A stretch of DNA of 64,000 bases from Lutibacter profundi. Lineage in GTDB: Bacteria > Bacteroidota > Bacteroidia > Flavobacteriales > Flavobacteriaceae. The translations under genes and the position numbers were made by a program. Each line of letters begins with the position of its first letter. Within the stretch, counting starts at the first letter, position 1. Positions 1-64,000 of the stretch are shown one piece after another. The DNA lies in NCBI RefSeq assembly GCF_001543325.1, contig NZ_CP013355.1:62001-126000 (forward strand). Reading direction: 5' to 3'. Under the pieces are notes generated by a model. That model was given only the letters and a program-made list of their open reading frames with translations. It was not told where the DNA came from and did not search any database.

Positions 1-2
1 CT

Positions 3-431
3 AGTTTTAGTTATGAGCAATTGTTCCAAACAATGAGAGAGCTTAGACTGAGTTACCAAGAGGCTGAAGAAATGTTTAGAAGAATGGTGTTTAATGTATT
101 GAGTAGAAACTGTGATGATCATACAAAAAACTTTTCTTTTCGTTTAAAAAAAGAAGAAAAATGGGAATTAGCTCCTGCTTACGATATATGCCATGCTTAC
201 AAACCTGATAGCATTTGGGTAAGCCAGCACGCCTTGAGTATAAACGGAAAACGTAAAAATATAGCTTTAGATGATTTTTTAGTACTAGGAAAATCTATGA
301 ATATAAAAAATGTTAAAAAAATAGTGAAACAAGTTGGAAATATTGTAGGGCAATGGGGAAAATTTGCAAATCAAGTAGGTGTTGAAGAAAAGAAGAAAAA
401 GGCAATAGAAGAAACCTTATTAAAATTATAG
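3..431 (+). CDS. HipA-like Ser/Thr kinase, C-terminal part (5' end outside window)
   Basis: C-terminal part of a HipA-family protein kinase, the toxin half of HipAB-type toxin-antitoxin modules; in characterised members it phosphorylates aminoacyl-tRNA synthetases. The reading frame is open to the first base of the window, so the TTG at 21 is not the real start and the N-terminal half lies upstream. Visible motifs are NCDDHTKNFSF, holding the catalytic Asp and the following Asn of the HipA loop, and PAYDI, holding the Mg-binding Asp. These match the family pattern in order and spacing. The C-terminus is lysine-rich. No antitoxin gene follows downstream, so any HipB partner must be upstream, outside the window. 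Kinase-family assignment is good; activity and targets are inference. Confidence 0.8.
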   Translation, partial: SFSYEQLFQTMRELRLSYQEAEEMFRRMVFNVLSRNCDDHTKNFSFRLKKEEKWELAPAYDICHAYKPDSIWVSQHALSINGKRKNIALDDFLVLGKSMNIKNVKKIVKQVGNIVGQWGKFANQVGVEEKKKKAIEETLLKL

Positions 432-631
432 TACAAATGGTTATTAAAAAAACAACGAACATTAAAACATTAAAAAAAAGGAAAAGCAAGTATTTTAAGT
501 TGAATGCAATTTAACCATTGCGTATAGTTAACCTTGCGACAGTTACAAAACTATAGACCATGTAATAATGTTTTTCTTGTTTTTATTAAGAAAATGAACG
601 TACAGTAACTCTATGCTTATATGGCGTTTTG

Positions 632-1108
632 TTAACCTATTTTTTTAGGGTTTTTCATGTTTTCATCCATTTCCTTTTTTAAATCTACCGCTCCAATATA
701 AATAGCGAGTTTACTACGTATAAAATATAAAATAACAAATATTATGGCAGTAATAGGTACTGTGTATATAAAATCGACTTCATCTACATATTGTTCACTA
801 TCGTTAATAACAGCAATTAGTTGAAACAAATAAACAGACATGGGGATAATTAGGGCATGTACCCACCAGTGTTTATTGGTGACAAACCATATAATTAAGA
901 GGACGAGTGGTACAAATTTAGATAAGAAAAAATATACATACGTTTGAACTCTTAGATAATAACCTCCTTTAATTACACCAAATATTGTATCAAAATTTTC
1001 TATTTCTCTTGGGATACTTTGATGAATATATAATAAGTATGGAATAAATATTATAATTAAAATAATAATACTACCAATCCATAATGAAGTTTTTCTACTG
1101 CCTTTCAT
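632..1108 (-). CDS. Hypothetical membrane protein, 158 aa
   Basis: I do not recognise a family. The protein has about four hydrophobic segments, near residues 9-28, 58-77, 83-102 and 112-131, and a charged C-terminal tail ending in ENMKNPKKIG, so it is probably an inner-membrane protein with a cytoplasmic tail. It starts at an ATG at 1108, with a possible TACATTTG promoter element about 30 bases upstream. It stands alone, between the HipA fragment and the small peptide gene at 1231. Base composition is like its neighbours. Real coding is likely from length and the clean membrane pattern; function is unknown. Confidence 0.6.
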   Translation of the reverse strand: MKGSRKTSLWIGSIIILIIIFIPYLLYIHQSIPREIENFDTIFGVIKGGYYLRVQTYVYFFLSKFVPLVLLIIWFVTNKHWWVHALIIPMSVYLFQLIAVINDSEQYVDEVDFIYTVPITAIIFVILYFIRSKLAIYIGAVDLKKEMDENMKNPKKIG

Positions 1109-1134
1109 TAAATAAATATATTAAATACATAAAT

Positions 1135-1168
1135 CAAATGTAATAAAATTAATTTTAATAAACACAAA
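1135..1168 (-). promoter_or_regulatory. Candidate promoter for the 158-aa membrane protein
   Basis: Read on the minus strand, TACATTTG (1142-1135) fits the Bacteroidota -7 element TAnnTTTG. TTTG at 1168-1165 could be the -33 element, with a long 22-base spacer. The TTTG lies in the U-run of the terminator of the upstream peptide gene. Confidence 0.4.
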
Positions 1169-1193
1169 AACCACAATAAGTAATTATTGTGGT
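1165..1193 (-). terminator. Rho-independent terminator of the 42-aa peptide gene
   Basis: A perfect stem, CCACAATAA (1171-1179) and TTATTGTGG (1184-1192), with a four-base loop, extended by one A-T pair. On the minus strand it is followed by TTTTTGTGTTT. It lies about 38 bases after the stop codon of the peptide gene. Confidence 0.7.
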
Positions 1194-1230
1194 ATTATTA
1201 TCATCGTGATTAAGATGTAAAGGTTAGAAA

Positions 1231-1359
1231 TTACCCTTGTCTAGGTAAAATAATATCAGATTTTAAAATAGCTTGATCACTAGAAGTGTAGCTTAAAACT
1301 GCAACTGCAACAAAAGCAGATACCATAAGCAATCCGAAAATTAATTTTAATTTTTTCAT
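1231..1359 (-). CDS. Small exported or membrane peptide, 42 aa
   Basis: A short gene starting ATG-AAA-AAA, encoding 42 residues: a lysine-rich start (MKKLKL), a hydrophobic stretch about residues 6-23, then a polar tail ending ILPRQG. It looks like a signal peptide or single membrane anchor with a tail of about 18 residues; there is no lipobox cysteine. The case for a real gene is its setting. A full promoter (TTTG-N20-TATATTTG) lies 34-65 bases upstream, and a perfect hairpin terminator follows the stop. It is therefore a self-contained unit of about 220 bases. I do not recognise a family. It could be a small membrane regulator, a secreted peptide, or a leader processed by signal peptidase. 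Confidence 0.65.
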   Translation of the reverse strand: MKKLKLIFGLLMVSAFVAVAVLSYTSSDQAILKSDIILPRQG

Positions 1360-1392
1360 TTTTTGTAAGAATTAAATGATTAGTAAGAACAT

Positions 1393-1424
1393 CAAATATA
1401 TACTTAATCTTACAATTAGGCAAA
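1393..1424 (-). promoter_or_regulatory. Promoter of the 42-aa peptide gene
   Basis: On the minus strand, TTTG (1424-1421), 20 bases, then TATATTTG (1400-1393): an exact match to the Bacteroidota housekeeping promoter. It predicts a start near 1386 and a leader of about 27 bases. The TTTG is the end of the T8 run of the upstream hairpin. Confidence 0.7.
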
Positions 1425-1467
1425 AAAAATCCTCGTTATTTTTAAAATATTTTAAAAATAAGGGGTT
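1421..1467 (-). terminator. Hairpin with T8 run ending the candidate RNA
   Basis: The palindrome TTATTTTTAAAAT and its complement (1436-1461) forms a 13-bp A/T stem. Outer C (1465-1462 read on minus) and G bases (1435-1431) partly pair, and eight T follow on the minus strand. It is strong in shape, but the stem is weak in GC. Confidence 0.5.
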
Positions 1468-1676
1468 CGAAAAGCTATTTTTCTCTTATTTTACGGGGTT
1501 GCACCTTTTGAAAATAAGAAATGAAATACTTTTAATTTTAGTATATAAAATCTCTATTTTGGAGATATTAAAAGCAAAATTTGATTTTTTGTTAACTAAA
1601 AACGGGTATTTTTAGCGTAAAAATCAACAAACCGCAAACCCTCTCCGTAAAAATTTGCAATTATAGGGACGCTCTT
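1421..1676 (-). ncRNA. Candidate small RNA or leader, about 255 nt, unknown class
   Basis: The prediction rests on signals, not on a recognised family. A promoter (TTTG-N21-TATATTTG, 1715-1683) points leftward with a start near 1676. A 26-base perfect palindrome (1436-1461) flanked by C and G bases and followed on the minus strand by T8 (1429-1422) looks like a terminator. Between them no frame of useful length exists on the minus strand. Foldable parts include a stem of CTAAAAA and TTTTTAG around the loop TACCCG (1596-1615), and GCAAA paired with TTTGC across a G-rich segment near 1635-1660. It could be a free small RNA or an attenuated leader of the 42-aa gene. Confidence 0.35.
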
Positions 1677-1682
1677 ACAGTG

Positions 1683-1715
1683 CAAATATACAAATAAATA
1701 TTTATGTAATGCAAA
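1683..1715 (-). promoter_or_regulatory. Promoter of the candidate RNA
   Basis: On the minus strand, TTTG (1715-1712), a 21-base spacer, then TATATTTG (1690-1683). Both boxes match the Bacteroidota consensus. No protein start lies close downstream, which is why a non-coding transcript is proposed. Confidence 0.55.
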
Positions 1716-1830
1716 TTATTTGTTAAAAAGTGTATTTTATTACTTAAAACGTGTAGTTTATTGTTTTTATAGTTCAACATTGCAAAGTTTTAAAGAAATT
1801 GTGGCAATCTTTTATTTTAAGAGATAGCTT

Positions 1831-1876
1831 TACCTTGCCTGCCGTGCCAGATAGGCAGGTTCGCTATGGCGGTTAG
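1831..1876. repeat. GC-rich dispersed element with inverted CCTGCC arms
   Basis: CCTGCC (1838-1843) and GGCAGG (1854-1859) form inverted arms around ten bases, followed by TTCGCTATGGCGG. The base composition contrasts sharply with the surrounding AT-rich DNA. Short elements of this kind are scattered in flavobacterial genomes (general knowledge). Only this copy is in the window, so repeat status is inferred. Confidence 0.45.
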
Positions 1877-1913
1877 TTTTAGTGATAAAGTCTTGAACAA
1901 CTTTAAATGACAT

Positions 1914-4628
1914 TTAAATTTTTTCAAAATCAACCGCTACAACTTTGTATTCAGGAGTTAAAGTTTCTTTGTCGCCAACATTCCCAGTAATTAAATTGAT
2001 AAAAATTTCAGGCTGGTGAAATGTTGTACGTACAATACCCGGTTTTACGGTATAATTTAATTTAACAGGAATGTTTACGCTTCCACGATCAGAAAAAATA
2101 CGAACGGCATCACCTTCTGAAATATCTTTTTTACCTGCATCTAGCGGATTGATTTCTAAATAATCGTTTGAAGATATTAATTGATTTTCCGTTCTACGTG
2201 TCATAGTACCAGAATTGTAATGTTCAAGCTGGCGAGCTGTAGTTAGAATGAAAGGAAACTTTTTACGGTGTTCCACTAATTCTGGAGTTTCTTCAAAATC
2301 AAAATGATGAAAAGTTCCTTTTCCTTTTTTAAAATTCCCGTTAATATGTAGCATTTTGGTATCGGTACCATCATCTTTTACAGGCCATTGCAATCCGTTT
2401 TTACCTAAACCTTCCCAAGTTACACCTTTCATAAACGGAATTACATCCGCTATTTCTTCAACTATTTTAGCTGCATCATATAGTTGCCCAGTAGGTTGTT
2501 TGTACCCTAATCTATGCATCATATCAATCATAATTTGCCCATCAGATTTACAATTTCCAATGGAGTCAATTACTTTATTAACACGTTGCACTCTACGCTC
2601 ACCATTGGTAAATGTTCCGTTTTTCTCAAAATAGGAAGCAGCAGGTAAAACTATATCAGCCATTTCAGCAGTTGCACTCATAAATAATTCTTGAACTATC
2701 AATAGGTCTAGTTTTTCAAATGCTTTGCGTATATGATTAGAATTTGGATCGGTCATTAACGTATCTTCTCCCATAATCCAAAGTGCTTTAAATTTCCCTT
2801 GAAGTGTAGCATCTATCATTTCAGGAATTTTTAAACCTTCGTGTTCAGGCATTTTATCTACGCCGTATTTTTTAGCATAATATTGTTGGACTTCAAAATT
2901 GTTAACATCCATATATCCAGCACCTTGATGTGGTTGTACACCCATATCAGCAGCACCTTGTACGTTGTTTTGTCCACGTAGCGGATTTAATCCAGCACCA
3001 TTTTTGCCAATATTACCGGTCATCATAGCTATATTTGAAAGTAACATTACCGTTTTACTACCTTGGTAATGCTCGGTAACTCCTAAACCGTGGAATTCCA
3101 TGGCTCTTTCAGCAGACGCATACGCAATAGCAGCTTTTTTTACCAATTCTTTAGAAACGCCTGTAAGCTCCTCTAATTCACTCATATCTAAATCGGCAAC
3201 ATGTGCCTCAAAATCTTTGTAAAACTCAGTATATTGATTTATAAACGATTGATTCACCAATTTTTCTTTAATAATATAATGTGCCATCATATTTAAAATA
3301 GCCACATTTGTTCCGGGGCGTAATTGCAAATGATAGGTAGCCAGTTTTGCTAACTTTGTTTTTACAGGATCAACAACAATACTTGTAACTCCTTTCATAA
3401 AAAGTTGCTTAATTTTTGCTCCAGTAACAGGATGCGCTTCTGTTGGATTTGCACCAAATAAGAAAATGGCATCGGTTTGATTTAAATCTTCAATAGAATT
3501 TGTTGCTGCACCAGTTCCAAAGGCTTGTTGCATTCCGTAAGCGGTAGGAGCGTGGCATACACGTGCACAACCATCAATATTATTGGTTCCAATGGCAACA
3601 CGAATCATTTTTTGCATTAAATAATTTTCCTCGTTGGTAGCTCTTGAAGATGAAATTCCACCAACAGCATCAGCTCCGTATTCATTTTTTATGCTTATTA
3701 ATTTTTTTGTAATAAAATCATAGGCTTCATTCCAAGAAACTTCTTCAAACTTTCCATTTTTTTTAATCAAAGGCTCTTTTAACCTATCGGGATGGTTGTA
3801 AAATTGAAAAGCAAAGCGTCCTTTTAAACAAGTATGACCTTCATTAACTTCGGCAGTTTCAGGTGCTTGAATTCCTTTAATTTCACCATTAATTACGGAT
3901 ACATCTAACTGGCAGCCAACACCACAATACGTACAGGTTGTTCTTACAGTTTTATCAGCAATTAGTGTTTTTGTTTCAAATTTATCGGTTAAAGCATCAG
4001 TTGGACACGTTTGCACACAAGCACCGCAAGAAACACAGGCCGATAAATTAAACGAAGTATCAAAACCTTTAATAATGTTAGTTGCAAATCCTCGTCCAGA
4101 CATTCCTAAAATCATTTCACCTTGAATTTCTTCACAAGCACGAACACATCTAAAACAATTGATACATTGGGATAAATCAGATTTTATATAAGGATGTGAT
4201 GTATCGGGTTCAATATCTAAATGATTTTCTCCTTTTGGGTAGCGAATAGTTGGAATTCCTATTTGAGTAATGGTTTCTTGAAAAGGTGTTGCTTTTTTAC
4301 CTTTTGCAGGGAATATTTTATCAGCAGGATAATCTGTTAAAACCAATTCAACAATATTTTTGCGAAGACGTTTAATTTTTTCAGTATTGTGATAAATGTA
4401 TAATCTTTCAGCAATTGGCGTATGGCATGATGCCATTGTTTTTGTAATTCCGTCTTTTTCACGAGCTACTTCTACTGAACAAACCCTACAAGAACCAAAA
4501 TTTTCCAATCTATCATCTTGGCACATAGTTGGAATGGCGTTGTTATTTTTTTCAATTCTTCTAACAAATTCTAAAATGGTTTCACCTTGTAAAAAATCGT
4601 ATGCTGTATTGTTGATATATGCTTTCAT
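1914..4628 (-). CDS. Formate dehydrogenase alpha subunit (Mo-bisMGD, Cys type)
   Basis: Catalytic subunit of a soluble NAD-linked formate dehydrogenase, oxidising formate to CO2. Domains in order: a [2Fe-2S] ferredoxin (Cys 36, 47, 50, 68); two [4Fe-4S] motifs of ferredoxin type (Cys 155, 158, 161, 165 and 198, 201, 204, 208); the [4Fe-4S] site of molybdopterin oxidoreductases (Cys 232, 235, 239, 267); and the bis-MGD domain. The metal ligand is Cys358 in RVCHAPT, with the adjacent His359; many homologues have selenocysteine here. The late GTMTRR motif carries an active-site Arg. The 904 residues are about normal. Its ATG is 8 bases after the stop of the beta subunit, so the two form an operon. 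No FdhD or FdsG gene is adjacent. Confidence 0.9.
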   Translation of the reverse strand: MKAYINNTAYDFLQGETILEFVRRIEKNNNAIPTMCQDDRLENFGSCRVCSVEVAREKDGITKTMASCHTPIAERLYIYHNTEKIKRLRKNIVELVLTDYPADKIFPAKGKKATPFQETITQIGIPTIRYPKGENHLDIEPDTSHPYIKSDLSQCINCFRCVRACEEIQGEMILGMSGRGFATNIIKGFDTSFNLSACVSCGACVQTCPTDALTDKFETKTLIADKTVRTTCTYCGVGCQLDVSVINGEIKGIQAPETAEVNEGHTCLKGRFAFQFYNHPDRLKEPLIKKNGKFEEVSWNEAYDFITKKLISIKNEYGADAVGGISSSRATNEENYLMQKMIRVAIGTNNIDGCARVCHAPTAYGMQQAFGTGAATNSIEDLNQTDAIFLFGANPTEAHPVTGAKIKQLFMKGVTSIVVDPVKTKLAKLATYHLQLRPGTNVAILNMMAHYIIKEKLVNQSFINQYTEFYKDFEAHVADLDMSELEELTGVSKELVKKAAIAYASAERAMEFHGLGVTEHYQGSKTVMLLSNIAMMTGNIGKNGAGLNPLRGQNNVQGAADMGVQPHQGAGYMDVNNFEVQQYYAKKYGVDKMPEHEGLKIPEMIDATLQGKFKALWIMGEDTLMTDPNSNHIRKAFEKLDLLIVQELFMSATAEMADIVLPAASYFEKNGTFTNGERRVQRVNKVIDSIGNCKSDGQIMIDMMHRLGYKQPTGQLYDAAKIVEEIADVIPFMKGVTWEGLGKNGLQWPVKDDGTDTKMLHINGNFKKGKGTFHHFDFEETPELVEHRKKFPFILTTARQLEHYNSGTMTRRTENQLISSNDYLEINPLDAGKKDISEGDAVRIFSDRGSVNIPVKLNYTVKPGIVRTTFHQPEIFINLITGNVGDKETLTPEYKVVAVDFEKI

Positions 4629-4636
4629 AATTGATT

Positions 4637-6289
4637 TTAGTTTGAAGTAAAGAATTGTTTCAATTCATCATTAAAATACTGTAATGCATTTTTTATTGGA
4701 AGCGGAACTCCCCCACCTAATGCGCATAGCGATCCAATTTCTAAAGTCTCTAACAAGTCGTTAAACAGTTGTTTATCAATCTTGTAATTTGCTGTTTGTG
4801 CTTTTTGAAGCAATTCCATTCCTCTATGAGCGCCAATTCTACAGGGATAACATTTTCCGCAAGATTCATCAGCGGTAAATTCTAATAGATGTTCTAAGAA
4901 TTGAATCATTGAAAAATCTTTTGGGATAGAAACAACACTTGCGTGTCCTAATAAAAAGCCGTTTTGATTTAATGATTCAAAATCCAACGTTAAATCGGCA
5001 ATTTTGTGCATTGGAACAATTCCTCCCAAAGGGCCACCAATTTGTAATGCTTTTATTTCAGATTTAAAACCGTTTCCAAAATCATTAAAAACAGTTTGTA
5101 AAGCTGTTCCCATTTCAATTTCATAAATACCGGGATTGTTAAAAAAACTATCTAAGGAAACTAATTTTGTTCCGGTAGATTGTTTAGTTCCCAAATTAGC
5201 ATAAGCATTTCCTCCATTTTCTAAAATCCAGTGGATATTGGCAAAAGTTTCAACATTACTCAATACCGTTGGTTTGCCAAATAAACCATATTGTGCTGGG
5301 TACGGTGGACGGACACGAACTTCAGGACGCAAACCTTCAATTGAATTTAAAAGCGCTGTTTCTTCACCACAAACATATGAACCTTGTCCGCGTATTATTT
5401 TAAACCTAAAATCACCAATTAAGTTTTTTTCTTTCAATTCATGAATAGCATCTGAAATAATTTTTATTGAATTTGGATATTCTCCTCGAATGTATAAAAC
5501 ACCAGTATTTGCACCAACGGTTAAACCAGATATATACATTCCAAACAATACTTTATGAGGTTGATGTTCCATTAAATACATATCAGAATATGCACCGGGA
5601 TCACCTTCATCGGCATTGCAAACAATGTATTTTTGGGTGTCATCCTCAGCGAAGTTGGAGGGTTCTTTAAATACGGCATCTAACTTAAACCAAAATGGAA
5701 ATCCGGCACCACCTCGTCCGCGTAAATTGGAAGTTTTAATTTCCTGAATTACTTGCTGAGGCTTCTTTTTAAAAGTTTCAGCAAGGGCATAAAATGTTTC
5801 TATATTTTCAATTTTTGAAGTTAAAATAGGTGTTGTGTTACAACCTATGTTGTAATAGTTCTCGACTGCGCTCGAACTGATATTTTTCAAAATAATTTGT
5901 TTTAATTCTTTGTTTGAATGTGCAGAGTATGTTTTGTCATCAAACATAAATGCATTATTTGAATGACAGTGACCAATACAAGCAGCATGACCAATTTCAT
6001 CTTTTGAAAAATAATTTTCTATATTTTTATGAAGGTTGTTTTGAGTATTGGCAACCATACAGGCAGTTCCGCTACAAATATGTATTTTTTTGTTTCGATT
6101 ACTTTCTCTGGTAAAATCGTAAAAAGAAGACGTTCCAATAAGTACAGAATCATCAATAAGAAATTTTTTTGCCAATTCTTGAAAATCTTCTTTAGCAGCA
6201 TTTTTGTGAGATAAACGTGCTATATTTTCAAATAAGTTATCATCTAATTCTTTTCTTGATGATAAGGTACGTATATTTTTATTTGCCAT
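4637..6289 (-). CDS. Formate dehydrogenase beta subunit, NuoE-NuoF fusion type
   Basis: Diaphorase subunit passing electrons from the alpha subunit to NAD. The N-terminal part is a thioredoxin-like [2Fe-2S] domain (Cys 72, 77, 104, 108). The rest is NuoF-like: FMN loop GRGGAGFP at 191-198, NADH-site segment CNADEGDPGAYSD from 224, IRGQGSYVCGEE from 299, and a [4Fe-4S] site ESCGKCYPC (Cys 477, 480, 483) with Cys522. First gene of a two-gene operon with the alpha subunit. Residues 138-146 in the interdomain linker (SSSAVENYY) are encoded by a GC-rich element (5859-5877) that recurs outside genes at 33399-33417, which suggests an insertion tolerated in frame. Without the alpha subunit next to it, it could be read as complex I NuoF. 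Confidence 0.88.
   Translation of the reverse strand: MANKNIRTLSSRKELDDNLFENIARLSHKNAAKEDFQELAKKFLIDDSVLIGTSSFYDFTRESNRNKKIHICSGTACMVANTQNNLHKNIENYFSKDEIGHAACIGHCHSNNAFMFDDKTYSAHSNKELKQIILKNISSSAVENYYNIGCNTTPILTSKIENIETFYALAETFKKKPQQVIQEIKTSNLRGRGGAGFPFWFKLDAVFKEPSNFAEDDTQKYIVCNADEGDPGAYSDMYLMEHQPHKVLFGMYISGLTVGANTGVLYIRGEYPNSIKIISDAIHELKEKNLIGDFRFKIIRGQGSYVCGEETALLNSIEGLRPEVRVRPPYPAQYGLFGKPTVLSNVETFANIHWILENGGNAYANLGTKQSTGTKLVSLDSFFNNPGIYEIEMGTALQTVFNDFGNGFKSEIKALQIGGPLGGIVPMHKIADLTLDFESLNQNGFLLGHASVVSIPKDFSMIQFLEHLLEFTADESCGKCYPCRIGAHRGMELLQKAQTANYKIDKQLFNDLLETLEIGSLCALGGGVPLPIKNALQYFNDELKQFFTSN
5859..5877. repeat. Short GC-rich element inside the formate dehydrogenase beta gene
   Basis: TTCTCGACTGCGCTCGAAC occurs here within coding sequence. 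It recurs with one change (A to G) at 33399-33417, where it forms the right arm of an inverted pair. It encodes linker residues about 138-144 of the beta subunit. Confidence 0.6.
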
Positions 6290-6351
6290 TTTTAACAGAA
6301 TATAATTGGGTTAAAAATACTAAAAATTAATGAAGAATTTTGTTAAGGTTT

Positions 6352-7527
6352 TTAAACCTTTTCACAAATTAATACAATATGCTTGTTGTTTAAGTTTGTT
6401 GTAAAAAAAAGGTATTGATTTCCACCTTCTTTAAATTTTGTTTTTTGTCGAATTTGAGCAACAGTTTCCGGAAAATTACGAGTTGTTATATTTGCTTTTT
6501 TTGAAGGGATTAATTTTTTCAATTGTTTTTTATCATACGAAATTAGCTGTTTTATTTTAAACCTCCTTCCGGGAAATTCTATTAAATTATTTGATGTGTA
6601 TAAGTGAGAGTGAGTATGTAATTTATCTATTTTGAAATGCTCAGAAACTTGAGTAAATCCCCCCGATTTTAAAATGGCAACATTGGGTTCGTATAAGTAT
6701 TTTTTTGGTTCTGAAAAAGTAGCAAAACTTTCTTTATCTACACTAAAATTAAAATACTCGTTATTTATTTTATTAAAGTTAACTGTTTTAATATCAATAG
6801 TTTGCGTGTAATTGTTTTTTAACAGAAATAACAATTCTTTCACTTCATTGTCAACAGCAATCACATGAATTTCTTTTACAAATATCAATTCATTTATAGC
6901 ACTTGTAATGTCTAATATTGGTGAGATTTTTAATAAAATAGCATTTGATTTATCAAACAATAATTTTAAATTATCAGGGATGTTTGGCGAGCAATCTTTT
7001 AGCAAAAAAACTTTTTCTTTTAGGTCATTTCTTCGTGAAGGATCGGCATAAATCCAATCGTATTTTGTACTATTTATTTGTAAATACGCAATTCCATCAG
7101 CGTTTACAGTTTTTATATTTTCAATATTTAATTGTTTTAAATTATGTGAAGTAATTGATGATAATTCTTCATTTATTTCACAATGTATTACTGAATTAAC
7201 TTTTTTTGAAAAACAAGAAGCATCTACTCCAAATCCGCCAGTTATATCAATTAAATTTTTACCTGAGATTAAATTTGCTTTATATTTTGCGGTAATTTCA
7301 GAAGAAGTTTGTTCAATATTTAGTTTGTTTGGATAGTAAATTTTTTTTGCAGAAAACCAAGTTGGTAATTTTGTTTTGCATTTGTTTTTGGCAACAATTT
7401 GTTCAGCCAATTCTTGAATAGAAACTAAAGAAAAAGGGCTTCCTTTTAAAATCAGTTTTGTGATGTCTGTTTTTAAATTTGTATTTATAAAATGTTGGAC
7501 TTCTTTAGTTAAAATATTGCTATTCAA
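6352..7527 (-). CDS. Class I SAM-dependent methyltransferase, THUMP-like (PG_1098 type)
   Basis: Probable RNA-type methyltransferase. The SAM-binding motif DITGGFGVDASCFS lies at about residues 93-106, followed by an acidic strand end (VIHCEINEE) and DGIAYL. DWIYADPSRR at about 157-166 is a DPxRR variant of the catalytic motif IV seen in this Bacteroidota family. The C-terminal part from about 290, with conserved basic patches, fits the ferredoxin-like and THUMP-like domains named for Porphyromonas PG_1098. Length (391 aa) fits that family. The substrate is not established. It is separated from the formate dehydrogenase genes by 62 bases and is probably an independent gene. Confidence 0.75.
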   Translation of the reverse strand: MNSNILTKEVQHFINTNLKTDITKLILKGSPFSLVSIQELAEQIVAKNKCKTKLPTWFSAKKIYYPNKLNIEQTSSEITAKYKANLISGKNLIDITGGFGVDASCFSKKVNSVIHCEINEELSSITSHNLKQLNIENIKTVNADGIAYLQINSTKYDWIYADPSRRNDLKEKVFLLKDCSPNIPDNLKLLFDKSNAILLKISPILDITSAINELIFVKEIHVIAVDNEVKELLFLLKNNYTQTIDIKTVNFNKINNEYFNFSVDKESFATFSEPKKYLYEPNVAILKSGGFTQVSEHFKIDKLHTHSHLYTSNNLIEFPGRRFKIKQLISYDKKQLKKLIPSKKANITTRNFPETVAQIRQKTKFKEGGNQYLFFTTNLNNKHIVLICEKV

Positions 7528-7604
7528 AATAATTGATTATTTAGTTCACTAAATTTAGGAATGGTTCTGCTGTTATTCAGTAAACACAAAAGGAGCATAT
7601 TGTA

Positions 7605-8687
7605 TCATAAATTTTTAGTCAATGATTTTACAATTTTGTTATCTGATAAGAAAGCTTTTAGAATTACTTTAATAGATGTGTATGTTGGTACGGCAACAAT
7701 CATTCCAACCACTCCAAACAAAACACCACCAATCATAATCACTAAAAATATTTCTAAGGGATGTGATTTTACACTATTTGAAAATATAAGAGGCTGACTT
7801 ACAAAATTATCTATAAGTTGCGCAATTAAATAACCAATCATTACATAGATAGTGGTTGGTAAAATTACCGTTTGAAAATCTTCACCCAAATTATTGCTCA
7901 TAGTTAAAAATAGCATTAAAACACCTCCAATTAGTGGACCTACGTACGGAATTAAGTTTAATAAAGCACATAAAAAAGCAATTACTACAGCATTTTCAAT
8001 ACCAAAAATAAGTAAGATTACGGTGTAAATAAGAAATAGAATTGTTATTTGAAAAATAAGCCCAACAAAATAGCGCGATAGTAAATTTTTGATGCTTGTG
8101 AGTGATTTTTTTAGTTTACTTTCACTTTTATCATTTACCATTGTGTAAATAGAATTTTCAAGTAAATGTGTATCTTTCATAAAAAAGAAAGAGATAAATA
8201 ATACTGAAAATAAACCAATACTTAAATTTCCTACCATTCCAATTACTGAATTTAATAGATTGGGAATTACTATTAAGTTTTTAAATAAATCGGCATTTTT
8301 TAACTCGTTTAAAATATCAATATTGTGTAATAAAAAATAATCATTTAACTGATTTAAGATATTTTGAATATTAGATTGCAGTTGATCAATATTTAATAAA
8401 GATAAATTTTGTCCTTGTTTAATTATAAGTGGAATAAACATACTAATTAGCCCAGCTAAAAGGCCTAAAAACACCAACATTGTAGTAATAACAGCAAATG
8501 TATTAGGCAATTTTAATTTTCTTTTTAAAAATTGAATTATGGGTCTGGCAATTAATGAAATAACGGCTGAAATAGCAATGTAAATTAATATTGATTGTAT
8601 GCTAAATAAAAAATAAAGTAGTAGCAAAACGCCAACAATAATGGCAATTGCTTTTAAAATTCCGTTGGCAATTGTTTTAGAATTCAT
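7605..8687 (-). CDS. AI-2E family transporter (PerM-type permease)
   Basis: Inner-membrane protein of the AI-2E exporter/PerM superfamily. Hydrophobic segments lie at about 11-30, 31-48, 60-82, 148-172, 205-230, 231-262, 272-295 and 308-340. The family hallmark region is in the C-terminal half: NLIPYVGPLIGG, then PTTIYVMIGYLIAQLIDNF and a V(G)PxY-like end, GMIVAVPTYTSIKVI. The 360-residue length is typical. Many members have no proven substrate; some export autoinducer-2 and others act as Na+(K+)/H+ antiporters. Genes on both sides are unrelated, so context does not help. Confidence 0.85.
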   Translation of the reverse strand: MNSKTIANGILKAIAIIVGVLLLLYFLFSIQSILIYIAISAVISLIARPIIQFLKRKLKLPNTFAVITTMLVFLGLLAGLISMFIPLIIKQGQNLSLLNIDQLQSNIQNILNQLNDYFLLHNIDILNELKNADLFKNLIVIPNLLNSVIGMVGNLSIGLFSVLFISFFFMKDTHLLENSIYTMVNDKSESKLKKSLTSIKNLLSRYFVGLIFQITILFLIYTVILLIFGIENAVVIAFLCALLNLIPYVGPLIGGVLMLFLTMSNNLGEDFQTVILPTTIYVMIGYLIAQLIDNFVSQPLIFSNSVKSHPLEIFLVIMIGGVLFGVVGMIVAVPTYTSIKVILKAFLSDNKIVKSLTKNL

Positions 8688-8739
8688 AGTGTTTTATTTA
8701 AATTTATTTAGTTAAACCTCTAAAATAATTAATTTAAAA

Positions 8740-10443
8740 TTAAAATCCAGCTGCTTTATCATCACCTCTATAATCTGCTCCACCTTCTAATTTTCCATTT
8801 GGAAGTACTAAAATAGCATCTACTTTACCGAGTATTCTAGAGTTTTTCTTGTTTATTTTATATCCCTTTTCTTGTAGTTTTAGCAATGTAATGCTATCAA
8901 AACCTTTGGGTTCAAATGTTATAACATCTGGTAGCCATTGATGATGAAACCTAGGGGCATTTACAGCCTCTTGCATACTAAAATTGTATTCATATACATT
9001 TAAGATGGTTTGCATAACTGAAGTAATAATGGTTGAACCTCCTGGAGAACCTAGAGTCATATAGAGTTGTTTGTTTTTTTCAACAATTGTAGGAGTCATA
9101 GAGCTAAGCATTCGTTTTTCAGGTTGAATAGCATTTGCTTCAGCACCAATTAATCCAAACATGTTTGGAACTCCGGGTTTTGAACTAAAATCATCCATTT
9201 CATTATTTAGTAAAAACCCACCTTCAGGCACAAAAACTTTAGAACCAAAAGCACCGTTTAAAGTGGTGGTAACTGAAATGGCATTGCCATAAGTATCAAT
9301 AATTGAGTAATGGGTAGTTTCATCACTTTCAAAACCAACAATATTTCCATGGCTAACTTCTGAAGATAGTGTTGCTTTATCCCATGAAAAATTAGCCATT
9401 CTTTTTTGAGTATAGTTATATGAAATTAACGTATCAATAGGAATTTTAACAAAATCTGGATCACCTAAATAAAAAGATCTATCTGCATAAGCTCTTCTTT
9501 CGGCTTCTGTTATTAATTGGATTGTTTTTACAGAATTATGACCAAAAGAAGCAATATCATAAGGTTCAATAGCATTAAAAATTTGTGCAATACAAATTCC
9601 GCCACTAGAAGGAGGCGACATCGATATAATTTTTAAATCTTTATACTTAAACTCAATAGCATTACGCCATTTTGAATCGTAAATTTCCAAATCTTTTTTA
9701 GTAATTATCCCTCCTAATTCCTGAACGTAATTTACGAGCATATCGGCAGTTTTCCCTTTGTAAAAACCATCTCTACCGTTGTCTCTTATTCGCTCAAGGG
9801 TTTTTGCTAAATTGATGTATTTAATACTGTCCCCTTCTTTCCAATTGGCATCTAACATAATTGTGGTGTTATTTGCTTGCGAGAAATATTTTCGGTACTT
9901 GGCAAAACTTTTAGCTTGCTTTTTTGTAACAACAACACCTTTTTTAGCCAAATCAATAGCAGGTTGTATTAATTCTGCAAAAGGTAATGTTCCATATTTT
10001 TCATATACTTTAAAAACACCATCTACACTTCCAGGTACGCCAATTGCAACAGACCCTAAGGTGCTTTTACCTTTAATAACATTTCCTTTTTCATCTAAGT
10101 ACATATTTTTTGAAGCAGCTAAAGGAGCTTTTTCTCTAAAATCCAAAGCTCCTGTTTTTCCTTTATTTGTTCGGAAAACCATAAATCCGCCACCACCTAT
10201 GTTTCCTGCAAATGGATAAGAGACAGCCAAAGCAAAATGAGTAGCTATCATTGCATCAAAGGCATTCCCTCCTTTTTTTAAAATTGCAGTTCCAATTTTA
10301 GAGGCTTCTTCTCTGGCACAAACCACCATAGCACTATCGGCAATAAACCCAGTTGTTTTAGTGTTTTTTGGTTCAGTATTAGATGTGTTTTTGCACTGTA
10401 AAAAGAGTATAGAAACTAGTGAAAGTAAAATAATTTTTTTCAT
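8740..10443 (-). CDS. ggt: Gamma-glutamyltransferase, probable lipoprotein
   Basis: N-terminal nucleophile hydrolase cleaving gamma-glutamyl bonds of glutathione and related peptides outside the cytoplasm. The precursor is expected to self-cleave before Thr376 in ETTHYS, giving large and small subunits; the downstream GNAISVTTTLN and PGGSTIIT (oxyanion region) are also conserved. The N-terminus is a lipoprotein signal with Cys17 (LFLQC), so the enzyme is probably anchored to a membrane; many homologues are free periplasmic proteins. Length (567 aa) is normal. The ATG overlaps the upstream stop as ATGA, so translation is probably coupled to the ACP phosphodiesterase gene. Confidence 0.92.
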   Translation of the reverse strand: MKKIILLSLVSILFLQCKNTSNTEPKNTKTTGFIADSAMVVCAREEASKIGTAILKKGGNAFDAMIATHFALAVSYPFAGNIGGGGFMVFRTNKGKTGALDFREKAPLAASKNMYLDEKGNVIKGKSTLGSVAIGVPGSVDGVFKVYEKYGTLPFAELIQPAIDLAKKGVVVTKKQAKSFAKYRKYFSQANNTTIMLDANWKEGDSIKYINLAKTLERIRDNGRDGFYKGKTADMLVNYVQELGGIITKKDLEIYDSKWRNAIEFKYKDLKIISMSPPSSGGICIAQIFNAIEPYDIASFGHNSVKTIQLITEAERRAYADRSFYLGDPDFVKIPIDTLISYNYTQKRMANFSWDKATLSSEVSHGNIVGFESDETTHYSIIDTYGNAISVTTTLNGAFGSKVFVPEGGFLLNNEMDDFSSKPGVPNMFGLIGAEANAIQPEKRMLSSMTPTIVEKNKQLYMTLGSPGGSTIITSVMQTILNVYEYNFSMQEAVNAPRFHHQWLPDVITFEPKGFDSITLLKLQEKGYKINKKNSRILGKVDAILVLPNGKLEGGADYRGDDKAAGF

Positions 10444-11033
10444 GTTAAAAGTAATAAAGTTGTTTTTTCTTCTGTAAATTGTTCTAAACTTTTAAAAAAA
10501 GTTGTGAAATCTAATTCAAGTTCTTTGTAGTTATTTTTTAAATCTTCAATGGCCATATCCATTTTAGAAATTCCTTTCGTTCGTTTGTTCATTCCCTGTA
10601 ATATTTTTTCAATTCCATTAATTGAAGCATAGGCTACTAACCAATTATGTTCAATCATATAGGGTAATATTTTTTGAATTTTTTCAGGAAATATATCAAC
10701 ATTGTTTTGTAAAAATGTGTAGGTATTAGCAGCATAGAGTTCAAGAGGTATAGTTGAATAATTTTGCCAGTTTTTAGCTAAAAAATGATCGTATAAAATA
10801 TCAATAATAACCCCATCATAATGTTTGTATCGTTCGTGTAAACGACGTTTGCTTTTTCGCACAATTGGGTGTTTGTCTGTATAATTATCAATTTCTCGAT
10901 GTAATAAAATACCTGCTTTAATTTCTGCAGGAAAATTATTGTATTTATTTCCTTTTACAGCGTCTGCAATAAAATTACCAATTAGAATATTTTTATTGTT
11001 TTTAGAAAGATATAAGTGAGCAAGAAAATTCAT
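10440..11033 (-). CDS. Acyl carrier protein phosphodiesterase (AcpH family)
   Basis: Predicted to remove the 4'-phosphopantetheine group from holo-ACP. The sequence opens with the family signature MNFLAHLYLS, then GNFIADAVKG, LHREIDNYTDKHP and DILYDHFLAKNW; the His and Asp residues form an HD-like metal site. Length (197 aa) matches E. coli AcpH. It lies 6 bases after the MEMO-family gene and overlaps ggt by 4 bases, so the three are likely one transcript. A functional link among them is not obvious. Confidence 0.88.
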   Translation of the reverse strand: MNFLAHLYLSKNNKNILIGNFIADAVKGNKYNNFPAEIKAGILLHREIDNYTDKHPIVRKSKRRLHERYKHYDGVIIDILYDHFLAKNWQNYSTIPLELYAANTYTFLQNNVDIFPEKIQKILPYMIEHNWLVAYASINGIEKILQGMNKRTKGISKMDMAIEDLKNNYKELELDFTTFFKSLEQFTEEKTTLLLLT

Positions 11034-11039
11034 AAGTTA

Positions 11040-12113
11040 TTATTCGTATTTAATACTTGCATACCCCACCCAATGTCTTTGGGTTGCAATAGCTGTTGTT
11101 CCCATTTGTAAATCTTCAACTTCAATAAGAGAGTGGTCTATACTTGTTTCATATTTTAAGAAAGTACCTTTAAGTGGTTTGTTATTTTGTAAAATATTTA
11201 ATTTATTAGCAGTTGCTAAACCAAAGGGAACAGCATATCTGCCGCACCAAACCCAGTTGTATTTAGTATAATCTTCTTTTTGTGTAGTTTCATATAAAAA
11301 AGAGTCTATTTTAGTTTTATCTATGTTATTTATTAAATAAGAATTAATAATTTTCAAATCGTGTTTTCTTGCTTTGTTTGTTCCTAGCGAATCTACGCCA
11401 TACGGTGCTAAATTTTGACTCCAATCTACATCGCCGTAATGTACTGCATCATTTGAAATTACAATAGCTAAATCTTTACCAAAAGTTAAGTTTCTAGATT
11501 TAAGAATATTATAAATCACTTTGGATAAATGAGTACTTACAACATCAATTTTTTCAGAATTCATATAGGGAACTAATATAGGAACAATTTCTATATTCCT
11601 ATTTTTTTTATGTAAAAAGGGAATAATAGCTTCTAGAGAATGTTCTAGTTGTTGCATGTCATCATGAATTAAATAATCTTCTTCAGGTAATTTTGAATAA
11701 ATTTCTTTGTTTAGGGGCGAAACAGGAAGTTTTCCGTAGGGAGATTTCCAGTGTGTATAGCTTCCAAAAATAATTTTATCTTTTAAATTAAATTTTTTGG
11801 CTTTATGCGCTACACCAATTAAAATTATGGTATTAGTATTTATACCTTTTAATGCTTCATAATATAGTTTTCCAGCATATTTGTAATCGTCATGAGGGCA
11901 AATAACAGCTTTCCACTGGTTGTTATTTTTCTTATCCTTTAGTTGAAATCGGTTATAAATAGAATCCATTTGCCATTTGTATTGTGCAAAGCCAATAGTA
12001 TCATGGAGATTTCTTAATTTCTCTTTTTTTTGTTGATGGTTGGTTTGACAGCTTATAAAAAAAAGGAAGCCAAATAAAATCGAAAAAAGGGGCAAAAAAT
12101 ATTTTATTTTCAT
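11040..12113 (-). CDS. MEMO-family lipoprotein (AmmeMemoRadiSam system protein B)
   Basis: Member of the MEMO1 family, related in fold to extradiol dioxygenases. The characteristic motifs are CPHDDYKYAG near residue 71, VAHKAK, WKSPYGKLPVS, HDDMQQLEHSLE and SNDAVHYGD; these provide the His and Asp/Cys pocket of the family. A signal peptide with lipobox FFISC puts Cys22 as the lipidated residue, which is unusual compared with the usually cytoplasmic MEMO proteins and suggests an envelope role. Radical-SAM and AMMECR1 partners of the three-part system are not in the window. It is the first gene of the probable operon with the ACP phosphodiesterase and ggt. Biochemical function unknown. Confidence 0.8.
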   Translation of the reverse strand: MKIKYFLPLFSILFGFLFFISCQTNHQQKKEKLRNLHDTIGFAQYKWQMDSIYNRFQLKDKKNNNQWKAVICPHDDYKYAGKLYYEALKGINTNTIILIGVAHKAKKFNLKDKIIFGSYTHWKSPYGKLPVSPLNKEIYSKLPEEDYLIHDDMQQLEHSLEAIIPFLHKKNRNIEIVPILVPYMNSEKIDVVSTHLSKVIYNILKSRNLTFGKDLAIVISNDAVHYGDVDWSQNLAPYGVDSLGTNKARKHDLKIINSYLINNIDKTKIDSFLYETTQKEDYTKYNWVWCGRYAVPFGLATANKLNILQNNKPLKGTFLKYETSIDHSLIEVEDLQMGTTAIATQRHWVGYASIKYE

Positions 12114-12161
12114 AATTATTGAAGCAAAGAATAATAAAAGCTAAATGTAAGATTTTTAAAT

Positions 12162-12194
12162 AAAAAAACCACAACGAATAAGCTGTGGTTTTTT
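12162..12194 (-). terminator. Terminator after dnaN
   Basis: AAAAAACCACA and TGTGGTTTTTT form an 11-bp stem around a 10-base loop. On the minus strand a T-run follows. It lies about 37 bases after the dnaN stop, and the A-rich left arm would also allow termination in the other direction. Confidence 0.75.
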
Positions 12195-12230
12195 AGATTT
12201 TAAATAGAAGTTATTTATAAAGCTTCATTG

Positions 12231-13349
12231 TTAACTGTTTAACATTACAGGCATTACTAACATTGTTATATTTTCTCCTTCATCAACGCCATCAATTGGA
12301 GTTAAAATACCAGCTCTATTGGGTAAAGACATTTCAATTAAAATTTCATTTGAAGTTAAGTTACTCAACATTTCAGTTAAAAAACGCGAGTTAAAACCAA
12401 TTTGTAAGTCGTCTCCTTGATAATCACAAACTAAACGTTCTTCAGCTTTGTTTGAATAGTCTAGGTCTTCAGCAGAAATATTTAATTCAGTACCTGCCAT
12501 TTTTAAGCGGATTTGATGCGTAGTTTTACTGGAGAAAATAGATACACGTTTAACTGAATTTAAAAACGTACCTCTATCAACAGTTAATTTATTTGGATTT
12601 TCTTTTGGAATAACCGCTTCATAATTAGGGTATTTTCCATCTATCAACCTACAAACAAGTATTACATTGTCAAATGTAAATTTTGCATTCGCATCATTGT
12701 ATTCAATAGTTACATCACTTTCTGAATTCCCTAAAATTCCTTTTAATAAGTTTAGAGGTTTTTTTGGCATTATAAATTCTGCAGTATCATTTCCGGTAAT
12801 ATCTGTTCTTGAGTATTTAACTAATTTATGGGCATCAGTTGCCACAAAGGTTAGACTGTCTGATGAAAATTGGAAAAATACACCACTCATTACGGGTCTC
12901 AAATCATCATTTCCTGCAGCAAATATTGTTTTTGAAATTGCGGTTGCTAAAATAGCACTCGGTATAATTGTACTCTTTGGAGATTCTATTGAAATTGCTT
13001 TAGGAAATTCATTACCATCAAAGTAAGCCATATCATATTTACCTTGACTTGAGCTAATTTCAACCGTGTTATTTTCCTCCGTTTTAAATGTTAGTGGTTG
13101 GTTTGGAAATGTTTTTAAGGTATCTAATAATAAACGTGCCGAAATTGCTACAGAACCCTCTGAGTCCGACTCAACATTTATAGTGGTACTCATGGTGGTT
13201 TCTAAATCTGAAGCAGATATTTTTAACTCATTTTGGTTTAATTCAAATAAGAAATTATCCAAAATAGGTAATGTATTACTATTATTGATAACACCACCTA
13301 AAATTTGAAGCTGTTTTAATAATTGACTACTTGATACAATAAATTTCAT
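12231..13349 (-). CDS. dnaN: DNA polymerase III beta subunit (sliding clamp)
   Basis: Ring-shaped processivity clamp of the replicative polymerase. The start MKFIVSSSQLLKQLQ, the interdomain FKTEENNTVEIS and the ending NITMLVMPVML are clear family signatures (C-terminal usual ending PMRL/PVML). Length, 372 aa, is normal and fits three clamp domains of about 120 residues. dnaA is not adjacent; the gene stands alone with its own terminator and is divergent from the PIG-L gene. The gldF-gldG genes lie about 6 kb away. Confidence 0.96.
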   Translation of the reverse strand: MKFIVSSSQLLKQLQILGGVINNSNTLPILDNFLFELNQNELKISASDLETTMSTTINVESDSEGSVAISARLLLDTLKTFPNQPLTFKTEENNTVEISSSQGKYDMAYFDGNEFPKAISIESPKSTIIPSAILATAISKTIFAAGNDDLRPVMSGVFFQFSSDSLTFVATDAHKLVKYSRTDITGNDTAEFIMPKKPLNLLKGILGNSESDVTIEYNDANAKFTFDNVILVCRLIDGKYPNYEAVIPKENPNKLTVDRGTFLNSVKRVSIFSSKTTHQIRLKMAGTELNISAEDLDYSNKAEERLVCDYQGDDLQIGFNSRFLTEMLSNLTSNEILIEMSLPNRAGILTPIDGVDEGENITMLVMPVMLNS

Positions 13350-13376
13350 CTACGATTATTTTAATGGAATGAATTA

Positions 13377-13384
13377 CAAATATA
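13377..13384 (-). promoter_or_regulatory. Candidate -7 element of dnaN
   Basis: TATATTTG on the minus strand, 28 bases before the dnaN ATG, matches TAnnTTTG. The -33 position is only T-rich, without a clear TTTG. Confidence 0.5.
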
Positions 13385-13513
13385 TTCTAAAAAAGTTGTT
13401 TTAAAAAAGATATTTATTAACAGTTTATAACTAAAAATTAATAACTAAATATACGCCAAATAAATATAAATTATAACAGCAATAAAAGTTATAATTATGT
13501 TAATTATTAGTGT

Positions 13514-13549
13514 TGAAAAGTGAAGTCTTAAATTTAATTTTATATTTGT
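13514..13549 (+). promoter_or_regulatory. Candidate promoter of the PIG-L/symporter operon
   Basis: TTG at 13514-13516 and TATATTTG at 13542-13549. The spacer of 25 bases is longer than the usual 19-21, so the -33 assignment is weak while the -7 box is exact. The ATG is 27 bases downstream. Confidence 0.45.
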
Positions 13550-13576
13550 TTACACTACTAAATAATTAAATTTTAT

Positions 13577-16090
13577 ATGAAGAATATACTATTACTAGTA
13601 TTCCTGTTATTTTTTTGTCCCTTTATAATTTTAGCACAAGCACCTAAAAAACCTACCTCAGGAGACATTTATACCTCAATACAAAAACTTAATTTTTTGG
13701 GAAGTGTTTTATATGTGGCTGCACATCCTGATGATGAAAATACACGATTAATCTCCTATTTTTCTAATAATATTAAAGCTCAAACGGCTTATTTAAGTTT
13801 AACTAGAGGTGATGGTGGACAAAATTTAGTAGGTTCAGAAATTAGGGAACTGCTAGGCGTAATTAGAACTCAAGAATTATTGGCTGCTAGAAGAATTGAT
13901 GGTGGACACCAATTTTTTACTAGAGCCAATGACTTTGGATATTCAAAACACCCAGACGAAACACTTAAAATTTGGAATAAAAAAGAAGTATTAAATGACG
14001 TTGTTTCTGTTATTCGAAAATTTAGACCTGATGTGATTATTAATAGATTTAACTACAGAACACCAGGAACAACACATGGTCATCATACAGCTTCTGCAAT
14101 GTTAAGTGTAGAAGCTTTTAATTTAGCTTCAGATAAAAATTTTAAAACACATTTAAAAAATGATGCAACTTGGAAACCAAAACGTTTATTTTTTAATACT
14201 TCATGGTGGTTTTATGGCAGTGAAGAAAAATTTAATGAAGCCGATAAAACAAATTTATTAAGTTTAGATATTGGTAGTTTTTATGTTAGCAAAGGGATGT
14301 CTAATAGTGAAATAGCATCTTTAAGTAGAAGCCAACATCAATCTCAGGGTTTTGGAAGTACAGGGACAAGAGGTAGCCAAATAGAATATTTAGAGTTTTT
14401 AAAAGGTGATTTTCCTTTGAGTAAAAATATTTTTGATGGAATTAATACCACTTGGAGTAGAGTTGATGGAGGAGAGGAAATAGGGAAAATATTAAATGAA
14501 GTTGAAAAAGAATTTAATTTTAAAAACCCAGCTGCAAGTATTTTTAAATTGGTTAGGGCATATCAACTAATTCAAAATATAAAAGATGAGCATTGGAAAG
14601 TTATTAAACTAAAAGAAATAAAGGATATAATAGCCGCTTGTGCAGGTTTGTATTTGGAAGCGGTAGCTTCAGAATCGAATGCTTCCCCCAATAGTAAAAT
14701 AGATCTAGATATTGAAGCAATTAACAGGAGTTTAATTCAAATTACATTGAACTCGGTTATTATTTTACCTGAACAAAAGGAAATTATAAGTTCAGTAAAA
14801 TTATTGAATAATAAGGATTACAATAATAAGGTATCAATCTACATACCTTCTGAAGAAAAATATACTTCGCCGTACTGGTTATTAAAAAAAGGGAGTTTAG
14901 GAATGTATAATGTTACTAACAAAAGCTACATAGGTTTACCAGAAACGCCACATTCAATAAAAGTTAAGTTTAATGTAAAGTTTGGAAATGTTGTAATTCC
15001 ATTTTTTAGAGAGGTTGTTTATAAATATACTGACCCTGTTAAAGGAGAAGTATATAAACCTTTTGAAATTTTGCCAAAAATTTCAGCTTCATTCAATGAA
15101 AAGGTATATATTTTTCCAAATAATGAAGTACAAGAGATAACAGTTAAAATAAAATCGAACACCAAAAATTTAAAAGGAAAATTAGTATTAAACACACCAA
15201 AAGGATGGCAATTTTCGCCTGAAGAGTATCAATTTGAATTCGTTGAAAAAGGAGAAGAACAAAATTTTAATTTTAAAGTAGTTCCGCCCGTAAATGAGTC
15301 TGAAGGATTTATAACTCCAATTGTTAAGGTTGGTGATAAAACCTATACAAATGAATTAATTGAAATTGATTATAATCATATCCCTTTTCAATCTGTTACA
15401 ATGCCTTCAGAAGCAAAAGTAGTTCGATTAAATATTCAAAAAAAAGGACAAGTATTAGGCTATATTCAAGGAGCCGGAGATGTAATTCCAACCAGTTTGC
15501 GTCAAATAGGATATACGGTTATTGAATTGGAAAATAGAGACATTACTCCAGAAAAATTAAAGAATTTTGATGCAGTAATTTTAGGAATTAGAGCTTATAA
15601 TACGAATACTAGAGCTAAATATTATCAAAAAATATTACATAATTATGTAAAAAATGGAGGTACTTTAATTGTACAATACAATACAAATCGAAGATTAAAA
15701 GTAGAAGCGGTAGCTCCTTATCCATTAAAATTATCTAAAGATAGGGTTACCAATGAAAATGCAGAAGTTAGAATAATTATGCCTTTTCATGAAATTTTAA
15801 ATTATCCAAATAAAATAACTGAAAATGATTTTAAAGGTTGGGTACAAGAGAGAGGATTGTATTTCCCAAATGAATGGGATAGTCATTTTATTGCTGTTTT
15901 AAGTATGAATGACACTAATGAGTCTGCTAAAAAAGGGAGTTTATTAGTTGCTAAATATGGGAAAGGGAATTTTATTTATACCGGACTTAGTTTTTTTAGA
16001 GAATTGCCGGCAGGTGTACCTGGAGCTTATAAATTGTTTGCAAATATGATTTCAATAGGTAAAAATAATAACAAACAATTGAATAACTAG
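13577..16090 (+). CDS. PIG-L family deacetylase, secreted, 837 aa
   Basis: Zinc-dependent de-N-acetylase of the PIG-L/LmbE superfamily, predicted to act on GlcNAc-containing sugars in the envelope. Signal peptide at residues 1-20 (cut after ILAQ or near it). Catalytic motif AHPDDE at 49-54 and a metal-binding HGHH at 167-170. The PIG-L domain takes only about the first 300 residues. The remaining 500 include a probable beta-sandwich (about 440-600) and a C-terminal ThuA-like alpha/beta part with VILGIRAYNTN and GGTLIVQYN. The large architecture is typical of Bacteroidota. It is followed 2 bases later by a 34-codon gene and then a sodium symporter, suggesting that the released sugar or deacetylated product is imported. 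The substrate is inference. Confidence 0.85.
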   Translation: MKNILLLVFLLFFCPFIILAQAPKKPTSGDIYTSIQKLNFLGSVLYVAAHPDDENTRLISYFSNNIKAQTAYLSLTRGDGGQNLVGSEIRELLGVIRTQELLAARRIDGGHQFFTRANDFGYSKHPDETLKIWNKKEVLNDVVSVIRKFRPDVIINRFNYRTPGTTHGHHTASAMLSVEAFNLASDKNFKTHLKNDATWKPKRLFFNTSWWFYGSEEKFNEADKTNLLSLDIGSFYVSKGMSNSEIASLSRSQHQSQGFGSTGTRGSQIEYLEFLKGDFPLSKNIFDGINTTWSRVDGGEEIGKILNEVEKEFNFKNPAASIFKLVRAYQLIQNIKDEHWKVIKLKEIKDIIAACAGLYLEAVASESNASPNSKIDLDIEAINRSLIQITLNSVIILPEQKEIISSVKLLNNKDYNNKVSIYIPSEEKYTSPYWLLKKGSLGMYNVTNKSYIGLPETPHSIKVKFNVKFGNVVIPFFREVVYKYTDPVKGEVYKPFEILPKISASFNEKVYIFPNNEVQEITVKIKSNTKNLKGKLVLNTPKGWQFSPEEYQFEFVEKGEEQNFNFKVVPPVNESEGFITPIVKVGDKTYTNELIEIDYNHIPFQSVTMPSEAKVVRLNIQKKGQVLGYIQGAGDVIPTSLRQIGYTVIELENRDITPEKLKNFDAVILGIRAYNTNTRAKYYQKILHNYVKNGGTLIVQYNTNRRLKVEAVAPYPLKLSKDRVTNENAEVRIIMPFHEILNYPNKITENDFKGWVQERGLYFPNEWDSHFIAVLSMNDTNESAKKGSLLVAKYGKGNFIYTGLSFFRELPAGVPGAYKLFANMISIGKNNNKQLNN

Positions 16091-16092
16091 AA

Positions 16093-16197
16093 ATGGAAAA
16101 ACATAAATTTAGTTGGAAAAAAGAATTTACCATTGTTCTAATTGTAAATGCAGTATATATTGTTTTATTCTATGTTATAATGAAAATTTACTCATAA
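16093..16197 (+). CDS. Single-span membrane peptide, 34 aa
   Basis: A 34-codon gene packed between the deacetylase (2 bases) and the symporter (3 bases). The product starts MEKHKFSWKKEF, has one hydrophobic span at about residues 12-30, and ends KIYS: a positively charged N-terminus and one helix, so N-in topology is expected. The tight spacing on both sides argues for a real gene. Small membrane partners of sodium:solute symporters are known (the DUF4212 partner of some acetate-type carriers; YhdT beside PanF), but this peptide is much shorter and I see no direct similarity. A role as a symporter accessory subunit is inference. Confidence 0.6.
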   Translation: MEKHKFSWKKEFTIVLIVNAVYIVLFYVIMKIYS

Positions 16198-16200
16198 AAG

Positions 16201-17871
16201 ATGGAACAATTAGACTGGATTATACTTATAGGAACATTATTATTTATTGTGTCGTATGGTGCGTGGAAAACACGAGGTAGTAAGAATGTAACAGACTATA
16301 TAAAAGGTGGTAGTGAAGCAAAATGGTGGACTATAGGCTTGTCTGTTATGGCAACTCAAGCGAGTGCTATTACTTTTTTATCAACTCCCGGACAAGCATT
16401 TCACAGCGGTATGGGATTTGTACAATTCTACTTTGGATTACCAATAGCAATGGTAGTTATTTGTTTGGTTTTTATTCCTATTTATCACAAGCTAAAAGTT
16501 TTTACTGCCTACGAGTATTTAGAAACCCGCTTTGATTTAAAAACACGTAGTTTAGCAGCTCTTTTGTTCTTAATTCAGCGTGGTTTAGCAGCAGGAATTA
16601 CCATTTTTGCTCCTGCCATCATTTTATCAGCAGTATTGGGATGGGATTTAACTACCTTAAATATTATAATTGGAGTTTTAGTAATTATTTATACAGTTAG
16701 TGGAGGTACAAAAGCAGTAAGTGTTACTCAAAAACATCAAATGGCTGTAATATTTGCAGGGATGTTTATTGCGTTCTACTTAATTGTAAGTTATTTACCA
16801 GCTGATATTACCTTTTCTAAAGCATTGAAAATTGCAGGTGCAAGTGGGAAAATGAATGTATTAGATTTTTCGTTTAATTTAGATAATAGGTATACTTTTT
16901 GGAGTGGAATTATTGGAGGAAGTTTTTTAGCACTCTCTTATTTTGGAACAGATCAAAGTCAGGTGCAACGCTATTTATCAGGGAAATCTGTGAAAGAAAT
17001 GCAATGGGGTTTAATTTTTAATGGATTGTTAAAAGTACCAATGCAATTCTTTATTTTGTTAGTTGGAGTTCTAGTTTTTGTGTTTTACCAGTTCAATGCT
17101 TCACCTCTAAATTTTAATCCTGCAGCAACGGAAATTGTTAAAAATTCTGAATATGCTTCTGAATATAAAGCGTTAGAAAATAAACATAAAGAAATTGAAT
17201 TAAGGAAAGCAAAAGTAAATTTGAATTATGGTGCAAATTTAAATAGTAAAGTATTAGAGAAAGAAATACAGCATTTAAACCTTTTAGAAGAACAAAATAG
17301 AGAAGAAGCTAAAAAAATTATTAAAAAAGCAGATGCTTCTGCTGAAACAAATGATAAAGATTACGTTTTTATTCATTTCATTTTAAATAATCTACCGAGA
17401 GGATTAATAGGTTTGTTATTGGCTGTAATTTTATCGGCAGCCATGAGTAGTACTGCCTCTGAATTAAATGCTCTAGCAAGTACTACCGCTATAGATTTAT
17501 ACAAAAGAAATGTAACTACTGAAAAAACAGATAGGCATTATGTAAAAGCGTCTAAATGGTTTACGTTAGCTTGGGGAATTATTGCAATTTTGGTAGCTAG
17601 TTTTGCCAATTTATTTGATAATTTAATACAATTGGTAAATATTATTGGCTCTATTTTTTATGGAAATGTTTTAGGAATTTTTTTATTGGCATTTTTTATA
17701 AAATATGTAAAAGGGAATGCCGTTTTTGTAGCAGCTTTAATAACTCAAGTAATTGTAGTTATTGGTTATAAATTTGATTGGATGCCGTACTTGTGGTTAA
17801 ATTTATTTGGGTGTTCGTTAGTTATTGGTATTGCAATTATTATTCAACTATTTTTAAATAAAAAAGGATAG
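16201..17871 (+). CDS. Sodium:solute symporter (SSS family)
   Basis: Na+-coupled inner-membrane transporter of the SSS/SGLT type with about 13 helices. Seen are the early WWTIGLSVMATQASAITFLSTPG region (Na2-site area), YEYLETRF after the third helix, QRGLAAGI, and SAAMSSTASELNALAS near 412-427, containing the second half of the sodium site. An insertion at about 313-388 is polar and heptad-like, probably a coiled-coil loop between helices. Substrate is unknown; the operon with a secreted PIG-L deacetylase suggests an amino sugar or related compound. It ends at a strong bidirectional terminator. Confidence 0.9.
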   Translation: MEQLDWIILIGTLLFIVSYGAWKTRGSKNVTDYIKGGSEAKWWTIGLSVMATQASAITFLSTPGQAFHSGMGFVQFYFGLPIAMVVICLVFIPIYHKLKVFTAYEYLETRFDLKTRSLAALLFLIQRGLAAGITIFAPAIILSAVLGWDLTTLNIIIGVLVIIYTVSGGTKAVSVTQKHQMAVIFAGMFIAFYLIVSYLPADITFSKALKIAGASGKMNVLDFSFNLDNRYTFWSGIIGGSFLALSYFGTDQSQVQRYLSGKSVKEMQWGLIFNGLLKVPMQFFILLVGVLVFVFYQFNASPLNFNPAATEIVKNSEYASEYKALENKHKEIELRKAKVNLNYGANLNSKVLEKEIQHLNLLEEQNREEAKKIIKKADASAETNDKDYVFIHFILNNLPRGLIGLLLAVILSAAMSSTASELNALASTTAIDLYKRNVTTEKTDRHYVKASKWFTLAWGIIAILVASFANLFDNLIQLVNIIGSIFYGNVLGIFLLAFFIKYVKGNAVFVAALITQVIVVIGYKFDWMPYLWLNLFGCSLVIGIAIIIQLFLNKKG

Positions 17872-17882
17872 AAAAAAGTATA

Positions 17883-17912
17883 AAAAAAACATCTCGAAAG
17901 AGATGTTTTTTT
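17883..17912. terminator. Bidirectional terminator between convergent genes
   Basis: AAAAAAACATCTC, GAAA loop, GAGATGTTTTTTT: a 13-bp stem with a stable tetraloop and T-runs on both strands. It serves the symporter operon and the DUF2911 pair. Confidence 0.9.
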
Positions 17913-17934
17913 ATGATTATAGTTATAATTAGTT

Positions 17935-18426
17935 TTACTTTACAGGAAGTGTAATTCTCATTTTTCCCCAAGCTAGTTGTATTCCTTTTGCTACAATAGA
18001 ATACATTAAACTTTCTTGATTGGTATCTACAAATTTTGGAGCTACATTTAAACGTACAATATCTTCTTCTTTATTGTATGAAAAAGCTCCCCAGCCATCA
18101 TTTTTTTTATTAAGAATAAGTACCCAATCTTTATTCTCGTTAGGGATAATAAAAAAACCATATTTCCCAGCAGGAACTAATGCTCCTCCAATTGTCACTT
18201 CTTTATCAAAAGAAAAAGTAGTATTTTCATTGGCTCCTGCTCTCCAAACTTTACCGTATTTTACTAAACCGCCCCAAATAGTTCTTCCTTTAACAAAAGG
18301 AGAACCATAATCAATAGTAACGGTTACTTCACCAATTTTTCCAGTTGCTTGCTTTCTAGGGCTTTCTTGTGCAAAAGTAATAGTAGTAATTAAAATAAGG
18401 ATAAGTGTAAATTTTATTTTTTTCAT
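17935..18426 (-). CDS. DUF2911 domain protein, secreted (short paralogue)
   Basis: Exported protein of the DUF2911 family, common in Bacteroidota and of unknown function. Signal peptide MKKIKFTLILILITTITFAQ, then the DUF2911 core with YGSPFVKGRTIWGG, VWRAGANENT and PAGKYGFFIIPN. I choose the ATG at 18426 because it begins the signal peptide; the longer frame up to 18444 would overlap the upstream gene. The start lies 2 bases after the stop of a second DUF2911 gene, so the two are co-transcribed tandem paralogues. Length 163 aa. It lacks the C-terminal repeat part of its neighbour. Confidence 0.85.
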   Translation of the reverse strand: MKKIKFTLILILITTITFAQESPRKQATGKIGEVTVTIDYGSPFVKGRTIWGGLVKYGKVWRAGANENTTFSFDKEVTIGGALVPAGKYGFFIIPNENKDWVLILNKKNDGWGAFSYNKEEDIVRLNVAPKFVDTNQESLMYSIVAKGIQLAWGKMRITLPVK

Positions 18427-18428
18427 AA

Positions 18429-19274
18429 TTATTGATTTTGCCATTTAGCAATTGATTCTTTATTCATTTTAATATAATCTTCGTTTCCTTCTTTTTCAGC
18501 ACCAGCCAAAGATTTTTTTGCCGTTGCAATAGCTCCTGCTTTATCTCCTAAATCAGCTTGAATTAAGCTCATTCTACGCAAATACCAATAAGGAGGATTA
18601 TCTCCTTTGGTTGCTTTTTGCATCCAAGCCAATGCTTGTTTTAAATCTTTGCCTTCAGTATGATAATAAGTTGCTGCTTGAAAATAATCACCAGCTGAAG
18701 GACCTGCCATTATTTTTTCAATATTCTTTAAAACAGCCATGTCAGTAGGAACTTCAAAAGGAACTGAAACATACGTTTTTCCCCAAATTATATTTAAAGT
18801 TGCACCATTGTTTGAAATGTCATTAATGTCTATTGTAAATGATTCTACATTAAAAGGAATGGAATGTACATCAACCGTTGTTTTAGCACTAACTTTACTT
18901 TCGTCTAACTCTTTAGGTGCTCCCCAGTTAGTAGCATCATTGTAAAAAATAACATCCCAAGAGGTTTCGTTAGGAATAGTGAAAATAGCATACGTTCCTT
19001 TTTTTAATTCTTTACCGTCAATAGTTACGTTGTTGCTAAAAGTAATTTTTGTATTTGCATTTGCTCCGGTTCTCCATATTTTACCGTAAGGTACCAAATC
19101 TCCAAAAATAGTTCTTCCACGCATTGCAGGTCTAGAATATTCAAGGGTAATATCTGTTAATCCAACAACCTGTTCTAATTTTGAAGCCGGACTTGGTTGT
19201 GGTGTTTTAATTTGAGCATTTACTGTTGAAGTGAATCCAATTATTAGTAAAAGGATAGTTAATTTTTTTAACAT
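18429..19274 (-). CDS. DUF2911 domain protein with TPR-like C-terminus, secreted
   Basis: Long paralogue of the next gene. Signal peptide MLKKLTILLLIIGFTSTVNAQ, then the DUF2911 core with YSRPAMRGRTIFGDLV, IWRTGANANT and KKGTYAIFTIPN. Residues about 195-280 form helical repeats (AATYYHTEGKDLKQALAWMQKAT) that look like TPR units, suggesting protein contacts. The ATG at 19274 is preferred over an upstream one at 19301 because it starts the signal peptide. First gene of the two-gene unit. Function unknown; location in the envelope is inferred. Confidence 0.85.
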   Translation of the reverse strand: MLKKLTILLLIIGFTSTVNAQIKTPQPSPASKLEQVVGLTDITLEYSRPAMRGRTIFGDLVPYGKIWRTGANANTKITFSNNVTIDGKELKKGTYAIFTIPNETSWDVIFYNDATNWGAPKELDESKVSAKTTVDVHSIPFNVESFTIDINDISNNGATLNIIWGKTYVSVPFEVPTDMAVLKNIEKIMAGPSAGDYFQAATYYHTEGKDLKQALAWMQKATKGDNPPYWYLRRMSLIQADLGDKAGAIATAKKSLAGAEKEGNEDYIKMNKESIAKWQNQ

Positions 19275-19376
19275 AGTAGTTCTGTTTAAGTTATGTAACA
19301 AATATAACTTATATAAGCATTAGGCAATTGGCAAATGTTAATTTTAACAATATTTTAAGATGGAATAAAAGTAATT

Positions 19377-21017
19377 TTATTGGTATTTCCTTTTTCTTAA
19401 AAAGTGAAATAACAATCCAAAAACAATTAGAATTAGTAGGGGAAATAAAATATTTATCAATTGCCATTTCGTAGTTTCTTCAAAGGCTTTTTGTTTATTT
19501 AAAAAGTTAATTTTAACTGTTTTTGAACGAATATTTATTAAGCCATTATCATCTAATAAATAATTAATGGTATTCAATAAAAACTCTTTATTTCCATAGC
19601 GTTGGTTTGTCCATCTATTAACACCTAATTCAAGAGGTTTTCCTTTTGAAATTTCATTAGCAATAATATCTCCATCTGAAATCACAATCATTTTAGAGGA
19701 CACTCCAATCTCTTTTGGATTCTTTATTCTAAATGGTTTTATCCGACCATTGTAAGCCGATTTAAAGTTTCCTTCTAATAAAACGGCAATGGTTTTATTA
19801 CCGTTATTATATTTAAGAGGATCTTTTTTTTGAGTAATACTTTTTAGGGATATTATTGAAGGCGTTCCAATAGGTTTGGAAAATTTAGAGCTTTGTAATA
19901 AAATTGTTTTTTGGATTGTATTTTTAAGGGTATCAATGCTATTTGCAAATTTCACATTTACAGCTTCAATATTGTTGTTTATTGGGTGATTATTTGGAGA
20001 GTTTAATAGCGGGAAAAATTCCCATTGAAATTGACTAAATTGAGTTTTGTTACCAATATTTCCCGTTACTAAAGGAATTTCAGAAGCATATAAATCTTGA
20101 ATTAAATCTGTATTTATTCGAACACCATAATTAAAAAATAAGTCTGTTAACCCTAAATCTCTTGGGTATACCAATGTTTCACCAGTTTCCATTAAGCTAT
20201 CTAGTTCTGCCTGTACATTATCAATTAGCCATAATGTTTTGCCTCCATTCATAATGTACTGATCTAAAGTGTATTTTTCTTCTTCAGTAAATTTTTTAGT
20301 TGGTTTGGTAATAATAGCTAAATCAAACTTTGAAATTTGTTTTAATGTTTTTTGAGGTTGTTTAGCAACAGAGTCTAATGTAAAGGGTGCAAGAAAATAA
20401 TATTCATTTAATTTTCGTAAAAAATCAGCAATATAAACATCATTAAGTTCTCCATTTCCTTTAATAATGGCAATTTTTTTTGATTTTTTTGAAGTTAACT
20501 TATAAATGGCATTTATAAAAGCATATTCTAAATTTTGAATAGAACTTTCAAGTTGCTCTTCCTGTGAGTTTGAAAATATATCTTTTAGTAAAGGTACATT
20601 TTCTGTCTTGTTTTTTGAAGAAACAACAGCCCAAGGAAATATAATTATTTCCGATAATTTTCCTTCCTCTTGAACTTGCAATCTGCTTGGTTCTAATCTG
20701 TTTTGTATGAGTTCTTGAGAAATTTTTTCAGGATTAATAAATCTAAAATGTATATTTTTATTTTGAGTATTTAATTCTTCTAAAAATTGTTTAGTTTCAA
20801 TTTGTAGTCGTTTAAATTCAGCTGGAAAATTACCTTGTAAATATACTTTTATGGTTATTATGTCATCAATATTTTTAATTATAGATTTTGAGGTAGTAGA
20901 TAACGTATAACGATGGTCACTTGTTAAGTCTACTCGTTTATACACTTTAAAACTAATATAGTTAATTAGAAATAAAGTAACTAAAGTTATTATTATTTTA
21001 GAATATTTAGTGTTCAT
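19377..21017 (-). CDS. gldG: Gliding motility ABC transporter component GldG
   Basis: Auxiliary (substrate-binding-like) component of the GldAFG ABC transporter, needed for gliding in Flavobacterium johnsoniae. Membrane segments at about 7-25 and 518-540 flank a large periplasmic domain. Typical features are HRYTLSTTSKSIIKNI near the N-terminus and GKTLWLIDNVQAELDSL, as in ABC-type uncharacterised transport proteins. The start overlaps the end of gldF by 11 bases, so translation is coupled. GldA, the ATPase, is not in the window, as is usual because it is encoded elsewhere. Confidence 0.92.
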   Translation of the reverse strand: MNTKYSKIIITLVTLFLINYISFKVYKRVDLTSDHRYTLSTTSKSIIKNIDDIITIKVYLQGNFPAEFKRLQIETKQFLEELNTQNKNIHFRFINPEKISQELIQNRLEPSRLQVQEEGKLSEIIIFPWAVVSSKNKTENVPLLKDIFSNSQEEQLESSIQNLEYAFINAIYKLTSKKSKKIAIIKGNGELNDVYIADFLRKLNEYYFLAPFTLDSVAKQPQKTLKQISKFDLAIITKPTKKFTEEEKYTLDQYIMNGGKTLWLIDNVQAELDSLMETGETLVYPRDLGLTDLFFNYGVRINTDLIQDLYASEIPLVTGNIGNKTQFSQFQWEFFPLLNSPNNHPINNNIEAVNVKFANSIDTLKNTIQKTILLQSSKFSKPIGTPSIISLKSITQKKDPLKYNNGNKTIAVLLEGNFKSAYNGRIKPFRIKNPKEIGVSSKMIVISDGDIIANEISKGKPLELGVNRWTNQRYGNKEFLLNTINYLLDDNGLINIRSKTVKINFLNKQKAFEETTKWQLINILFPLLILIVFGLLFHFLRKRKYQ

Positions 21018-21735
21018 ATTGTACTCTAAAATTGGTTAGTAGCAGAAAGAAATAGGTTAAGGTAATAAAATAAATTAAATCACGTGTGTCAATAACACCT
21101 TTGCTAATACTATTAAAATGAGCACTCATTCCAAAATTTTGAATTGTATAATCTAAATTTCCAAAAAGATTATAACTTGATAAGGCTTCAAACCCATAAT
21201 AAAAAAAGAAAGAAATAAAAACAGCAATAATAAAAGACACAATTTGATTTTTTGAAATAGTTGAAGCGAAAACACCTATAGAGGTATAAGTACTTGCTAA
21301 AAAAAGCAGGCCAATAAAAGAGCCAACTGTAGAGCCAAACTCAATATTTCCAATAGGGTTTCCCAATTGAAAAACACTATAAATATATATTAAAGTAGGA
21401 GCTATAGCGATTATTACAAGTATTAATGAGGCAAAATATTTACCAAAAATGAGTTGCCAATTTGTGATGGGTTTAGTTTTTAAAAGTTCTAGTGTTCCTG
21501 TATTTATTTCATCTGAAAAGCTACGCATTGTAATTGCAGGAATTAAAAAAATAAAAATCCATGGAGCCAATAAAAAGTAATTATTTAAATCGGCAAAACC
21601 TGCGTGTAAAATATTAAAATCTCCATCAAAAACCCATAAAAATAGCCCATTTATTAATAAGTACACAGCAATTACTAAATAGGCAATTGGTGAAGAAAAA
21701 AAGGAATTTAGCTCTTTTAATAAAATAGATTTCAT
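21007..21735 (-). CDS. gldF: Gliding motility ABC transporter permease GldF
   Basis: Membrane permease of the GldAFG transporter. Six hydrophobic segments, from the N-terminal LNSFFSSPIAYLVIAVYLLIN to the C-terminal YFITLTYFFLLLTNFRV. The loop FSDEINTGTLELLKTKPI after the second span is the typical ABC-2 permease coupling region. Length (242 aa) is normal. It is preceded 25 bases upstream by a small monooxygenase-like gene and overlaps gldG. Confidence 0.93.
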   Translation of the reverse strand: MKSILLKELNSFFSSPIAYLVIAVYLLINGLFLWVFDGDFNILHAGFADLNNYFLLAPWIFIFLIPAITMRSFSDEINTGTLELLKTKPITNWQLIFGKYFASLILVIIAIAPTLIYIYSVFQLGNPIGNIEFGSTVGSFIGLLFLASTYTSIGVFASTISKNQIVSFIIAVFISFFFYYGFEALSSYNLFGNLDYTIQNFGMSAHFNSISKGVIDTRDLIYFITLTYFFLLLTNFRVQYEH

Positions 21736-21760
21736 TGGTTATAAAAGTACTTATATTGTT

Positions 21761-22057
21761 TTAAGGTAAACTTTCAACAGTATCAACGCTCCAAGCCTCA
21801 GGTTTGTTGTTGAATAGGATTTTTGTTTTTTTCCAAACAGTTTTAAAGAGATCAGAATTTTTATAAGCTTCTAAATGAGATTCAGATTCCCAATAACTAT
21901 AAGTAAAAAAGATAGATGGGTTATTTTTATCTCTTAATAATTCTAAATAGTGACAACCTTCAAAATTTTGTATTTTCTTTTTGTTATTATTAAAATTTTC
22001 AAGAAACAAATCAATTTTGTCAATATCAAAACTCATTTTCACAATTCTTTTAAACAT
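21761..22057 (-). CDS. Antibiotic biosynthesis monooxygenase (ABM) family protein
   Basis: Small dimeric ferredoxin-like fold protein, 98 aa. Family features are the early FLENFNNNKKKIQNFEGCHYLELLRD, in which the conserved GC/GxxxxxL pattern is visible, and SYWESESHLEAYKNSDLFKTVW, the YW-x-S-x-E-x-Y hallmark. The group includes heme- and quinol-degrading enzymes; no specific substrate can be assigned. Located between the SAM hydrolase-like gene (22 bases) and gldF (25 bases), so probably co-transcribed with gliding genes. A second ABM protein is encoded at 52546. Confidence 0.8.
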   Translation of the reverse strand: MFKRIVKMSFDIDKIDLFLENFNNNKKKIQNFEGCHYLELLRDKNNPSIFFTYSYWESESHLEAYKNSDLFKTVWKKTKILFNNKPEAWSVDTVESLP

Positions 22058-22079
22058 AAAGTAGATTTAAAATTAAAAT

Positions 22080-22910
22080 TTATAAAAATTTAATGGTTAA
22101 TACATCTCTATAATTTAAACCTAAAAGAGAAAATGCACCACCAACAGTATTGGAATTACTTCTGTACATTGCAATTTCTAGATAATTTGCAGAGTTAAAA
22201 ATAGCCATTCTTGTACCATCTTTTTGTCGTTGTTCTTTAGGTAATGAAAAATCAACAATATCACTGTATTTGGTGTAAATTTCTTTAAAAATATACCTGT
22301 TGGCAATTACTTCAAAAGCTCTTCCTTTGCCAACTTCTTGAAATATTTTTTTACTAATATTGCTAATAGAATTTCCGTAATTATCTACATAAATTATATT
22401 TCCTGAAATTGTTGTGTTATCTGCAGAGATACTAGGTTGCAATTCTATTATTTGTCTAAATTTTGGAATAACTTTCCCAATAACTTCTAATGTTCCTCCA
22501 CGTGCTATATGGCATGCAACTTTCACAAAAACATCTAATACAGGAAAACTAGTTTTAATTCGGTCATGAATATTTATTTCAACTATTTTTTCTGGTTGTA
22601 TTTCTGCTGCCAATAATGAGATAACACCATTATCTGGGCATATAAAAAAATGATTATCTAATTTTAATGCAATGTGTTTGTTTTCACTATTTAATTCAGA
22701 GTCTACACCTATAATATGAATACTTCCTTCAGGAAAACTCTTATATGCATTTTTTAGAATATAAGCTGTTTCTGTTATGTTAAAAGGAGAAATAAGGTGT
22801 GATATATCAACAATTCTGGCATTGGGTAATTCAGTATATATGGTGCCTTTTATTGCACCAACAAAATGGTCTTTAGTCCCAAAATCAGTAGTTAAAGTAA
22901 TTATTGACAT
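22080..22910 (-). CDS. SAM hydroxide adenosyltransferase family protein (DUF62)
   Basis: Member of the family that splits S-adenosylmethionine with water to adenosine and methionine, related to fluorinase and chlorinase. Motifs: TLTTDFGTKDHFVGAIKG at the N-terminus, IVDISHLISPFNITETAY, GVDSELN, and FICPDNGVISLL for the adenosyl pocket; the C-terminal part has VDNYGNSISNI. The ATG at 22910 starts at the conserved MSIITLTTDFG; an upstream ATG at 22940 would add ten unconserved residues. Length 277 aa. It leads the run SAM hydrolase, ABM protein, gldF, gldG, and is divergent from phoH. Confidence 0.88.
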   Translation of the reverse strand: MSIITLTTDFGTKDHFVGAIKGTIYTELPNARIVDISHLISPFNITETAYILKNAYKSFPEGSIHIIGVDSELNSENKHIALKLDNHFFICPDNGVISLLAAEIQPEKIVEINIHDRIKTSFPVLDVFVKVACHIARGGTLEVIGKVIPKFRQIIELQPSISADNTTISGNIIYVDNYGNSISNISKKIFQEVGKGRAFEVIANRYIFKEIYTKYSDIVDFSLPKEQRQKDGTRMAIFNSANYLEIAMYRSNSNTVGGAFSLLGLNYRDVLTIKFL

Positions 22911-23012
22911 ATAAAATAAAAGCGATTTTTTTACAAACAAAAAGTTATAAATTCTTAATAAAATGTTTAAAACTTATTAACGAAAATATAAAGTTTGTTA
23001 TTTGATATTGAT

Positions 23013-23020
23013 TACATTTG
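23013..23020 (+). promoter_or_regulatory. Candidate -7 element of phoH
   Basis: TACATTTG, fitting TAnnTTTG, lies 73 bases before the phoH start. A correctly spaced TTTG is absent. Confidence 0.35.
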
Positions 23021-23093
23021 TTATGCAAATCTAATGAAATATTCGGTTATTTAACATACATTTTTTATTTAAACATTATAACACCACTATCAT

Positions 23094-24047
23094 TTGAACG
23101 AACGTATTATTGAACTGACAGAGATTAATCCAAACGATATGTTTGGCACTCAAAATGAGAATGTAGAAATTTTAAAAAAATATTTTCCAAAACTTAAACT
23201 TGTAGCAAGGGGTAATGAACTTAAGGCTTATGGAGAACCTGAAATTTTAGATGAATTTGAAAAGAGAATGAGAATGTTAATTACTCATTTTAACAGGTAC
23301 AATAAGCTAGATGAAAATAGCATTGAACGTGTTTTAACTTCAAATGGAAATGAGCATAAAAGCTCAAAATTAAGTGATGGAATATTGGTACATGGTGTAA
23401 ATGGAAGATTAATTAAAGCACAAACAACCAATCAAAGAAGAATAGTTGAGTTAATGACTAAAAACGATATGCTTTTTGCTATTGGCCCTGCAGGTACTGG
23501 AAAAACATATACAGCGGTTGCATTGGCTGTAAGAGCTTTGAAAGAAAAAGAAGTACGGAAAATAGTTTTAACGCGTCCTGCTGTTGAATCTGGTGAAAAT
23601 TTAGGTTTTTTACCAGGTGATTTAAAAGAAAAATTAGATCCATACATGCAACCATTATACGATGCGTTGCGTGATATGATACCACACGAAAGATTAAATT
23701 CATATATAGAAAAAGGAATTATACAAATAGCTCCATTAGCGTTCATGAGAGGTAGAACTTTAGATCACGCATTTGTAATTTTAGATGAAGCTCAAAATAC
23801 AACACATAATCAAATGAAAATGTTTTTGACTCGAATGGGTAAAAGCGCAAAATTTTTGGTTACTGGAGACCCCGGTCAAATAGATTTGCCTAGGCGTCAG
23901 GTTTCAGGCTTAAAAGAAGCGATACTTACTTTAAAGGAAGTTAAAGGTATTGCTTTTGTGCATTTAGATGATAAGGATGTAATAAGACATAAATTAGTGA
24001 GGCAAATAATTTCAGCATATAAAAGTATTGAAGTAGGAAATGATTAG
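23094..24047 (+). CDS. phoH: PhoH family ATPase
   Basis: Cytoplasmic P-loop ATPase of the PhoH/PhoL group, linked in other bacteria to phosphate starvation and RNA handling. Walker A GPAGTGKT at 131-138, Walker B FVILDEAQN near 228, sensor motif LVTGDPGQIDLP. The start is TTG: the following NERIIELTEINPNDMFG is the conserved N-terminus of flavobacterial PhoH, and no ATG is available before the motif. Length 317 aa is normal. purC follows 26 bases later and may share its transcript. Confidence 0.93.
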   Translation: MNERIIELTEINPNDMFGTQNENVEILKKYFPKLKLVARGNELKAYGEPEILDEFEKRMRMLITHFNRYNKLDENSIERVLTSNGNEHKSSKLSDGILVHGVNGRLIKAQTTNQRRIVELMTKNDMLFAIGPAGTGKTYTAVALAVRALKEKEVRKIVLTRPAVESGENLGFLPGDLKEKLDPYMQPLYDALRDMIPHERLNSYIEKGIIQIAPLAFMRGRTLDHAFVILDEAQNTTHNQMKMFLTRMGKSAKFLVTGDPGQIDLPRRQVSGLKEAILTLKEVKGIAFVHLDDKDVIRHKLVRQIISAYKSIEVGND

Positions 24048-24073
24048 TTTAATTAATAATTAGCAACAATAAA

Positions 24074-25024
24074 ATGGGTAACACAATAAATAATACGGCA
24101 TTTAATTTCCCAAATCAAAAATCGGTTTACAAGGGAAAAGTACGTGAAGTTTATAATATTAATAATGAATTGCTGGTTATGATTGCTACCGATCGTCTGT
24201 CTGCTTTTGATGTAATTATGCCTAAACAAATACCATTTAAAGGTCAAATATTAAATCAGATAGCAGCTAAAATGATGGAAGCAACAAAAGATATTGTTCC
24301 AAATTGGATTATTGCTATTCCAGATCCAAATGTTGCTGTTGGTCATTTATGTACTCCTTTCAAAGTTGAAATGGTTATTCGCGGTTATTTATCAGGGCAT
24401 GCAGCACGTGAATACAAAGCAGGGAAAAGAATGCTTTGTGGAGTTTCTATGCCTGAAGGAATGAATGAAAATGATAAATTTCCTGAACCAATTATAACAC
24501 CTGCAACAAAAGCAGAAGAAGGAAATCACGATGAAGATATTTCAAAGGAAGCTATTATTGCTAGAGGTATTGTTTCAAAAGAAGATTATGAAATTTTAGA
24601 GAACTATACAAAAGCATTATTTAAACGCGGAACTGAAATTGCAGCAGAACGCGGTTTAATTTTAGTAGATACAAAATATGAATTTGGAAAAACAAAAGAA
24701 GGTAAAATTATTTTAATTGATGAAATTCATACACCAGATTCTTCTCGTTATTTTTATGCTGAAGGTTATAAAGAAAGGCAAAATAGAGGAGAAGCTCAAA
24801 AACAATTATCTAAAGAGTTTGTCCGTCAATGGTTAATTGCAAATGATTTTCAAGGATTAGAAGGTCAAAAAGTTCCAGAAATGACAGATGAAAAAATCAA
24901 TGAAATTTCTGAACGTTATATTGAATTATATGAGAATATTACAGGTGAAACTTTTGTAAAATCAGATGTTTCTAACATATTGAAACGTATTGAAAATAAT
25001 GTAGTTACTTTTTTGAATACGTAA
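24074..25024 (+). CDS. purC: Phosphoribosylaminoimidazolesuccinocarboxamide synthase
   Basis: SAICAR synthetase, step 8 of purine synthesis, joining CAIR and aspartate with ATP. The start region [11 protein letters not shown] and [22 protein letters not shown] are the family signatures; VRGYLSGHA and [14 protein letters not shown] follow. At 316 aa it is of the long type found in Bacteroidota and eukaryotes (E. coli has 237). It lies 26 bases after phoH on the same strand. The C-terminus is followed by a repeat region. Confidence 0.96.
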
Positions 25025-25059
25025 ATTTAATTGTCCGTAAAATTCCTGAATTTAAGGTG

Positions 25060-25165
25060 TATGTCAGTCTGAACTTGTCATATTAAGCACCGTCGAAATA
25101 GCATTTTACAATCGTTTAAATTAACAGAACAGCGAGAGACCCTGAAATAAATTTAAGATGACGAT
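25060..25165. repeat. Degenerate dispersed intergenic element
   Basis: Contains GTCAGTCTGAACTTGTCA, GTCGAAATAGCATTTT and GAGAGACCCTGAAATAAATTTAAGATGACG. These are decayed forms of short palindromic intergenic repeats found in many flavobacterial genomes (general knowledge). No frame of interest is present. Repeat status cannot be proven from one copy. Confidence 0.4.
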
Positions 25166-25202
25166 AACCATTTGACTAAAAGTGAGTACATACTTAAATT
25201 TA

Positions 25203-26633
25203 CTATTCAAATTTAAAATAGTTGTTATAGGAAGTATAATTGATTGGGCTTGTATTATTTTTTAGATAATCAATAATTCCTTCTGCAGTTGTATACGTTT
25301 TATATAAAGGTGTTTGTGTAAAATAACTGTCGTAAACAGCAGGAATATAATCGTTTAATCCTATTGTTAGGCTAAAATTATCACTCAAAATTTCTTGATT
25401 ATCATTTTTTATTACAATATCATTTCCTTGCTGTTCAATTGTACCTCCAGAATAATAAAATCCAGTGCCACTGCCTTTTAAGAAGTTTTTAATTTCGCTA
25501 ACAGTCATTGTATAGATAACGCTTCCGTTGTTAAACGGGTCAATAGTATAAATTTCTCGTTTTAAAATGTCACCTTCATTTAAACTTGCTCTTATACCTC
25601 CTGTATTTTGAAATGTTAAACCAACATTCATTTTATTTCTTAAAATATCTGTATAAAAATAGCCAACCTGTGATCTGGTATGGTTTGTTTCAGCATAGCC
25701 AATCACCTCATCTAAATTAGCATCTTCATTATAAGTGTCAATTAATGATTTTAGTGTAGAATCAAAATTAGTATAGGTTGATAAATCAATTAAATTATAG
25801 GTTAAGCTTTCAATTTTTTTATCTTTTAAAATTATTTTAATTTTACCTAAGTAATTTAAATTTGAACCTGCTTGAAATATAGGTGTATTATTTACAATTG
25901 TATTTGTTATTGAATGAGAATGCCCTCCAATAATTAAATCAAAATAAGGATAGTTGTTTGCTATGTAGGTATCTGTTGATACTCCTAAATGAGTAAGCGC
26001 AATATATAAATCAGCGTCTACTGTTTCTTTTAGTTGTGAATACTTATTTATTACAGAAGTATATTTTTGAAAAATTAAATTTTGAACTCGCCAAGGGTGT
26101 GTTGAAGGAATAATAGCATCTTTTTTCCCATTGGTTTCAACCAATCCCAAAAAAGTTACTTTTACATCATTTTTTGTAATTGTTTTATATTCATTTGGTT
26201 CTGGAATTCCAGTAGTATTCATATCAACATTGGCACAAACCCAATCGAATTGAGATTGTAGAATTCTATCTTTTAAAATTGTTTCACCGTAGTCAAACTC
26301 GTGATTGCCAATTGTGGAAATATCAAACCCAACTTTATTCATAATAGCTATCATAGGGAATCCTTTTTCTTCATAATTATCAACTACAGGATTGCCTGAA
26401 AATATATCTCCAGCACAAACAACAATAACAGTTGTTTGTTCTTTTTCTTTATCAATAATATATTTTATTTTAGAAAAATTATCAAGTTTTCCATGTTGGT
26501 CATTTATGTGGAAAATGGTTATTTCTTTGCTTTTATTTTGTGGGGTTGAAACAGGAATATTTCCTTTATTTGAACAACTTAAAAAAAAGAATAAAATAAA
26601 GTTTATTACTAAATATAGTCTTAATAATTTCAT
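25203..26633 (-). CDS. 5'-nucleotidase/bifunctional metallophosphatase, lipoprotein
   Basis: Periplasmic or outer-membrane metallophosphatase splitting nucleoside monophosphates and similar esters. Metal motifs in order: HINDQHGKLDN (residues 42-52 or so), AGDIFSGNP, IGNHEFDYG, LTHLG, GGHSHS. The C-terminal domain from about 310 contains the substrate stack region NTGGIRASLNEGDI. The signal MKLLRLYLVINFILFFFLSC places lipid-bearing Cys20. I choose the ATG at 26633; a TTG at 26654 would add an unlikely seven residues. Length 476 aa, slightly short for the family but with all motifs. Confidence 0.9.
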   Translation of the reverse strand: MKLLRLYLVINFILFFFLSCSNKGNIPVSTPQNKSKEITIFHINDQHGKLDNFSKIKYIIDKEKEQTTVIVVCAGDIFSGNPVVDNYEEKGFPMIAIMNKVGFDISTIGNHEFDYGETILKDRILQSQFDWVCANVDMNTTGIPEPNEYKTITKNDVKVTFLGLVETNGKKDAIIPSTHPWRVQNLIFQKYTSVINKYSQLKETVDADLYIALTHLGVSTDTYIANNYPYFDLIIGGHSHSITNTIVNNTPIFQAGSNLNYLGKIKIILKDKKIESLTYNLIDLSTYTNFDSTLKSLIDTYNEDANLDEVIGYAETNHTRSQVGYFYTDILRNKMNVGLTFQNTGGIRASLNEGDILKREIYTIDPFNNGSVIYTMTVSEIKNFLKGSGTGFYYSGGTIEQQGNDIVIKNDNQEILSDNFSLTIGLNDYIPAVYDSYFTQTPLYKTYTTAEGIIDYLKNNTSPINYTSYNNYFKFE

Positions 26634-26671
26634 GGGTAATTTATTTGAAATCAAAATTACTTAAAAAGCAG

Positions 26672-27112
26672 TTAGTTTTTCAAACTTTCTTTGATTTCAA
26701 TAATATTATCTATTGAAATACTTTTAATATTAAGCCATTCCAAAGCTCGTTTGCTTGTAGAAAAAATTTCTATAGTAACTAATGAATTACTCTCTTGTTG
26801 TTTGATTTTATATAAAGTTGCAGAAACTACTTGTTTTGGAGTGCTTGTAAGTACAGCAATATTTCTTCTTTCTCCTTTAGTTAGTAATTCTTTTGCGAAA
26901 AAACCGACAGATTTAGTTATATCATTTTTGGTAGTGTTAAAAGTAACATCCTTAAAATCAATCAAATGATTTAAACCTAGGTAAAATTTGGGATCAGATA
27001 TCTTTTTTTTAACGAATTTAATAAATGATTCAAATTCTAGAATTCCTGAATGGTACTCTATTACAAGATTGTGTTCTTTTAAAATTTTATAGCGACTTAT
27101 TAAACCTGACAT
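26672..27112 (-). CDS. Hypothetical protein, possible STAS/SpoIIAA-like fold, 146 aa
   Basis: No clear family. The pattern of strand-helix units, with EYHSGILEFESFIKFVKKKI, LIDFKDVTFNTTKNDI and RNIAVLTSTPKQVVSATLYKI, resembles the SpoIIAA-like (STAS-related) proteins of Bacteroidota that have no phosphorylatable serine at a known place. It is soluble and has no signal peptide. It sits between a 5'-nucleotidase (18-38 bases) and yidC, from which a terminator separates it. Real gene likely; role unknown. Confidence 0.55.
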   Translation of the reverse strand: MSGLISRYKILKEHNLVIEYHSGILEFESFIKFVKKKISDPKFYLGLNHLIDFKDVTFNTTKNDITKSVGFFAKELLTKGERRNIAVLTSTPKQVVSATLYKIKQQESNSLVTIEIFSTSKRALEWLNIKSISIDNIIEIKESLKN

Positions 27113-27142
27113 TTATCATATTTTGAAGCTAAAATAATAAAA

Positions 27143-27172
27143 AAGCCGCAAAATATTTACATTTTGCGGCTT
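27143..27172 (-). terminator. Terminator after yidC
   Basis: AAGCCGCAAAA and TTTTGCGGCTT form an 11-bp perfect stem with an 8-base loop; TTTTTTATTAT follows on the minus strand. It ends the yidC transcript 16 bases after the stop codon. Confidence 0.9.
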
Positions 27173-27187
27173 AAAATTTGGGTGTAA

Positions 27188-29092
27188 TTATTTTTTCCTT
27201 TTTTGTTTTGCCTGTTGTTCTTGCGCTTGTTTCATAGCGTCATTTAAACGTTTACGAAATTTACCTTCTTTTTTAGGCTTCTTTTTATTTTCTTGAATTT
27301 TTGCGTGAATCTTATCTTCATCAATAATGTAATTTTTAATTACCAGCATAATTGTAATGGTTAATAAGTTTGATACAAAATAGTATAAACTTAAACTACT
27401 GGCATACATATTAAAGAAAATTAGCATCATCACAGGAGAGAAGTACATCATCATTTTCATCATCTTTTGCATATCAGGCATTCCTTCTTGTGCTGGAGCT
27501 TGCATATTCATTTGCTGACTTTGACTCATTCTCATATAGAAGAAAATAGCCACAGATGCTAATATTGGAAATAAGCTAATATGATCTCCATATAGAGGAA
27601 TTTTAAATGGAAGTTGATATACAGAGTCATAGGCAGATAAATCTGTAGCCCATAAAAAACTTTGTTGCCTTAAGTCAATATTTGCAGGGAAAAATCTGAA
27701 TAAAGCAAAAAACACAGGCATTTGTAGCAATGCAGGAATACAACCTGCCAATGGACTAACACCAGCTTTACTTTGTAATGCCATAGTTTCTTGTTGGCGT
27801 TTCATAGCATTTTCTTTACCAGGAAGGCGTTTGTTTATTTCTTCCATTTCAGGTTTTAAAACCTTCATTTTAGCACTTGATAAATAGGATTTATAAACTA
27901 GTGGCGACATAAAAATTCTTACAATAATTGTAAGTAAAATAATAATCAAACCATAACTGCCAATAAATCCTTTTAAGAAGTTAAAAATAGGTATAAATAC
28001 AGATCTATTAATAAATCCAAAAATTCCCCAACCAAGGTTTATAACCTCTTTGATATTACGATCGTATTTTTTTAGAATTTGATAATCATTTGGTCCAATA
28101 TACCAATTCATTTTGTAGTTAAATTCTCCGTTTTCTAATTCCAAAGGCGTTTTTAAATAGAATTCTTTAGTAAAAACAGTATCAATTTCTTCGTCTTCTA
28201 CAAGGTTGTTAGAAGCTAAATTGGCATTGTTAAATCCTTTTTCAGTAATTAATATTGAAGAGAAAAATTGTTGTTTAAAGGCAACCCAATTTACATCATT
28301 TTCAATGGCACTATCATCACTTGACATAGATAGGTAATCAATATTCTCATCATCTTTTTCATAATACAATTCGGTGTGTTGATTTTCATATTGAATACTT
28401 TTTTCGTGTCTATATCCTTTTAAATTCCAATCTAAACCAACTGTTTGCGCTGTGTTTAATGATGAATTTAAACCTTGAGATTGTATATTGAAATCAACCA
28501 TGTACTCATTTGGTTTCATTTCATAGCGATATTCTAAGTACTTATCATTGGCAACTTTCAGTTTCATTGAAAGCACTTGGTTTTCACCATTTTTTGAGAG
28601 TGTTGGTTCAAAAAATAAATCTTTTGTATTTAAAGTTCTATTATCGTTTGTGCCAAAACTAATATTAAAAGATGCATTATGATTTTTTATTAAATAAAGC
28701 GGTAAAGAATCATAAGTGGTGAATTTTTTTAGCAGTGCTTCTTTAATTTGACCACCTTTATTTGATATGACTAATTTTAGTACATCATTTTCAAGAATTG
28801 TCTCGTTATCTAGGGCTGAAGGAAGTGTTGCTGAATAAGCAAAATCACCTAACTGCGCTTGTATTTTGGATAAAGATAGAGAGTCTGTTACTTGTAAAAT
28901 AGGTTCTCTAACATTTTTTATATTTACAGTATCTGTACTAGTTTTTTTTATTTGAACGTCCTCTGTTTTTGCTTTTTCCTGAGCTTTAAGTTCTTCAGGT
29001 GTTGGTTGATTGCTATACATCCACCATAGCATTATTGCGCCTAATAATACAAATCCTATAAGTGAATTAAAATCGAATTTCTTTTCTTCCAT
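27188..29092 (-). CDS. yidC: Membrane protein insertase YidC
   Basis: Inserts membrane proteins alone or with SecYEG. N-terminal span at about 10-26 (IGFVLLGAIMLWWMYSNQ), a long periplasmic beta domain to about 340, and the C-terminal five-helix insertase domain with SYGLIIILLTIIVRIFMSPL and the family sequence KMKVLKPEMEEINKR. GCIPALLQMPVFFALFRFF is the conserved hydrophilic-groove helix region. The tail is very basic (KKPKKEGKFRKRL ... KQKRKK), as usual for ribosome contact. 634 aa. Likely in one direction with pyrG upstream, 111 bases away. Confidence 0.96.
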   Translation of the reverse strand: MEEKKFDFNSLIGFVLLGAIMLWWMYSNQPTPEELKAQEKAKTEDVQIKKTSTDTVNIKNVREPILQVTDSLSLSKIQAQLGDFAYSATLPSALDNETILENDVLKLVISNKGGQIKEALLKKFTTYDSLPLYLIKNHNASFNISFGTNDNRTLNTKDLFFEPTLSKNGENQVLSMKLKVANDKYLEYRYEMKPNEYMVDFNIQSQGLNSSLNTAQTVGLDWNLKGYRHEKSIQYENQHTELYYEKDDENIDYLSMSSDDSAIENDVNWVAFKQQFFSSILITEKGFNNANLASNNLVEDEEIDTVFTKEFYLKTPLELENGEFNYKMNWYIGPNDYQILKKYDRNIKEVINLGWGIFGFINRSVFIPIFNFLKGFIGSYGLIIILLTIIVRIFMSPLVYKSYLSSAKMKVLKPEMEEINKRLPGKENAMKRQQETMALQSKAGVSPLAGCIPALLQMPVFFALFRFFPANIDLRQQSFLWATDLSAYDSVYQLPFKIPLYGDHISLFPILASVAIFFYMRMSQSQQMNMQAPAQEGMPDMQKMMKMMMYFSPVMMLIFFNMYASSLSLYYFVSNLLTITIMLVIKNYIIDEDKIHAKIQENKKKPKKEGKFRKRLNDAMKQAQEQQAKQKRKK

Positions 29093-29152
29093 ATGAGTAA
29101 TTAAAATGTCAGTTTGTCAGTTGTTATTCAACAATACGTTTAAAAAGACCGA

Positions 29153-29160
29153 CAAATGTA
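29153..29160 (-). promoter_or_regulatory. Candidate -7 element of yidC
   Basis: TACATTTG on the minus strand, 61 bases before the yidC ATG. No TTTG is found at the expected -33 place. Confidence 0.4.
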
Positions 29161-29203
29161 CTAAATGTATTGTTATAATTGGGTTTTTATTAATGAATCT
29201 ATG

Positions 29204-30864
<1,661 letters not shown>

Positions 30865-30892
30865 AAAAGAAACCTCAAATATTTCTAATTAT

Positions 30893-33064
30893 TTAGAACG
30901 TAAATCTCCAAATAAATTTAGCAGCACCGTTATTTATTATAGGTCTTATAAAGTTGGCCTGTTTAATAGGTGTGTAACCATTGTTCCAAACAAAATAAAA
31001 ATCACTACCAATTTTTGGTATCCAATGAATTCTAAAATTAGTAAGTAATTGATCTTCTTCTGAATTGTATTGACTTAGTAAAGTAATATTAAATTTAGTA
31101 TTGAAGGCATAACTTAATGTTGAAATAAATTGCTGAATATTATCTTTCGCAGTATCTATTTCAATTAAGTTATTTTCATATTGTTGAGTTAGGTTAAAAT
31201 GTTTATTGATATTTAAACCAAACAAGGCAGTTATTTTTTCAATATTACCATTGTAAAAGGTACCTTTATTATATTGAATTTCAGTAAAAAATTTTCTTCC
31301 TTGAAATGAACTGATTTGAAATTCATAGGCATGCATATAATATTTTCCAGTATCGATAGATATATTATCTGATAAATTAAAAGATTCATCAATTCTATCG
31401 AAAGATTGTTGGAGATTAAATTCAAAAGTATCACCAGAGTTTAGTATAAACCCAAAAGGCCTTATTTCATTTGAATATGATTCTAGTTCATGAGTGGTTT
31501 GTGTACGGTAAATGGTATATTGCCAAGGCTTAAAAACCATTTTTCTAATGCCTAAATTGGTAAACCACCTAGGTGTAAATCTTAGACCCCAAGAGAATGA
31601 TTCAAAATTGGTACGTGTTAAAAAACCAAGCTCAGGAGAGAAATTATTTTGTACTGAAGAAATACCAATATAATTGTCAATTAAATCATTTGGATAATCT
31701 ACATACAAACGATAAGCTAAGGAATTATTCTCTACATTTCCATTGTTAGCACTTAAACTAATTAATGCGCCAATTGCTAAATTTTTATCTTTTAAAAAAT
31801 TAGAAGTAGTATAATTCCCATCTATTCCTAAAACAATATTTTGATGATTGTTTTCTAGTTTTGAAGTTATAATACCTCCAATGTATGATTGAGAACCTAC
31901 ATCATATTTATATCTAAACACACTATTGTTTACTGTGGGTATATTATCTGTAGCTGCCGTTTGTAATGATAAAAAGCCAATATTATTTTTGCCAATTTTC
32001 CCAAATAAACGTGCACCTCCCAAAACATTTACACTTTGAAAGTTCTCAATTCCAATATTACGTGAATAAAAAACACTATTTCTATTTCCGATATAAAAAT
32101 CAAAGTTTCCTGCACCTTCAAGAAAAAACTCTCTTTTTTCAGGGTAATATAAGTTGAAACGTGTTAGGTTTATTTGTAATACATCAGATTCTACCTGAGC
32201 AAAATCGGTATTAACAGTTAAGTTTAGTTTTAATGTGGGGGTAATATTATAATTTAAATCAGCGCCAATTTTACCAATACCGCTATAGGAAATTTTATCA
32301 TTTTCTAAATTCCATCCTCCAAGTAAATATGGTTTGAGTTCAAATCTATCGGTGTATGATATATTTTCTAATCCAATCAATGTACCGGCAGAAGTAAAAT
32401 TTTCTAAACTTAAGTCTCTAGACCATCCTTGCCAACGATCGGTTTCATTTTTATTTGCAATATTTCGTTCAAAATTAATACCCCAAATTTGCTTTTTATT
32501 ATTTTTAAATTTTAAAGTATTAAATGGTATTTGTATTTCCACAAACCAGCCTTCATTTGTTATGGTGGCTACTGCGTCCCAAACACCATTCCAATCACTT
32601 GAGGTATTATCACTTGATGTTATTAATAAATCTGCTCTTGCACCGTAGGGGTTAACAATAAACTCATACCCGGTACGCTTATCATTAAAAGGGTTTATAA
32701 CAATTTTAAAATTATCTTCCCCTTCAAAATTAAAATCTCGTTGCAGTGATTTTGCTATAATTTTTGTTGAAGGATGCTGATAGCACCATACAGCAATATA
32801 TAATGTTGATGAATAATAAGAAATGGCAACTTTTGTTTTTTCAGTAGCAGGTTTTTCAAAATCGGGTTCACGTTGAATAAAATTAGAAATACTGTTTTTT
32901 TGTTGCCAAACTAATTCATTCAGTTTACCATCTAAAGTAATTTTGTTGGTTATTGGTGTGGCAATAGCAACATTTGAATCTTTTTTTTGTGCAAAAGAGA
33001 AAGAAAAATAGAATAGACTTAAAATTAAGAAAATTTCCCTTTTAAAATTAGAGTATTTCAACAT
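30893..33064 (-). CDS. DUF5916 outer-membrane protein with CBM9-like domain
   Basis: Secreted protein with signal peptide to about residue 26 (FYFSFSFAQ). Residues about 35-230 form a carbohydrate-binding family 9-like sandwich (ITLDGKLNELVWQQ, ISYYSSTLYIAVWCYQ, GYEFIVNPYGARADLLI, WGINFERNI). The rest is a DUF5916 beta-barrel, with many amphipathic strands and an aromatic C-terminus (WRFTF). 723 aa fits the family. Role unknown; a surface sugar- or glycan-binding barrel is inferred. The gene stands alone between pyrG and a repeat-bearing gap. Confidence 0.8.
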   Translation of the reverse strand: MLKYSNFKREIFLILSLFYFSFSFAQKKDSNVAIATPITNKITLDGKLNELVWQQKNSISNFIQREPDFEKPATEKTKVAISYYSSTLYIAVWCYQHPSTKIIAKSLQRDFNFEGEDNFKIVINPFNDKRTGYEFIVNPYGARADLLITSSDNTSSDWNGVWDAVATITNEGWFVEIQIPFNTLKFKNNKKQIWGINFERNIANKNETDRWQGWSRDLSLENFTSAGTLIGLENISYTDRFELKPYLLGGWNLENDKISYSGIGKIGADLNYNITPTLKLNLTVNTDFAQVESDVLQINLTRFNLYYPEKREFFLEGAGNFDFYIGNRNSVFYSRNIGIENFQSVNVLGGARLFGKIGKNNIGFLSLQTAATDNIPTVNNSVFRYKYDVGSQSYIGGIITSKLENNHQNIVLGIDGNYTTSNFLKDKNLAIGALISLSANNGNVENNSLAYRLYVDYPNDLIDNYIGISSVQNNFSPELGFLTRTNFESFSWGLRFTPRWFTNLGIRKMVFKPWQYTIYRTQTTHELESYSNEIRPFGFILNSGDTFEFNLQQSFDRIDESFNLSDNISIDTGKYYMHAYEFQISSFQGRKFFTEIQYNKGTFYNGNIEKITALFGLNINKHFNLTQQYENNLIEIDTAKDNIQQFISTLSYAFNTKFNITLLSQYNSEEDQLLTNFRIHWIPKIGSDFYFVWNNGYTPIKQANFIRPIINNGAAKFIWRFTF

Positions 33065-33495
33065 GTCAAAGCAATTGATTAATATTTTCTATATCAGTTG
33101 AATAAATTATTGCTTTTGGTACTTGTAATAAATTAGTTACAATCCTTTCTACTTAATTTTATTAACCAAATTAAAATAATTAGATTTTCATTAAAATATT
33201 GGTAACCTTTAACAGGTTAAAATTAAATATAATTTTTTAACTAGGTGTAACATAAATATCACAGTTGATAATTTTAAAATTTTTAATGAATAAAATTACT
33301 TCTTTTAAGGTTCGTAGATAATTACCGAATACGAATTTATAATTTTCTTTGTTAGTGTTAGGTAAAGCGCAGTCGAGATCTATTTATATTTGATATAATT
33401 CTCGGCTGCGCTCGAACAGACAAATTTTAAAATTTAGATACTTAACACTCCATATTTTATCATTTTAAATATAATATGTAGCTATCTACTTACCT
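33065..33495. other. 431-base intergenic region with inverted dispersed element
   Basis: Separates the DUF5916 gene from the SDR gene. No coding frame is supported. It holds the inverted element at 33367-33417. The rest is AT-rich and without recognised sites. Confidence 0.7.
33367..33417. repeat. GC-rich inverted repeat, copy 2 of the element in the formate dehydrogenase gene
   Basis: GCGCAGTCGAGA (33367-33378) pairs with TCTCGGCTGCGC (33400-33411) with a single G-T wobble, around a 21-base AT loop. The right arm extends to TTCTCGGCTGCGCTCGAAC (33399-33417), one base different from 5859-5877. Confidence 0.6.
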
Positions 33496-34377
33496 CTATA
33501 ATTTCTTTTTTTTACTTCTTATCATCATTTCAAGCGTATCCCACATTTCTTCAGAAATTTCTTCAAGCATATTAAATTCTCCAGCACCTTTTAACCATTC
33601 TCCACCATCAATGGTAATTACCTCCCCGTTAACATAAGCAGAATAATCACTCATTAAATAGGCTGCCAAATTTGCTAATTCCTGATGCACCCCAACTCTA
33701 CCAACAGGAACTTTCTTTTTCATATCAAATTTTTCTTTTAACTCACCTGGGAGTAATCTATCCCAAGCACCTTTTGTTGGAAAAGGGCCAGGTGCTATTG
33801 CGTTAGAACGTATTCCATATTTAGCCCATTCAACAGCTAAAGAACGTGTCATTGCAAGTACACCAGCTTTTGCTGTTGCAGAAGGAACTACATAGGCAGA
33901 ACCGGTCCAAGCATATGTTGTTACAATATTTAAAATAGTAGATTTTGGTTGTTTTATTTTTATCCAGTGTTTACCAAAAGCTAAGGTGCAGTTTTTACTC
34001 CCTTTTAAAACAATATCAATAACGGTGTCAAAGGCATTTGAAGATAGGCGTTCTGTAGGGCTTATAAAATTTCCTGCGGCGTTATTAAGAAGCCCATCAA
34101 CTTTACCAAACGTATTTAGCGTTTGAGTTAACACATTTTCAACTTCATTATAATTTCTTACATCGCATTGTACGGCCAAAACACTTCCACCTGTTTTTTC
34201 TTCTAATTCAATTTTTGCTTTCTCTAATTTTTCAATATTTCTTGAAGTAATAACTACACTTGCTCCAAGTTCTAAAAAATAAGTTGTCATGGCTTTTCCT
34301 AAGCCGCTTCCTCCACCGGTTACTACAATAATTTGACCTTTTAAACTATCTTCTTTGAGCATTGGTTTTTGATACAT
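33496..34377 (-). CDS. SDR oxidoreductase, 2,4-dienoyl-CoA reductase (DECR1-like)
   Basis: NADPH-dependent reductase of auxiliary beta-oxidation of unsaturated fatty acids. The nucleotide loop TGGGSGLGKA is at 20-29, NNAAGNF near 97, and the active-site region VVPSATAKAGV has the Ser and Lys positions of mammalian DECR1 in place of the usual SDR Tyr-x3-Lys. The downstream stretch AVEWAKYGIRSNAIAPGP with TKGAWDRL matches DECR1 closely, including GRVGVHQELANLAAYL. 293 aa. No neighbouring beta-oxidation genes are seen. Confidence 0.85.
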   Translation of the reverse strand: MYQKPMLKEDSLKGQIIVVTGGGSGLGKAMTTYFLELGASVVITSRNIEKLEKAKIELEEKTGGSVLAVQCDVRNYNEVENVLTQTLNTFGKVDGLLNNAAGNFISPTERLSSNAFDTVIDIVLKGSKNCTLAFGKHWIKIKQPKSTILNIVTTYAWTGSAYVVPSATAKAGVLAMTRSLAVEWAKYGIRSNAIAPGPFPTKGAWDRLLPGELKEKFDMKKKVPVGRVGVHQELANLAAYLMSDYSAYVNGEVITIDGGEWLKGAGEFNMLEEISEEMWDTLEMMIRSKKKKL

Positions 34378-34463
34378 GTTTTATTGTTTTTAATTTGTAT
34401 AAAAATATGTATTTTTTCTATTCTAAATATGAAAATATTTTTTTTATTTTTTTTTAAAATCTA

Positions 34464-34494
34464 TTTGTCAAAAACAAAACTAATTGTATATTTG
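34464..34494 (+). promoter_or_regulatory. Promoter of rpmH
   Basis: TTTG (34464-34467), 19 bases, TATATTTG (34487-34494): a perfect Bacteroidota promoter. The start is about 67 bases before the rpmH ATG, leaving a leader that could bear control. Confidence 0.8.
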
Positions 34495-34567
34495 CCAACG
34501 CTTTTAGGGAGAGTTATTCTTGAAGAAGACAACAATATTAGAAACACGATTTTAAAATATATAAGCA

Positions 34568-34729
34568 ATGCCAAAAAGAACATTTCAGCCATCAAAAAGA
34601 AAAAGAAGAAATAAGCACGGTTTTAGAGAACGTATGGCTAGTGCAACAGGAAGAAAAGTGTTGGCAAGAAGAAGAGCGAAAGGTAGAAAAAACTTAAGTG
34701 TATCTTCTGCTCCTAGACCTAAAAAATAA
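34568..34729 (+). CDS. rpmH: 50S ribosomal protein L34
   Basis: 53 residues. [20 protein letters not shown] is the universal L34 beginning, and [20 protein letters not shown] is the core. The extra C-terminal [10 protein letters not shown] occurs in flavobacteria. In many bacteria rpmH neighbours rnpA, yidC and dnaA; here rnpA is absent next to it and yidC is about 5 kb away. It has its own promoter and terminator and is followed by carB. Confidence 0.97.
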
Positions 34730-34750
34730 TGAGATAATAGTTTTAAATAT

Positions 34751-34781
34751 AAGGCGTTACTTTTTAGTAACGCCTTTTTTT
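34751..34781 (+). terminator. Terminator after rpmH
   Basis: AAGGCGTTAC, TTTTTA loop, GTAACGCCTT then T-run. A 10-bp GC-containing stem 21 bases after the stop. Confidence 0.9.
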
Positions 34782-34871
34782 ATACCCTTTTAATAAGTTT
34801 TGAAAACTATTTAACTTAGTAAAACGAATTTTTATAGATATTTACAGTCAATAATATACAATTAATTACCA

Positions 34872-37721
34872 ATGCCTAAAAACACAAACATAAAATCTGT
34901 TTTAATAATTGGATCGGGCCCAATTATTATCGGTCAAGCTTGTGAATTTGATTACTCTGGTTCTCAAGCAATTAGATCTCTTAAAGAAGAGGGAATTGAA
35001 GTGACTTTGATTAACTCAAATCCGGCTACAATTATGACGGATCCTTCTTTAGCTGATAACGTTTATTTAAAGCCATTAACAACAAAATCTATCATACAAA
35101 TTCTAGAAATACATCCTGAAATAGATGCTGTACTGCCTACAATGGGTGGACAAACAGCATTAAATTTATGTATTGAAGCTGATGATAAAGGTATTTGGGA
35201 TGATTTTAATGTAGCGCTTATAGGTGTTGATATAGCAGCTATTAATATTACTGAAGATAGAGAGCAGTTTAGAAAGTTAATGATTCAAATAGGGGTTGGG
35301 CAAGCACCATCAACAATAGCCAATTCATTTTTAAAAGGAAAAGAAATTGCACAAGAATATGGATTTCCATTAGTAATACGACCTTCATTTACATTGGGTG
35401 GTTTTGGAGCTTCAATAGTTTACGATAAAGAAGATTTTGATGATTTATTAAGTCGAGGGTTAGAAGCTTCCCCAATACATGAAGTAATTATAGATAAAGC
35501 TTTGTTAGGTTGGAAAGAATTTGAATTGGAATTGTTACGAGATAACAACGACAATGTAGTTATAATTTGTGCTATTGAAAATATGGATCCAATGGGAATT
35601 CATACAGGAGATTCAATTACTGTTGCTCCTGCTATGACTTTAAGTGATACTACATATCAAAGAATGCGTGATATGGCTATTCATATGATGCGTTCAATAG
35701 GAGATTTTGCAGGAGGTTGTAATGTACAGTTTGCTGTAAGCCCTGATGAAAAGGAAGATATAATTGCAATTGAGATAAATCCACGTGTTTCACGGTCTTC
35801 TGCATTGGCTTCAAAAGCAACGGGTTATCCTATTGCAAAAATTGCCGCAAAATTAGCACTAGGTTACCATTTAGATGAATTAAACAATCAAATAACCAAA
35901 ACTACATCTGCTCTTTTTGAACCTACATTAGATTATGTAATTGTTAAAATACCACGTTGGAATTTTGATAAGTTTGAAGGCTCAGACAGAACTTTAGGGC
36001 TGCAAATGAAATCAGTTGGTGAAGTGATGGGGATTGGGCGTTCTTTTCAAGAAGCACTTCATAAAGCAACACAATCATTAGAAATTAAACGTAATGGTTT
36101 AGGCGCAGATGGAAAAGGAGAGAAAGATTACGATACTATTATTCAAAAATTAACCTATGCAAGTTGGGATCGCGTTTTTGTTATTTATGATGCTATTCAA
36201 ATGGGGATTCCATTAAGTAGAATTTATGAAATAACAAAAATTGATATGTGGTTTTTAAAGCAATATGAAGAATTATTGGTTTTAGAAAATGAAATTTCTA
36301 CATACAAATTAGGAGAATTAACCTATGAATTGTTACTAGAAGCAAAACAAAAAGGTTTTGCAGATAGGCAAATTGCACATATGTTGGGTTGCTGGGAGAG
36401 TGAAGTACACGCAAAAAGAATGAAATTAGGTGTTAATAGAGTTTTTAAACTAGTTGATACCTGTGCCGCAGAATTTGATGCTCAAACACCTTACTATTAT
36501 TCAACATTTGAGAATAAAATGATTACTTCTAAAGGAAGTTGTGCAGATAATGAAAGTAAAGTTTCAAATAAGAGAAAAGTAGTTGTTTTAGGATCTGGCC
36601 CTAATAGAATAGGGCAAGGAATTGAATTTGATTATTGTTGTGTTCATGGGGTTTTAGCAGCTAAAGAAATGGGTTATGAAACTATTATGATAAACTGTAA
36701 TCCAGAAACAGTTTCAACAGATTTTGATACCGCTGATAAATTGTATTTTGAACCCGTTTTTTGGGAACATATTTATGATATTATAAAACATGAAAAACCT
36801 GAAGGAGTTATTGTTCAACTAGGAGGTCAAACCGCTTTGAAATTAGCTGAAAAATTAGATAAATGGGGTGTGAAAATTATTGGTACTAGTTTTGAAGCCC
36901 TAGATTTAGCTGAAGATAGAAAGCGTTTTTCAGAATTATTGGTCGATTTAAAAATACCTTTTCCAAAATATGGGACAGCAACAACTGCTGATGAAGCTTC
37001 TGAAATAGCTGATAGTTTAGATTTCCCTATTTTGGTACGTCCTTCTTATGTTTTAGGTGGACAAGGAATGAAAATTGTAATTAACAAGGAAGAACTAGAA
37101 AAACATGTAGTAGATTTGCTTCGTAAAATTCCAAATAATATGTTGCTGTTAGACCATTATTTAGATGGGGCTATTGAGGCTGAAGCTGATGCTATTTGTG
37201 ATGGAAAGGATATTTATATAATTGGAATTATGGAGCATATTGAGCCTTGTGGAGTGCATTCTGGAGATTCAAATGCAACATTGCCACCATTTAATTTGGG
37301 TGAATTTGTTATGCAACAAATTAAAGATCATACCAAAAATATTGCATTAGCTTTAAAAACTGTTGGGTTAATTAATATTCAGTTTGCTATAAAAGAGGAT
37401 GTTGTTTATATAATTGAAGCTAACCCAAGAGCTTCACGTACGGTGCCTTTTATTTCAAAAGCATATCAAGAACCGTATGTTAATTATGCGACAAAAATAA
37501 TGTTAGGAGAAAATAAAATAAAAGATTTTAAATTTAATCCACAATTAGAAGGTTTTGCTATTAAACAACCTGTATTTTCATTTAATAAGTTCCCTAATGT
37601 TGATAAAAAATTAGGACCAGAAATGAAATCTACAGGAGAAAGTATTCTATTTATAGATAGCTTAAAAGATGATCAATTTTACGAGTTGTATTCTCGTAGA
37701 AAAATGTATTTAAATAAGTAA
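34872..37721 (+). CDS. carB: Carbamoyl phosphate synthase large subunit, lacking MGS domain
   Basis: Makes carbamoyl phosphate for arginine and pyrimidine synthesis with the CarA glutaminase. Two ATP-grasp halves: the first from SVLIIGSGPIIIGQACEFDYSG, the second from VVVLGSGPNRIGQGIEFDYCC near residue 569. Metal and ATP motifs such as EINPRVSRSSALASKATGYPIA and EANPRASRTVPFISKA are intact. At 949 residues it ends where the C-terminal allosteric (MGS-like) domain would begin (E. coli CarB has 1073). The lost part binds UMP and ornithine in E. coli. carA is not adjacent. Confidence 0.95.
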   Translation: MPKNTNIKSVLIIGSGPIIIGQACEFDYSGSQAIRSLKEEGIEVTLINSNPATIMTDPSLADNVYLKPLTTKSIIQILEIHPEIDAVLPTMGGQTALNLCIEADDKGIWDDFNVALIGVDIAAINITEDREQFRKLMIQIGVGQAPSTIANSFLKGKEIAQEYGFPLVIRPSFTLGGFGASIVYDKEDFDDLLSRGLEASPIHEVIIDKALLGWKEFELELLRDNNDNVVIICAIENMDPMGIHTGDSITVAPAMTLSDTTYQRMRDMAIHMMRSIGDFAGGCNVQFAVSPDEKEDIIAIEINPRVSRSSALASKATGYPIAKIAAKLALGYHLDELNNQITKTTSALFEPTLDYVIVKIPRWNFDKFEGSDRTLGLQMKSVGEVMGIGRSFQEALHKATQSLEIKRNGLGADGKGEKDYDTIIQKLTYASWDRVFVIYDAIQMGIPLSRIYEITKIDMWFLKQYEELLVLENEISTYKLGELTYELLLEAKQKGFADRQIAHMLGCWESEVHAKRMKLGVNRVFKLVDTCAAEFDAQTPYYYSTFENKMITSKGSCADNESKVSNKRKVVVLGSGPNRIGQGIEFDYCCVHGVLAAKEMGYETIMINCNPETVSTDFDTADKLYFEPVFWEHIYDIIKHEKPEGVIVQLGGQTALKLAEKLDKWGVKIIGTSFEALDLAEDRKRFSELLVDLKIPFPKYGTATTADEASEIADSLDFPILVRPSYVLGGQGMKIVINKEELEKHVVDLLRKIPNNMLLLDHYLDGAIEAEADAICDGKDIYIIGIMEHIEPCGVHSGDSNATLPPFNLGEFVMQQIKDHTKNIALALKTVGLINIQFAIKEDVVYIIEANPRASRTVPFISKAYQEPYVNYATKIMLGENKIKDFKFNPQLEGFAIKQPVFSFNKFPNVDKKLGPEMKSTGESILFIDSLKDDQFYELYSRRKMYLNK

Positions 37722-37783
37722 TTTAAAAGTCAAAATCATTTTTTTGTACTAAGCCAACATTAATATTAAAATATTGTTTAAAT

Positions 37784-38125
37784 TTACTCTGGTAGTCCAC
37801 TTATTTGCCAATCTTTAATCGCTTTTATTTGTGTTGAAGATAATGAGCCATTTAATGGCATAGAACCATCTTCAATCCTGCCAATTAAATTTCTGTTTTG
37901 AACCGCCTCTTTAACATTGTCGTATGATATTAAAGGCATAAGAGCTCCATTTATTGGTGGACTTGTATGGCAATTAAGGCAATTAACATCAATAATTGTC
38001 TTAACAGTATTCGTATACGTAATATTACTAGCTTCTACAGGTAAATTATTATCTTCACTGGTACATGAAATTAAGAGTAATGTTAATAATAGTATTTTAG
38101 AAGATAGTTTTATATATGATTTCAT
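37784..38125 (-). CDS. Small c-type cytochrome-like lipoprotein
   Basis: Signal peptide with lipobox LLIS-Cys21. CLNCH (Cys49, Cys52, His53) is a single heme c site, and DGSMP with Met89 would be the sixth ligand. 113 aa, the size of a mono-heme cytochrome domain. Likely outside the cytoplasm and lipid-anchored, carrying electrons to an unknown partner. Convergent with carB; the adjacent divergent gene is nifJ. Confidence 0.78.
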   Translation of the reverse strand: MKSYIKLSSKILLLTLLLISCTSEDNNLPVEASNITYTNTVKTIIDVNCLNCHTSPPINGALMPLISYDNVKEAVQNRNLIGRIEDGSMPLNGSLSSTQIKAIKDWQISGLPE

Positions 38126-38547
38126 TATAATTTTTTTTTAGTTAGGGTATATACATCATATAATCGTTTTAAATTGTAATAAATTGCATTTACTAATGTG
38201 AATGTTTTTATATTCATACATGGAAAAGAAGTAATAATATTTAAATTATTTGTATGAAATATAGAAGATTTAAAAGTCTTTTTTTATGTAAAACTTAATG
38301 CTGTTCTTTTTACATTTTATTTTTTTTATTCCTTAATATGCTTATTATTAACTCATTAAATATGTTTTGTTAAAATAATTTTTTAAAATTAGGGTTCCTA
38401 ATTTGCTGACATATATCATTATAAATATAAGTTTATTACTATAATTTTACTGGGTCAAATCGAATAGTAGAATAATAAAGATTTGTGGAATGATTCCATA
38501 GTAGCTATCCATTTTACAAATAATTATAGTTAAATATCAAAGTTAAG
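38126..38547. other. 422-base intergenic region between the cytochrome gene and nifJ
   Basis: Very AT-rich. No TAnnTTTG promoter on the plus strand was found. The only striking site is the imperfect palindrome TGACATATATCA at 38407-38418. No coding frame is supported. nifJ control may therefore differ from the housekeeping genes. Confidence 0.6.
38407..38418. promoter_or_regulatory. Palindrome possibly bound by a CRP/FNR-type regulator
   Basis: TGACATATATCA has the TGA-N6-TCA spacing of CRP/FNR-family sites, with complementary inner bases except one pair. It lies 130 bases before the nifJ start. A regulator is not identified; FNR-like control of PFOR is inference. Confidence 0.3.
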
Positions 38548-41500
38548 ATGAAAGAAGAGAAAAAAAAATTAATTTGTGATGCTAATGAAGCAGTTGCTAT
38601 AATGGCACACAAAACAAATGAAGTTTGTGCAATTTATCCAATTACACCAGCATCACCTATGGGTGAGCATGCTGAAGTTTACAGTGCAAAGGGACAACAA
38701 AATATTTGGGGAAATATTCCTCGAATAATTGAAATGCAAAGTGAAGGAGGTGCTTCAGGTGCAGTTCACGGATCATTACAAGGAGGAGCTGTAACTACTA
38801 CTTTTACGGCATCGCAAGGATTGTTATTAATGATTCCAAATATGTATAAAATGGCAGGTGAATTATTACCTACTGTAATTCATGTAGCTGCAAGAACAAT
38901 TGCAACACATGCATTGTCAATTTTTGGAGATCATTCTGATGTAATGGCAACAAGAGCTACCGGTTTTGCTATGTTATTTGGTGGTACTGGACAAGAAGCT
39001 TATGATTTCGCACTCATTTCTCAAGTGGCTACTTTCAAAAGTAGAATTCCATTTTTAAATATATTTGATGGTTTTAGAACTTCACATGAAATTACTAAAA
39101 TTGATGCTATTTCAGATGAGGTAATTTCATCAATGATGCCAGAAGAAGAAGTGATGAAACTTAGAAAACGTTCATTAAATTCTGATAATCCTGTTATTAG
39201 AGGTACTTCTCAAAACCCTGATGTTTTCTTTCAAGCAAGTGAAGCATCAAATATATATTATCAGAAAGTTCCTGAAATAGTTCAAGAAACTATGGATGAG
39301 TTTTACAAACAAACAGGAAGAAGATATAGTTTGTTTTACTATGTTGGTCATCCTGAAGCTGAAAAAGTAATTGTTATTATGGGTTCAGGTGAAGGTCCAG
39401 TTGGTGAAGCTGTTGAAGCTATGGTAGCAAATGGAGAAAAAGTAGGAGCTTTGTATGTACGTTTATATCGTCCATTCTCAATTTATCATTTTATAAAAGA
39501 ATTACCTAAAACTGTAAAAAAAGTAGCTGTTTTAGATAGAACTAAAGAACCAGGAAGTATTGGAGAGCCTTTATACCTTGATGTAGTTAGTGCATTTGTT
39601 GAAATGGGAGAAACAATGCCAACAATTATAGGAGGTCGTTACGGTCTTTCTTCAAAAGAATTTACACCTGCAATGGTAAAAGGTATTTATGATGAGTTAG
39701 AAAATAATTCTCCAAAAAATCACTTTACAATTGGTATTAATGACGATGTTACTCATACCAGTTTAGATTATAATCCAGAATTTAAAACTACTAGAAATAC
39801 ATTTAACTGCATGTTTTATGGCTTAGGGTCTGATGGTACTGTTGGAGCAAATAAAAATTCAATTAAAATTATTGGTGAAACTACAGATAATTATGTACAA
39901 GGTTATTTTGTATATGATTCTAAAAAAGCAGGAGCGCAAACAATATCTCATTTACGTTTTGGACCAGAGCCAATAACAGCATCTTATTTAGTTGATAAAG
40001 CGAATTTTATTGCAGTTCATCAATTTAATTTTATATACAAGTATGATGTTTTAGATAATATAAAAGAAGGAGGTACATTTTTATTAAATTCACCTTATTC
40101 AAAATATAAAGTTTGGACTGAGCTTCCAAGTATTTTACAACAAAAAATTATTGATAGAAATATAGATTTTTATGTAGTTGATGCCACAAAAGTAGCTCAT
40201 GAAGTAAATTTAGGAAAACGAACAAATACAGTATTACAAACTTGTTTCTTTGCTATTTCGGGAGTTTTACCTAAAGATGAGGCTATTAAAAAAATTAAAG
40301 CAGCCATTGTTAAATCCTATTCTCACAAAGGAGAAAAAGTTGTTAATATGAACTTTAATGCTGTCGACAAATCTTTAGAAAACTTAGAAAAAGTAGAATA
40401 CCCTCGTCATACTACCAATAATGATGAACTCAAGCCAATGATGCAAGAAGGTGCCGATGAGTTTGTTACAGAAATTTTAGGAACTATTTTAGCAGGAAAA
40501 GGAGACTCTTTACCTGTAAGTGCATTTACTGCTGATGGTACTTTCCCTACAGGAACTACCAAATTTGAAAAACGTGGTATTGCAGATTATGTTCCTGTTT
40601 GGGACGATGCAGATTTATGTACACAATGTAATAAATGTGTAAGTATTTGTCCACATGCTGCAATTAGAGCCAAAGTAGTACCTAATGATATGCTAACTGA
40701 TGCTCCAGCAGGATTAAAACATGTACCTGCAAAAGGTAGACCATTTAATAGTGAAACAGAAAGTTATATTTTACAAGTTTCTCCTGAAGACTGTACAGGT
40801 TGCGATTTATGTGTAGAAGTTTGCCCAGCAGAGAGTAAAGAAGTAGAAGGTATTTTTGCAATAAACATGTCTAGAAAATTAGACGTTGAAAAGGTTGAAG
40901 ATGAAAATTGGGATTTCTTTATTGATTTACCTGATTATGATAGAAAAGAATTAAAAATATCTACAGTAAAAGGATCACAATTTTTAGAACCATTGTTTGA
41001 ATTTTCAGGAGCTTGTCCTGGTTGTGGAGAAACACCATACATAAAATTGGTAACTCAGCTATATGGAGATAATATGATTGTTGCTAATGCAACTGGTTGT
41101 TCTTCAATTTATGGAGGAAATTTACCTACAACACCTTATACAACAAATAAGTTTGGAAGAGGACCTGCTTGGGCAAATTCACTATTTGAAGACAATGCTG
41201 AATATGGTTTAGGTATGCGTTTAGCATTGACAAAAAAACAAGAGATAACTTTTGAGCTATTAAAATCTTTGGAAAGTAAAATAGGAAGTACTTTAGTCAA
41301 TAAAATTATTGATAATACTGAAGAAAATGAAGCTCAAAAAGAAGAAAAATTAAAAGATATTGAAGAGCTTAATGCTATTTTAGATACAATTGAAACTAAA
41401 GAAGCTAAAAAACTGAGAAACCTTTCAGAATATTTGCGTAAAAAATCGGTTTGGATATTTGGAGGTGATGGTTGGGCTTATGATATAGGTTTTGGTGGTT

Positions 41501-42078
41501 TAGACCATGTGTTGGCTTCAGGTGAAAATGTAAATATTTTGGTTATGGATACCGAAATATATTCAAATACAGGAGGTCAGGCATCAAAAGCTACCCAAAT
41601 GGGAGCAAGTGCTAAATTTTCAATAGGAGGTAAAAAAACAGCTAAAAAAAGTTTGAGCTTACAAGCTGTATCTTATGGAAATGTATATGTGGCTCAAATA
41701 GCAATAGGAGCTAAAGATAACCAAACTCTAAAAGCAATTCAAGAAGCTGAAGCCTATCCAGGAACATCAATAATTATTGCTTATTCACATTGTGGTGATC
41801 ACGGATATGATTTAAGATATGGAGCAGAGCATCAAGTAAAAGCCGTTGAAACAGGTTATTGGCCATTGTTTAGATTTAATCCTTTGGCAGAAAAAGGAAA
41901 GAAATTTAGATTAGATTCTAAAGCTCCTTCAGCACCATTAGAAGACTTTATGTATTCTGAAACTCGTTTTACAAGAGTTGTTAAAGACAATGCAGAAGTG
42001 GCCAAAGAATTACTAAATCAGGCACAAAAAAATGTTGACACTCAGTGGGAACGTTTGGAACTTTATAAAAATTTATAA
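38548..42078 (+). CDS. nifJ: Pyruvate:ferredoxin (flavodoxin) oxidoreductase
   Basis: Homodimeric enzyme converting pyruvate and CoA to acetyl-CoA, CO2 and reduced ferredoxin. Order: pyrimidine-binding domain (AVAIMAHKTNEVCAIYPITPAS), domains II-III, a two-cluster ferredoxin domain (CTQCNKCVSICPHAAI, CTGCDLCVEVCPAES at about 688-760), a proximal cluster with ACPGCGETPY, and the TPP domain with GGDGWAYDIGFGGLDHVL and EIYSNTGGQAS. 1176 aa, normal. PFOR is oxygen-sensitive in many organisms, so with formate dehydrogenase in the window it points to low-oxygen metabolism. It ends at a strong terminator. Confidence 0.95.
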   Translation: MKEEKKKLICDANEAVAIMAHKTNEVCAIYPITPASPMGEHAEVYSAKGQQNIWGNIPRIIEMQSEGGASGAVHGSLQGGAVTTTFTASQGLLLMIPNMYKMAGELLPTVIHVAARTIATHALSIFGDHSDVMATRATGFAMLFGGTGQEAYDFALISQVATFKSRIPFLNIFDGFRTSHEITKIDAISDEVISSMMPEEEVMKLRKRSLNSDNPVIRGTSQNPDVFFQASEASNIYYQKVPEIVQETMDEFYKQTGRRYSLFYYVGHPEAEKVIVIMGSGEGPVGEAVEAMVANGEKVGALYVRLYRPFSIYHFIKELPKTVKKVAVLDRTKEPGSIGEPLYLDVVSAFVEMGETMPTIIGGRYGLSSKEFTPAMVKGIYDELENNSPKNHFTIGINDDVTHTSLDYNPEFKTTRNTFNCMFYGLGSDGTVGANKNSIKIIGETTDNYVQGYFVYDSKKAGAQTISHLRFGPEPITASYLVDKANFIAVHQFNFIYKYDVLDNIKEGGTFLLNSPYSKYKVWTELPSILQQKIIDRNIDFYVVDATKVAHEVNLGKRTNTVLQTCFFAISGVLPKDEAIKKIKAAIVKSYSHKGEKVVNMNFNAVDKSLENLEKVEYPRHTTNNDELKPMMQEGADEFVTEILGTILAGKGDSLPVSAFTADGTFPTGTTKFEKRGIADYVPVWDDADLCTQCNKCVSICPHAAIRAKVVPNDMLTDAPAGLKHVPAKGRPFNSETESYILQVSPEDCTGCDLCVEVCPAESKEVEGIFAINMSRKLDVEKVEDENWDFFIDLPDYDRKELKISTVKGSQFLEPLFEFSGACPGCGETPYIKLVTQLYGDNMIVANATGCSSIYGGNLPTTPYTTNKFGRGPAWANSLFEDNAEYGLGMRLALTKKQEITFELLKSLESKIGSTLVNKIIDNTEENEAQKEEKLKDIEELNAILDTIETKEAKKLRNLSEYLRKKSVWIFGGDGWAYDIGFGGLDHVLASGENVNILVMDTEIYSNTGGQASKATQMGASAKFSIGGKKTAKKSLSLQAVSYGNVYVAQIAIGAKDNQTLKAIQEAEAYPGTSIIIAYSHCGDHGYDLRYGAEHQVKAVETGYWPLFRFNPLAEKGKKFRLDSKAPSAPLEDFMYSETRFTRVVKDNAEVAKELLNQAQKNVDTQWERLELYKNL

Positions 42079-42092
42079 TTTCTAAAATTTAG

Positions 42093-42121
42093 AAGTGCCA
42101 AGTAGAAAATACTTGGCACTT
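42093..42121 (+). terminator. Terminator after nifJ
   Basis: AAGTGCCAAGTA, GAAAA loop, TACTTGGCACTT then TTTT: a perfect 12-bp stem 14 bases after the stop codon. Confidence 0.92.
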
Positions 42122-42144
42122 TTTTGTATCTTTAGTTAAAATTA

Positions 42145-42160
42145 CAGTAAAAATTTACTG
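42145..42160. promoter_or_regulatory. Palindrome before the HEPN gene
   Basis: CAGTAAA, two A, TTTACTG: perfect seven-base arms 54 bases before the ATG. It could be an operator or a part of a leader hairpin; no regulator is known. Confidence 0.3.
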
Positions 42161-42213
42161 CATTAAAGGAATCACTTTTATTTTTTTAGAACATAAAATT
42201 AAAAAATTAACAG

Positions 42214-42588
42214 ATGAAATCAAGATCAGATGCTTTTTTAAAAGAAGCGACAAAGAAACTTCAAATTGCCAAAGAAGAAATGTTTAAACCTGCTGAAGAT
42301 ATTGTAAGTTATTCAGTATGTAAAAACTCACAATTTGCTATTGAGAACTTTTTAAAAGGATTTTTAACAAAAAATAACGTTAAATTACAGCCAAACGAAA
42401 CAATTGCCACACTATATAGTAAATGTATTACTATAGATAATAATTTTAAAGCAATTGAAATGAGTGCCATTAGTTGTAAAAATCATACAATTGATTCTCG
42501 TTATTGTTCCGAGATTAATACAGTTAGCGCTTGTTATGATACGGCAGATAATATAGATACTTATTTAAGAAAAAATAGTATACTATAA
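42214..42588 (+). CDS. HEPN domain protein without the RNase motif
   Basis: Helical HEPN-domain protein, 124 aa. The helices SRSDAFLKEATKKLQIAKEEMF, SVCKNSQFAIENFLKGFL and the C-terminal YDTADNIDTYLRK match the fold. HEPN toxins carry an R-x4-6-H RNase motif; here there is no such pair: His and Arg occur in reverse order in CKNHTIDSRYC. Thus no nuclease activity is expected. There is no nucleotidyltransferase partner (MNT) beside it. It may be an RNA- or protein-binding accessory, perhaps acting with the preceding nifJ gene, but a terminator separates them. Confidence 0.72.
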   Translation: MKSRSDAFLKEATKKLQIAKEEMFKPAEDIVSYSVCKNSQFAIENFLKGFLTKNNVKLQPNETIATLYSKCITIDNNFKAIEMSAISCKNHTIDSRYCSEINTVSACYDTADNIDTYLRKNSIL

Positions 42589-42600
42589 TTTTATTTTACG

Positions 42601-42632
42601 TTTGAGAAAGAAAAAAACTTGCTGTACCTTTG
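42601..42632 (+). promoter_or_regulatory. Promoter of the GlmU-like gene
   Basis: TTTG (42601-42604), 20 bases, TACCTTTG (42625-42632), matching the Bacteroidota consensus. The start would be near 42639, 11 bases before the ATG. Confidence 0.72.
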
Positions 42633-42649
42633 TGTAAATTACAATTAAA

Positions 42650-43825
42650 ATGAATTATATTTTATTTGATGGGGCAACTCGTAATACACTTTTACCTTTA
42701 ACGTATACAAAACCAGTTGCAGATTTACGAATAGGTATACTTACCATTCGTGAGAAATGGGAAAAACAATTGGGATATACAACATCTACACTTACCGAAG
42801 ATTATTTAGAAGAAAAGTATCCAATGGTTGAAATGGAGCAAAATATTATGATAAATGCTTCTTTTTTGCCAACAAAATTACTTGTTAATCAAATTCTAGA
42901 ACTAAAAGAAAATCAGGCTATCTATAAAAATGATGAAATTATAGCATTTTATACAACAAAATCTCAAGATGAGGTTGATTTTAAAAAATACAAACAAATT
43001 GAGTTTATAAGTGAGGTATTTCAAATTAAAAATACCTGGGACTTATTTTCATTAAATGATAAAGCCATTAGAAATGATTTTGAATTAATAACTAAAGGAA
43101 GAAAATCTCAACCAATACCTGATAGTGTTCAATGTTTAAGTAAAGAGAATATATTTATTGAGAAAGGAGCTAAAATTACCTTTTCAGTTTTAAATGCAAG
43201 TAAAGGACCCATTTATATAGGTGAAAATACAGAGGTAATGGAAGGAAGTTTAATTAGAGGCCCTTTTAGTTTAGGAGAAAATGCTGTAGTTAAAATGGGA
43301 ACTAAAATTTATGGAGCAACCACCGTTGGTCCATATTGTACAGTTGGAGGTGAAGTAAAAAATTCCGTATTAATGGCATATTCAAATAAAGGACATGAAG
43401 GTTATTTAGGAGATTCTGTATTAGGTGAATGGTGTAATATTGGAGCAGATTCAAATAACTCTAACCTAAAAAATAACTATGCCCAAGTTAGAATGTGGAA
43501 CTATGAAACTGAGAGCTTTACTAAAACAGGATTACAATTTTGTGGCCTAATTATGGGCGATCATTCTAAATGCGCTATCAATACAATGTTTAATACGGGA
43601 ACTGTTGTAGGTATTAGCGCCAATATTTATGGAAGTAATTTCCCTAGAAATTTCATTCCTTCTTTTAGTTGGGGAGGAGCTGCAGGGTTTTCAACATATC
43701 AAATTAATAAAGCCAATGAAACAGCTAAATTGGTAATGCAACGAAAAAAGATAGAATTTGATGAAAAAGAGCAGAAAATTTTAACTCATATTTTTGAAAT
43801 TACTAAAAAGTATAGAAATAATTAA
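42650..43825 (+). CDS. GlmU family protein (putative sugar-phosphate nucleotidyltransferase)
   Basis: The N-terminal part (MNYILFDGATRNTLLPLTYTKPVADLRIGILTI) resembles the nucleotidyltransferase fold, without a full GxGTRM motif. The C-terminal half, from about residue 170, is a left-handed beta-helix of hexapeptide repeats (IFIEKGAKITFSVLNAS, IYIGENTEVMEGSLI, LGENAVVKMGTKIYGATTVGPY). GlmU-like proteins of this type are frequent in Bacteroidota, with no proven substrate; cell-wall precursor synthesis is inferred. 391 aa. mnmA follows after 76 bases. Confidence 0.8.
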   Translation: MNYILFDGATRNTLLPLTYTKPVADLRIGILTIREKWEKQLGYTTSTLTEDYLEEKYPMVEMEQNIMINASFLPTKLLVNQILELKENQAIYKNDEIIAFYTTKSQDEVDFKKYKQIEFISEVFQIKNTWDLFSLNDKAIRNDFELITKGRKSQPIPDSVQCLSKENIFIEKGAKITFSVLNASKGPIYIGENTEVMEGSLIRGPFSLGENAVVKMGTKIYGATTVGPYCTVGGEVKNSVLMAYSNKGHEGYLGDSVLGEWCNIGADSNNSNLKNNYAQVRMWNYETESFTKTGLQFCGLIMGDHSKCAINTMFNTGTVVGISANIYGSNFPRNFIPSFSWGGAAGFSTYQINKANETAKLVMQRKKIEFDEKEQKILTHIFEITKKYRNN

Positions 43826-43901
43826 AATAATTGATGCCCCGTATAATTAACTTTTCCTTCATAAAACTTATCCGTAACTTCGCAAACTAAAATAGCATAA
43901 A

Positions 43902-45089
43902 GTGAAACGTGTAATTGTAGGTCTTTCAGGCGGAGTAGATAGTAGTGTTGCTGCATATTTGTTAAAAGAACAAGGGTATGAAGTTATAGGCTTATTTATG
44001 AAAAATTGGCATGATGATTCTGTAACCATTTCAAACGAATGCCCTTGGTTAGAAGATAGTAATGATGCAATGCTAGTTGCTGATAAGTTAGGAATCCCTT
44101 TTCAAGTGGTAGATTTAAGTGAGCAATACAAAGAGCGTATTGTAGATTATATGTTTAGAGAATATGAAATGGGACGTACACCAAACCCTGATGTACTTTG
44201 TAATAGAGAAATTAAATTTGATGTATTTTTAAAAATATCAGAAGAATTAGGAGCAGATTATGTGGCAACAGGTCACTATTGTAGAAAAGGAGAAGAAGAA
44301 ATTAATGGGAAGCCAGTTTTTCAATTATTAGCAGGTTTAGATAAGAATAAAGATCAATCCTATTTTTTATGCCAATTATCTCAAAAACAATTATCAAAAG
44401 CTCTATTTCCAATTGGTGAATTAACAAAACCTGAAGTTCGTAAAATAGCAGCAGAACAAGATTTAATTACAGCAGAAAAAAAAGATTCTCAAGGGTTATG
44501 TTTTATTGGAAAAGTTCGATTACCTGAATTTTTACAACAAAAATTACAGCCAAAAGAAGGTGTGATTGTTAAAATTCCAAGTGATTCAAAAATTTATAAC
44601 AGGGAAATTCCAACCTTTGAGACTAAAGAAAAAGAATTGGCATTTTTTGCAACTAAATACAATTACAATATAGTTGATGGAGATGTTGTTGGGAAACATC
44701 AAGGGGCACATTATTTCACAAAAGGTCAGCGTAAAGGACTGGCAGTTGGAGGAATGAAAGAACCTCTATTTGTAATTGAGACTGATGTTGTACAAAATGT
44801 TATTTATGTTGGAGAAGGTAAAAGTCATAAAGGATTATACAGAAAAGTATTGTTTATAACCAATGAAGAAATACATTGGATTCGAAAAGATTTAACACTA
44901 AAAAATGGCGAGACCATGGAAGTCAAAAGCCGCATTCGTTATCGTCAAAAATTAGAAAGGGCTACATTGTACAAAGTTGAAAAAGGTATGTATGTCCAAT
45001 TTGAGAGCAATCAATCTGCCATAACCGAAGGACAATTTGTTGCTTGGTATATTGATGATGAATTATTGGGGTCAGGTGTAATAGCTTAA
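43902..45089 (+). CDS. mnmA: tRNA-specific 2-thiouridylase MnmA
   Basis: Thiolates U34 of tRNA for Lys, Glu and Gln. ATP loop GLSGGVDSS at 7-15, catalytic Cys100 in [13 protein letters not shown], and Cys200 in DSQGLCFIG complete the pair that carries persulfide. The GTG start begins [11 protein letters not shown], and no ATG precedes the loop. A TAACTTCG box, one base from the -7 consensus, lies 20 bases upstream. 395 aa, longer than the usual 360-370. Downstream is an S8 peptidase. Confidence 0.96.
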
Positions 45090-45130
45090 CCTTTAACACT
45101 TTTAAAGTGAAAAGATTCAATTAAAATCAG

Positions 45131-45138
45131 TAATTTTG
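45131..45138 (+). promoter_or_regulatory. Candidate -7 element of the S8 peptidase gene
   Basis: TAATTTTG fits TAnnTTTG, 26 bases before the GTG start. No TTTG at the -33 position. Confidence 0.4.
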
Positions 45139-45163
45139 AGTATGTAATCCCAAATAAATTAAT

Positions 45164-46780
45164 GTGAAAATAAAATTACTCTTATTTTTTTTATTTTTTT
45201 CACTGGTAAAATTAGTTGCTCAGGTAGAGGATGCTTGGGTTTATTTTAGTGATAAGCCCAGTGAAGTATCATTTGTTTCAGCACCTTTAACAATGCTCAC
45301 ACAGAGAGCTTTAGATAGAAGAACGCGATACAATATACCAATAGATTTTAAAGATATACCAGTTGAAGCATCTTACATTACCCAAGTTCAAAATACTACA
45401 GGTATTAGTGTAAAGGCAAAATCTAAATGGCTAAACGCCATACATGTACAAGGGCTTCAAAGTGACATTAATAATCTATTAAATTTAAGTTTTGTTGCAC
45501 AAATTGAATATGCTAATAAATTATTAAATACTAGTGGTAAAGAAGTTGTAAACAAAATAATTACTCAAAAGAAAAAGAGTTTAGATTTTAAATCAGATTT
45601 TAATTATGGGAATGCATCCAATCAAATTCAGATGTTGAAAGGAGATGTGTTACATCAAAATAATTTTACAGGAGAAGGAATACAAATAGCCGTTATTGAT
45701 GCTGGATTTCCTAATGTAGATAACTTTACTGCTTTTCAACGAATTCGTGATAATAATCAAATTTTAGGCGGATACGATTTTGTAAATAGAAGCACCAATT
45801 TTTATACAGGGCATTATCACGGTATGGCAGTACTTTCAACAATTGCTGGCTATATTGACAATGAATTTATAGGTACTGCACCTGATGCTAAATTTTATTT
45901 ATTTATTTCAGAAGATTATTTAAATGAAACTCCACTTGAAGAAAGTTTGTGGGTTGAAGCTGCAGAAAGAGCTGATAGTTTGGGTGTTGATGTTATAAAT
46001 ACGTCATTAGGATATACAACTTTTGACAATTCGAATTATAATCATTCATATAGCGATATGGATGGGCAAACTACTTTTATTTCTAGAGGAGCAGAAATTG
46101 CTTTTTCACGTGGAATGATTGTAGTAAACGCTGCGGGTAATGAGGGAAGTAGTTCATGGAAATATATTAGTGCACCTGCTGATGCCACTTCGGTTTTAAG
46201 TATTGGAGCCGTAGATGCTTTAGGTGTAATTGCTAGTTTTAGTTCATTTGGGCCAACACCTGATGGTAGAATAAAACCTGATATTTGTACTCAAGGAGCC
46301 AATGTTTATATAATAAATTCTTCAGGTGTTACTGCTACCTCTAACGGAACGTCTTTTGCTTCTCCAATAGCAACCGGAGTTATTGCTTGTTTATGGCAGG
46401 CATTTCCAGATAAGACAAATACTGAAATAATTCAGCTTGTTAAAGAATCATCACATTTATATGCAAGCCCTACCGCTCAGGAGGGATATGGTATTCCAAA
46501 TTTCGAAACAGTATATAATGTTCTTGATATTGATATGAATGAAACTATAGAGTTTACATTGTTTCCCAATCCAACAAATAGTAGCATCAATTTTAAATTT
46601 CCAAGAAATATTGAAAAAATTGAAGTTAATATATATAATTTATTAGGGAAAAAAGTATTTCAAAAAAATATTCAACAAAATGCTCCTGTGGTTGATGTGT
46701 CTTATTTATCTAGTGGTATTTACCTAGTTCAAATAAAGGGAGATAACAAAATAGAAACACTAAAATTGATAAAAAATTAA
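45164..46780 (+). CDS. Secreted S8 subtilase with T9SS sorting domain
   Basis: Extracellular serine protease. Signal peptide 1-20 (MKIKLLLFFLFFSLVKLVAQ), propeptide to about 145, catalytic domain with Asp179 (VIDAGFP), His219 (GHYHGMA), oxyanion Asn326 (AAGNEGS) and Ser397 (NGTSFASP). The last 75 residues are a type A T9SS sorting domain (LFPNPTNSSINFKF ... GIYLVQIKGDNKIETLKLIKN), so export and surface attachment use the type IX pathway. The start is GTG, overlapping an out-of-frame ATG that is immediately followed by TGA (ATGTGA at 45162). The next gene begins directly after the stop codon. Confidence 0.93.
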   Translation: MKIKLLLFFLFFSLVKLVAQVEDAWVYFSDKPSEVSFVSAPLTMLTQRALDRRTRYNIPIDFKDIPVEASYITQVQNTTGISVKAKSKWLNAIHVQGLQSDINNLLNLSFVAQIEYANKLLNTSGKEVVNKIITQKKKSLDFKSDFNYGNASNQIQMLKGDVLHQNNFTGEGIQIAVIDAGFPNVDNFTAFQRIRDNNQILGGYDFVNRSTNFYTGHYHGMAVLSTIAGYIDNEFIGTAPDAKFYLFISEDYLNETPLEESLWVEAAERADSLGVDVINTSLGYTTFDNSNYNHSYSDMDGQTTFISRGAEIAFSRGMIVVNAAGNEGSSSWKYISAPADATSVLSIGAVDALGVIASFSSFGPTPDGRIKPDICTQGANVYIINSSGVTATSNGTSFASPIATGVIACLWQAFPDKTNTEIIQLVKESSHLYASPTAQEGYGIPNFETVYNVLDIDMNETIEFTLFPNPTNSSINFKFPRNIEKIEVNIYNLLGKKVFQKNIQQNAPVVDVSYLSSGIYLVQIKGDNKIETLKLIKN

Positions 46781-47731
46781 ATGACAAATCGTATTACGAA
46801 ACTTTTTGATATTAAATTTCCAATCATTCAAGGAGGAATGATTTGGAATAGTGGTTGGAAACTTGCTTCTGCAGTAAGTAATGCAGGTGGTTTAGGATTA
46901 ATTGGAGCAGGGTCTATGTATCCTGAGATTTTAAAAGAGCATATTCAAAAGTGCAAAAAAGCAACCAATAAACCTTTTGGAGTTAATGTTCCAATGCTAT
47001 ACCCTAACATTGAGGAAATTATGCAAATTATTATTGATGAAGGAGTTGAAATTGTATTTACTTCAGCAGGAAATCCAAAAACATGGACTTCTTTTTTAAA
47101 AGAAAAAGGTATTATTGTTGTACATGTAGTAAGTAGTGTAAAATTTGCTGTAAAATCTGAATTAGCCGGTGTTGATGCAGTTGTTGCTGAAGGTTTTGAA
47201 GCCGGTGGGCATAACGGGCGAGAAGAAACCACTACGTTCACATTAATTCCTATGGTAAAAGAGAAACTAAAAATTCCTGTGATTGCAGCAGGTGGTATTG
47301 CAACCGGAAGAGGTATGTTGGCTGCTATGGTTTTAGGTGCTGATGGAGTTCAAATAGGAAGTAGATTTGTTGCAAGTAATGAGGCATCTTCTCATATTAA
47401 TTTTAAAGAAGAAGTTGTTAAAACCCAAGATGGTGATACACAATTAACATTGAAAGAATTAGCACCTGTTAGATTGATTAAAAATCAATTTTACAATGAA
47501 TTACATGATTTATATCAACAAAACCCAACTGTTGAACAGTTGAAAGAAAAGTTGGGAAGAGCAAGAGCTAAAAAAGGAATGTTTGAGGGAGATATAAAAA
47601 ATGGTGAACTTGAAATTGGACAGGTTGCAGGGTTAATTCACGAAATTAAACCAGTAAGTGTAATTGTACAAGAAATTGTGAATGAATTTAACGAAGTAAG
47701 TTCTTCATTTTCTTCAAAATTTATTTTTTAG
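46781..47731 (+). CDS. Nitronate monooxygenase (2-nitropropane dioxygenase-like)
   Basis: FMN-dependent TIM-barrel enzyme that oxidises toxic nitronates. The motifs FPIIQGGM at the N-terminus, GLIGAGSM, NVPML, and the catalytic-region sequence AEGFEAGGHNG are present; GGIATGRGMLAAMVLGADGVQIGSRF binds FMN phosphate. 316 aa. It begins immediately after the TAA of the T9SS peptidase (zero spacing), so is co-transcribed. Its 3' end overlaps the convergent DUF1456 gene by 11 bases. Confidence 0.9.
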   Translation: MTNRITKLFDIKFPIIQGGMIWNSGWKLASAVSNAGGLGLIGAGSMYPEILKEHIQKCKKATNKPFGVNVPMLYPNIEEIMQIIIDEGVEIVFTSAGNPKTWTSFLKEKGIIVVHVVSSVKFAVKSELAGVDAVVAEGFEAGGHNGREETTTFTLIPMVKEKLKIPVIAAGGIATGRGMLAAMVLGADGVQIGSRFVASNEASSHINFKEEVVKTQDGDTQLTLKELAPVRLIKNQFYNELHDLYQQNPTVEQLKEKLGRARAKKGMFEGDIKNGELEIGQVAGLIHEIKPVSVIVQEIVNEFNEVSSSFSSKFIF

Positions 47732-47981
47732 CAGGAAGTTGTTTATCTTCTTTTTTTGGCATTGGACCACGTAAATGTATTACCAATCCGTTTAAAAAAT
47801 TTCGTAATATTTGATCTCCACATTCCATATATTTTGGGTGGTCTTCCTTTCTAAAAAAAGCTCCTAGCTCACTTTTAGAAATTTTAAAATCTACCAAAGC
47901 ACATATTTTTACAATATCATCATCTCGTAATTTTAGTGCAACACGTAATTTTTTAAAAATATCATTATTTGTTAATCCCAT
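47721..47981 (-). CDS. DUF1456 family protein, single-domain form
   Basis: 86 aa resembling one half of E. coli YehS, which has two DUF1456 units. The run NNDIFKKLRVALKLRDDDIVKICAL and FFRKEDHPKYMECGDQILRNFLNGLVIHLRG are typical. Cytoplasmic; function unknown. The last 11 bases overlap the convergent nitronate monooxygenase gene. It precedes the sterol desaturase-like gene by 12 bases on the other side of the same strand, so the two may be co-transcribed. Confidence 0.82.
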   Translation of the reverse strand: MGLTNNDIFKKLRVALKLRDDDIVKICALVDFKISKSELGAFFRKEDHPKYMECGDQILRNFLNGLVIHLRGPMPKKEDKQLPAKK

Positions 47982-47993
47982 TAGGCAAAGATA

Positions 47994-48908
47994 CTATTTT
48001 TTCAATGCTAACTGCATTTGTTTTACTGTTTGTGTACTATTATCATGACTCCAGCCAGGAGGGCCAAAAATATACATAAATTTATGATACCAATTTTTTG
48101 ATTTTTTAGTGTCATTCCAAATATCTTTGTATTCATGTGTTAGTATTACCCAAGGGTTATATGAATCTGGGGCGTGAGTAACACCATATTCTATAGCAAC
48201 TGTTTCATCTAATTCTTTCCAAGAACCAAATATTTTATCGAAAATATTCAAAAAACCGCCATGGTTCTTATCCATATACTCCACATTTTTTGCGTGATGA
48301 ACTTGATGCATTGTGTGTGTATTAAATATTTTTTCAATGAATCCCATTTTTGGAATATACTTTGTATGTAGTTGAAATTGCCATAAAGCTTCTATACCTA
48401 AACATACAACAACCATTTCAGGTCTAAAACCTAATGCAGGAATCCACATATAAAACAAAGGTTTATATAAAATTGTAAACCAACCATTTCTAACAGCAGT
48501 ACCTAAATTATAATTATCGGATGAATGATGAACAATATGAGCAGCCCATAAAAAGCGTACCATATGATTCTGTCTATGGAACCAATAATAGGTAAAATCA
48601 TCTAAAATTTGACAAGCTATCCAAATATACCAAGCATAGCCGAAAGATTCCCATCCCATAATATTTGTTCTTACACCATTAATTTCTGGATTAAATATTT
48701 CAAAAATAAAATTAAATATAACAATTGCTGAAATAGTTTTAATTAGTGGAGCAATTATAGCAGAGCCAACACCCATAAATAGACTTGAGCCTAAGTCTTT
48801 CAAATGATATAGTTTTTTATTATTGTGACTTTTACTATAGGTATATTCAAGTAAAATAAGCGCTAAGAAGAAAGGTACTCCGTACACTAAAGGGTTTGTA
48901 AAATTCAT
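47994..48908 (-). CDS. Sterol desaturase/fatty acid hydroxylase family protein
   Basis: Integral membrane di-iron enzyme. The histidine boxes are HRQNH (within YYWFHRQNH), HIVHH and HTMHQVHH, as in the family (HxxxH, HxxHH, HxxHH). About five hydrophobic segments surround them. Members hydroxylate or desaturate lipids; substrate unknown. 304 aa. First gene before DUF1456 on the minus strand. Confidence 0.86.
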   Translation of the reverse strand: MNFTNPLVYGVPFFLALILLEYTYSKSHNNKKLYHLKDLGSSLFMGVGSAIIAPLIKTISAIVIFNFIFEIFNPEINGVRTNIMGWESFGYAWYIWIACQILDDFTYYWFHRQNHMVRFLWAAHIVHHSSDNYNLGTAVRNGWFTILYKPLFYMWIPALGFRPEMVVVCLGIEALWQFQLHTKYIPKMGFIEKIFNTHTMHQVHHAKNVEYMDKNHGGFLNIFDKIFGSWKELDETVAIEYGVTHAPDSYNPWVILTHEYKDIWNDTKKSKNWYHKFMYIFGPPGWSHDNSTQTVKQMQLALKK

Positions 48909-49022
48909 TTAGTATTTTTAAGATTCGAAAAATAGTAATAAATTATGGAACCTTAATTATTTATTGAAAAAGATATTGCTATTTGTTATTAAATTAAATA
49001 ATATTTTAAGATTTAAGAGTTT

Positions 49023-49406
49023 CTATTTTGTAAATATTAATTTAATGGCTACAATTAACATCATAACACCAAAAATCTTTTTTAACATCCTTTGGTCAAT
49101 TTGTAGCGCAATTTTTGAACCTAAAAAACCACCAATCATAAATAAAACAGCCACAAGTAAAGCTATTCTCCAATCTATATTTCCGCCTTCACCAGCAGTA
49201 TGATAGTTGTAAACGGCAAAAAAAGTAACAGGAGGCAGCATAACGGCTAAACTTAATCCTTGCGCATTATGCTGTGTTAAACCTAAAAACAAAATAAATA
49301 GGGGAACCATAATAATTCCACCACCAATGCCTACCAATCCACTTAAAATTCCTGCTAATAAACCTATGATACTTAAAATAATAATTGTTGTTAACGTCAT
49401 TTTCAT
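49023..49406 (-). CDS. TauE/SafE (TSUP) family permease, half-size
   Basis: A four-span membrane protein, 127 aa, half the size of usual TSUP permeases (about 250). The hallmark is GLLAGILSGLVGIGGGIIMVPLFILF at about 16-41; GGFLGSKIALQIDQRMLKKIFGVMM closes it. Such half-size forms are found in Bacteroidota and probably dimerise. Export of sulfite, sulfoacetate or other organic sulfur is family-level knowledge only. Confidence 0.82.
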   Translation of the reverse strand: MKMTLTTIIILSIIGLLAGILSGLVGIGGGIIMVPLFILFLGLTQHNAQGLSLAVMLPPVTFFAVYNYHTAGEGGNIDWRIALLVAVLFMIGGFLGSKIALQIDQRMLKKIFGVMMLIVAIKLIFTK

Positions 49407-49494
49407 CTATAAATTTTATTTTTTAGGGGTAAACAGTTGCTGTTCGCTATTAATCATTCCTTTGTGTATCAAAATTTGTTATGTTCGTTTCATA

Positions 49495-50421
49495 TTAGTT
49501 TTCAATAGGAATTTTTAGTTGATACAATTTTCTTGATTTATTATTTAATTTATTTTCACGTAACCAAGGGTTGTGTAGTTTTAAAACTTTATAATTGATT
49601 CCTAATTTTTTAGAAAAAACAGCAATATTAGAAATTACAGTATCAACTTCAATAATTTTTGTAGGAGTTAGTTTATACAAATCCTCTGTATCAAAAAGGA
49701 AACCATATTTTGTAGGGTTTGTTAATATTTCTTTTAAAGCAACCATTCTAGGAACATAACGTTGTGTTTCTTCTCCCAGAAGTAAATCGTAATAATCAGT
49801 CACTTTTTGTGCTTCAATTTTTTTAGCGACACCTCTTATTCCAGCATTGTAGGCCGCAGCGGCCATTGTCCAACTTCCAAAACGCTCTTTGGCTTTTTTT
49901 AGATAATCACAAGCTGCTTGTGTTGCTTTTTCTAAATGGTAACGTTCATCAATATTCTCATTAATTTCTAATCCGTTTTCTCTACCAGTACCTTTCATAA
50001 TTTGCCAAAATCCTTTGGCACCAGCAGGAGAAGTTACATTTTGTAATCCACTTTCTATAACGGCTAAATATTTAAAGTCATTTGGAATACCATTTTTTGC
50101 TAAAATAGGTTCAATAATAGGAAAGTATTTGTGAGTTCTTTTAAAAAGGAGTAATCCATTAGATTGCCAATAGGTATTTACCAATAATTCTCGGTCAATA
50201 CGTTCTTTAATATCAGCTTTTTCTATAGGTACATGTTCTCCTGCAAATTCAAGATTTAAGGGTACTTTTAAGGCTCTAATTTGATAAGTTTCACTAGTGT
50301 TTTTGTCACTTTCATTTATTTTGTTGCTTTCTTTTATCGTTTTTGTTTCTCTTGCAAAAATTAATAATGAACTTATCATTATAATGGCAACTAAACCTAA
50401 AATTTTAACTAAATTATTCAT
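49495..50421 (-). CDS. Lytic transglycosylase (SLT domain), exported
   Basis: Peptidoglycan-cleaving enzyme. N-terminal signal or anchor at about 6-25 (LGLVAIIMISSLLIFA), catalytic SLT domain with the Glu in VIESGLQNVTSPAGAKGFWQIM and AAAYNAGIRG downstream. The last 55 residues resemble a single LysM-like unit with the end KLYQLKIP, much shorter than MltD with its tandem LysM. 308 aa. Likely periplasmic. Intergenic space of 61 bases separates it from the upstream hydrolase gene. Confidence 0.88.
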   Translation of the reverse strand: MNNLVKILGLVAIIMISSLLIFARETKTIKESNKINESDKNTSETYQIRALKVPLNLEFAGEHVPIEKADIKERIDRELLVNTYWQSNGLLLFKRTHKYFPIIEPILAKNGIPNDFKYLAVIESGLQNVTSPAGAKGFWQIMKGTGRENGLEINENIDERYHLEKATQAACDYLKKAKERFGSWTMAAAAYNAGIRGVAKKIEAQKVTDYYDLLLGEETQRYVPRMVALKEILTNPTKYGFLFDTEDLYKLTPTKIIEVDTVISNIAVFSKKLGINYKVLKLHNPWLRENKLNNKSRKLYQLKIPIEN

Positions 50422-50482
50422 AACATAAGGTATTTGTTGATGTAAATTACAATTTATTTTGGATTTTAGATAAAAAAGTATG

Positions 50483-51154
50483 CTATTTTAACAGCAAAAG
50501 AGAATCAGCAATTATTTTACTAATTATTTTTGCTTTGTTAAGTATCATAACATGAGTACCATTTTTGATTTCAACACAATTTTTAATATGTTTGATGGGG
50601 AAAATATTGTCGTTAGTACCATGAATATGTAGTAAATTCTCTATGGGTTTAGTTTGGTTCCAATGCAAAACATTGTAAATGGCCCAATTCAAGTAATTAC
50701 TATTTCTAACAGATAAGTATTTTTTATAGAGTTCAACTTTAGTTTTTGCTTTTTTACCAAAAGCATATATTGTAAATTCTTCAATATTTGTAATTACTTT
50801 TGTTGGAAATAGTTTGTATGCCTTCGTTTTTTGAATAATTTTTAATCTTTTAGGCAATTCATTTGAAGTTTTAACACTTGAAATAATAATTACTTTTTTA
50901 GGATTTAAATGCTTACTCATTTCTTGTGCAATAATACCTCCAAAAGAAACACCTACAATAACAGGATTACTGTTGGTTATTGAGTCTGTCATTCTTTTAG
51001 CATAATCTTGTATAGATTCATGTTCTGAGAGTGGAATTAACCATTCCAAAAAATGGAGTTCAAAGTCAGTTTCAGAGAATTTTAAAAACTCAAAAATTTT
51101 AGAGCTTGCAGCTAAACCTGGAACAAAATAAATATGAATTTTAGTTTTTTTCAT
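50483..51154 (-). CDS. Alpha/beta hydrolase
   Basis: Short single-domain hydrolase of 223 aa. Oxyanion-type start YFVPGLAASSKIFEFL and nucleophile elbow GVSFGG (Ser near residue 84); Asp in HGTNDNIFPIKH near 183 and the His after it in NGTHVMILNK near 204. Cytoplasmic, no signal. Lies 8 bases after mtaB, so co-transcribed. Substrate unknown. Confidence 0.85.
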   Translation of the reverse strand: MKKTKIHIYFVPGLAASSKIFEFLKFSETDFELHFLEWLIPLSEHESIQDYAKRMTDSITNSNPVIVGVSFGGIIAQEMSKHLNPKKVIIISSVKTSNELPKRLKIIQKTKAYKLFPTKVITNIEEFTIYAFGKKAKTKVELYKKYLSVRNSNYLNWAIYNVLHWNQTKPIENLLHIHGTNDNIFPIKHIKNCVEIKNGTHVMILNKAKIISKIIADSLLLLK

Positions 51155-51162
51155 TAATTAAA

Positions 51163-52497
51163 TTAAGCATAAGTAGGAACGTCTATCCAGTTAAAACGAA
51201 CAATTCCATCTTCATCAATTTCAGTTAACTTTATATGTTGAAGTGTATTTACCAAGGCTGGATTCCAAGGGGTTTTTACCTTCACATAATTTTCTGTAAA
51301 CCCATGAATAAACCCTTCTTTATTTTCGTTTTCAAACAGCACTGTTAATTTATTTCCTAACTGACTTTCATAAAAAGCTCTACGTTTTTTTACGGATAAA
51401 CCACGCAACATTTTACTGCGTTTATTTCTAACTTTTTGAGGAACAATTTCAGCCATTTCAACAGCCTCAGTATTTGGTCTTTCTGAATAGGTAAAAACAT
51501 GTAAATACGAAATATCCAACTCGTTAAGGTAATTATAGGTTTCTAAAAAAAGTTCGTCTGTTTCACCCGGAAACCCAATGATTACATCAACACCTATACA
51601 TGCGTTAGGCATTACTTTTTTAATAGTTTCAACCCTGTTATCATAAGTTTCTCTTAGATAACGACGCTTCATTTTCTTTAATAATTTATTGCTACCACTT
51701 TGTAAAGGGATATGAAAATGAGGGACAAAACTATTAGATTGTGCAACAAAATTTATAGTTTTGTTAGTAAGTAAATTTGGTTCTATGGAAGAAATTCGTA
51801 ACCGATGAATGCCCTTAACCTTATCTAACGCTTGTACTAACTCAAAAAAGGTATGTTCGTGTTTTTTATTTCCAAACTCACCCTTGCCATAATCTCCTAT
51901 GTTTACACCTGTTAGTACAATTTCTTTAATACCTTTTTCTGAAATTTCTTTGGCATTTTTTAGAACATTCTCTAAAGTATCACTACGTGAAATACCTCTA
52001 GCTAATGGAATTGTACAGTATGTACATTTATAATCGCATCCATCTTGAACTTTTAAAAAAGCGCGTGTTCTATCTCCAACAGAGTAAGACCCAACGTAAA
52101 AATCAGCTTCTTCAATTTCACATGAGTGAACTTCACCCATCTCATTTTTTGAGAGGTCATTTATATAATCAGTTACCTTAAATTTTTCTGTGGCTCCTAA
52201 CACCATATCTACACCGTCAACAGCTGCTAATTCTTCAGGTTTTAATTGAGCATAACAGCCTATAGCAATTAAAAATGCGTTTTCATTTTGTTTTAAAGCT
52301 GACCTTACAATTGTTTTAAAACGTTTGTCCGCATTGTCAGTTACTGAACATGTATTTATAACATAAATATCGGCCTTTTCATCAAATTCAACACGATTAA
52401 ACCCTTCGCTCTGAAAGTTTCGAGCAATGGTTGAAGTTTCTGAAAAATTTAATTTACATCCCAATGTGTAAAATGCAACTTTTTTTTGTGCGCTCAT
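51163..52497 (-). CDS. mtaB: tRNA t6A37 methylthiotransferase MtaB
   Basis: Radical SAM enzyme adding a methylthio group to t6A37 of tRNA. The N-terminal UPF0004 part has Cys14, Cys50 and Cys81 for the auxiliary cluster; CDYKCTYC (Cys154, 158, 161) is the radical SAM cluster. A TRAM-like region closes the C-terminus (LGNKLTVLFENENKEGFIHGF). 444 aa. The sequence TLGCKLNFSE distinguishes MtaB from MiaB and RimO. It is divergent from the ABM gene at 52546, with 48 bases between. Confidence 0.94.
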   Translation of the reverse strand: MSAQKKVAFYTLGCKLNFSETSTIARNFQSEGFNRVEFDEKADIYVINTCSVTDNADKRFKTIVRSALKQNENAFLIAIGCYAQLKPEELAAVDGVDMVLGATEKFKVTDYINDLSKNEMGEVHSCEIEEADFYVGSYSVGDRTRAFLKVQDGCDYKCTYCTIPLARGISRSDTLENVLKNAKEISEKGIKEIVLTGVNIGDYGKGEFGNKKHEHTFFELVQALDKVKGIHRLRISSIEPNLLTNKTINFVAQSNSFVPHFHIPLQSGSNKLLKKMKRRYLRETYDNRVETIKKVMPNACIGVDVIIGFPGETDELFLETYNYLNELDISYLHVFTYSERPNTEAVEMAEIVPQKVRNKRSKMLRGLSVKKRRAFYESQLGNKLTVLFENENKEGFIHGFTENYVKVKTPWNPALVNTLQHIKLTEIDEDGIVRFNWIDVPTYA

Positions 52498-52517
52498 TCT
52501 TGTACATTTATCGGATG

Positions 52518-52525
52518 CAAAAGTA
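52518..52525 (-). promoter_or_regulatory. Candidate -7 element of mtaB
   Basis: TACTTTTG on the minus strand, 21 bases before the mtaB ATG. It fits TAnnTTTG; -33 lies within the start of the divergent ABM gene and lacks TTTG. Confidence 0.45.
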
Positions 52526-52545
52526 CAGAATTTTATTTTTATAAT

Positions 52546-52878
52546 ATGATTGCAAATACGCCAAAACCACCTTATTATGCTGTAATATTTTCGTCAATTA
52601 GAGCTAAGGAAGATGTGAGTTATAGCGAAATATCAGATAAAATGATTGAATTAGCCCAACAACAGGAAGGTTTTTTAGGAATGGAATCTGCTAAAAATGA
52701 AATAGGGATAACTGTTTCTTACTGGGATAGTTTAGAAGCAATTAAAAATTGGAAAATGAATGTTGACCACGCAGAAGCAAGAGAAAAGGGGAGAAGTATT
52801 TGGTATGAAAAATTTAAGGTTAGAATAAGTAAAGTAGAACGAGATTACGGGTTTGACAGCTTTAGTCTAAAGAAATAG
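52546..52878 (+). CDS. Antibiotic biosynthesis monooxygenase (ABM) family protein
   Basis: 110 aa starting MIANTPKPPYYAVIFSSIRA. The pattern QQQEGFLGMESAKNE and SYWDSLEAIKNWKMNVDHAEAREKGR matches the YW-x-S family hallmark and the following helix, with the HAEARxxGR form common in heme-related members. I take the ATG at 52546, because the frame's earlier ATG (52486) would run through the divergent mtaB start. Substrate unknown. It ends at a 15-bp hairpin. Confidence 0.84.
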   Translation: MIANTPKPPYYAVIFSSIRAKEDVSYSEISDKMIELAQQQEGFLGMESAKNEIGITVSYWDSLEAIKNWKMNVDHAEAREKGRSIWYEKFKVRISKVERDYGFDSFSLKK

Positions 52879-52914
52879 CCTAAAAATAGTTGATATTCTA
52901 ACTGTTTTTAGGCT
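52877..52914. terminator. 15-bp hairpin between convergent genes
   Basis: AGCCTAAAAATAGTT and AACTGTTTTTAGGCT, one G-T wobble, 8-base loop. It lies between the ABM and S9 peptidase genes, starting on the ABM stop codon. U-tracts after it are weak on both strands. Confidence 0.7.
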
Positions 52915-52924
52915 TGCTTAAATT

Positions 52925-55051
52925 TTAGTTATTGTTTTCAACAATATAATCTAGCATTTTTTTAACTAAATGAACTCTATCAACTCCACGAACATTGTGT
53001 TTGTGCATTGGATAAGTAAAAAAGTCTAGTTGTACTTTATTTTTTACAGCTTCTTGTAATAAAGTCATGCTGTGTTGTGGCACAACAGTTGGATCAACAC
53101 TTCCAATAATAAGTAATAATTTTCCATCCAAATTTTTGATATAATTATGCACTCTTGCTTTTTTATAACCTTCAGGATTTTCTTGTGGAGTATCCATATA
53201 ACGTTCACCATACATTACTTCATAATATTTCCAATCTGTAACAGGACCTCCAGCAACAGCAGTTGTAAATACTCCTGGATTGCGTAACATTAGGCTTGTG
53301 GTCATAAACCCACCATAACTCCATCCGTTTATAGCAATTCTATTACTATCAACATAATCTAACGATTTCAAATAGTTGATTCCTGTTAACTGATCTTCAA
53401 TTTCAATATCTCCTAAATGTCGGTGAATAATACTTTCAAAGGCAAATCCTCTATTAGCAGAGCCTCTGTTATCGAGTGTAAACACAATATAGTTTTCTAA
53501 TGTAGCAAACGCAGGCATCCATAAGCTAGAACCAGCAAGCCAAGAATTAGTAACTAGTTGAGCGTGTGGTCCACCGTAAACGTATATCAAAACTGGGTAT
53601 TTTTTTGAAGCATCAAAATCTGCAGGTTTTGTTATTTTTGCGTATAAATTGGTTCCATCATCAGCTTTTAAGGTTATAAAATTAGTTGTTCCTAGTTTGT
53701 AACCTTTTAGTGGGTTTTTAGCAGAAAAAATAACAGTTATTTTACCATTTTTGGTGTTTGCAATTTCAATATTACGAGGGATATTAATATTGCTGTATGA
53801 ATTAATTAGGTAATTTCCATCAAAACTAAGTTGCGTTGTGTGTGTGCCTTCTTGTTCAGTTATGCGAGTGTATTTACCTGTTTTTAAGTTTACTTTGAAT
53901 GTGTGATGTTCTCTTGGGTCAACACCTGTACCTGTTATAAATACATTTTTCCCATTTTTATCAAACCCTAAAATACCCGTAACTACCCATTTAAAGTTGG
54001 TAACTTGTTTTTCTAGTTTGCCTTCGGTAGTGTATTGGTATAAATTCATAAAACCATCACGTTCACTAAGCCATAGAAAATTAGTGGTGCTATTGGGTAA
54101 AAATACGGCGTCGTGCTCAGGTTCAGTCCACTTTTCATTTGTTTCTTCAAATAAAGTAGTTGTTTTTTTTCCTGTTTCAGCGTTGTAACTATTATACCAT
54201 ACATGGTTCTGAGCTCTGTTTATTTCGGCAACGAGCACATATTTTTCATCAGGAGTCCACGATAAATTGGTTAAATAATGTTCATCAGAAGTGTCAATAT
54301 CAAGATAAATAGTTTTAGATGTTTTTAGGTTGAAAATACCAATTTTAGCTTTTTCACTCCCTTGTCCTGCCATTGGGTATTTAATATTATTTAATGAAGC
54401 AGGGTAAGTAGTAATATCAACTAAAGGATAGTTAGTGACATTACTTTCATCTTTTTGATAAAAGGCTAACAAATTACCTTTCGGGCTCCAAAAGGTGCCT
54501 TTTACGATACCAAATTCACTTCTGTGAATTGCTTGTCCTGAAACTATATTTTTATCATTTATTGAAGTTACTGCAATTTTTGATGATGAAGCAGTTTCTA
54601 TATATAAATTATTGTCTAACGTATAGGCAATTGCCTTGGCTTTTGGGTTGTATTCAGCATTTTTAGCCTCTTTTTCAAAAAGAACAGGTGTTTCTTTTGA
54701 ATTATTTAAGTAATTAAATAATTCAATAGTATTTTCATTTCTAAATGTAAGTGTTGTGGTTGAAACTTCTTGTAAACGAGGAAGACGCTTTAATGTTGGG
54801 TATTCTTTTTGAAGTTGTTTTAAAGAAATAGTAGCAGTAATTTTATTCGATTTTGCATTTGTAAAAATGAATTTATTATTTTCTTGAAATACATAAGTGT
54901 TAGCGTTGTTAACCCAATGTAAATTGTTTAATGTTTTAGGATACAAGCCTTTGTAGAAACCTAAAACAGCATTTTCAAGAGTTAATTCTTTTTGTTGAGA
55001 GAAACCTAAGAAGTATGCAAATAAAAATAGAAATGGTATTATTTTTTTCAT
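52925..55051 (-). CDS. S9 family peptidase (DPP IV-like), exported
   Basis: Prolyl-type dipeptidyl peptidase. Signal peptide to about 18 (FLGFSQ). Beta-propeller to about 460, then the alpha/beta hydrolase with Ser578 (GWSYGG), Asp653 (GSVDPTV) and His685 (YPMHKHNVRG). The Glu-Glu-like motif for the peptide N-terminus is not certain, although the propeller retains QKDESNVTNYPLVDITTYP as in DPP IV. 708 aa, normal. Periplasmic or surface, peptide use. Confidence 0.92.
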   Translation of the reverse strand: MKKIIPFLFLFAYFLGFSQQKELTLENAVLGFYKGLYPKTLNNLHWVNNANTYVFQENNKFIFTNAKSNKITATISLKQLQKEYPTLKRLPRLQEVSTTTLTFRNENTIELFNYLNNSKETPVLFEKEAKNAEYNPKAKAIAYTLDNNLYIETASSSKIAVTSINDKNIVSGQAIHRSEFGIVKGTFWSPKGNLLAFYQKDESNVTNYPLVDITTYPASLNNIKYPMAGQGSEKAKIGIFNLKTSKTIYLDIDTSDEHYLTNLSWTPDEKYVLVAEINRAQNHVWYNSYNAETGKKTTTLFEETNEKWTEPEHDAVFLPNSTTNFLWLSERDGFMNLYQYTTEGKLEKQVTNFKWVVTGILGFDKNGKNVFITGTGVDPREHHTFKVNLKTGKYTRITEQEGTHTTQLSFDGNYLINSYSNINIPRNIEIANTKNGKITVIFSAKNPLKGYKLGTTNFITLKADDGTNLYAKITKPADFDASKKYPVLIYVYGGPHAQLVTNSWLAGSSLWMPAFATLENYIVFTLDNRGSANRGFAFESIIHRHLGDIEIEDQLTGINYLKSLDYVDSNRIAINGWSYGGFMTTSLMLRNPGVFTTAVAGGPVTDWKYYEVMYGERYMDTPQENPEGYKKARVHNYIKNLDGKLLLIIGSVDPTVVPQHSMTLLQEAVKNKVQLDFFTYPMHKHNVRGVDRVHLVKKMLDYIVENNN

Positions 55052-55099
55052 GAGTAAGTTTTTTAATGGTTTACAAAGTTAAAGATTAATCGTTTTTAA

Positions 55100-55834
55100 T
55101 CACTGATTATTATCACTTTGGGTATTAAAGTTCAACCGAGCCATAATTGGAAAATGATCGGAATATTTAACATTAAATGTTTTAAAATTATTGACTTTAA
55201 TTTGTTTACTGGCTAAAATAAAATCGATACGAAAAGGAAAATATTTATAATCAAAAGTTTTTCCAAAACCACTGCCAGCAACTTCAAAAGCATCGTTTTT
55301 ACCTTTTTTTAGTTGATGGTAAACCCAAGAAAATGCAGTATTGTTAAAATCTCCACATGTAATTGATTTATACCTTGTTTTTTTTTCATGCTGCATTATC
55401 AAGTTAGTTTGATTTGCCTGTTTTTTGAAAGCTTCTTCAACCCTAATTTTAAATTTTTTAGATTTTTCCTGATTAAAATAATCTTCTGTAGGACTAATTT
55501 TTAATGATTCAAGGTGAATATTATAGATTCTAACTGTGTCTTTATTTATAACTATATCAGCAAAAATGGCATTATTACTACTATTTGAGAAATCTAATGA
55601 ACCGGCATCAATTATTTTATATTTAGAAAAAATGGCATGTCCAAAACGATTGTTTTTACTACTTACTTTAATGTATTTGAAAGAGTATTCAAATCCTAAT
55701 TTTACAGTAGGGTTAAATTCTTGGATACATAAAATATCAGGATTTTTAGTATTTATAAAATCGTAAATGTTTTGATCAACATCCTTTTTTTCAATCCAGT
55801 TATAAAGGTTAAACATTCTAACGTTATAACTCAT
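55100..55834 (-). CDS. Endonuclease/exonuclease/phosphatase domain, C-terminal part of a split gene
   Basis: Catalytic EEP domain of 244 aa: MSYNVRMFNLYNWI, CIQEFNP (metal Glu), YNIHLESLK, CGDFNNTAFS, RIDFILASK and SDHFPIMARL are all present. In related flavobacterial proteins this domain follows two or more membrane spans, which here are encoded by the upstream frame at 55852-56136. The two frames overlap at A7 (55862-55868). Re-reading with one extra A or a -1 shift joins them as KEKKVLLSTDVKVMSYNVR. Active part is intact in sequence; whether it is made alone from the ATG at 55834 is unknown. Confidence 0.8.
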   Translation of the reverse strand: MSYNVRMFNLYNWIEKKDVDQNIYDFINTKNPDILCIQEFNPTVKLGFEYSFKYIKVSSKNNRFGHAIFSKYKIIDAGSLDFSNSSNNAIFADIVINKDTVRIYNIHLESLKISPTEDYFNQEKSKKFKIRVEEAFKKQANQTNLIMQHEKKTRYKSITCGDFNNTAFSWVYHQLKKGKNDAFEVAGSGFGKTFDYKYFPFRIDFILASKQIKVNNFKTFNVKYSDHFPIMARLNFNTQSDNNQ

Positions 55835-55851
55835 TACTTTAACATCAGTAC

Positions 55852-56136
55852 TTAGTAAAACTTTTTTTCCTTAAATCTATATAAGTTGTTAATATGTTGA
55901 AAACCAATTAATAAAATAATTGTTGAAATCAAAAATTGCCGTTTTAATTTTAAAATCCAATAACATACAAATAGAAGATTTATAATAATTAAGATAGGTA
56001 CTGAAAGTCCTATAAATGAAATTAATGAAATAGTATTTGGAGAAATATAATAGCTTAAAAATGAAATTAGCAAGATAGCTGCAAATAATGAGTTAATTGT
56101 TGCTATTAATTTGTTTATGAATGATAGTTTTTTCAT
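55852..56136 (-). CDS. Membrane N-terminus of the split EEP gene
   Basis: 94 aa with about three hydrophobic spans (IATINSLFAAILLISFLSYYI, LISFIGLSVPILIIINLLFV, QFLISTIILLIGFQ). It has the composition and order of the N-terminus of flavobacterial membrane-anchored EEP proteins. It ends in KEKKFY by a stop three codons after the A7 run. Only 3 bases separate its start from the upstream rhomboid gene's stop. Taken alone it would be an anchor without a domain. Confidence 0.75.
   Translation of the reverse strand: MKKLSFINKLIATINSLFAAILLISFLSYYISPNTISLISFIGLSVPILIIINLLFVCYWILKLKRQFLISTIILLIGFQHINNLYRFKEKKFY
55862..55868 (-). other. A7 homopolymer/slippery heptamer
   Basis: Seven A on the minus strand before G. 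The zero frame reads GAA AAA AAG TTT TAC TAA. A -1 shift gives AAA AAA GTT TTA CTA and leads into the EEP domain. Confidence 0.6.
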
Positions 56137-56139
56137 CCG

Positions 56140-56988
56140 TTATTTTTTACCAGCCCTAAATAAAAAATCTTTTTCTTCTTTTGTTAAACTTTCGTAACCA
56201 GATTTGCTTATTTTATCTAAAATGTCGTCTATTTTACGTTGTTTACTTTTGGAAACTTCATTTGTTGAAGTTCTTTTTTTTGTTTTATATACTGCTTTGA
56301 ATGGCGATTTCTTTTTAGGTTTTAACAAGTTACTAAAATATTCTACAATATATTCAAACCAACTTCCTATATCATTTCCTTTACTTAGTTGTTTTGTATA
56401 AATGTAACCAAAAATTGCACCACTTAAATGTGCAATAGCAGATCCTTTATCAGGGTTTGCTAGTTGTAAAATACTTAGCACTACCCAAATAGCAGCTAAC
56501 ACCCATAATTCTACACTTCCAATAAAACGTAATTGAAGTGAGTATCTAGGTATTTTAGTAGCAATAGCAATAAATAGGGTTGTTACTGCTGCAGAAGCTC
56601 CAGCTAAAGGAAGTGCAACAGTTTTAGCTACAAAGTAATAATATCCTAAAAATACAATTCCGCCAAAAATTCCTCCCAAAAAGTAAAAATTAATAAATTG
56701 CTTTTTGGTATAAAAATCTAAAAATAAATTACCAATATAATATAAAACTAGCAGGTTTGATAAAATATGAAATAAGTTTTGATGTATAAAAGCGTAAGAT
56801 AGAAGAGTCCATGGTTTACTTAAAAAACTGTCTAAATTTGAAGGCAATGCAAACCATTCAATAATGTATTTATTGAGTAAAACGGTTATTAAAAATAAAA
56901 ATACGTTGATGTAAATTGTTTTTTCAACAATGTTTGCTTTGTAATAGGCTTGCTTTATGTCATTAAATATACTCAAAACTAATTCCAA
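56140..56988 (-). CDS. Rhomboid intramembrane serine protease, variant motif
   Basis: Six-span rhomboid. The catalytic Ser lies in AGASAAVTTLF (GASA in place of GxSG), and the His in AIAHLSGAIFG. HQNLFHILSNLLVLYYIG is the conserved first-helix region. The C-terminus after the last span (about 205-282) is charged, SKSKQRKIDDILDKISKSGYESLTKEEKDFLFRAGKK, as in DUF6576-tailed rhomboids. 282 aa. Overlaps the other rhomboid by 10 bases; translation coupling likely. Confidence 0.87.
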   Translation of the reverse strand: MELVLSIFNDIKQAYYKANIVEKTIYINVFLFLITVLLNKYIIEWFALPSNLDSFLSKPWTLLSYAFIHQNLFHILSNLLVLYYIGNLFLDFYTKKQFINFYFLGGIFGGIVFLGYYYFVAKTVALPLAGASAAVTTLFIAIATKIPRYSLQLRFIGSVELWVLAAIWVVLSILQLANPDKGSAIAHLSGAIFGYIYTKQLSKGNDIGSWFEYIVEYFSNLLKPKKKSPFKAVYKTKKRTSTNEVSKSKQRKIDDILDKISKSGYESLTKEEKDFLFRAGKK

Positions 56989-57722
56989 CGTTTAAATTGG
57001 TTTTGTTTCCAATACCAAACAATAATAAAACCTATTAATGCACCACCAATGTGTGCCCAATGAGCAACATTTGGACCACTACCAATAGAATAGCCAGTTA
57101 AACCAAAGAATAAATCTCCTAAAATTATTAAAGGGATAAAATATTTTGCAGCAATAGGGACAGGGAAAAATATCAATGCTAGTTTTGCATTAGGGAATGC
57201 AAACCCGAAAGCAACTAGAACGCCATAAATAGCACCAGATGCACCTACCGCAGATGAATGATAAGCACCGTATATGGTAGCAAGACTTTCTTCAGAGATA
57301 CGGTCTAAAATTTGAGGATTGTAACTTCCTGTAGTTAAAATATGTTGAATTTCAGAAGATGATAATCCTATATTAACCAATTTATCAGAAACAGTATTAA
57401 ACTGTAAATAGTTTGCCAATGTATAAATTGCTGCAGCACCTAAACCTGCAGAAAAATAGAAAAATAAAAATTTATTTCGCCCCCACATTTGTTCCAAAGG
57501 GGTTCCAAAAGCCCAAAGAGCATACATATTAAATAAAATATGCATAAACCCTCCATGCATAAACATATGTGTTAAAATTTGCCACACACCAAAGTTTGGA
57601 TTCATAGGGAAATGTAATGCAAATAAGTTTTGTAGGCCTAGGTTAGGTAATAATTGTGGAGCAATAAAAAATATTACATTAATAATTATTAAATGTTTAA
57701 CAGCTTCGGTAATTCTTCCCAT
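56979..57722 (-). CDS. Rhomboid intramembrane serine protease
   Basis: Canonical rhomboid. HMFMHGGFMHILFNMYALWAFG, catalytic Ser in VGASGAIYG, and His in HWAHIGGALIG. 247 aa, six spans. Second gene after mutL, by 20 bases. Paired with the variant rhomboid in one transcript. Substrates unknown. Confidence 0.9.
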   Translation of the reverse strand: MGRITEAVKHLIIINVIFFIAPQLLPNLGLQNLFALHFPMNPNFGVWQILTHMFMHGGFMHILFNMYALWAFGTPLEQMWGRNKFLFFYFSAGLGAAAIYTLANYLQFNTVSDKLVNIGLSSSEIQHILTTGSYNPQILDRISEESLATIYGAYHSSAVGASGAIYGVLVAFGFAFPNAKLALIFFPVPIAAKYFIPLIILGDLFFGLTGYSIGSGPNVAHWAHIGGALIGFIIVWYWKQNQFKRWN

Positions 57723-57742
57723 AATCTATAATAGTATGATGT

Positions 57743-59521
57743 TTAATGGTTAAATATTTTATCTATTTCTTCAATATTTATAGTTATAAATGTTGTTTTT
57801 CCAAAGGGTGATAAATCAGGTTGTTTACATATAAATAGTTTATTTACAATTTCTTCCTGTTCTTTTAAATTTAATATAGTACCCGTTTTAATGGCTAAAC
57901 TTTTCGCAAGACTTTTTGCCATAATATCTAGTTGGCTAAAGCTAGCATTTGGGATGTCATTTTTTATATCTTCTAACAATTGTTCAATAATAATTGTAAT
58001 TTGACTTTCAATAATGCCAGTAGGGATTCCATTTATAATGATAGCATCTCCTAAAATTTCATCAAATTTAAAACCAATATTTTCCAAATCTTCTTTAATT
58101 TCTTTTATCAGTTCAATGTCGTTCTTATTAAATGAAATTTCTAAAGGAAATAGTAGTTGTTGACTTACAGCTTCTTTTACAGTAATGTTTTCTAAAAACT
58201 CTTCATATAAAATACGTTGATGAGCCAAATTTTGATTGATATATACAATGCCAGATTTTATGCTACTCACAATGTATTTCTTATGAATTTGATATGTTTT
58301 ATTTGTTGTATTTTCTTCAGAGAATAATGATGCATTTACGGTTTCAGATTCTACTTCAATATTATGAACATTTATATTGGTGTATAAACTCTTCCATTGT
58401 TGCTTCTTTTCACTTCTGAAAGGGTTAAAGTCTGGATTAACAGTTATTTTTGGCGTATTAGATTTTTTATCTTTGAAGTTGTAAGGTGTATCTAAGGATG
58501 CACTTCTTTCAAAGTCGAGAACAGGTCCAACATTGTATTGTCCTAAGCTGTGTTTAACTGTTGAATGTAAAATGGCATACAGTGTTTTTTCATCATCAAA
58601 TTTAATTTCTGTTTTTGTAGGATGAATATTAATATCAATACTTTTGGGAGGTACAGTTAAGTATAAGAAATAGGATGGATGATATCCGCTAGAGAGTAGG
58701 CTTTCAAAAGCACTTGTAACTGCATGATTTAAATAGGCATTTTTAATGAAACGATTATTTACAAAAAAGAATTGTTCACCTCTTTTTTTCTTAGCGAATT
58801 CAGGTTTAGCAACAAATCCATTAATTTCAATAATGTCGGTTACTTCATTTATTGGTACTAGTTTTTCATTGGTTTTTTTACCAAAAACAGTCACAATTCG
58901 TTGGCGTAAATTACTTGAACCTAAGTGGTAAATTTCATTATCATTATGATAAAGTGAAAATGAAATAGTTGGATGTGCTAAAACAACTCGTTGAAATTCA
59001 TTAATAATATGGCGAGTTTCTATGGTATTTGATTTTAAGAAATTTCTTCGAGCAGGAATATTATAAAATAAATGTTTCACGGCTATTGAAGTTCCTTTTG
59101 GTGTTGAAATATTTTCTTGAAAGATAATATTACTGCCTTCTATTTTTATATAAGTTCCTAATTCTTGGCCCTCTTGTTTGGATTTTAAATCTACATGAGA
59201 TATGGCAGCAATAGACGCCAATGCTTCACCTCTAAAACCTTTTGTATGTATATTAAATAAGTCTTCTGCTTTTTTTATTTTTGATGTAGCATGGCGTTCA
59301 AAACTAAGTCTGGCATCAGTTCTACTCATTCCATTACCGTTATCAATTACTTGGATAAGTGTTTTTCCTGCTTCCTTAATTAGAAGTTTAATAACAGTTG
59401 CTTCTGCATCTATGGCATTTTCTAGCAATTCTTTAACTACTGAAGCAGGTCTTTGTACAACTTCACCTGCTGCAATTTGATTTGCAACATGGTCGGGTAG
59501 TAGTTGAATAATATCAGGCAT
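57743..59521 (-). CDS. mutL: DNA mismatch repair protein MutL
   Basis: GHKL ATPase coupling MutS to downstream repair. N-terminal motifs: ENAIDAEAT (Glu catalytic, Asn), DNGNGM, TKGFRGEALASI, and GTSIAVKHLFYNIPARRNFL. The C-terminal dimer/endonuclease part is about 390-592. 592 aa, a little short. QLLFPLEISF and SLAIKTG appear in the endonuclease-like domain; the DQHAxxER motif appears as NQNLAHQRILYEEF. The ATG overlaps the stop of the small upstream gene (TAATG). Confidence 0.94.
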   Translation of the reverse strand: MPDIIQLLPDHVANQIAAGEVVQRPASVVKELLENAIDAEATVIKLLIKEAGKTLIQVIDNGNGMSRTDARLSFERHATSKIKKAEDLFNIHTKGFRGEALASIAAISHVDLKSKQEGQELGTYIKIEGSNIIFQENISTPKGTSIAVKHLFYNIPARRNFLKSNTIETRHIINEFQRVVLAHPTISFSLYHNDNEIYHLGSSNLRQRIVTVFGKKTNEKLVPINEVTDIIEINGFVAKPEFAKKKRGEQFFFVNNRFIKNAYLNHAVTSAFESLLSSGYHPSYFLYLTVPPKSIDINIHPTKTEIKFDDEKTLYAILHSTVKHSLGQYNVGPVLDFERSASLDTPYNFKDKKSNTPKITVNPDFNPFRSEKKQQWKSLYTNINVHNIEVESETVNASLFSEENTTNKTYQIHKKYIVSSIKSGIVYINQNLAHQRILYEEFLENITVKEAVSQQLLFPLEISFNKNDIELIKEIKEDLENIGFKFDEILGDAIIINGIPTGIIESQITIIIEQLLEDIKNDIPNASFSQLDIMAKSLAKSLAIKTGTILNLKEQEEIVNKLFICKQPDLSPFGKTTFITINIEEIDKIFNH

Positions 59522-59811
59522 TAGAATAAAGTATGTAAGTCAAGAATATAAGCGGCAATACCAACTAAAATAGCTATTATAATTGCCAATCTCAAGTTAG
59601 AAGATTTATTAGTAGCACTTCTTTTACTTTTTACCCAGTCATTTTTTAAATTGTTTTTTGTGAGCGTAATTTTAGAGCTTTGATTTGTTTTATCTTTATT
59701 TCCATGATATTTTTCTTCTAAATTCCGCAAACGTTCCTTCCTTTCGTTGTAGAAACGAGGTTTATAATCAAATACATAATGAGCGCGAGGCTTAAATAAT
59801 TTGCCGAACAT
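59521..59811 (-). CDS. Small anchored protein upstream of mutL
   Basis: 96 aa with a basic, tyrosine-rich N-terminus (FKPRAHYVFDYKPRFYNERKERLRNLEEKYHG) and a single C-terminal span (about 74-92, LAIIIAILVGIAAYILDL). Equivalent genes next to mutL and ribH in flavobacteria are sometimes labelled riboflavin synthase beta subunit, which is a mistaken transfer from ribH. Its stop shares a base with the mutL start. Tail-anchored, function unknown. Confidence 0.72.
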   Translation of the reverse strand: MFGKLFKPRAHYVFDYKPRFYNERKERLRNLEEKYHGNKDKTNQSSKITLTKNNLKNDWVKSKRSATNKSSNLRLAIIIAILVGIAAYILDLHTLF

Positions 59812-59836
59812 AAAATTTAAATTAATCTGTAAAAAC

Positions 59837-59868
59837 CAAAAATACAGAATTATAAAGTGGTGGTCAAG
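59837..59868 (-). promoter_or_regulatory. Promoter of the mutL-rhomboid-EEP operon
   Basis: On the minus strand, CTTG (59868-59865), 20 bases, TATTTTTG (59844-59837). The distance to the ATG is 25 bases. Together with 20-base or smaller gaps through 55100, this suggests one transcript of six reading frames. Confidence 0.65.
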
Positions 59869-59888
59869 TTTTGTGAATAAGAAGTCTG

Positions 59889-60368
59889 TTAAAACTCTCT
59901 TAAAGCTGCCATTTTAATTGCTGCAATAGCACATTCAATTCCCTTATTTCCCAGTTTTCCTCCAGAGCGATCAATAGATTGTTGTTTAGTATTATCTGTT
60001 AAAACACAAAAAATTACAGGAATATCGTATTTAACATTTAAGTCTTTAATGCCTTGTGTAACAGCATCACATACAAAATCAAAATGCTTTGTTTCTCCTT
60101 GAATAACATTGCCAATGGCTATAATAGCATCTAATTTTTGAGTTTCTATCATTCGTTTACATCCAAAAATAAGTTCAAAACTTCCAGGCACATCCCAACG
60201 CAAGATGTTTTTTTTAGATACACCATTTTCTAAAAATGCTTTTTGAGCCCCTAAAAATAAGTTATCAGTAATATCAGGATTCCATTCTGAAACAACAATC
60301 CCAAACCGAAAATTTTTCGCGTTTGGGATTGTTGTTTCATCGTAATAAGATAAATTAGTTGTTGCCAT
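59889..60368 (-). CDS. ribH: 6,7-dimethyl-8-ribityllumazine synthase
   Basis: Penultimate step of riboflavin synthesis. FGIVVSEWNPDITDNLFLGAQKAF, the phosphate-binding VPGSFELIFGCK, GNVIQGETKHFDFVCDAV and NRSGGKLGNKGIECA-like SIDRSGGKLGNKG are family signatures. 159 aa. It comes 6 bases after the TPR gene stop and is probably in its transcript. The promoter of the mutL operon lies just downstream. Confidence 0.96.
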   Translation of the reverse strand: MATTNLSYYDETTIPNAKNFRFGIVVSEWNPDITDNLFLGAQKAFLENGVSKKNILRWDVPGSFELIFGCKRMIETQKLDAIIAIGNVIQGETKHFDFVCDAVTQGIKDLNVKYDIPVIFCVLTDNTKQQSIDRSGGKLGNKGIECAIAAIKMAALREF

Positions 60369-60374
60369 TACATC

Positions 60375-61139
60375 TTATTTTTTTGATGCATAGGTTGCTT
60401 TACTAATATAAATATCAATATTTTTTGCCTCGTCAGAGGTAGGGTAATCTGATTTAATTCTATTAAATAGTTCTAGAGCCTTAGAATATTGTTCTAAATC
60501 CATAGCCGTATTTCCTGCTTTAAAAAGAAAGAGAGGTGTAGAAAAATTATTATCTCTTAAATTAGCTGCTTTTAAATAGTAATCTAAAGCATCTTCAGGT
60601 TGATCTATGTCTGAAAATGCATCACCAATAGCACCTTTAGCAATAGGAGCTAATAACTCATCTTCTGAAGTGTATTTTTCTAAATAGTCTATAGCTTCTT
60701 TATATTTTTTTAATTTTAAATAAGAAATCCCAGCATAATAGTTAGCTATATTACCAGCCTTGGTTCCTTTATATTCATTCGCAATATCAATAAATCCATA
60801 TTTCCCATCAGCGCCATTTAAGCCTAAATTAAGTAGAGAATCTACCGCTACTAAACTTTTATTCGCTTCTTCAAAATAAACTTTTGGAAAAGCTAACTCG
60901 TTTGCAGCTTCTTTTTCTTTAGGAGCTTTTATATATTTTTGATATGGTAAATAACTTAAAATTAAGACGACTATTAAACTCAGAACAATAAAAATTGTTT
61001 TTTGATTTTTTATTACCCATTTTTCTGATTTTGAAGCAGTTTCATCTAACGTATTAAATACTTCAGCCGTTGTTGATTTATCTTCAACAGAAGCATGTTT
61101 CTTTTTTGCTTTACTTCCAGTCTTTTTATATGTTGCCAT
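60375..61139 (-). CDS. TPR membrane protein (YfgM-like)
   Basis: Charged N-terminus (KKTGSKAKKKHASVEDKST), one span at about 51-67 (TIFIVLSLIVVLILSYL), then TPR repeats (GNIANYYAGISYLKLKKYKEAIDYLEKY; GDAFSDIDQPEDALDYYLKAA; FKAGNTAMDLEQYSKALELFNRI). 254 aa, fitting flavobacterial YfgM-like proteins at the cytoplasmic membrane, with the repeats outside. A role in handling exported proteins is inference. It is divergent from recF. Confidence 0.85.
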   Translation of the reverse strand: MATYKKTGSKAKKKHASVEDKSTTAEVFNTLDETASKSEKWVIKNQKTIFIVLSLIVVLILSYLPYQKYIKAPKEKEAANELAFPKVYFEEANKSLVAVDSLLNLGLNGADGKYGFIDIANEYKGTKAGNIANYYAGISYLKLKKYKEAIDYLEKYTSEDELLAPIAKGAIGDAFSDIDQPEDALDYYLKAANLRDNNFSTPLFLFKAGNTAMDLEQYSKALELFNRIKSDYPTSDEAKNIDIYISKATYASKK

Positions 61140-61160
61140 TTAATGTAAAATTTGTAGGCG

Positions 61161-61168
61161 CAAAAATA
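61161..61168 (-). promoter_or_regulatory. Candidate -7 element of the TPR/ribH unit
   Basis: TATTTTTG on the minus strand, 22 bases before the TPR ATG, fits TAnnTTTG. No clear TTTG at -33. Confidence 0.45.
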
Positions 61169-61251
61169 GCCATTTTAATTGGAAAGTAAAAATGCAATTA
61201 TATCAAAATTTTCATTTATTTTCAATAATTTTAGAAATTCAAAAATAATAC

Positions 61252-62331
61252 ATGTATTTACAAAAAATAACATTGGTGAATTTTAAAAATTTTGAAACTC
61301 AAACATTTGATTTTCAGGAAAAAATAAACTGTTTTGTGGGGAACAATGGTGTAGGGAAAACCAACGTTTTAGATGCTATTTATTATTTATCTTTTGCAAA
61401 AAGTTATTTTAATCCGGTGGCTACACAAAATATTAGGCATTCTGAAGATTTTTTTATGATTGAAGGAGAATATCAAATAGACAACAAAATTGAGACCGTA
61501 ATTTGTAGTTTGAAACGAGGAAGCAAAAAAGTAGTTAAACGAAATGGTAAAATTTATGAAAAATTTTCTGATCATATTGGTTATTTACCCTTGGTTATAA
61601 TTTCACCTGCAGATAGAGATTTAATAACTGACGGAAGTGATACAAGAAGGAAATTTATAGATAGTGTTATTTCACAATCAGATAATAAATATTTACAAAC
61701 TTTAATAAAATATAATAAAGTATTAGTACAACGTAATTCTTTGTTGAAATATTTTGCCGTTAACAGAACTTTTGATGCATTAAATTTAAAAGTTTATGAC
61801 GAACAACTGGCTAGGTATGGAAATATAGTTTATGAAAAAAGGAAAATATTTTTAAATGAGTTTATTCCAATTTTTAAAAATAGATATAAAATAATTTCTA
61901 ATAGCTTAGAAAGTGTTGCTTTAATTTATAAATCACAACTGAATGAAGGAGTTTTTTTAGAATTATTGGCTCAAAGTGTAGCTAGGGATCGCGTTTTACA
62001 ATATACAAGTACAGGAATTCATAAGGATGATTTAACTTTTGAAATTGATGGACATCCTATTAAAAAATTCGGATCTCAAGGGCAGCAAAAGTCTTATTTA
62101 ATAGCGTTAAAATTAGCTCAGTTTGATTTTATCAAGGCTCAATCTAATGTAAAACCAATTTTGTTGTTAGATGATATTTTTGATAAACTGGATGATTTAA
62201 GAGTAGCTCAAATAATAAGTTTAGTAAATAAAGATGAGTTTGGGCAGTTATTTATAAGTGATACACATAAAGAACGTACTGAAGCTGCTGTAAAAGTAAC
62301 AAAGCAACCATATAAAATATTTCAATTGTAA
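61252..62331 (+). CDS. recF: DNA replication and repair protein RecF
   Basis: SMC-like ATPase loading RecA at gaps. Walker [10 protein letters not shown] at 30-38, signature SQGQQKS near 275, Walker [14 protein letters not shown] near 302. 359 aa. It overlaps the next gene by one base (TAATG), so the small DUF721 protein is translated with it. Confidence 0.95.
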
Positions 62332-62627
62332 TGGCAAAACGGCAAAATGAATTTCATTCAATAAAAGATTTAATGAAAGATGTTATTAAAGAAAATAAGT
62401 TAACTAAAGGAATGCTTCAACTTTCAGTTAAGGAAGCTTGGACAAAGTTAATGGGTGTTGGAGTTGTTTCGTACACAAATAATATAGAACTGCATGGCAA
62501 AACGCTAATTGTAAATTTAAAATCCTCAGTTTTAAGGGAGGAATTAAGCTATGGTAAAGAAAAAATAATTAGAATGATGAATGAAGAATTAGGAACTAAT
62601 TTAATTTCAAAACTTATTTTGAGCTAA
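62331..62627 (+). CDS. DUF721 domain protein (DciA-like)
   Basis: 98 aa: SIKDLMKDVIKENKLTKGMLQLSVKEAWTKLMG, then a KH-like part with LIVNLKSSVLREELSYGKEKIIRMMNEELG. DciA is the DnaB-helicase operator in bacteria without DnaC/DnaI; DUF721 is its family. Being joined to recF supports a role in DNA replication. Short forms are usual in Bacteroidota. Confidence 0.82.
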   Translation: MAKRQNEFHSIKDLMKDVIKENKLTKGMLQLSVKEAWTKLMGVGVVSYTNNIELHGKTLIVNLKSSVLREELSYGKEKIIRMMNEELGTNLISKLILS

Positions 62628-62634
62628 ATAAAAA

Positions 62635-62663
62635 AATCATTGCAAACACAACGATTTTTTTAT
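62635..62663 (-). terminator. Terminator after ndk
   Basis: On the minus strand AAAATCGTTG, TGTTTG loop, CAATGATTTT then T: ten pairs including one G-T wobble that fits the minus-strand RNA only. It lies about 25 bases after the ndk stop. Confidence 0.6.
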
Positions 62664-62686
62664 TTTTTTGAAGATATAGAAAACCT

Positions 62687-63106
62687 TTAGAATTGTTCTC
62701 TTCCTGAAAAATGATAAGCAGCTTCAATTGCAGCATTTTCATCACTATCTGAACCATGAACTGCGTTTTCTCCCATAGAAGCAGCATATAATTTACGAAT
62801 AGTTCCTTCTGCTGCATCAGCAGGATTGGTAGCACCAATCAGTGCTCTAAAATCTTCAACTGCATTTTCTTTTTCTAATATAGCAGCTATAATTGGACCA
62901 CGAGTCATATACTCAACTAATTCACCAAAGAAAGGACGTTCATTATGAACGGCATAAAATTCTTCTGCGTTAGCTACTGTCATTTGCGTCATTTTCATTG
63001 CTACAATTCTAAAACCCGCAGCATTTATTTTTTCTAATATTGCTCCAATATATCCCTTTTCAACTGAATCAGGTTTAAGCATTGTAAATGTTCTGTTTGT
63101 TGCCAT
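62687..63106 (-). CDS. ndk: Nucleoside diphosphate kinase
   Basis: Moves the gamma phosphate of ATP onto NDPs. [13 protein letters not shown] near the start, and the active His117 in [12 protein letters not shown]. 139 aa, the classic size. It lies downstream of a TATATTTG box and is convergent with the recF-DUF721 pair. Confidence 0.97.
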
Positions 63107-63137
63107 TATTTTTATAATTAATTTTTTAAAATTGGGG

Positions 63138-63145
63138 CAAATATA
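63138..63145 (-). promoter_or_regulatory. Candidate -7 element of ndk
   Basis: TATATTTG on the minus strand, 31 bases before the ATG. No clear -33 box. Confidence 0.5.
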
Positions 63146-63174
63146 CTATTTTAAACTAAAAGTTGTATTTGCTA

Positions 63175-64000
63175 CTAGTAATTTTGAGTTAAGGTTTCGT
63201 GAAGTTTATTGTTTTCACCTCTAATTTCCATAATTACGGTATTGGTTTTAAAATTAAACTTTAAAATTCCAAAGTTCTTTTTTGAAACTACATTGCCAAC
63301 TCTATACTTATTTGGCTCACCACTATAATTTGTATATGAATGCGTTAACCCACTAGAAGTAAAATCTATTAAAGGGTAGTTTAAACCTGCAATGTTTTTT
63401 TTAGAAAACTCAGCAATATGTCTATCTCCAGAAAGGATAATTACATTTTTTGATTTTGTTGTTTTTATTAAATTTTCTAGTTTGTCTACTTCATGTGGCA
63501 TATTTCCCCAGCTTTCGTAACCGTGTTCTGAAGATAAAAATTGAATACTGCTAACAATTATGGTATAAGAAGCTTTAGAGTTTTCTAACTGATTTTTAAG
63601 CCAATTCCATTGTACTTTTCCTAACATAGTTCCCTCTCCATATTTATTGGGTTTATATCTTTTTTTGGTGTCGGTATCAGGAGTTAAAGCGCTTCTAAAA
63701 TAACGAGTATCTAATAAAATAATTTTTATAGTTTTGTTCATTGTGGTGAAATCTTTCGAGAAATAAACACCTTCTTGTTTCCTTCTTTCATCGTTGTTAG
63801 GGACATTGAAAAAGTCTAAAAATAATTGTTGTGATGCCGCTTTTTTAGGATACTCGGCACCACCATCATTTATTCCATAATCGTGATCATCCCAAGTAGC
63901 AAGAATATCCATGTTTCTACTAAAATTAGAATAACTTTCATTGTTTTTCAGCATTAAGTAATTTTGCTTTAAATATTCCATATCCTCAGTGTCAGAATAA
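63175..64000 (-). CDS. PhoD-like alkaline phosphatase/metallophosphatase, N-terminus outside window
   Basis: C-terminal part of a PhoD-type phosphatase. The reading frame stays open across the ATG at 63981 to the window edge, adding YSDTED before MEYLKQN, so the gene continues beyond 64000. Metal-site motifs seen: ATWDDHDYGINDGG, LLDTRYFRS and ILSGDRHIAEF. In homologues the N-terminal part carries a signal peptide. Probably periplasmic, phosphodiesterase or phosphatase. Confidence 0.85.
   Translation of the reverse strand, partial: YSDTEDMEYLKQNYLMLKNNESYSNFSRNMDILATWDDHDYGINDGGAEYPKKAASQQLFLDFFNVPNNDERRKQEGVYFSKDFTTMNKTIKIILLDTRYFRSALTPDTDTKKRYKPNKYGEGTMLGKVQWNWLKNQLENSKASYTIIVSSIQFLSSEHGYESWGNMPHEVDKLENLIKTTKSKNVIILSGDRHIAEFSKKNIAGLNYPLIDFTSSGLTHSYTNYSGEPNKYRVGNVVSKKNFGILKFNFKTNTVIMEIRGENNKLHETLTQNY

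Follow-up and report, generated by a model that had tools for sequence, protein, structure and literature searches.

In the tisB/istR system, which is a type I toxin–antitoxin system with short complementarity, a small RNA gene is located beside the gene of a small hydrophobic peptide. In Gram-positive bacteria, short lipoprotein-derived peptide signals are made as very short exported precursors. Structured RNAs with transcription units of their own are also found in flavobacteria, such as 6S-Flavo RNA (RF01685) and the independent small RNAs of Flavobacterium psychrophilum. Among the latter, Rfp18 is described as a stand-alone, structured RNA that is conserved in Flavobacteriaceae and linked to protease expression, and the passages of PMC9723704 used here report no fixed peptide-gene neighbour for it. 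In the same passages, TAnnTTTG is given as the main promoter box in Flavobacteriaceae, placed at −12 to −5 by 5'-end mapping in F. psychrophilum.

The locus analysed here lies on the minus strand of a 64,000-nt stretch of Lutibacter DNA (Flavobacteriaceae), referred to as the window, to which unprefixed coordinates refer. It consists of three successive units on that one strand, namely a structured RNA, a gene for a 42-residue peptide and a gene for a membrane protein; each has a promoter, and terminators are visible for the first two (Table 1). The RNA resembles Rfp18 in being stand-alone, structured and conserved, and differs from it in its peptide-gene neighbour; this comparison was made by description and not by sequence. 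As in tisB/istR, a small RNA gene adjoins a small hydrophobic peptide gene, but here long complementarity is absent, the peptide family includes lipoproteins and a partner membrane gene is present. The peptide shares with the Gram-positive lipoprotein-derived signals a very short precursor, a conserved and sometimes repeated C-terminal motif and, in some genomes, tandem copies with variable ends, but it belongs to another phylum, and no sequence relation, receptor or processing enzyme was identified.

The explanation that we favour, though tentatively, is that a stand-alone RNA regulates the adjacent peptide and that the peptide acts with a membrane-protein partner. The first unit would be a structured RNA that measures about 257 nt and runs from a promoter to a terminator of its own, the second a peptide predicted to be exported or membrane-anchored, and the third the putative family-wide partner of this peptide. 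The RNA would control its neighbour post-transcriptionally, most likely via its invariant 5' end, and the peptide, whether a signal, a ligand or a factor of the envelope, would work with the membrane protein beyond the inner membrane.

Table 1. Features of the locus, with positions in the window and the elements that define them.
Feature	Position	Strand	Elements and evidence
RNA promoter	1683..1715	-	−33 box TTTG 1715-1712; −7 box TATATTTG 1690-1683
Structured non-coding RNA, ~257 nt (transcription predicted)	1422..1678	-	Conservation, covariation, own promoter and terminator
RNA 5' end RUAAGAGCGUCCCU	1665..1678	-	Near-invariant in alignments; diverged in L032-L035
Hairpin P1	1632..1660	-	Invariant loop UUACGGAGA; 97.1% of cells paired; 4 pairs changed on both sides
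Hairpin P2, outer and inner helices	1581..1627	-	Loop mostly ACCC; 5 pairs changed on both sides over two helices
Domain P3	1528..1574	-	Invariant UCUCC 1565-1561, complement of P1-loop GGAGA 1646-1642
RNA intrinsic terminator	1422..1461	-	26-nt palindrome 1461-1436; T8 1429-1422
Peptide-gene promoter	1393..1424	-	TTTG 1424-1421; TATATTTG 1400-1393
Peptide 5' leader	1360..1388	-	Contains CUUAC twice; hardly varies within Lutibacter
42-residue peptide gene	1231..1359	-	MKKLKLIFGLLMVSAFVAVAVLSYTSSDQAILKSDIILPRQG; all 32 aligned Lutibacter loci keep the frame; other genera matched by profile
Peptide codons 8-11, UUC GGA UUG CUU	1327..1338	-	Constrained at the nucleotide level; the RNA 5' end may pair here
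Peptide-gene intrinsic terminator	1166..1192	-	Hairpin 1192-1171; T5 1170-1166
158-residue membrane protein, putative partner of the peptide	632..1108	-	Own promoter TACATTTG 1142-1135

Promoters and terminators of the three units

The TAnnTTTG box was exact before the RNA in 32 of 32 orthologous Lutibacter loci, at 4–7 nt from the conserved 5' end UAAGAGC, and before the peptide gene in 29 of 32, where the distance to the ATG was almost constant. Recurrence at such near-fixed spacing is beyond chance. When the box is placed at −12 to −5, as mapped in the passages of PMC9723704, the predicted starts are 1678 for the RNA and about 1388 for the peptide message, two bases away from the starts given in the initial annotation of this DNA (1676 and 1386). 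The two promoters, two hairpin terminators and 42-residue frame listed there were all found again in their places. The stem of the RNA terminator is conserved, and 7 alignment rows have C-G in it in exchange for U-A; a similar hairpin stands in the same place behind the peptide gene in the 17 loci inspected. The promoter of the membrane gene was present in 14 of 17 loci.

A conserved structured RNA with a terminator directly before a gene is the usual layout of a long 5' leader, and an attenuated leader had been one of the readings first offered for this locus. As a riboswitch or attenuator, the RNA would terminate at 1422 and continue into the peptide gene only when read-through was permitted by a ligand or protein. 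However, the conserved promoter of the peptide gene is located just past the RNA terminator, peptide units are duplicated without the RNA, and a non-exhaustive look at the alignment fold showed no alternative antiterminator helix. This makes the leader reading improbable, and the preferred reading treats the RNA as a unit of its own.

The structured RNA and its distribution

A 651-nt DNA query matched 37 of the 38 Lutibacter genomes, a few of them weakly. The covariance model R1, which was built from 24 orthologues and spans the 5' 154 nt of the RNA (1524-1677), found a single copy in 33 of these genomes. In one of the five genomes without a match the contig starts at the peptide, in another the contig holds just the end of the membrane gene, and in the other three the membrane gene is absent too. 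The folding energy of the single window RNA corresponds to z = −2.9. In the alignment, 93.2% of cells are standard pairs, compared with at most 62% when the partners were slid to other registers, and 11 pairs show changes on both sides, compared with 5.1 in shuffles; the covariation score was reached by none of 500 shuffles. Conserved helices of the RNA thus carry compensatory base changes. Judged by the conservation of its sequence and structure the RNA is real, and its transcription is predicted. Both parts of the arrangement first proposed for this DNA, an RNA unit and a unit for a membrane or secreted peptide, are conserved and recur genus-wide. The refuting outcome named with that proposal, an RNA or peptide that related genomes do not conserve, did not arise.

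Within the alignment, P1 is the best-supported helix, and P2 is shortened or missing in L027, L030 and L033-L035. The GGAGA of the P1 loop and the UCUCC of P3, which sits about 80 nt downstream of it, were present in 24 of 24 rows of alignment A4 and in all 29 rows of alignment A3. These elements could possibly form a pseudoknot; they never vary in Lutibacter, and therefore covariation in this genus cannot prove it. In the second genus described below (g113), GGAGA and UCUCC tend to be kept or lost as a pair: L076 and L131 have both, and in several other loci both are lost or changed.

A search of 397 Flavobacteriaceae genomes with R1, under strict filters and with few g113 genomes included, gave matches in Lutibacter only. 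The second genus was represented by nine peptide-bearing g113 genomes, in which R1 matched directly upstream of the peptide gene at L132 (60.9 bits, E 1.1e-8) and L131 (50.4 bits, E 6.8e-7). CGUCCCU was found near the predicted transcript start in all 8 of the g113 sequences that were readable there, and an exact TAnnTTTG box stood ahead of it in 7 of these 8; ACGGAGAG was kept in two g113 sequences. The gap 5' of the peptide is about 355 nt in g113 and 130–195 nt in most other genera, where it is too short for the RNA. On these comparisons the RNA predates the genus Lutibacter and, among the genera examined, is confined to the lineage of Lutibacter and g113.

In Rfam 15, neither the window at gathering thresholds nor a permissive search of 1150-1900 gave a family above cut-off for the RNA, in agreement with the initial annotation, which had recognised no known family. 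The best sub-threshold match was NsiR4 (23.5 bits against a cut-off of 40), located inside the peptide gene and outside the RNA. The same annotation had suggested the flavobacterial 6S class, and 6S-Flavo is like the present RNA a structured flavobacterial RNA with its own transcription unit. However, the 6S-Flavo copy of this genome lies at a separate locus (G000:C1:293589-293695, 102 bits), and RF01685 had no match in the window at gathering threshold or among the permissive matches of 1150-1900, which excludes this identity. A description of the RNA/peptide unit was not found in the literature, and the viral contigs searched held no copy of the P1 motif. By these comparisons it is a previously uncatalogued structured RNA with a conserved shape, which adds a family absent from Rfam in a phylum with few role-assigned RNAs.

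The peptide and its putative membrane-protein partner

The Lutibacter peptide is 42–45 residues long, with a single hydrophobic stretch and a polar C-terminus with an IPRQG-like ending. Its 5' leader is unique in the genome, as a whole-genome pattern search found no further copies of the leader motif. The relatives in other genera have a common C-terminal pattern and, in many cases, a lipobox cysteine. On the strength of these matches, the 42-residue peptide is the Lutibacter form of a previously undescribed Flavobacteriaceae peptide that is often a lipoprotein. Its genes are amplified in tandem in some genomes without extra copies of the RNA. At L032, a single RNA is followed by five peptide genes that are nearly identical, have a promoter each and repeat with a period of 176 bp (L032:2478-3310), and G019 has two peptide/membrane units. 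L032 has diverged in the 5' end of its RNA as well as in the peptide leader.

Relatives of the membrane protein were found in 243 of 349 sampled Flavobacteriaceae genomes, belonging to 172 of 237 genera. K, W, WW, P and Q positions are invariant between the window protein (632-1108) and loci L089-L115. Searches of Pfam, NCBIfam, PHROGs, PADLOC and PDB gave it no convincing match, and a fold search with a model of moderate confidence (pLDDT 75) gave no significant relative. The first gene past it, at the window edge (21-431, plus strand), is an apparent HipA-like C-terminal part, as identified by eye.

In nearly all non-Lutibacter loci inspected, a short peptide gene lies immediately 5' of the membrane gene and often overlaps it, and in Lutibacter the two genes form separate units with a promoter each. 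The common composition is a short predicted-exported peptide with an IxKxxIxxPxNG-like C-terminus beside a conserved membrane protein. The gene order suggests that the membrane protein is the partner of the peptide. As judged from this distribution, the two form an old gene pair that is widespread in Flavobacteriaceae, occurring in most sampled genera and named by no library searched. As a module, the pair may serve signalling or the envelope.

Three tandem peptide/membrane pairs are located in L109 (534-2779) between tsaE-like and alanine-dehydrogenase-like genes, and the N-termini of their peptides are near-constant and the C-termini variable. The peptides of L108 (1026-1310) and L110 (reverse strand 1180-1365) carry two or three repeats of an IDKxxIxxPxNG-like motif at the C-terminus and in this resemble multi-copy precursors. 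A role in cell-to-cell signalling can be tested directly, given the C-terminal motif, its repeats in some genera and the variable ends of the tandem pairs. The overlapping gene pairs and the L109 arrangement, with its constant and variable termini, would also fit a bacteriocin-like peptide with an immunity membrane protein, for which the RNA would serve as a regulator. The lipoprotein signal in many genera, the occurrence in most genera of the family and the lack of a match to defence and phage models speak against it, and we regard such a function as quite improbable.

The proposed link between the RNA and the peptide gene

The gene on the other side of the RNA varies and may be a formate dehydrogenase, methyltransferase or FdhD-like gene, and the peptide stays adjacent in both genera. 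That the RNA adjoins the peptide despite its variable other neighbour argues for a functional link, which we infer from gene order together with the constraint described below. A different reading is that the RNA acts in trans or binds a protein, has other targets and lies beside the peptide merely by conserved synteny. It would be consistent with the RNA's own promoter and terminator, with the lack of convincing extended complementarity to the peptide message and with the peptide genes of other genera, which do without the RNA. On the other hand, both genera keep the RNA immediately 5' of the peptide while the preceding gene differs, and no well-assembled genome was seen that has the RNA and lacks the peptide. 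We therefore consider a role restricted to other targets rather unlikely, though it deserves to be taken seriously.

For regulation of the adjacent peptide, the most specific candidate site is at codons 8-11. The Phe8 codon is TTC in 32 of 32 Lutibacter loci, compared with a ratio of TTT to TTC of 121 to 11 in neighbouring genes (132 cases), and TTCGGATTGCT of the peptide codons is kept in the second genus. The synonymous constraint at these codons (TTC GGA TTG CT) is strong and common to two or three genera; it could also have a role other than RNA pairing. The 5' end of the RNA, GAGC-GUCC, can pair with the message of the peptide at GGAU-U-GCU, in codons 9-11. Among registers with 2.5–3.5 G-C pairs this one is the best conserved (0.895), and L035 shows a matching double change, from GUCC/GGAU to UUCC/GGAA. 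The register had been noticed in the sequences before it was tested, and row shuffling gave 53 of 2000. The pairing comprises about 8 bp with a bulge and reaches −9 kcal/mol in the window genome, a value equalled by 5.7% of the sites in the 64-kb window; in three divergent species the pairing is either disrupted (L032) or poor (L033 and L034). Duplex energies of the whole RNA with the peptide mRNA showed no consistent difference from shuffled mRNA, and matches to the 14-nt 5' end elsewhere in the genome, sought as other targets, were no more numerous than those of the control. Direct pairing of the RNA 5' end with the peptide codons is thus a doubtful proposition, and regulation of the peptide by whatever route has a better, if still tentative, claim.

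Two further pairings were dropped. UAAGA of the RNA 5' end could pair with CUUAC of the leader, and g113 keeps CUUAC and mostly not UAAGA. Pairing of UCUCCAAAAU with codons 7-9 is conserved in Lutibacter and not in the second genus.

A type I toxin–antitoxin system, in which the RNA would restrain a hydrophobic toxin peptide, had also been raised in the initial annotation, and it would match the single hydrophobic stretch of the short peptide, the adjacent small RNA and the tandem duplication of the peptide gene. However, the RNA lies on the same strand as the peptide gene and antisense overlap is absent. The longest perfect complement to the peptide mRNA is 8–10 nt, at a place that is not conserved in five loci, and about 18 nt or more would be expected of such a system. 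Moreover, many of the orthologous peptides are lipoproteins whose polar C-terminus is conserved and whose gene has a membrane gene as partner, most genera lack the RNA and have no room for it, and in one case a single RNA precedes five peptide copies. A toxin–antitoxin function therefore seems very improbable.

The three-unit explanation thus stands as the one preferred, and under it the RNA would be a natural handle on the regulation of the peptide/membrane-protein pair. In its most detailed form, the locus would be a signalling module with an exported precursor carrying a short C-terminal active motif, a dedicated membrane partner and, in Lutibacter and the second genus, a dedicated structured RNA that sets peptide dosage by pairing with the coding sequence; taken as a whole, this form is unlikely.

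The formate dehydrogenase genes of the window (1914-6289, minus strand) lie between a methyltransferase gene and the RNA. They are missing from this site in about a third of Lutibacter loci and hence look inserted or lost as a block; for the same reason, the possibility that the RNA is part of a formate dehydrogenase locus was rejected. In the interval between the dehydrogenase gene and the RNA, an inverted repeat, TGCCTGCC...GGCAGG (1836-1862), stands without a T run and may be a dispersed repeat element.
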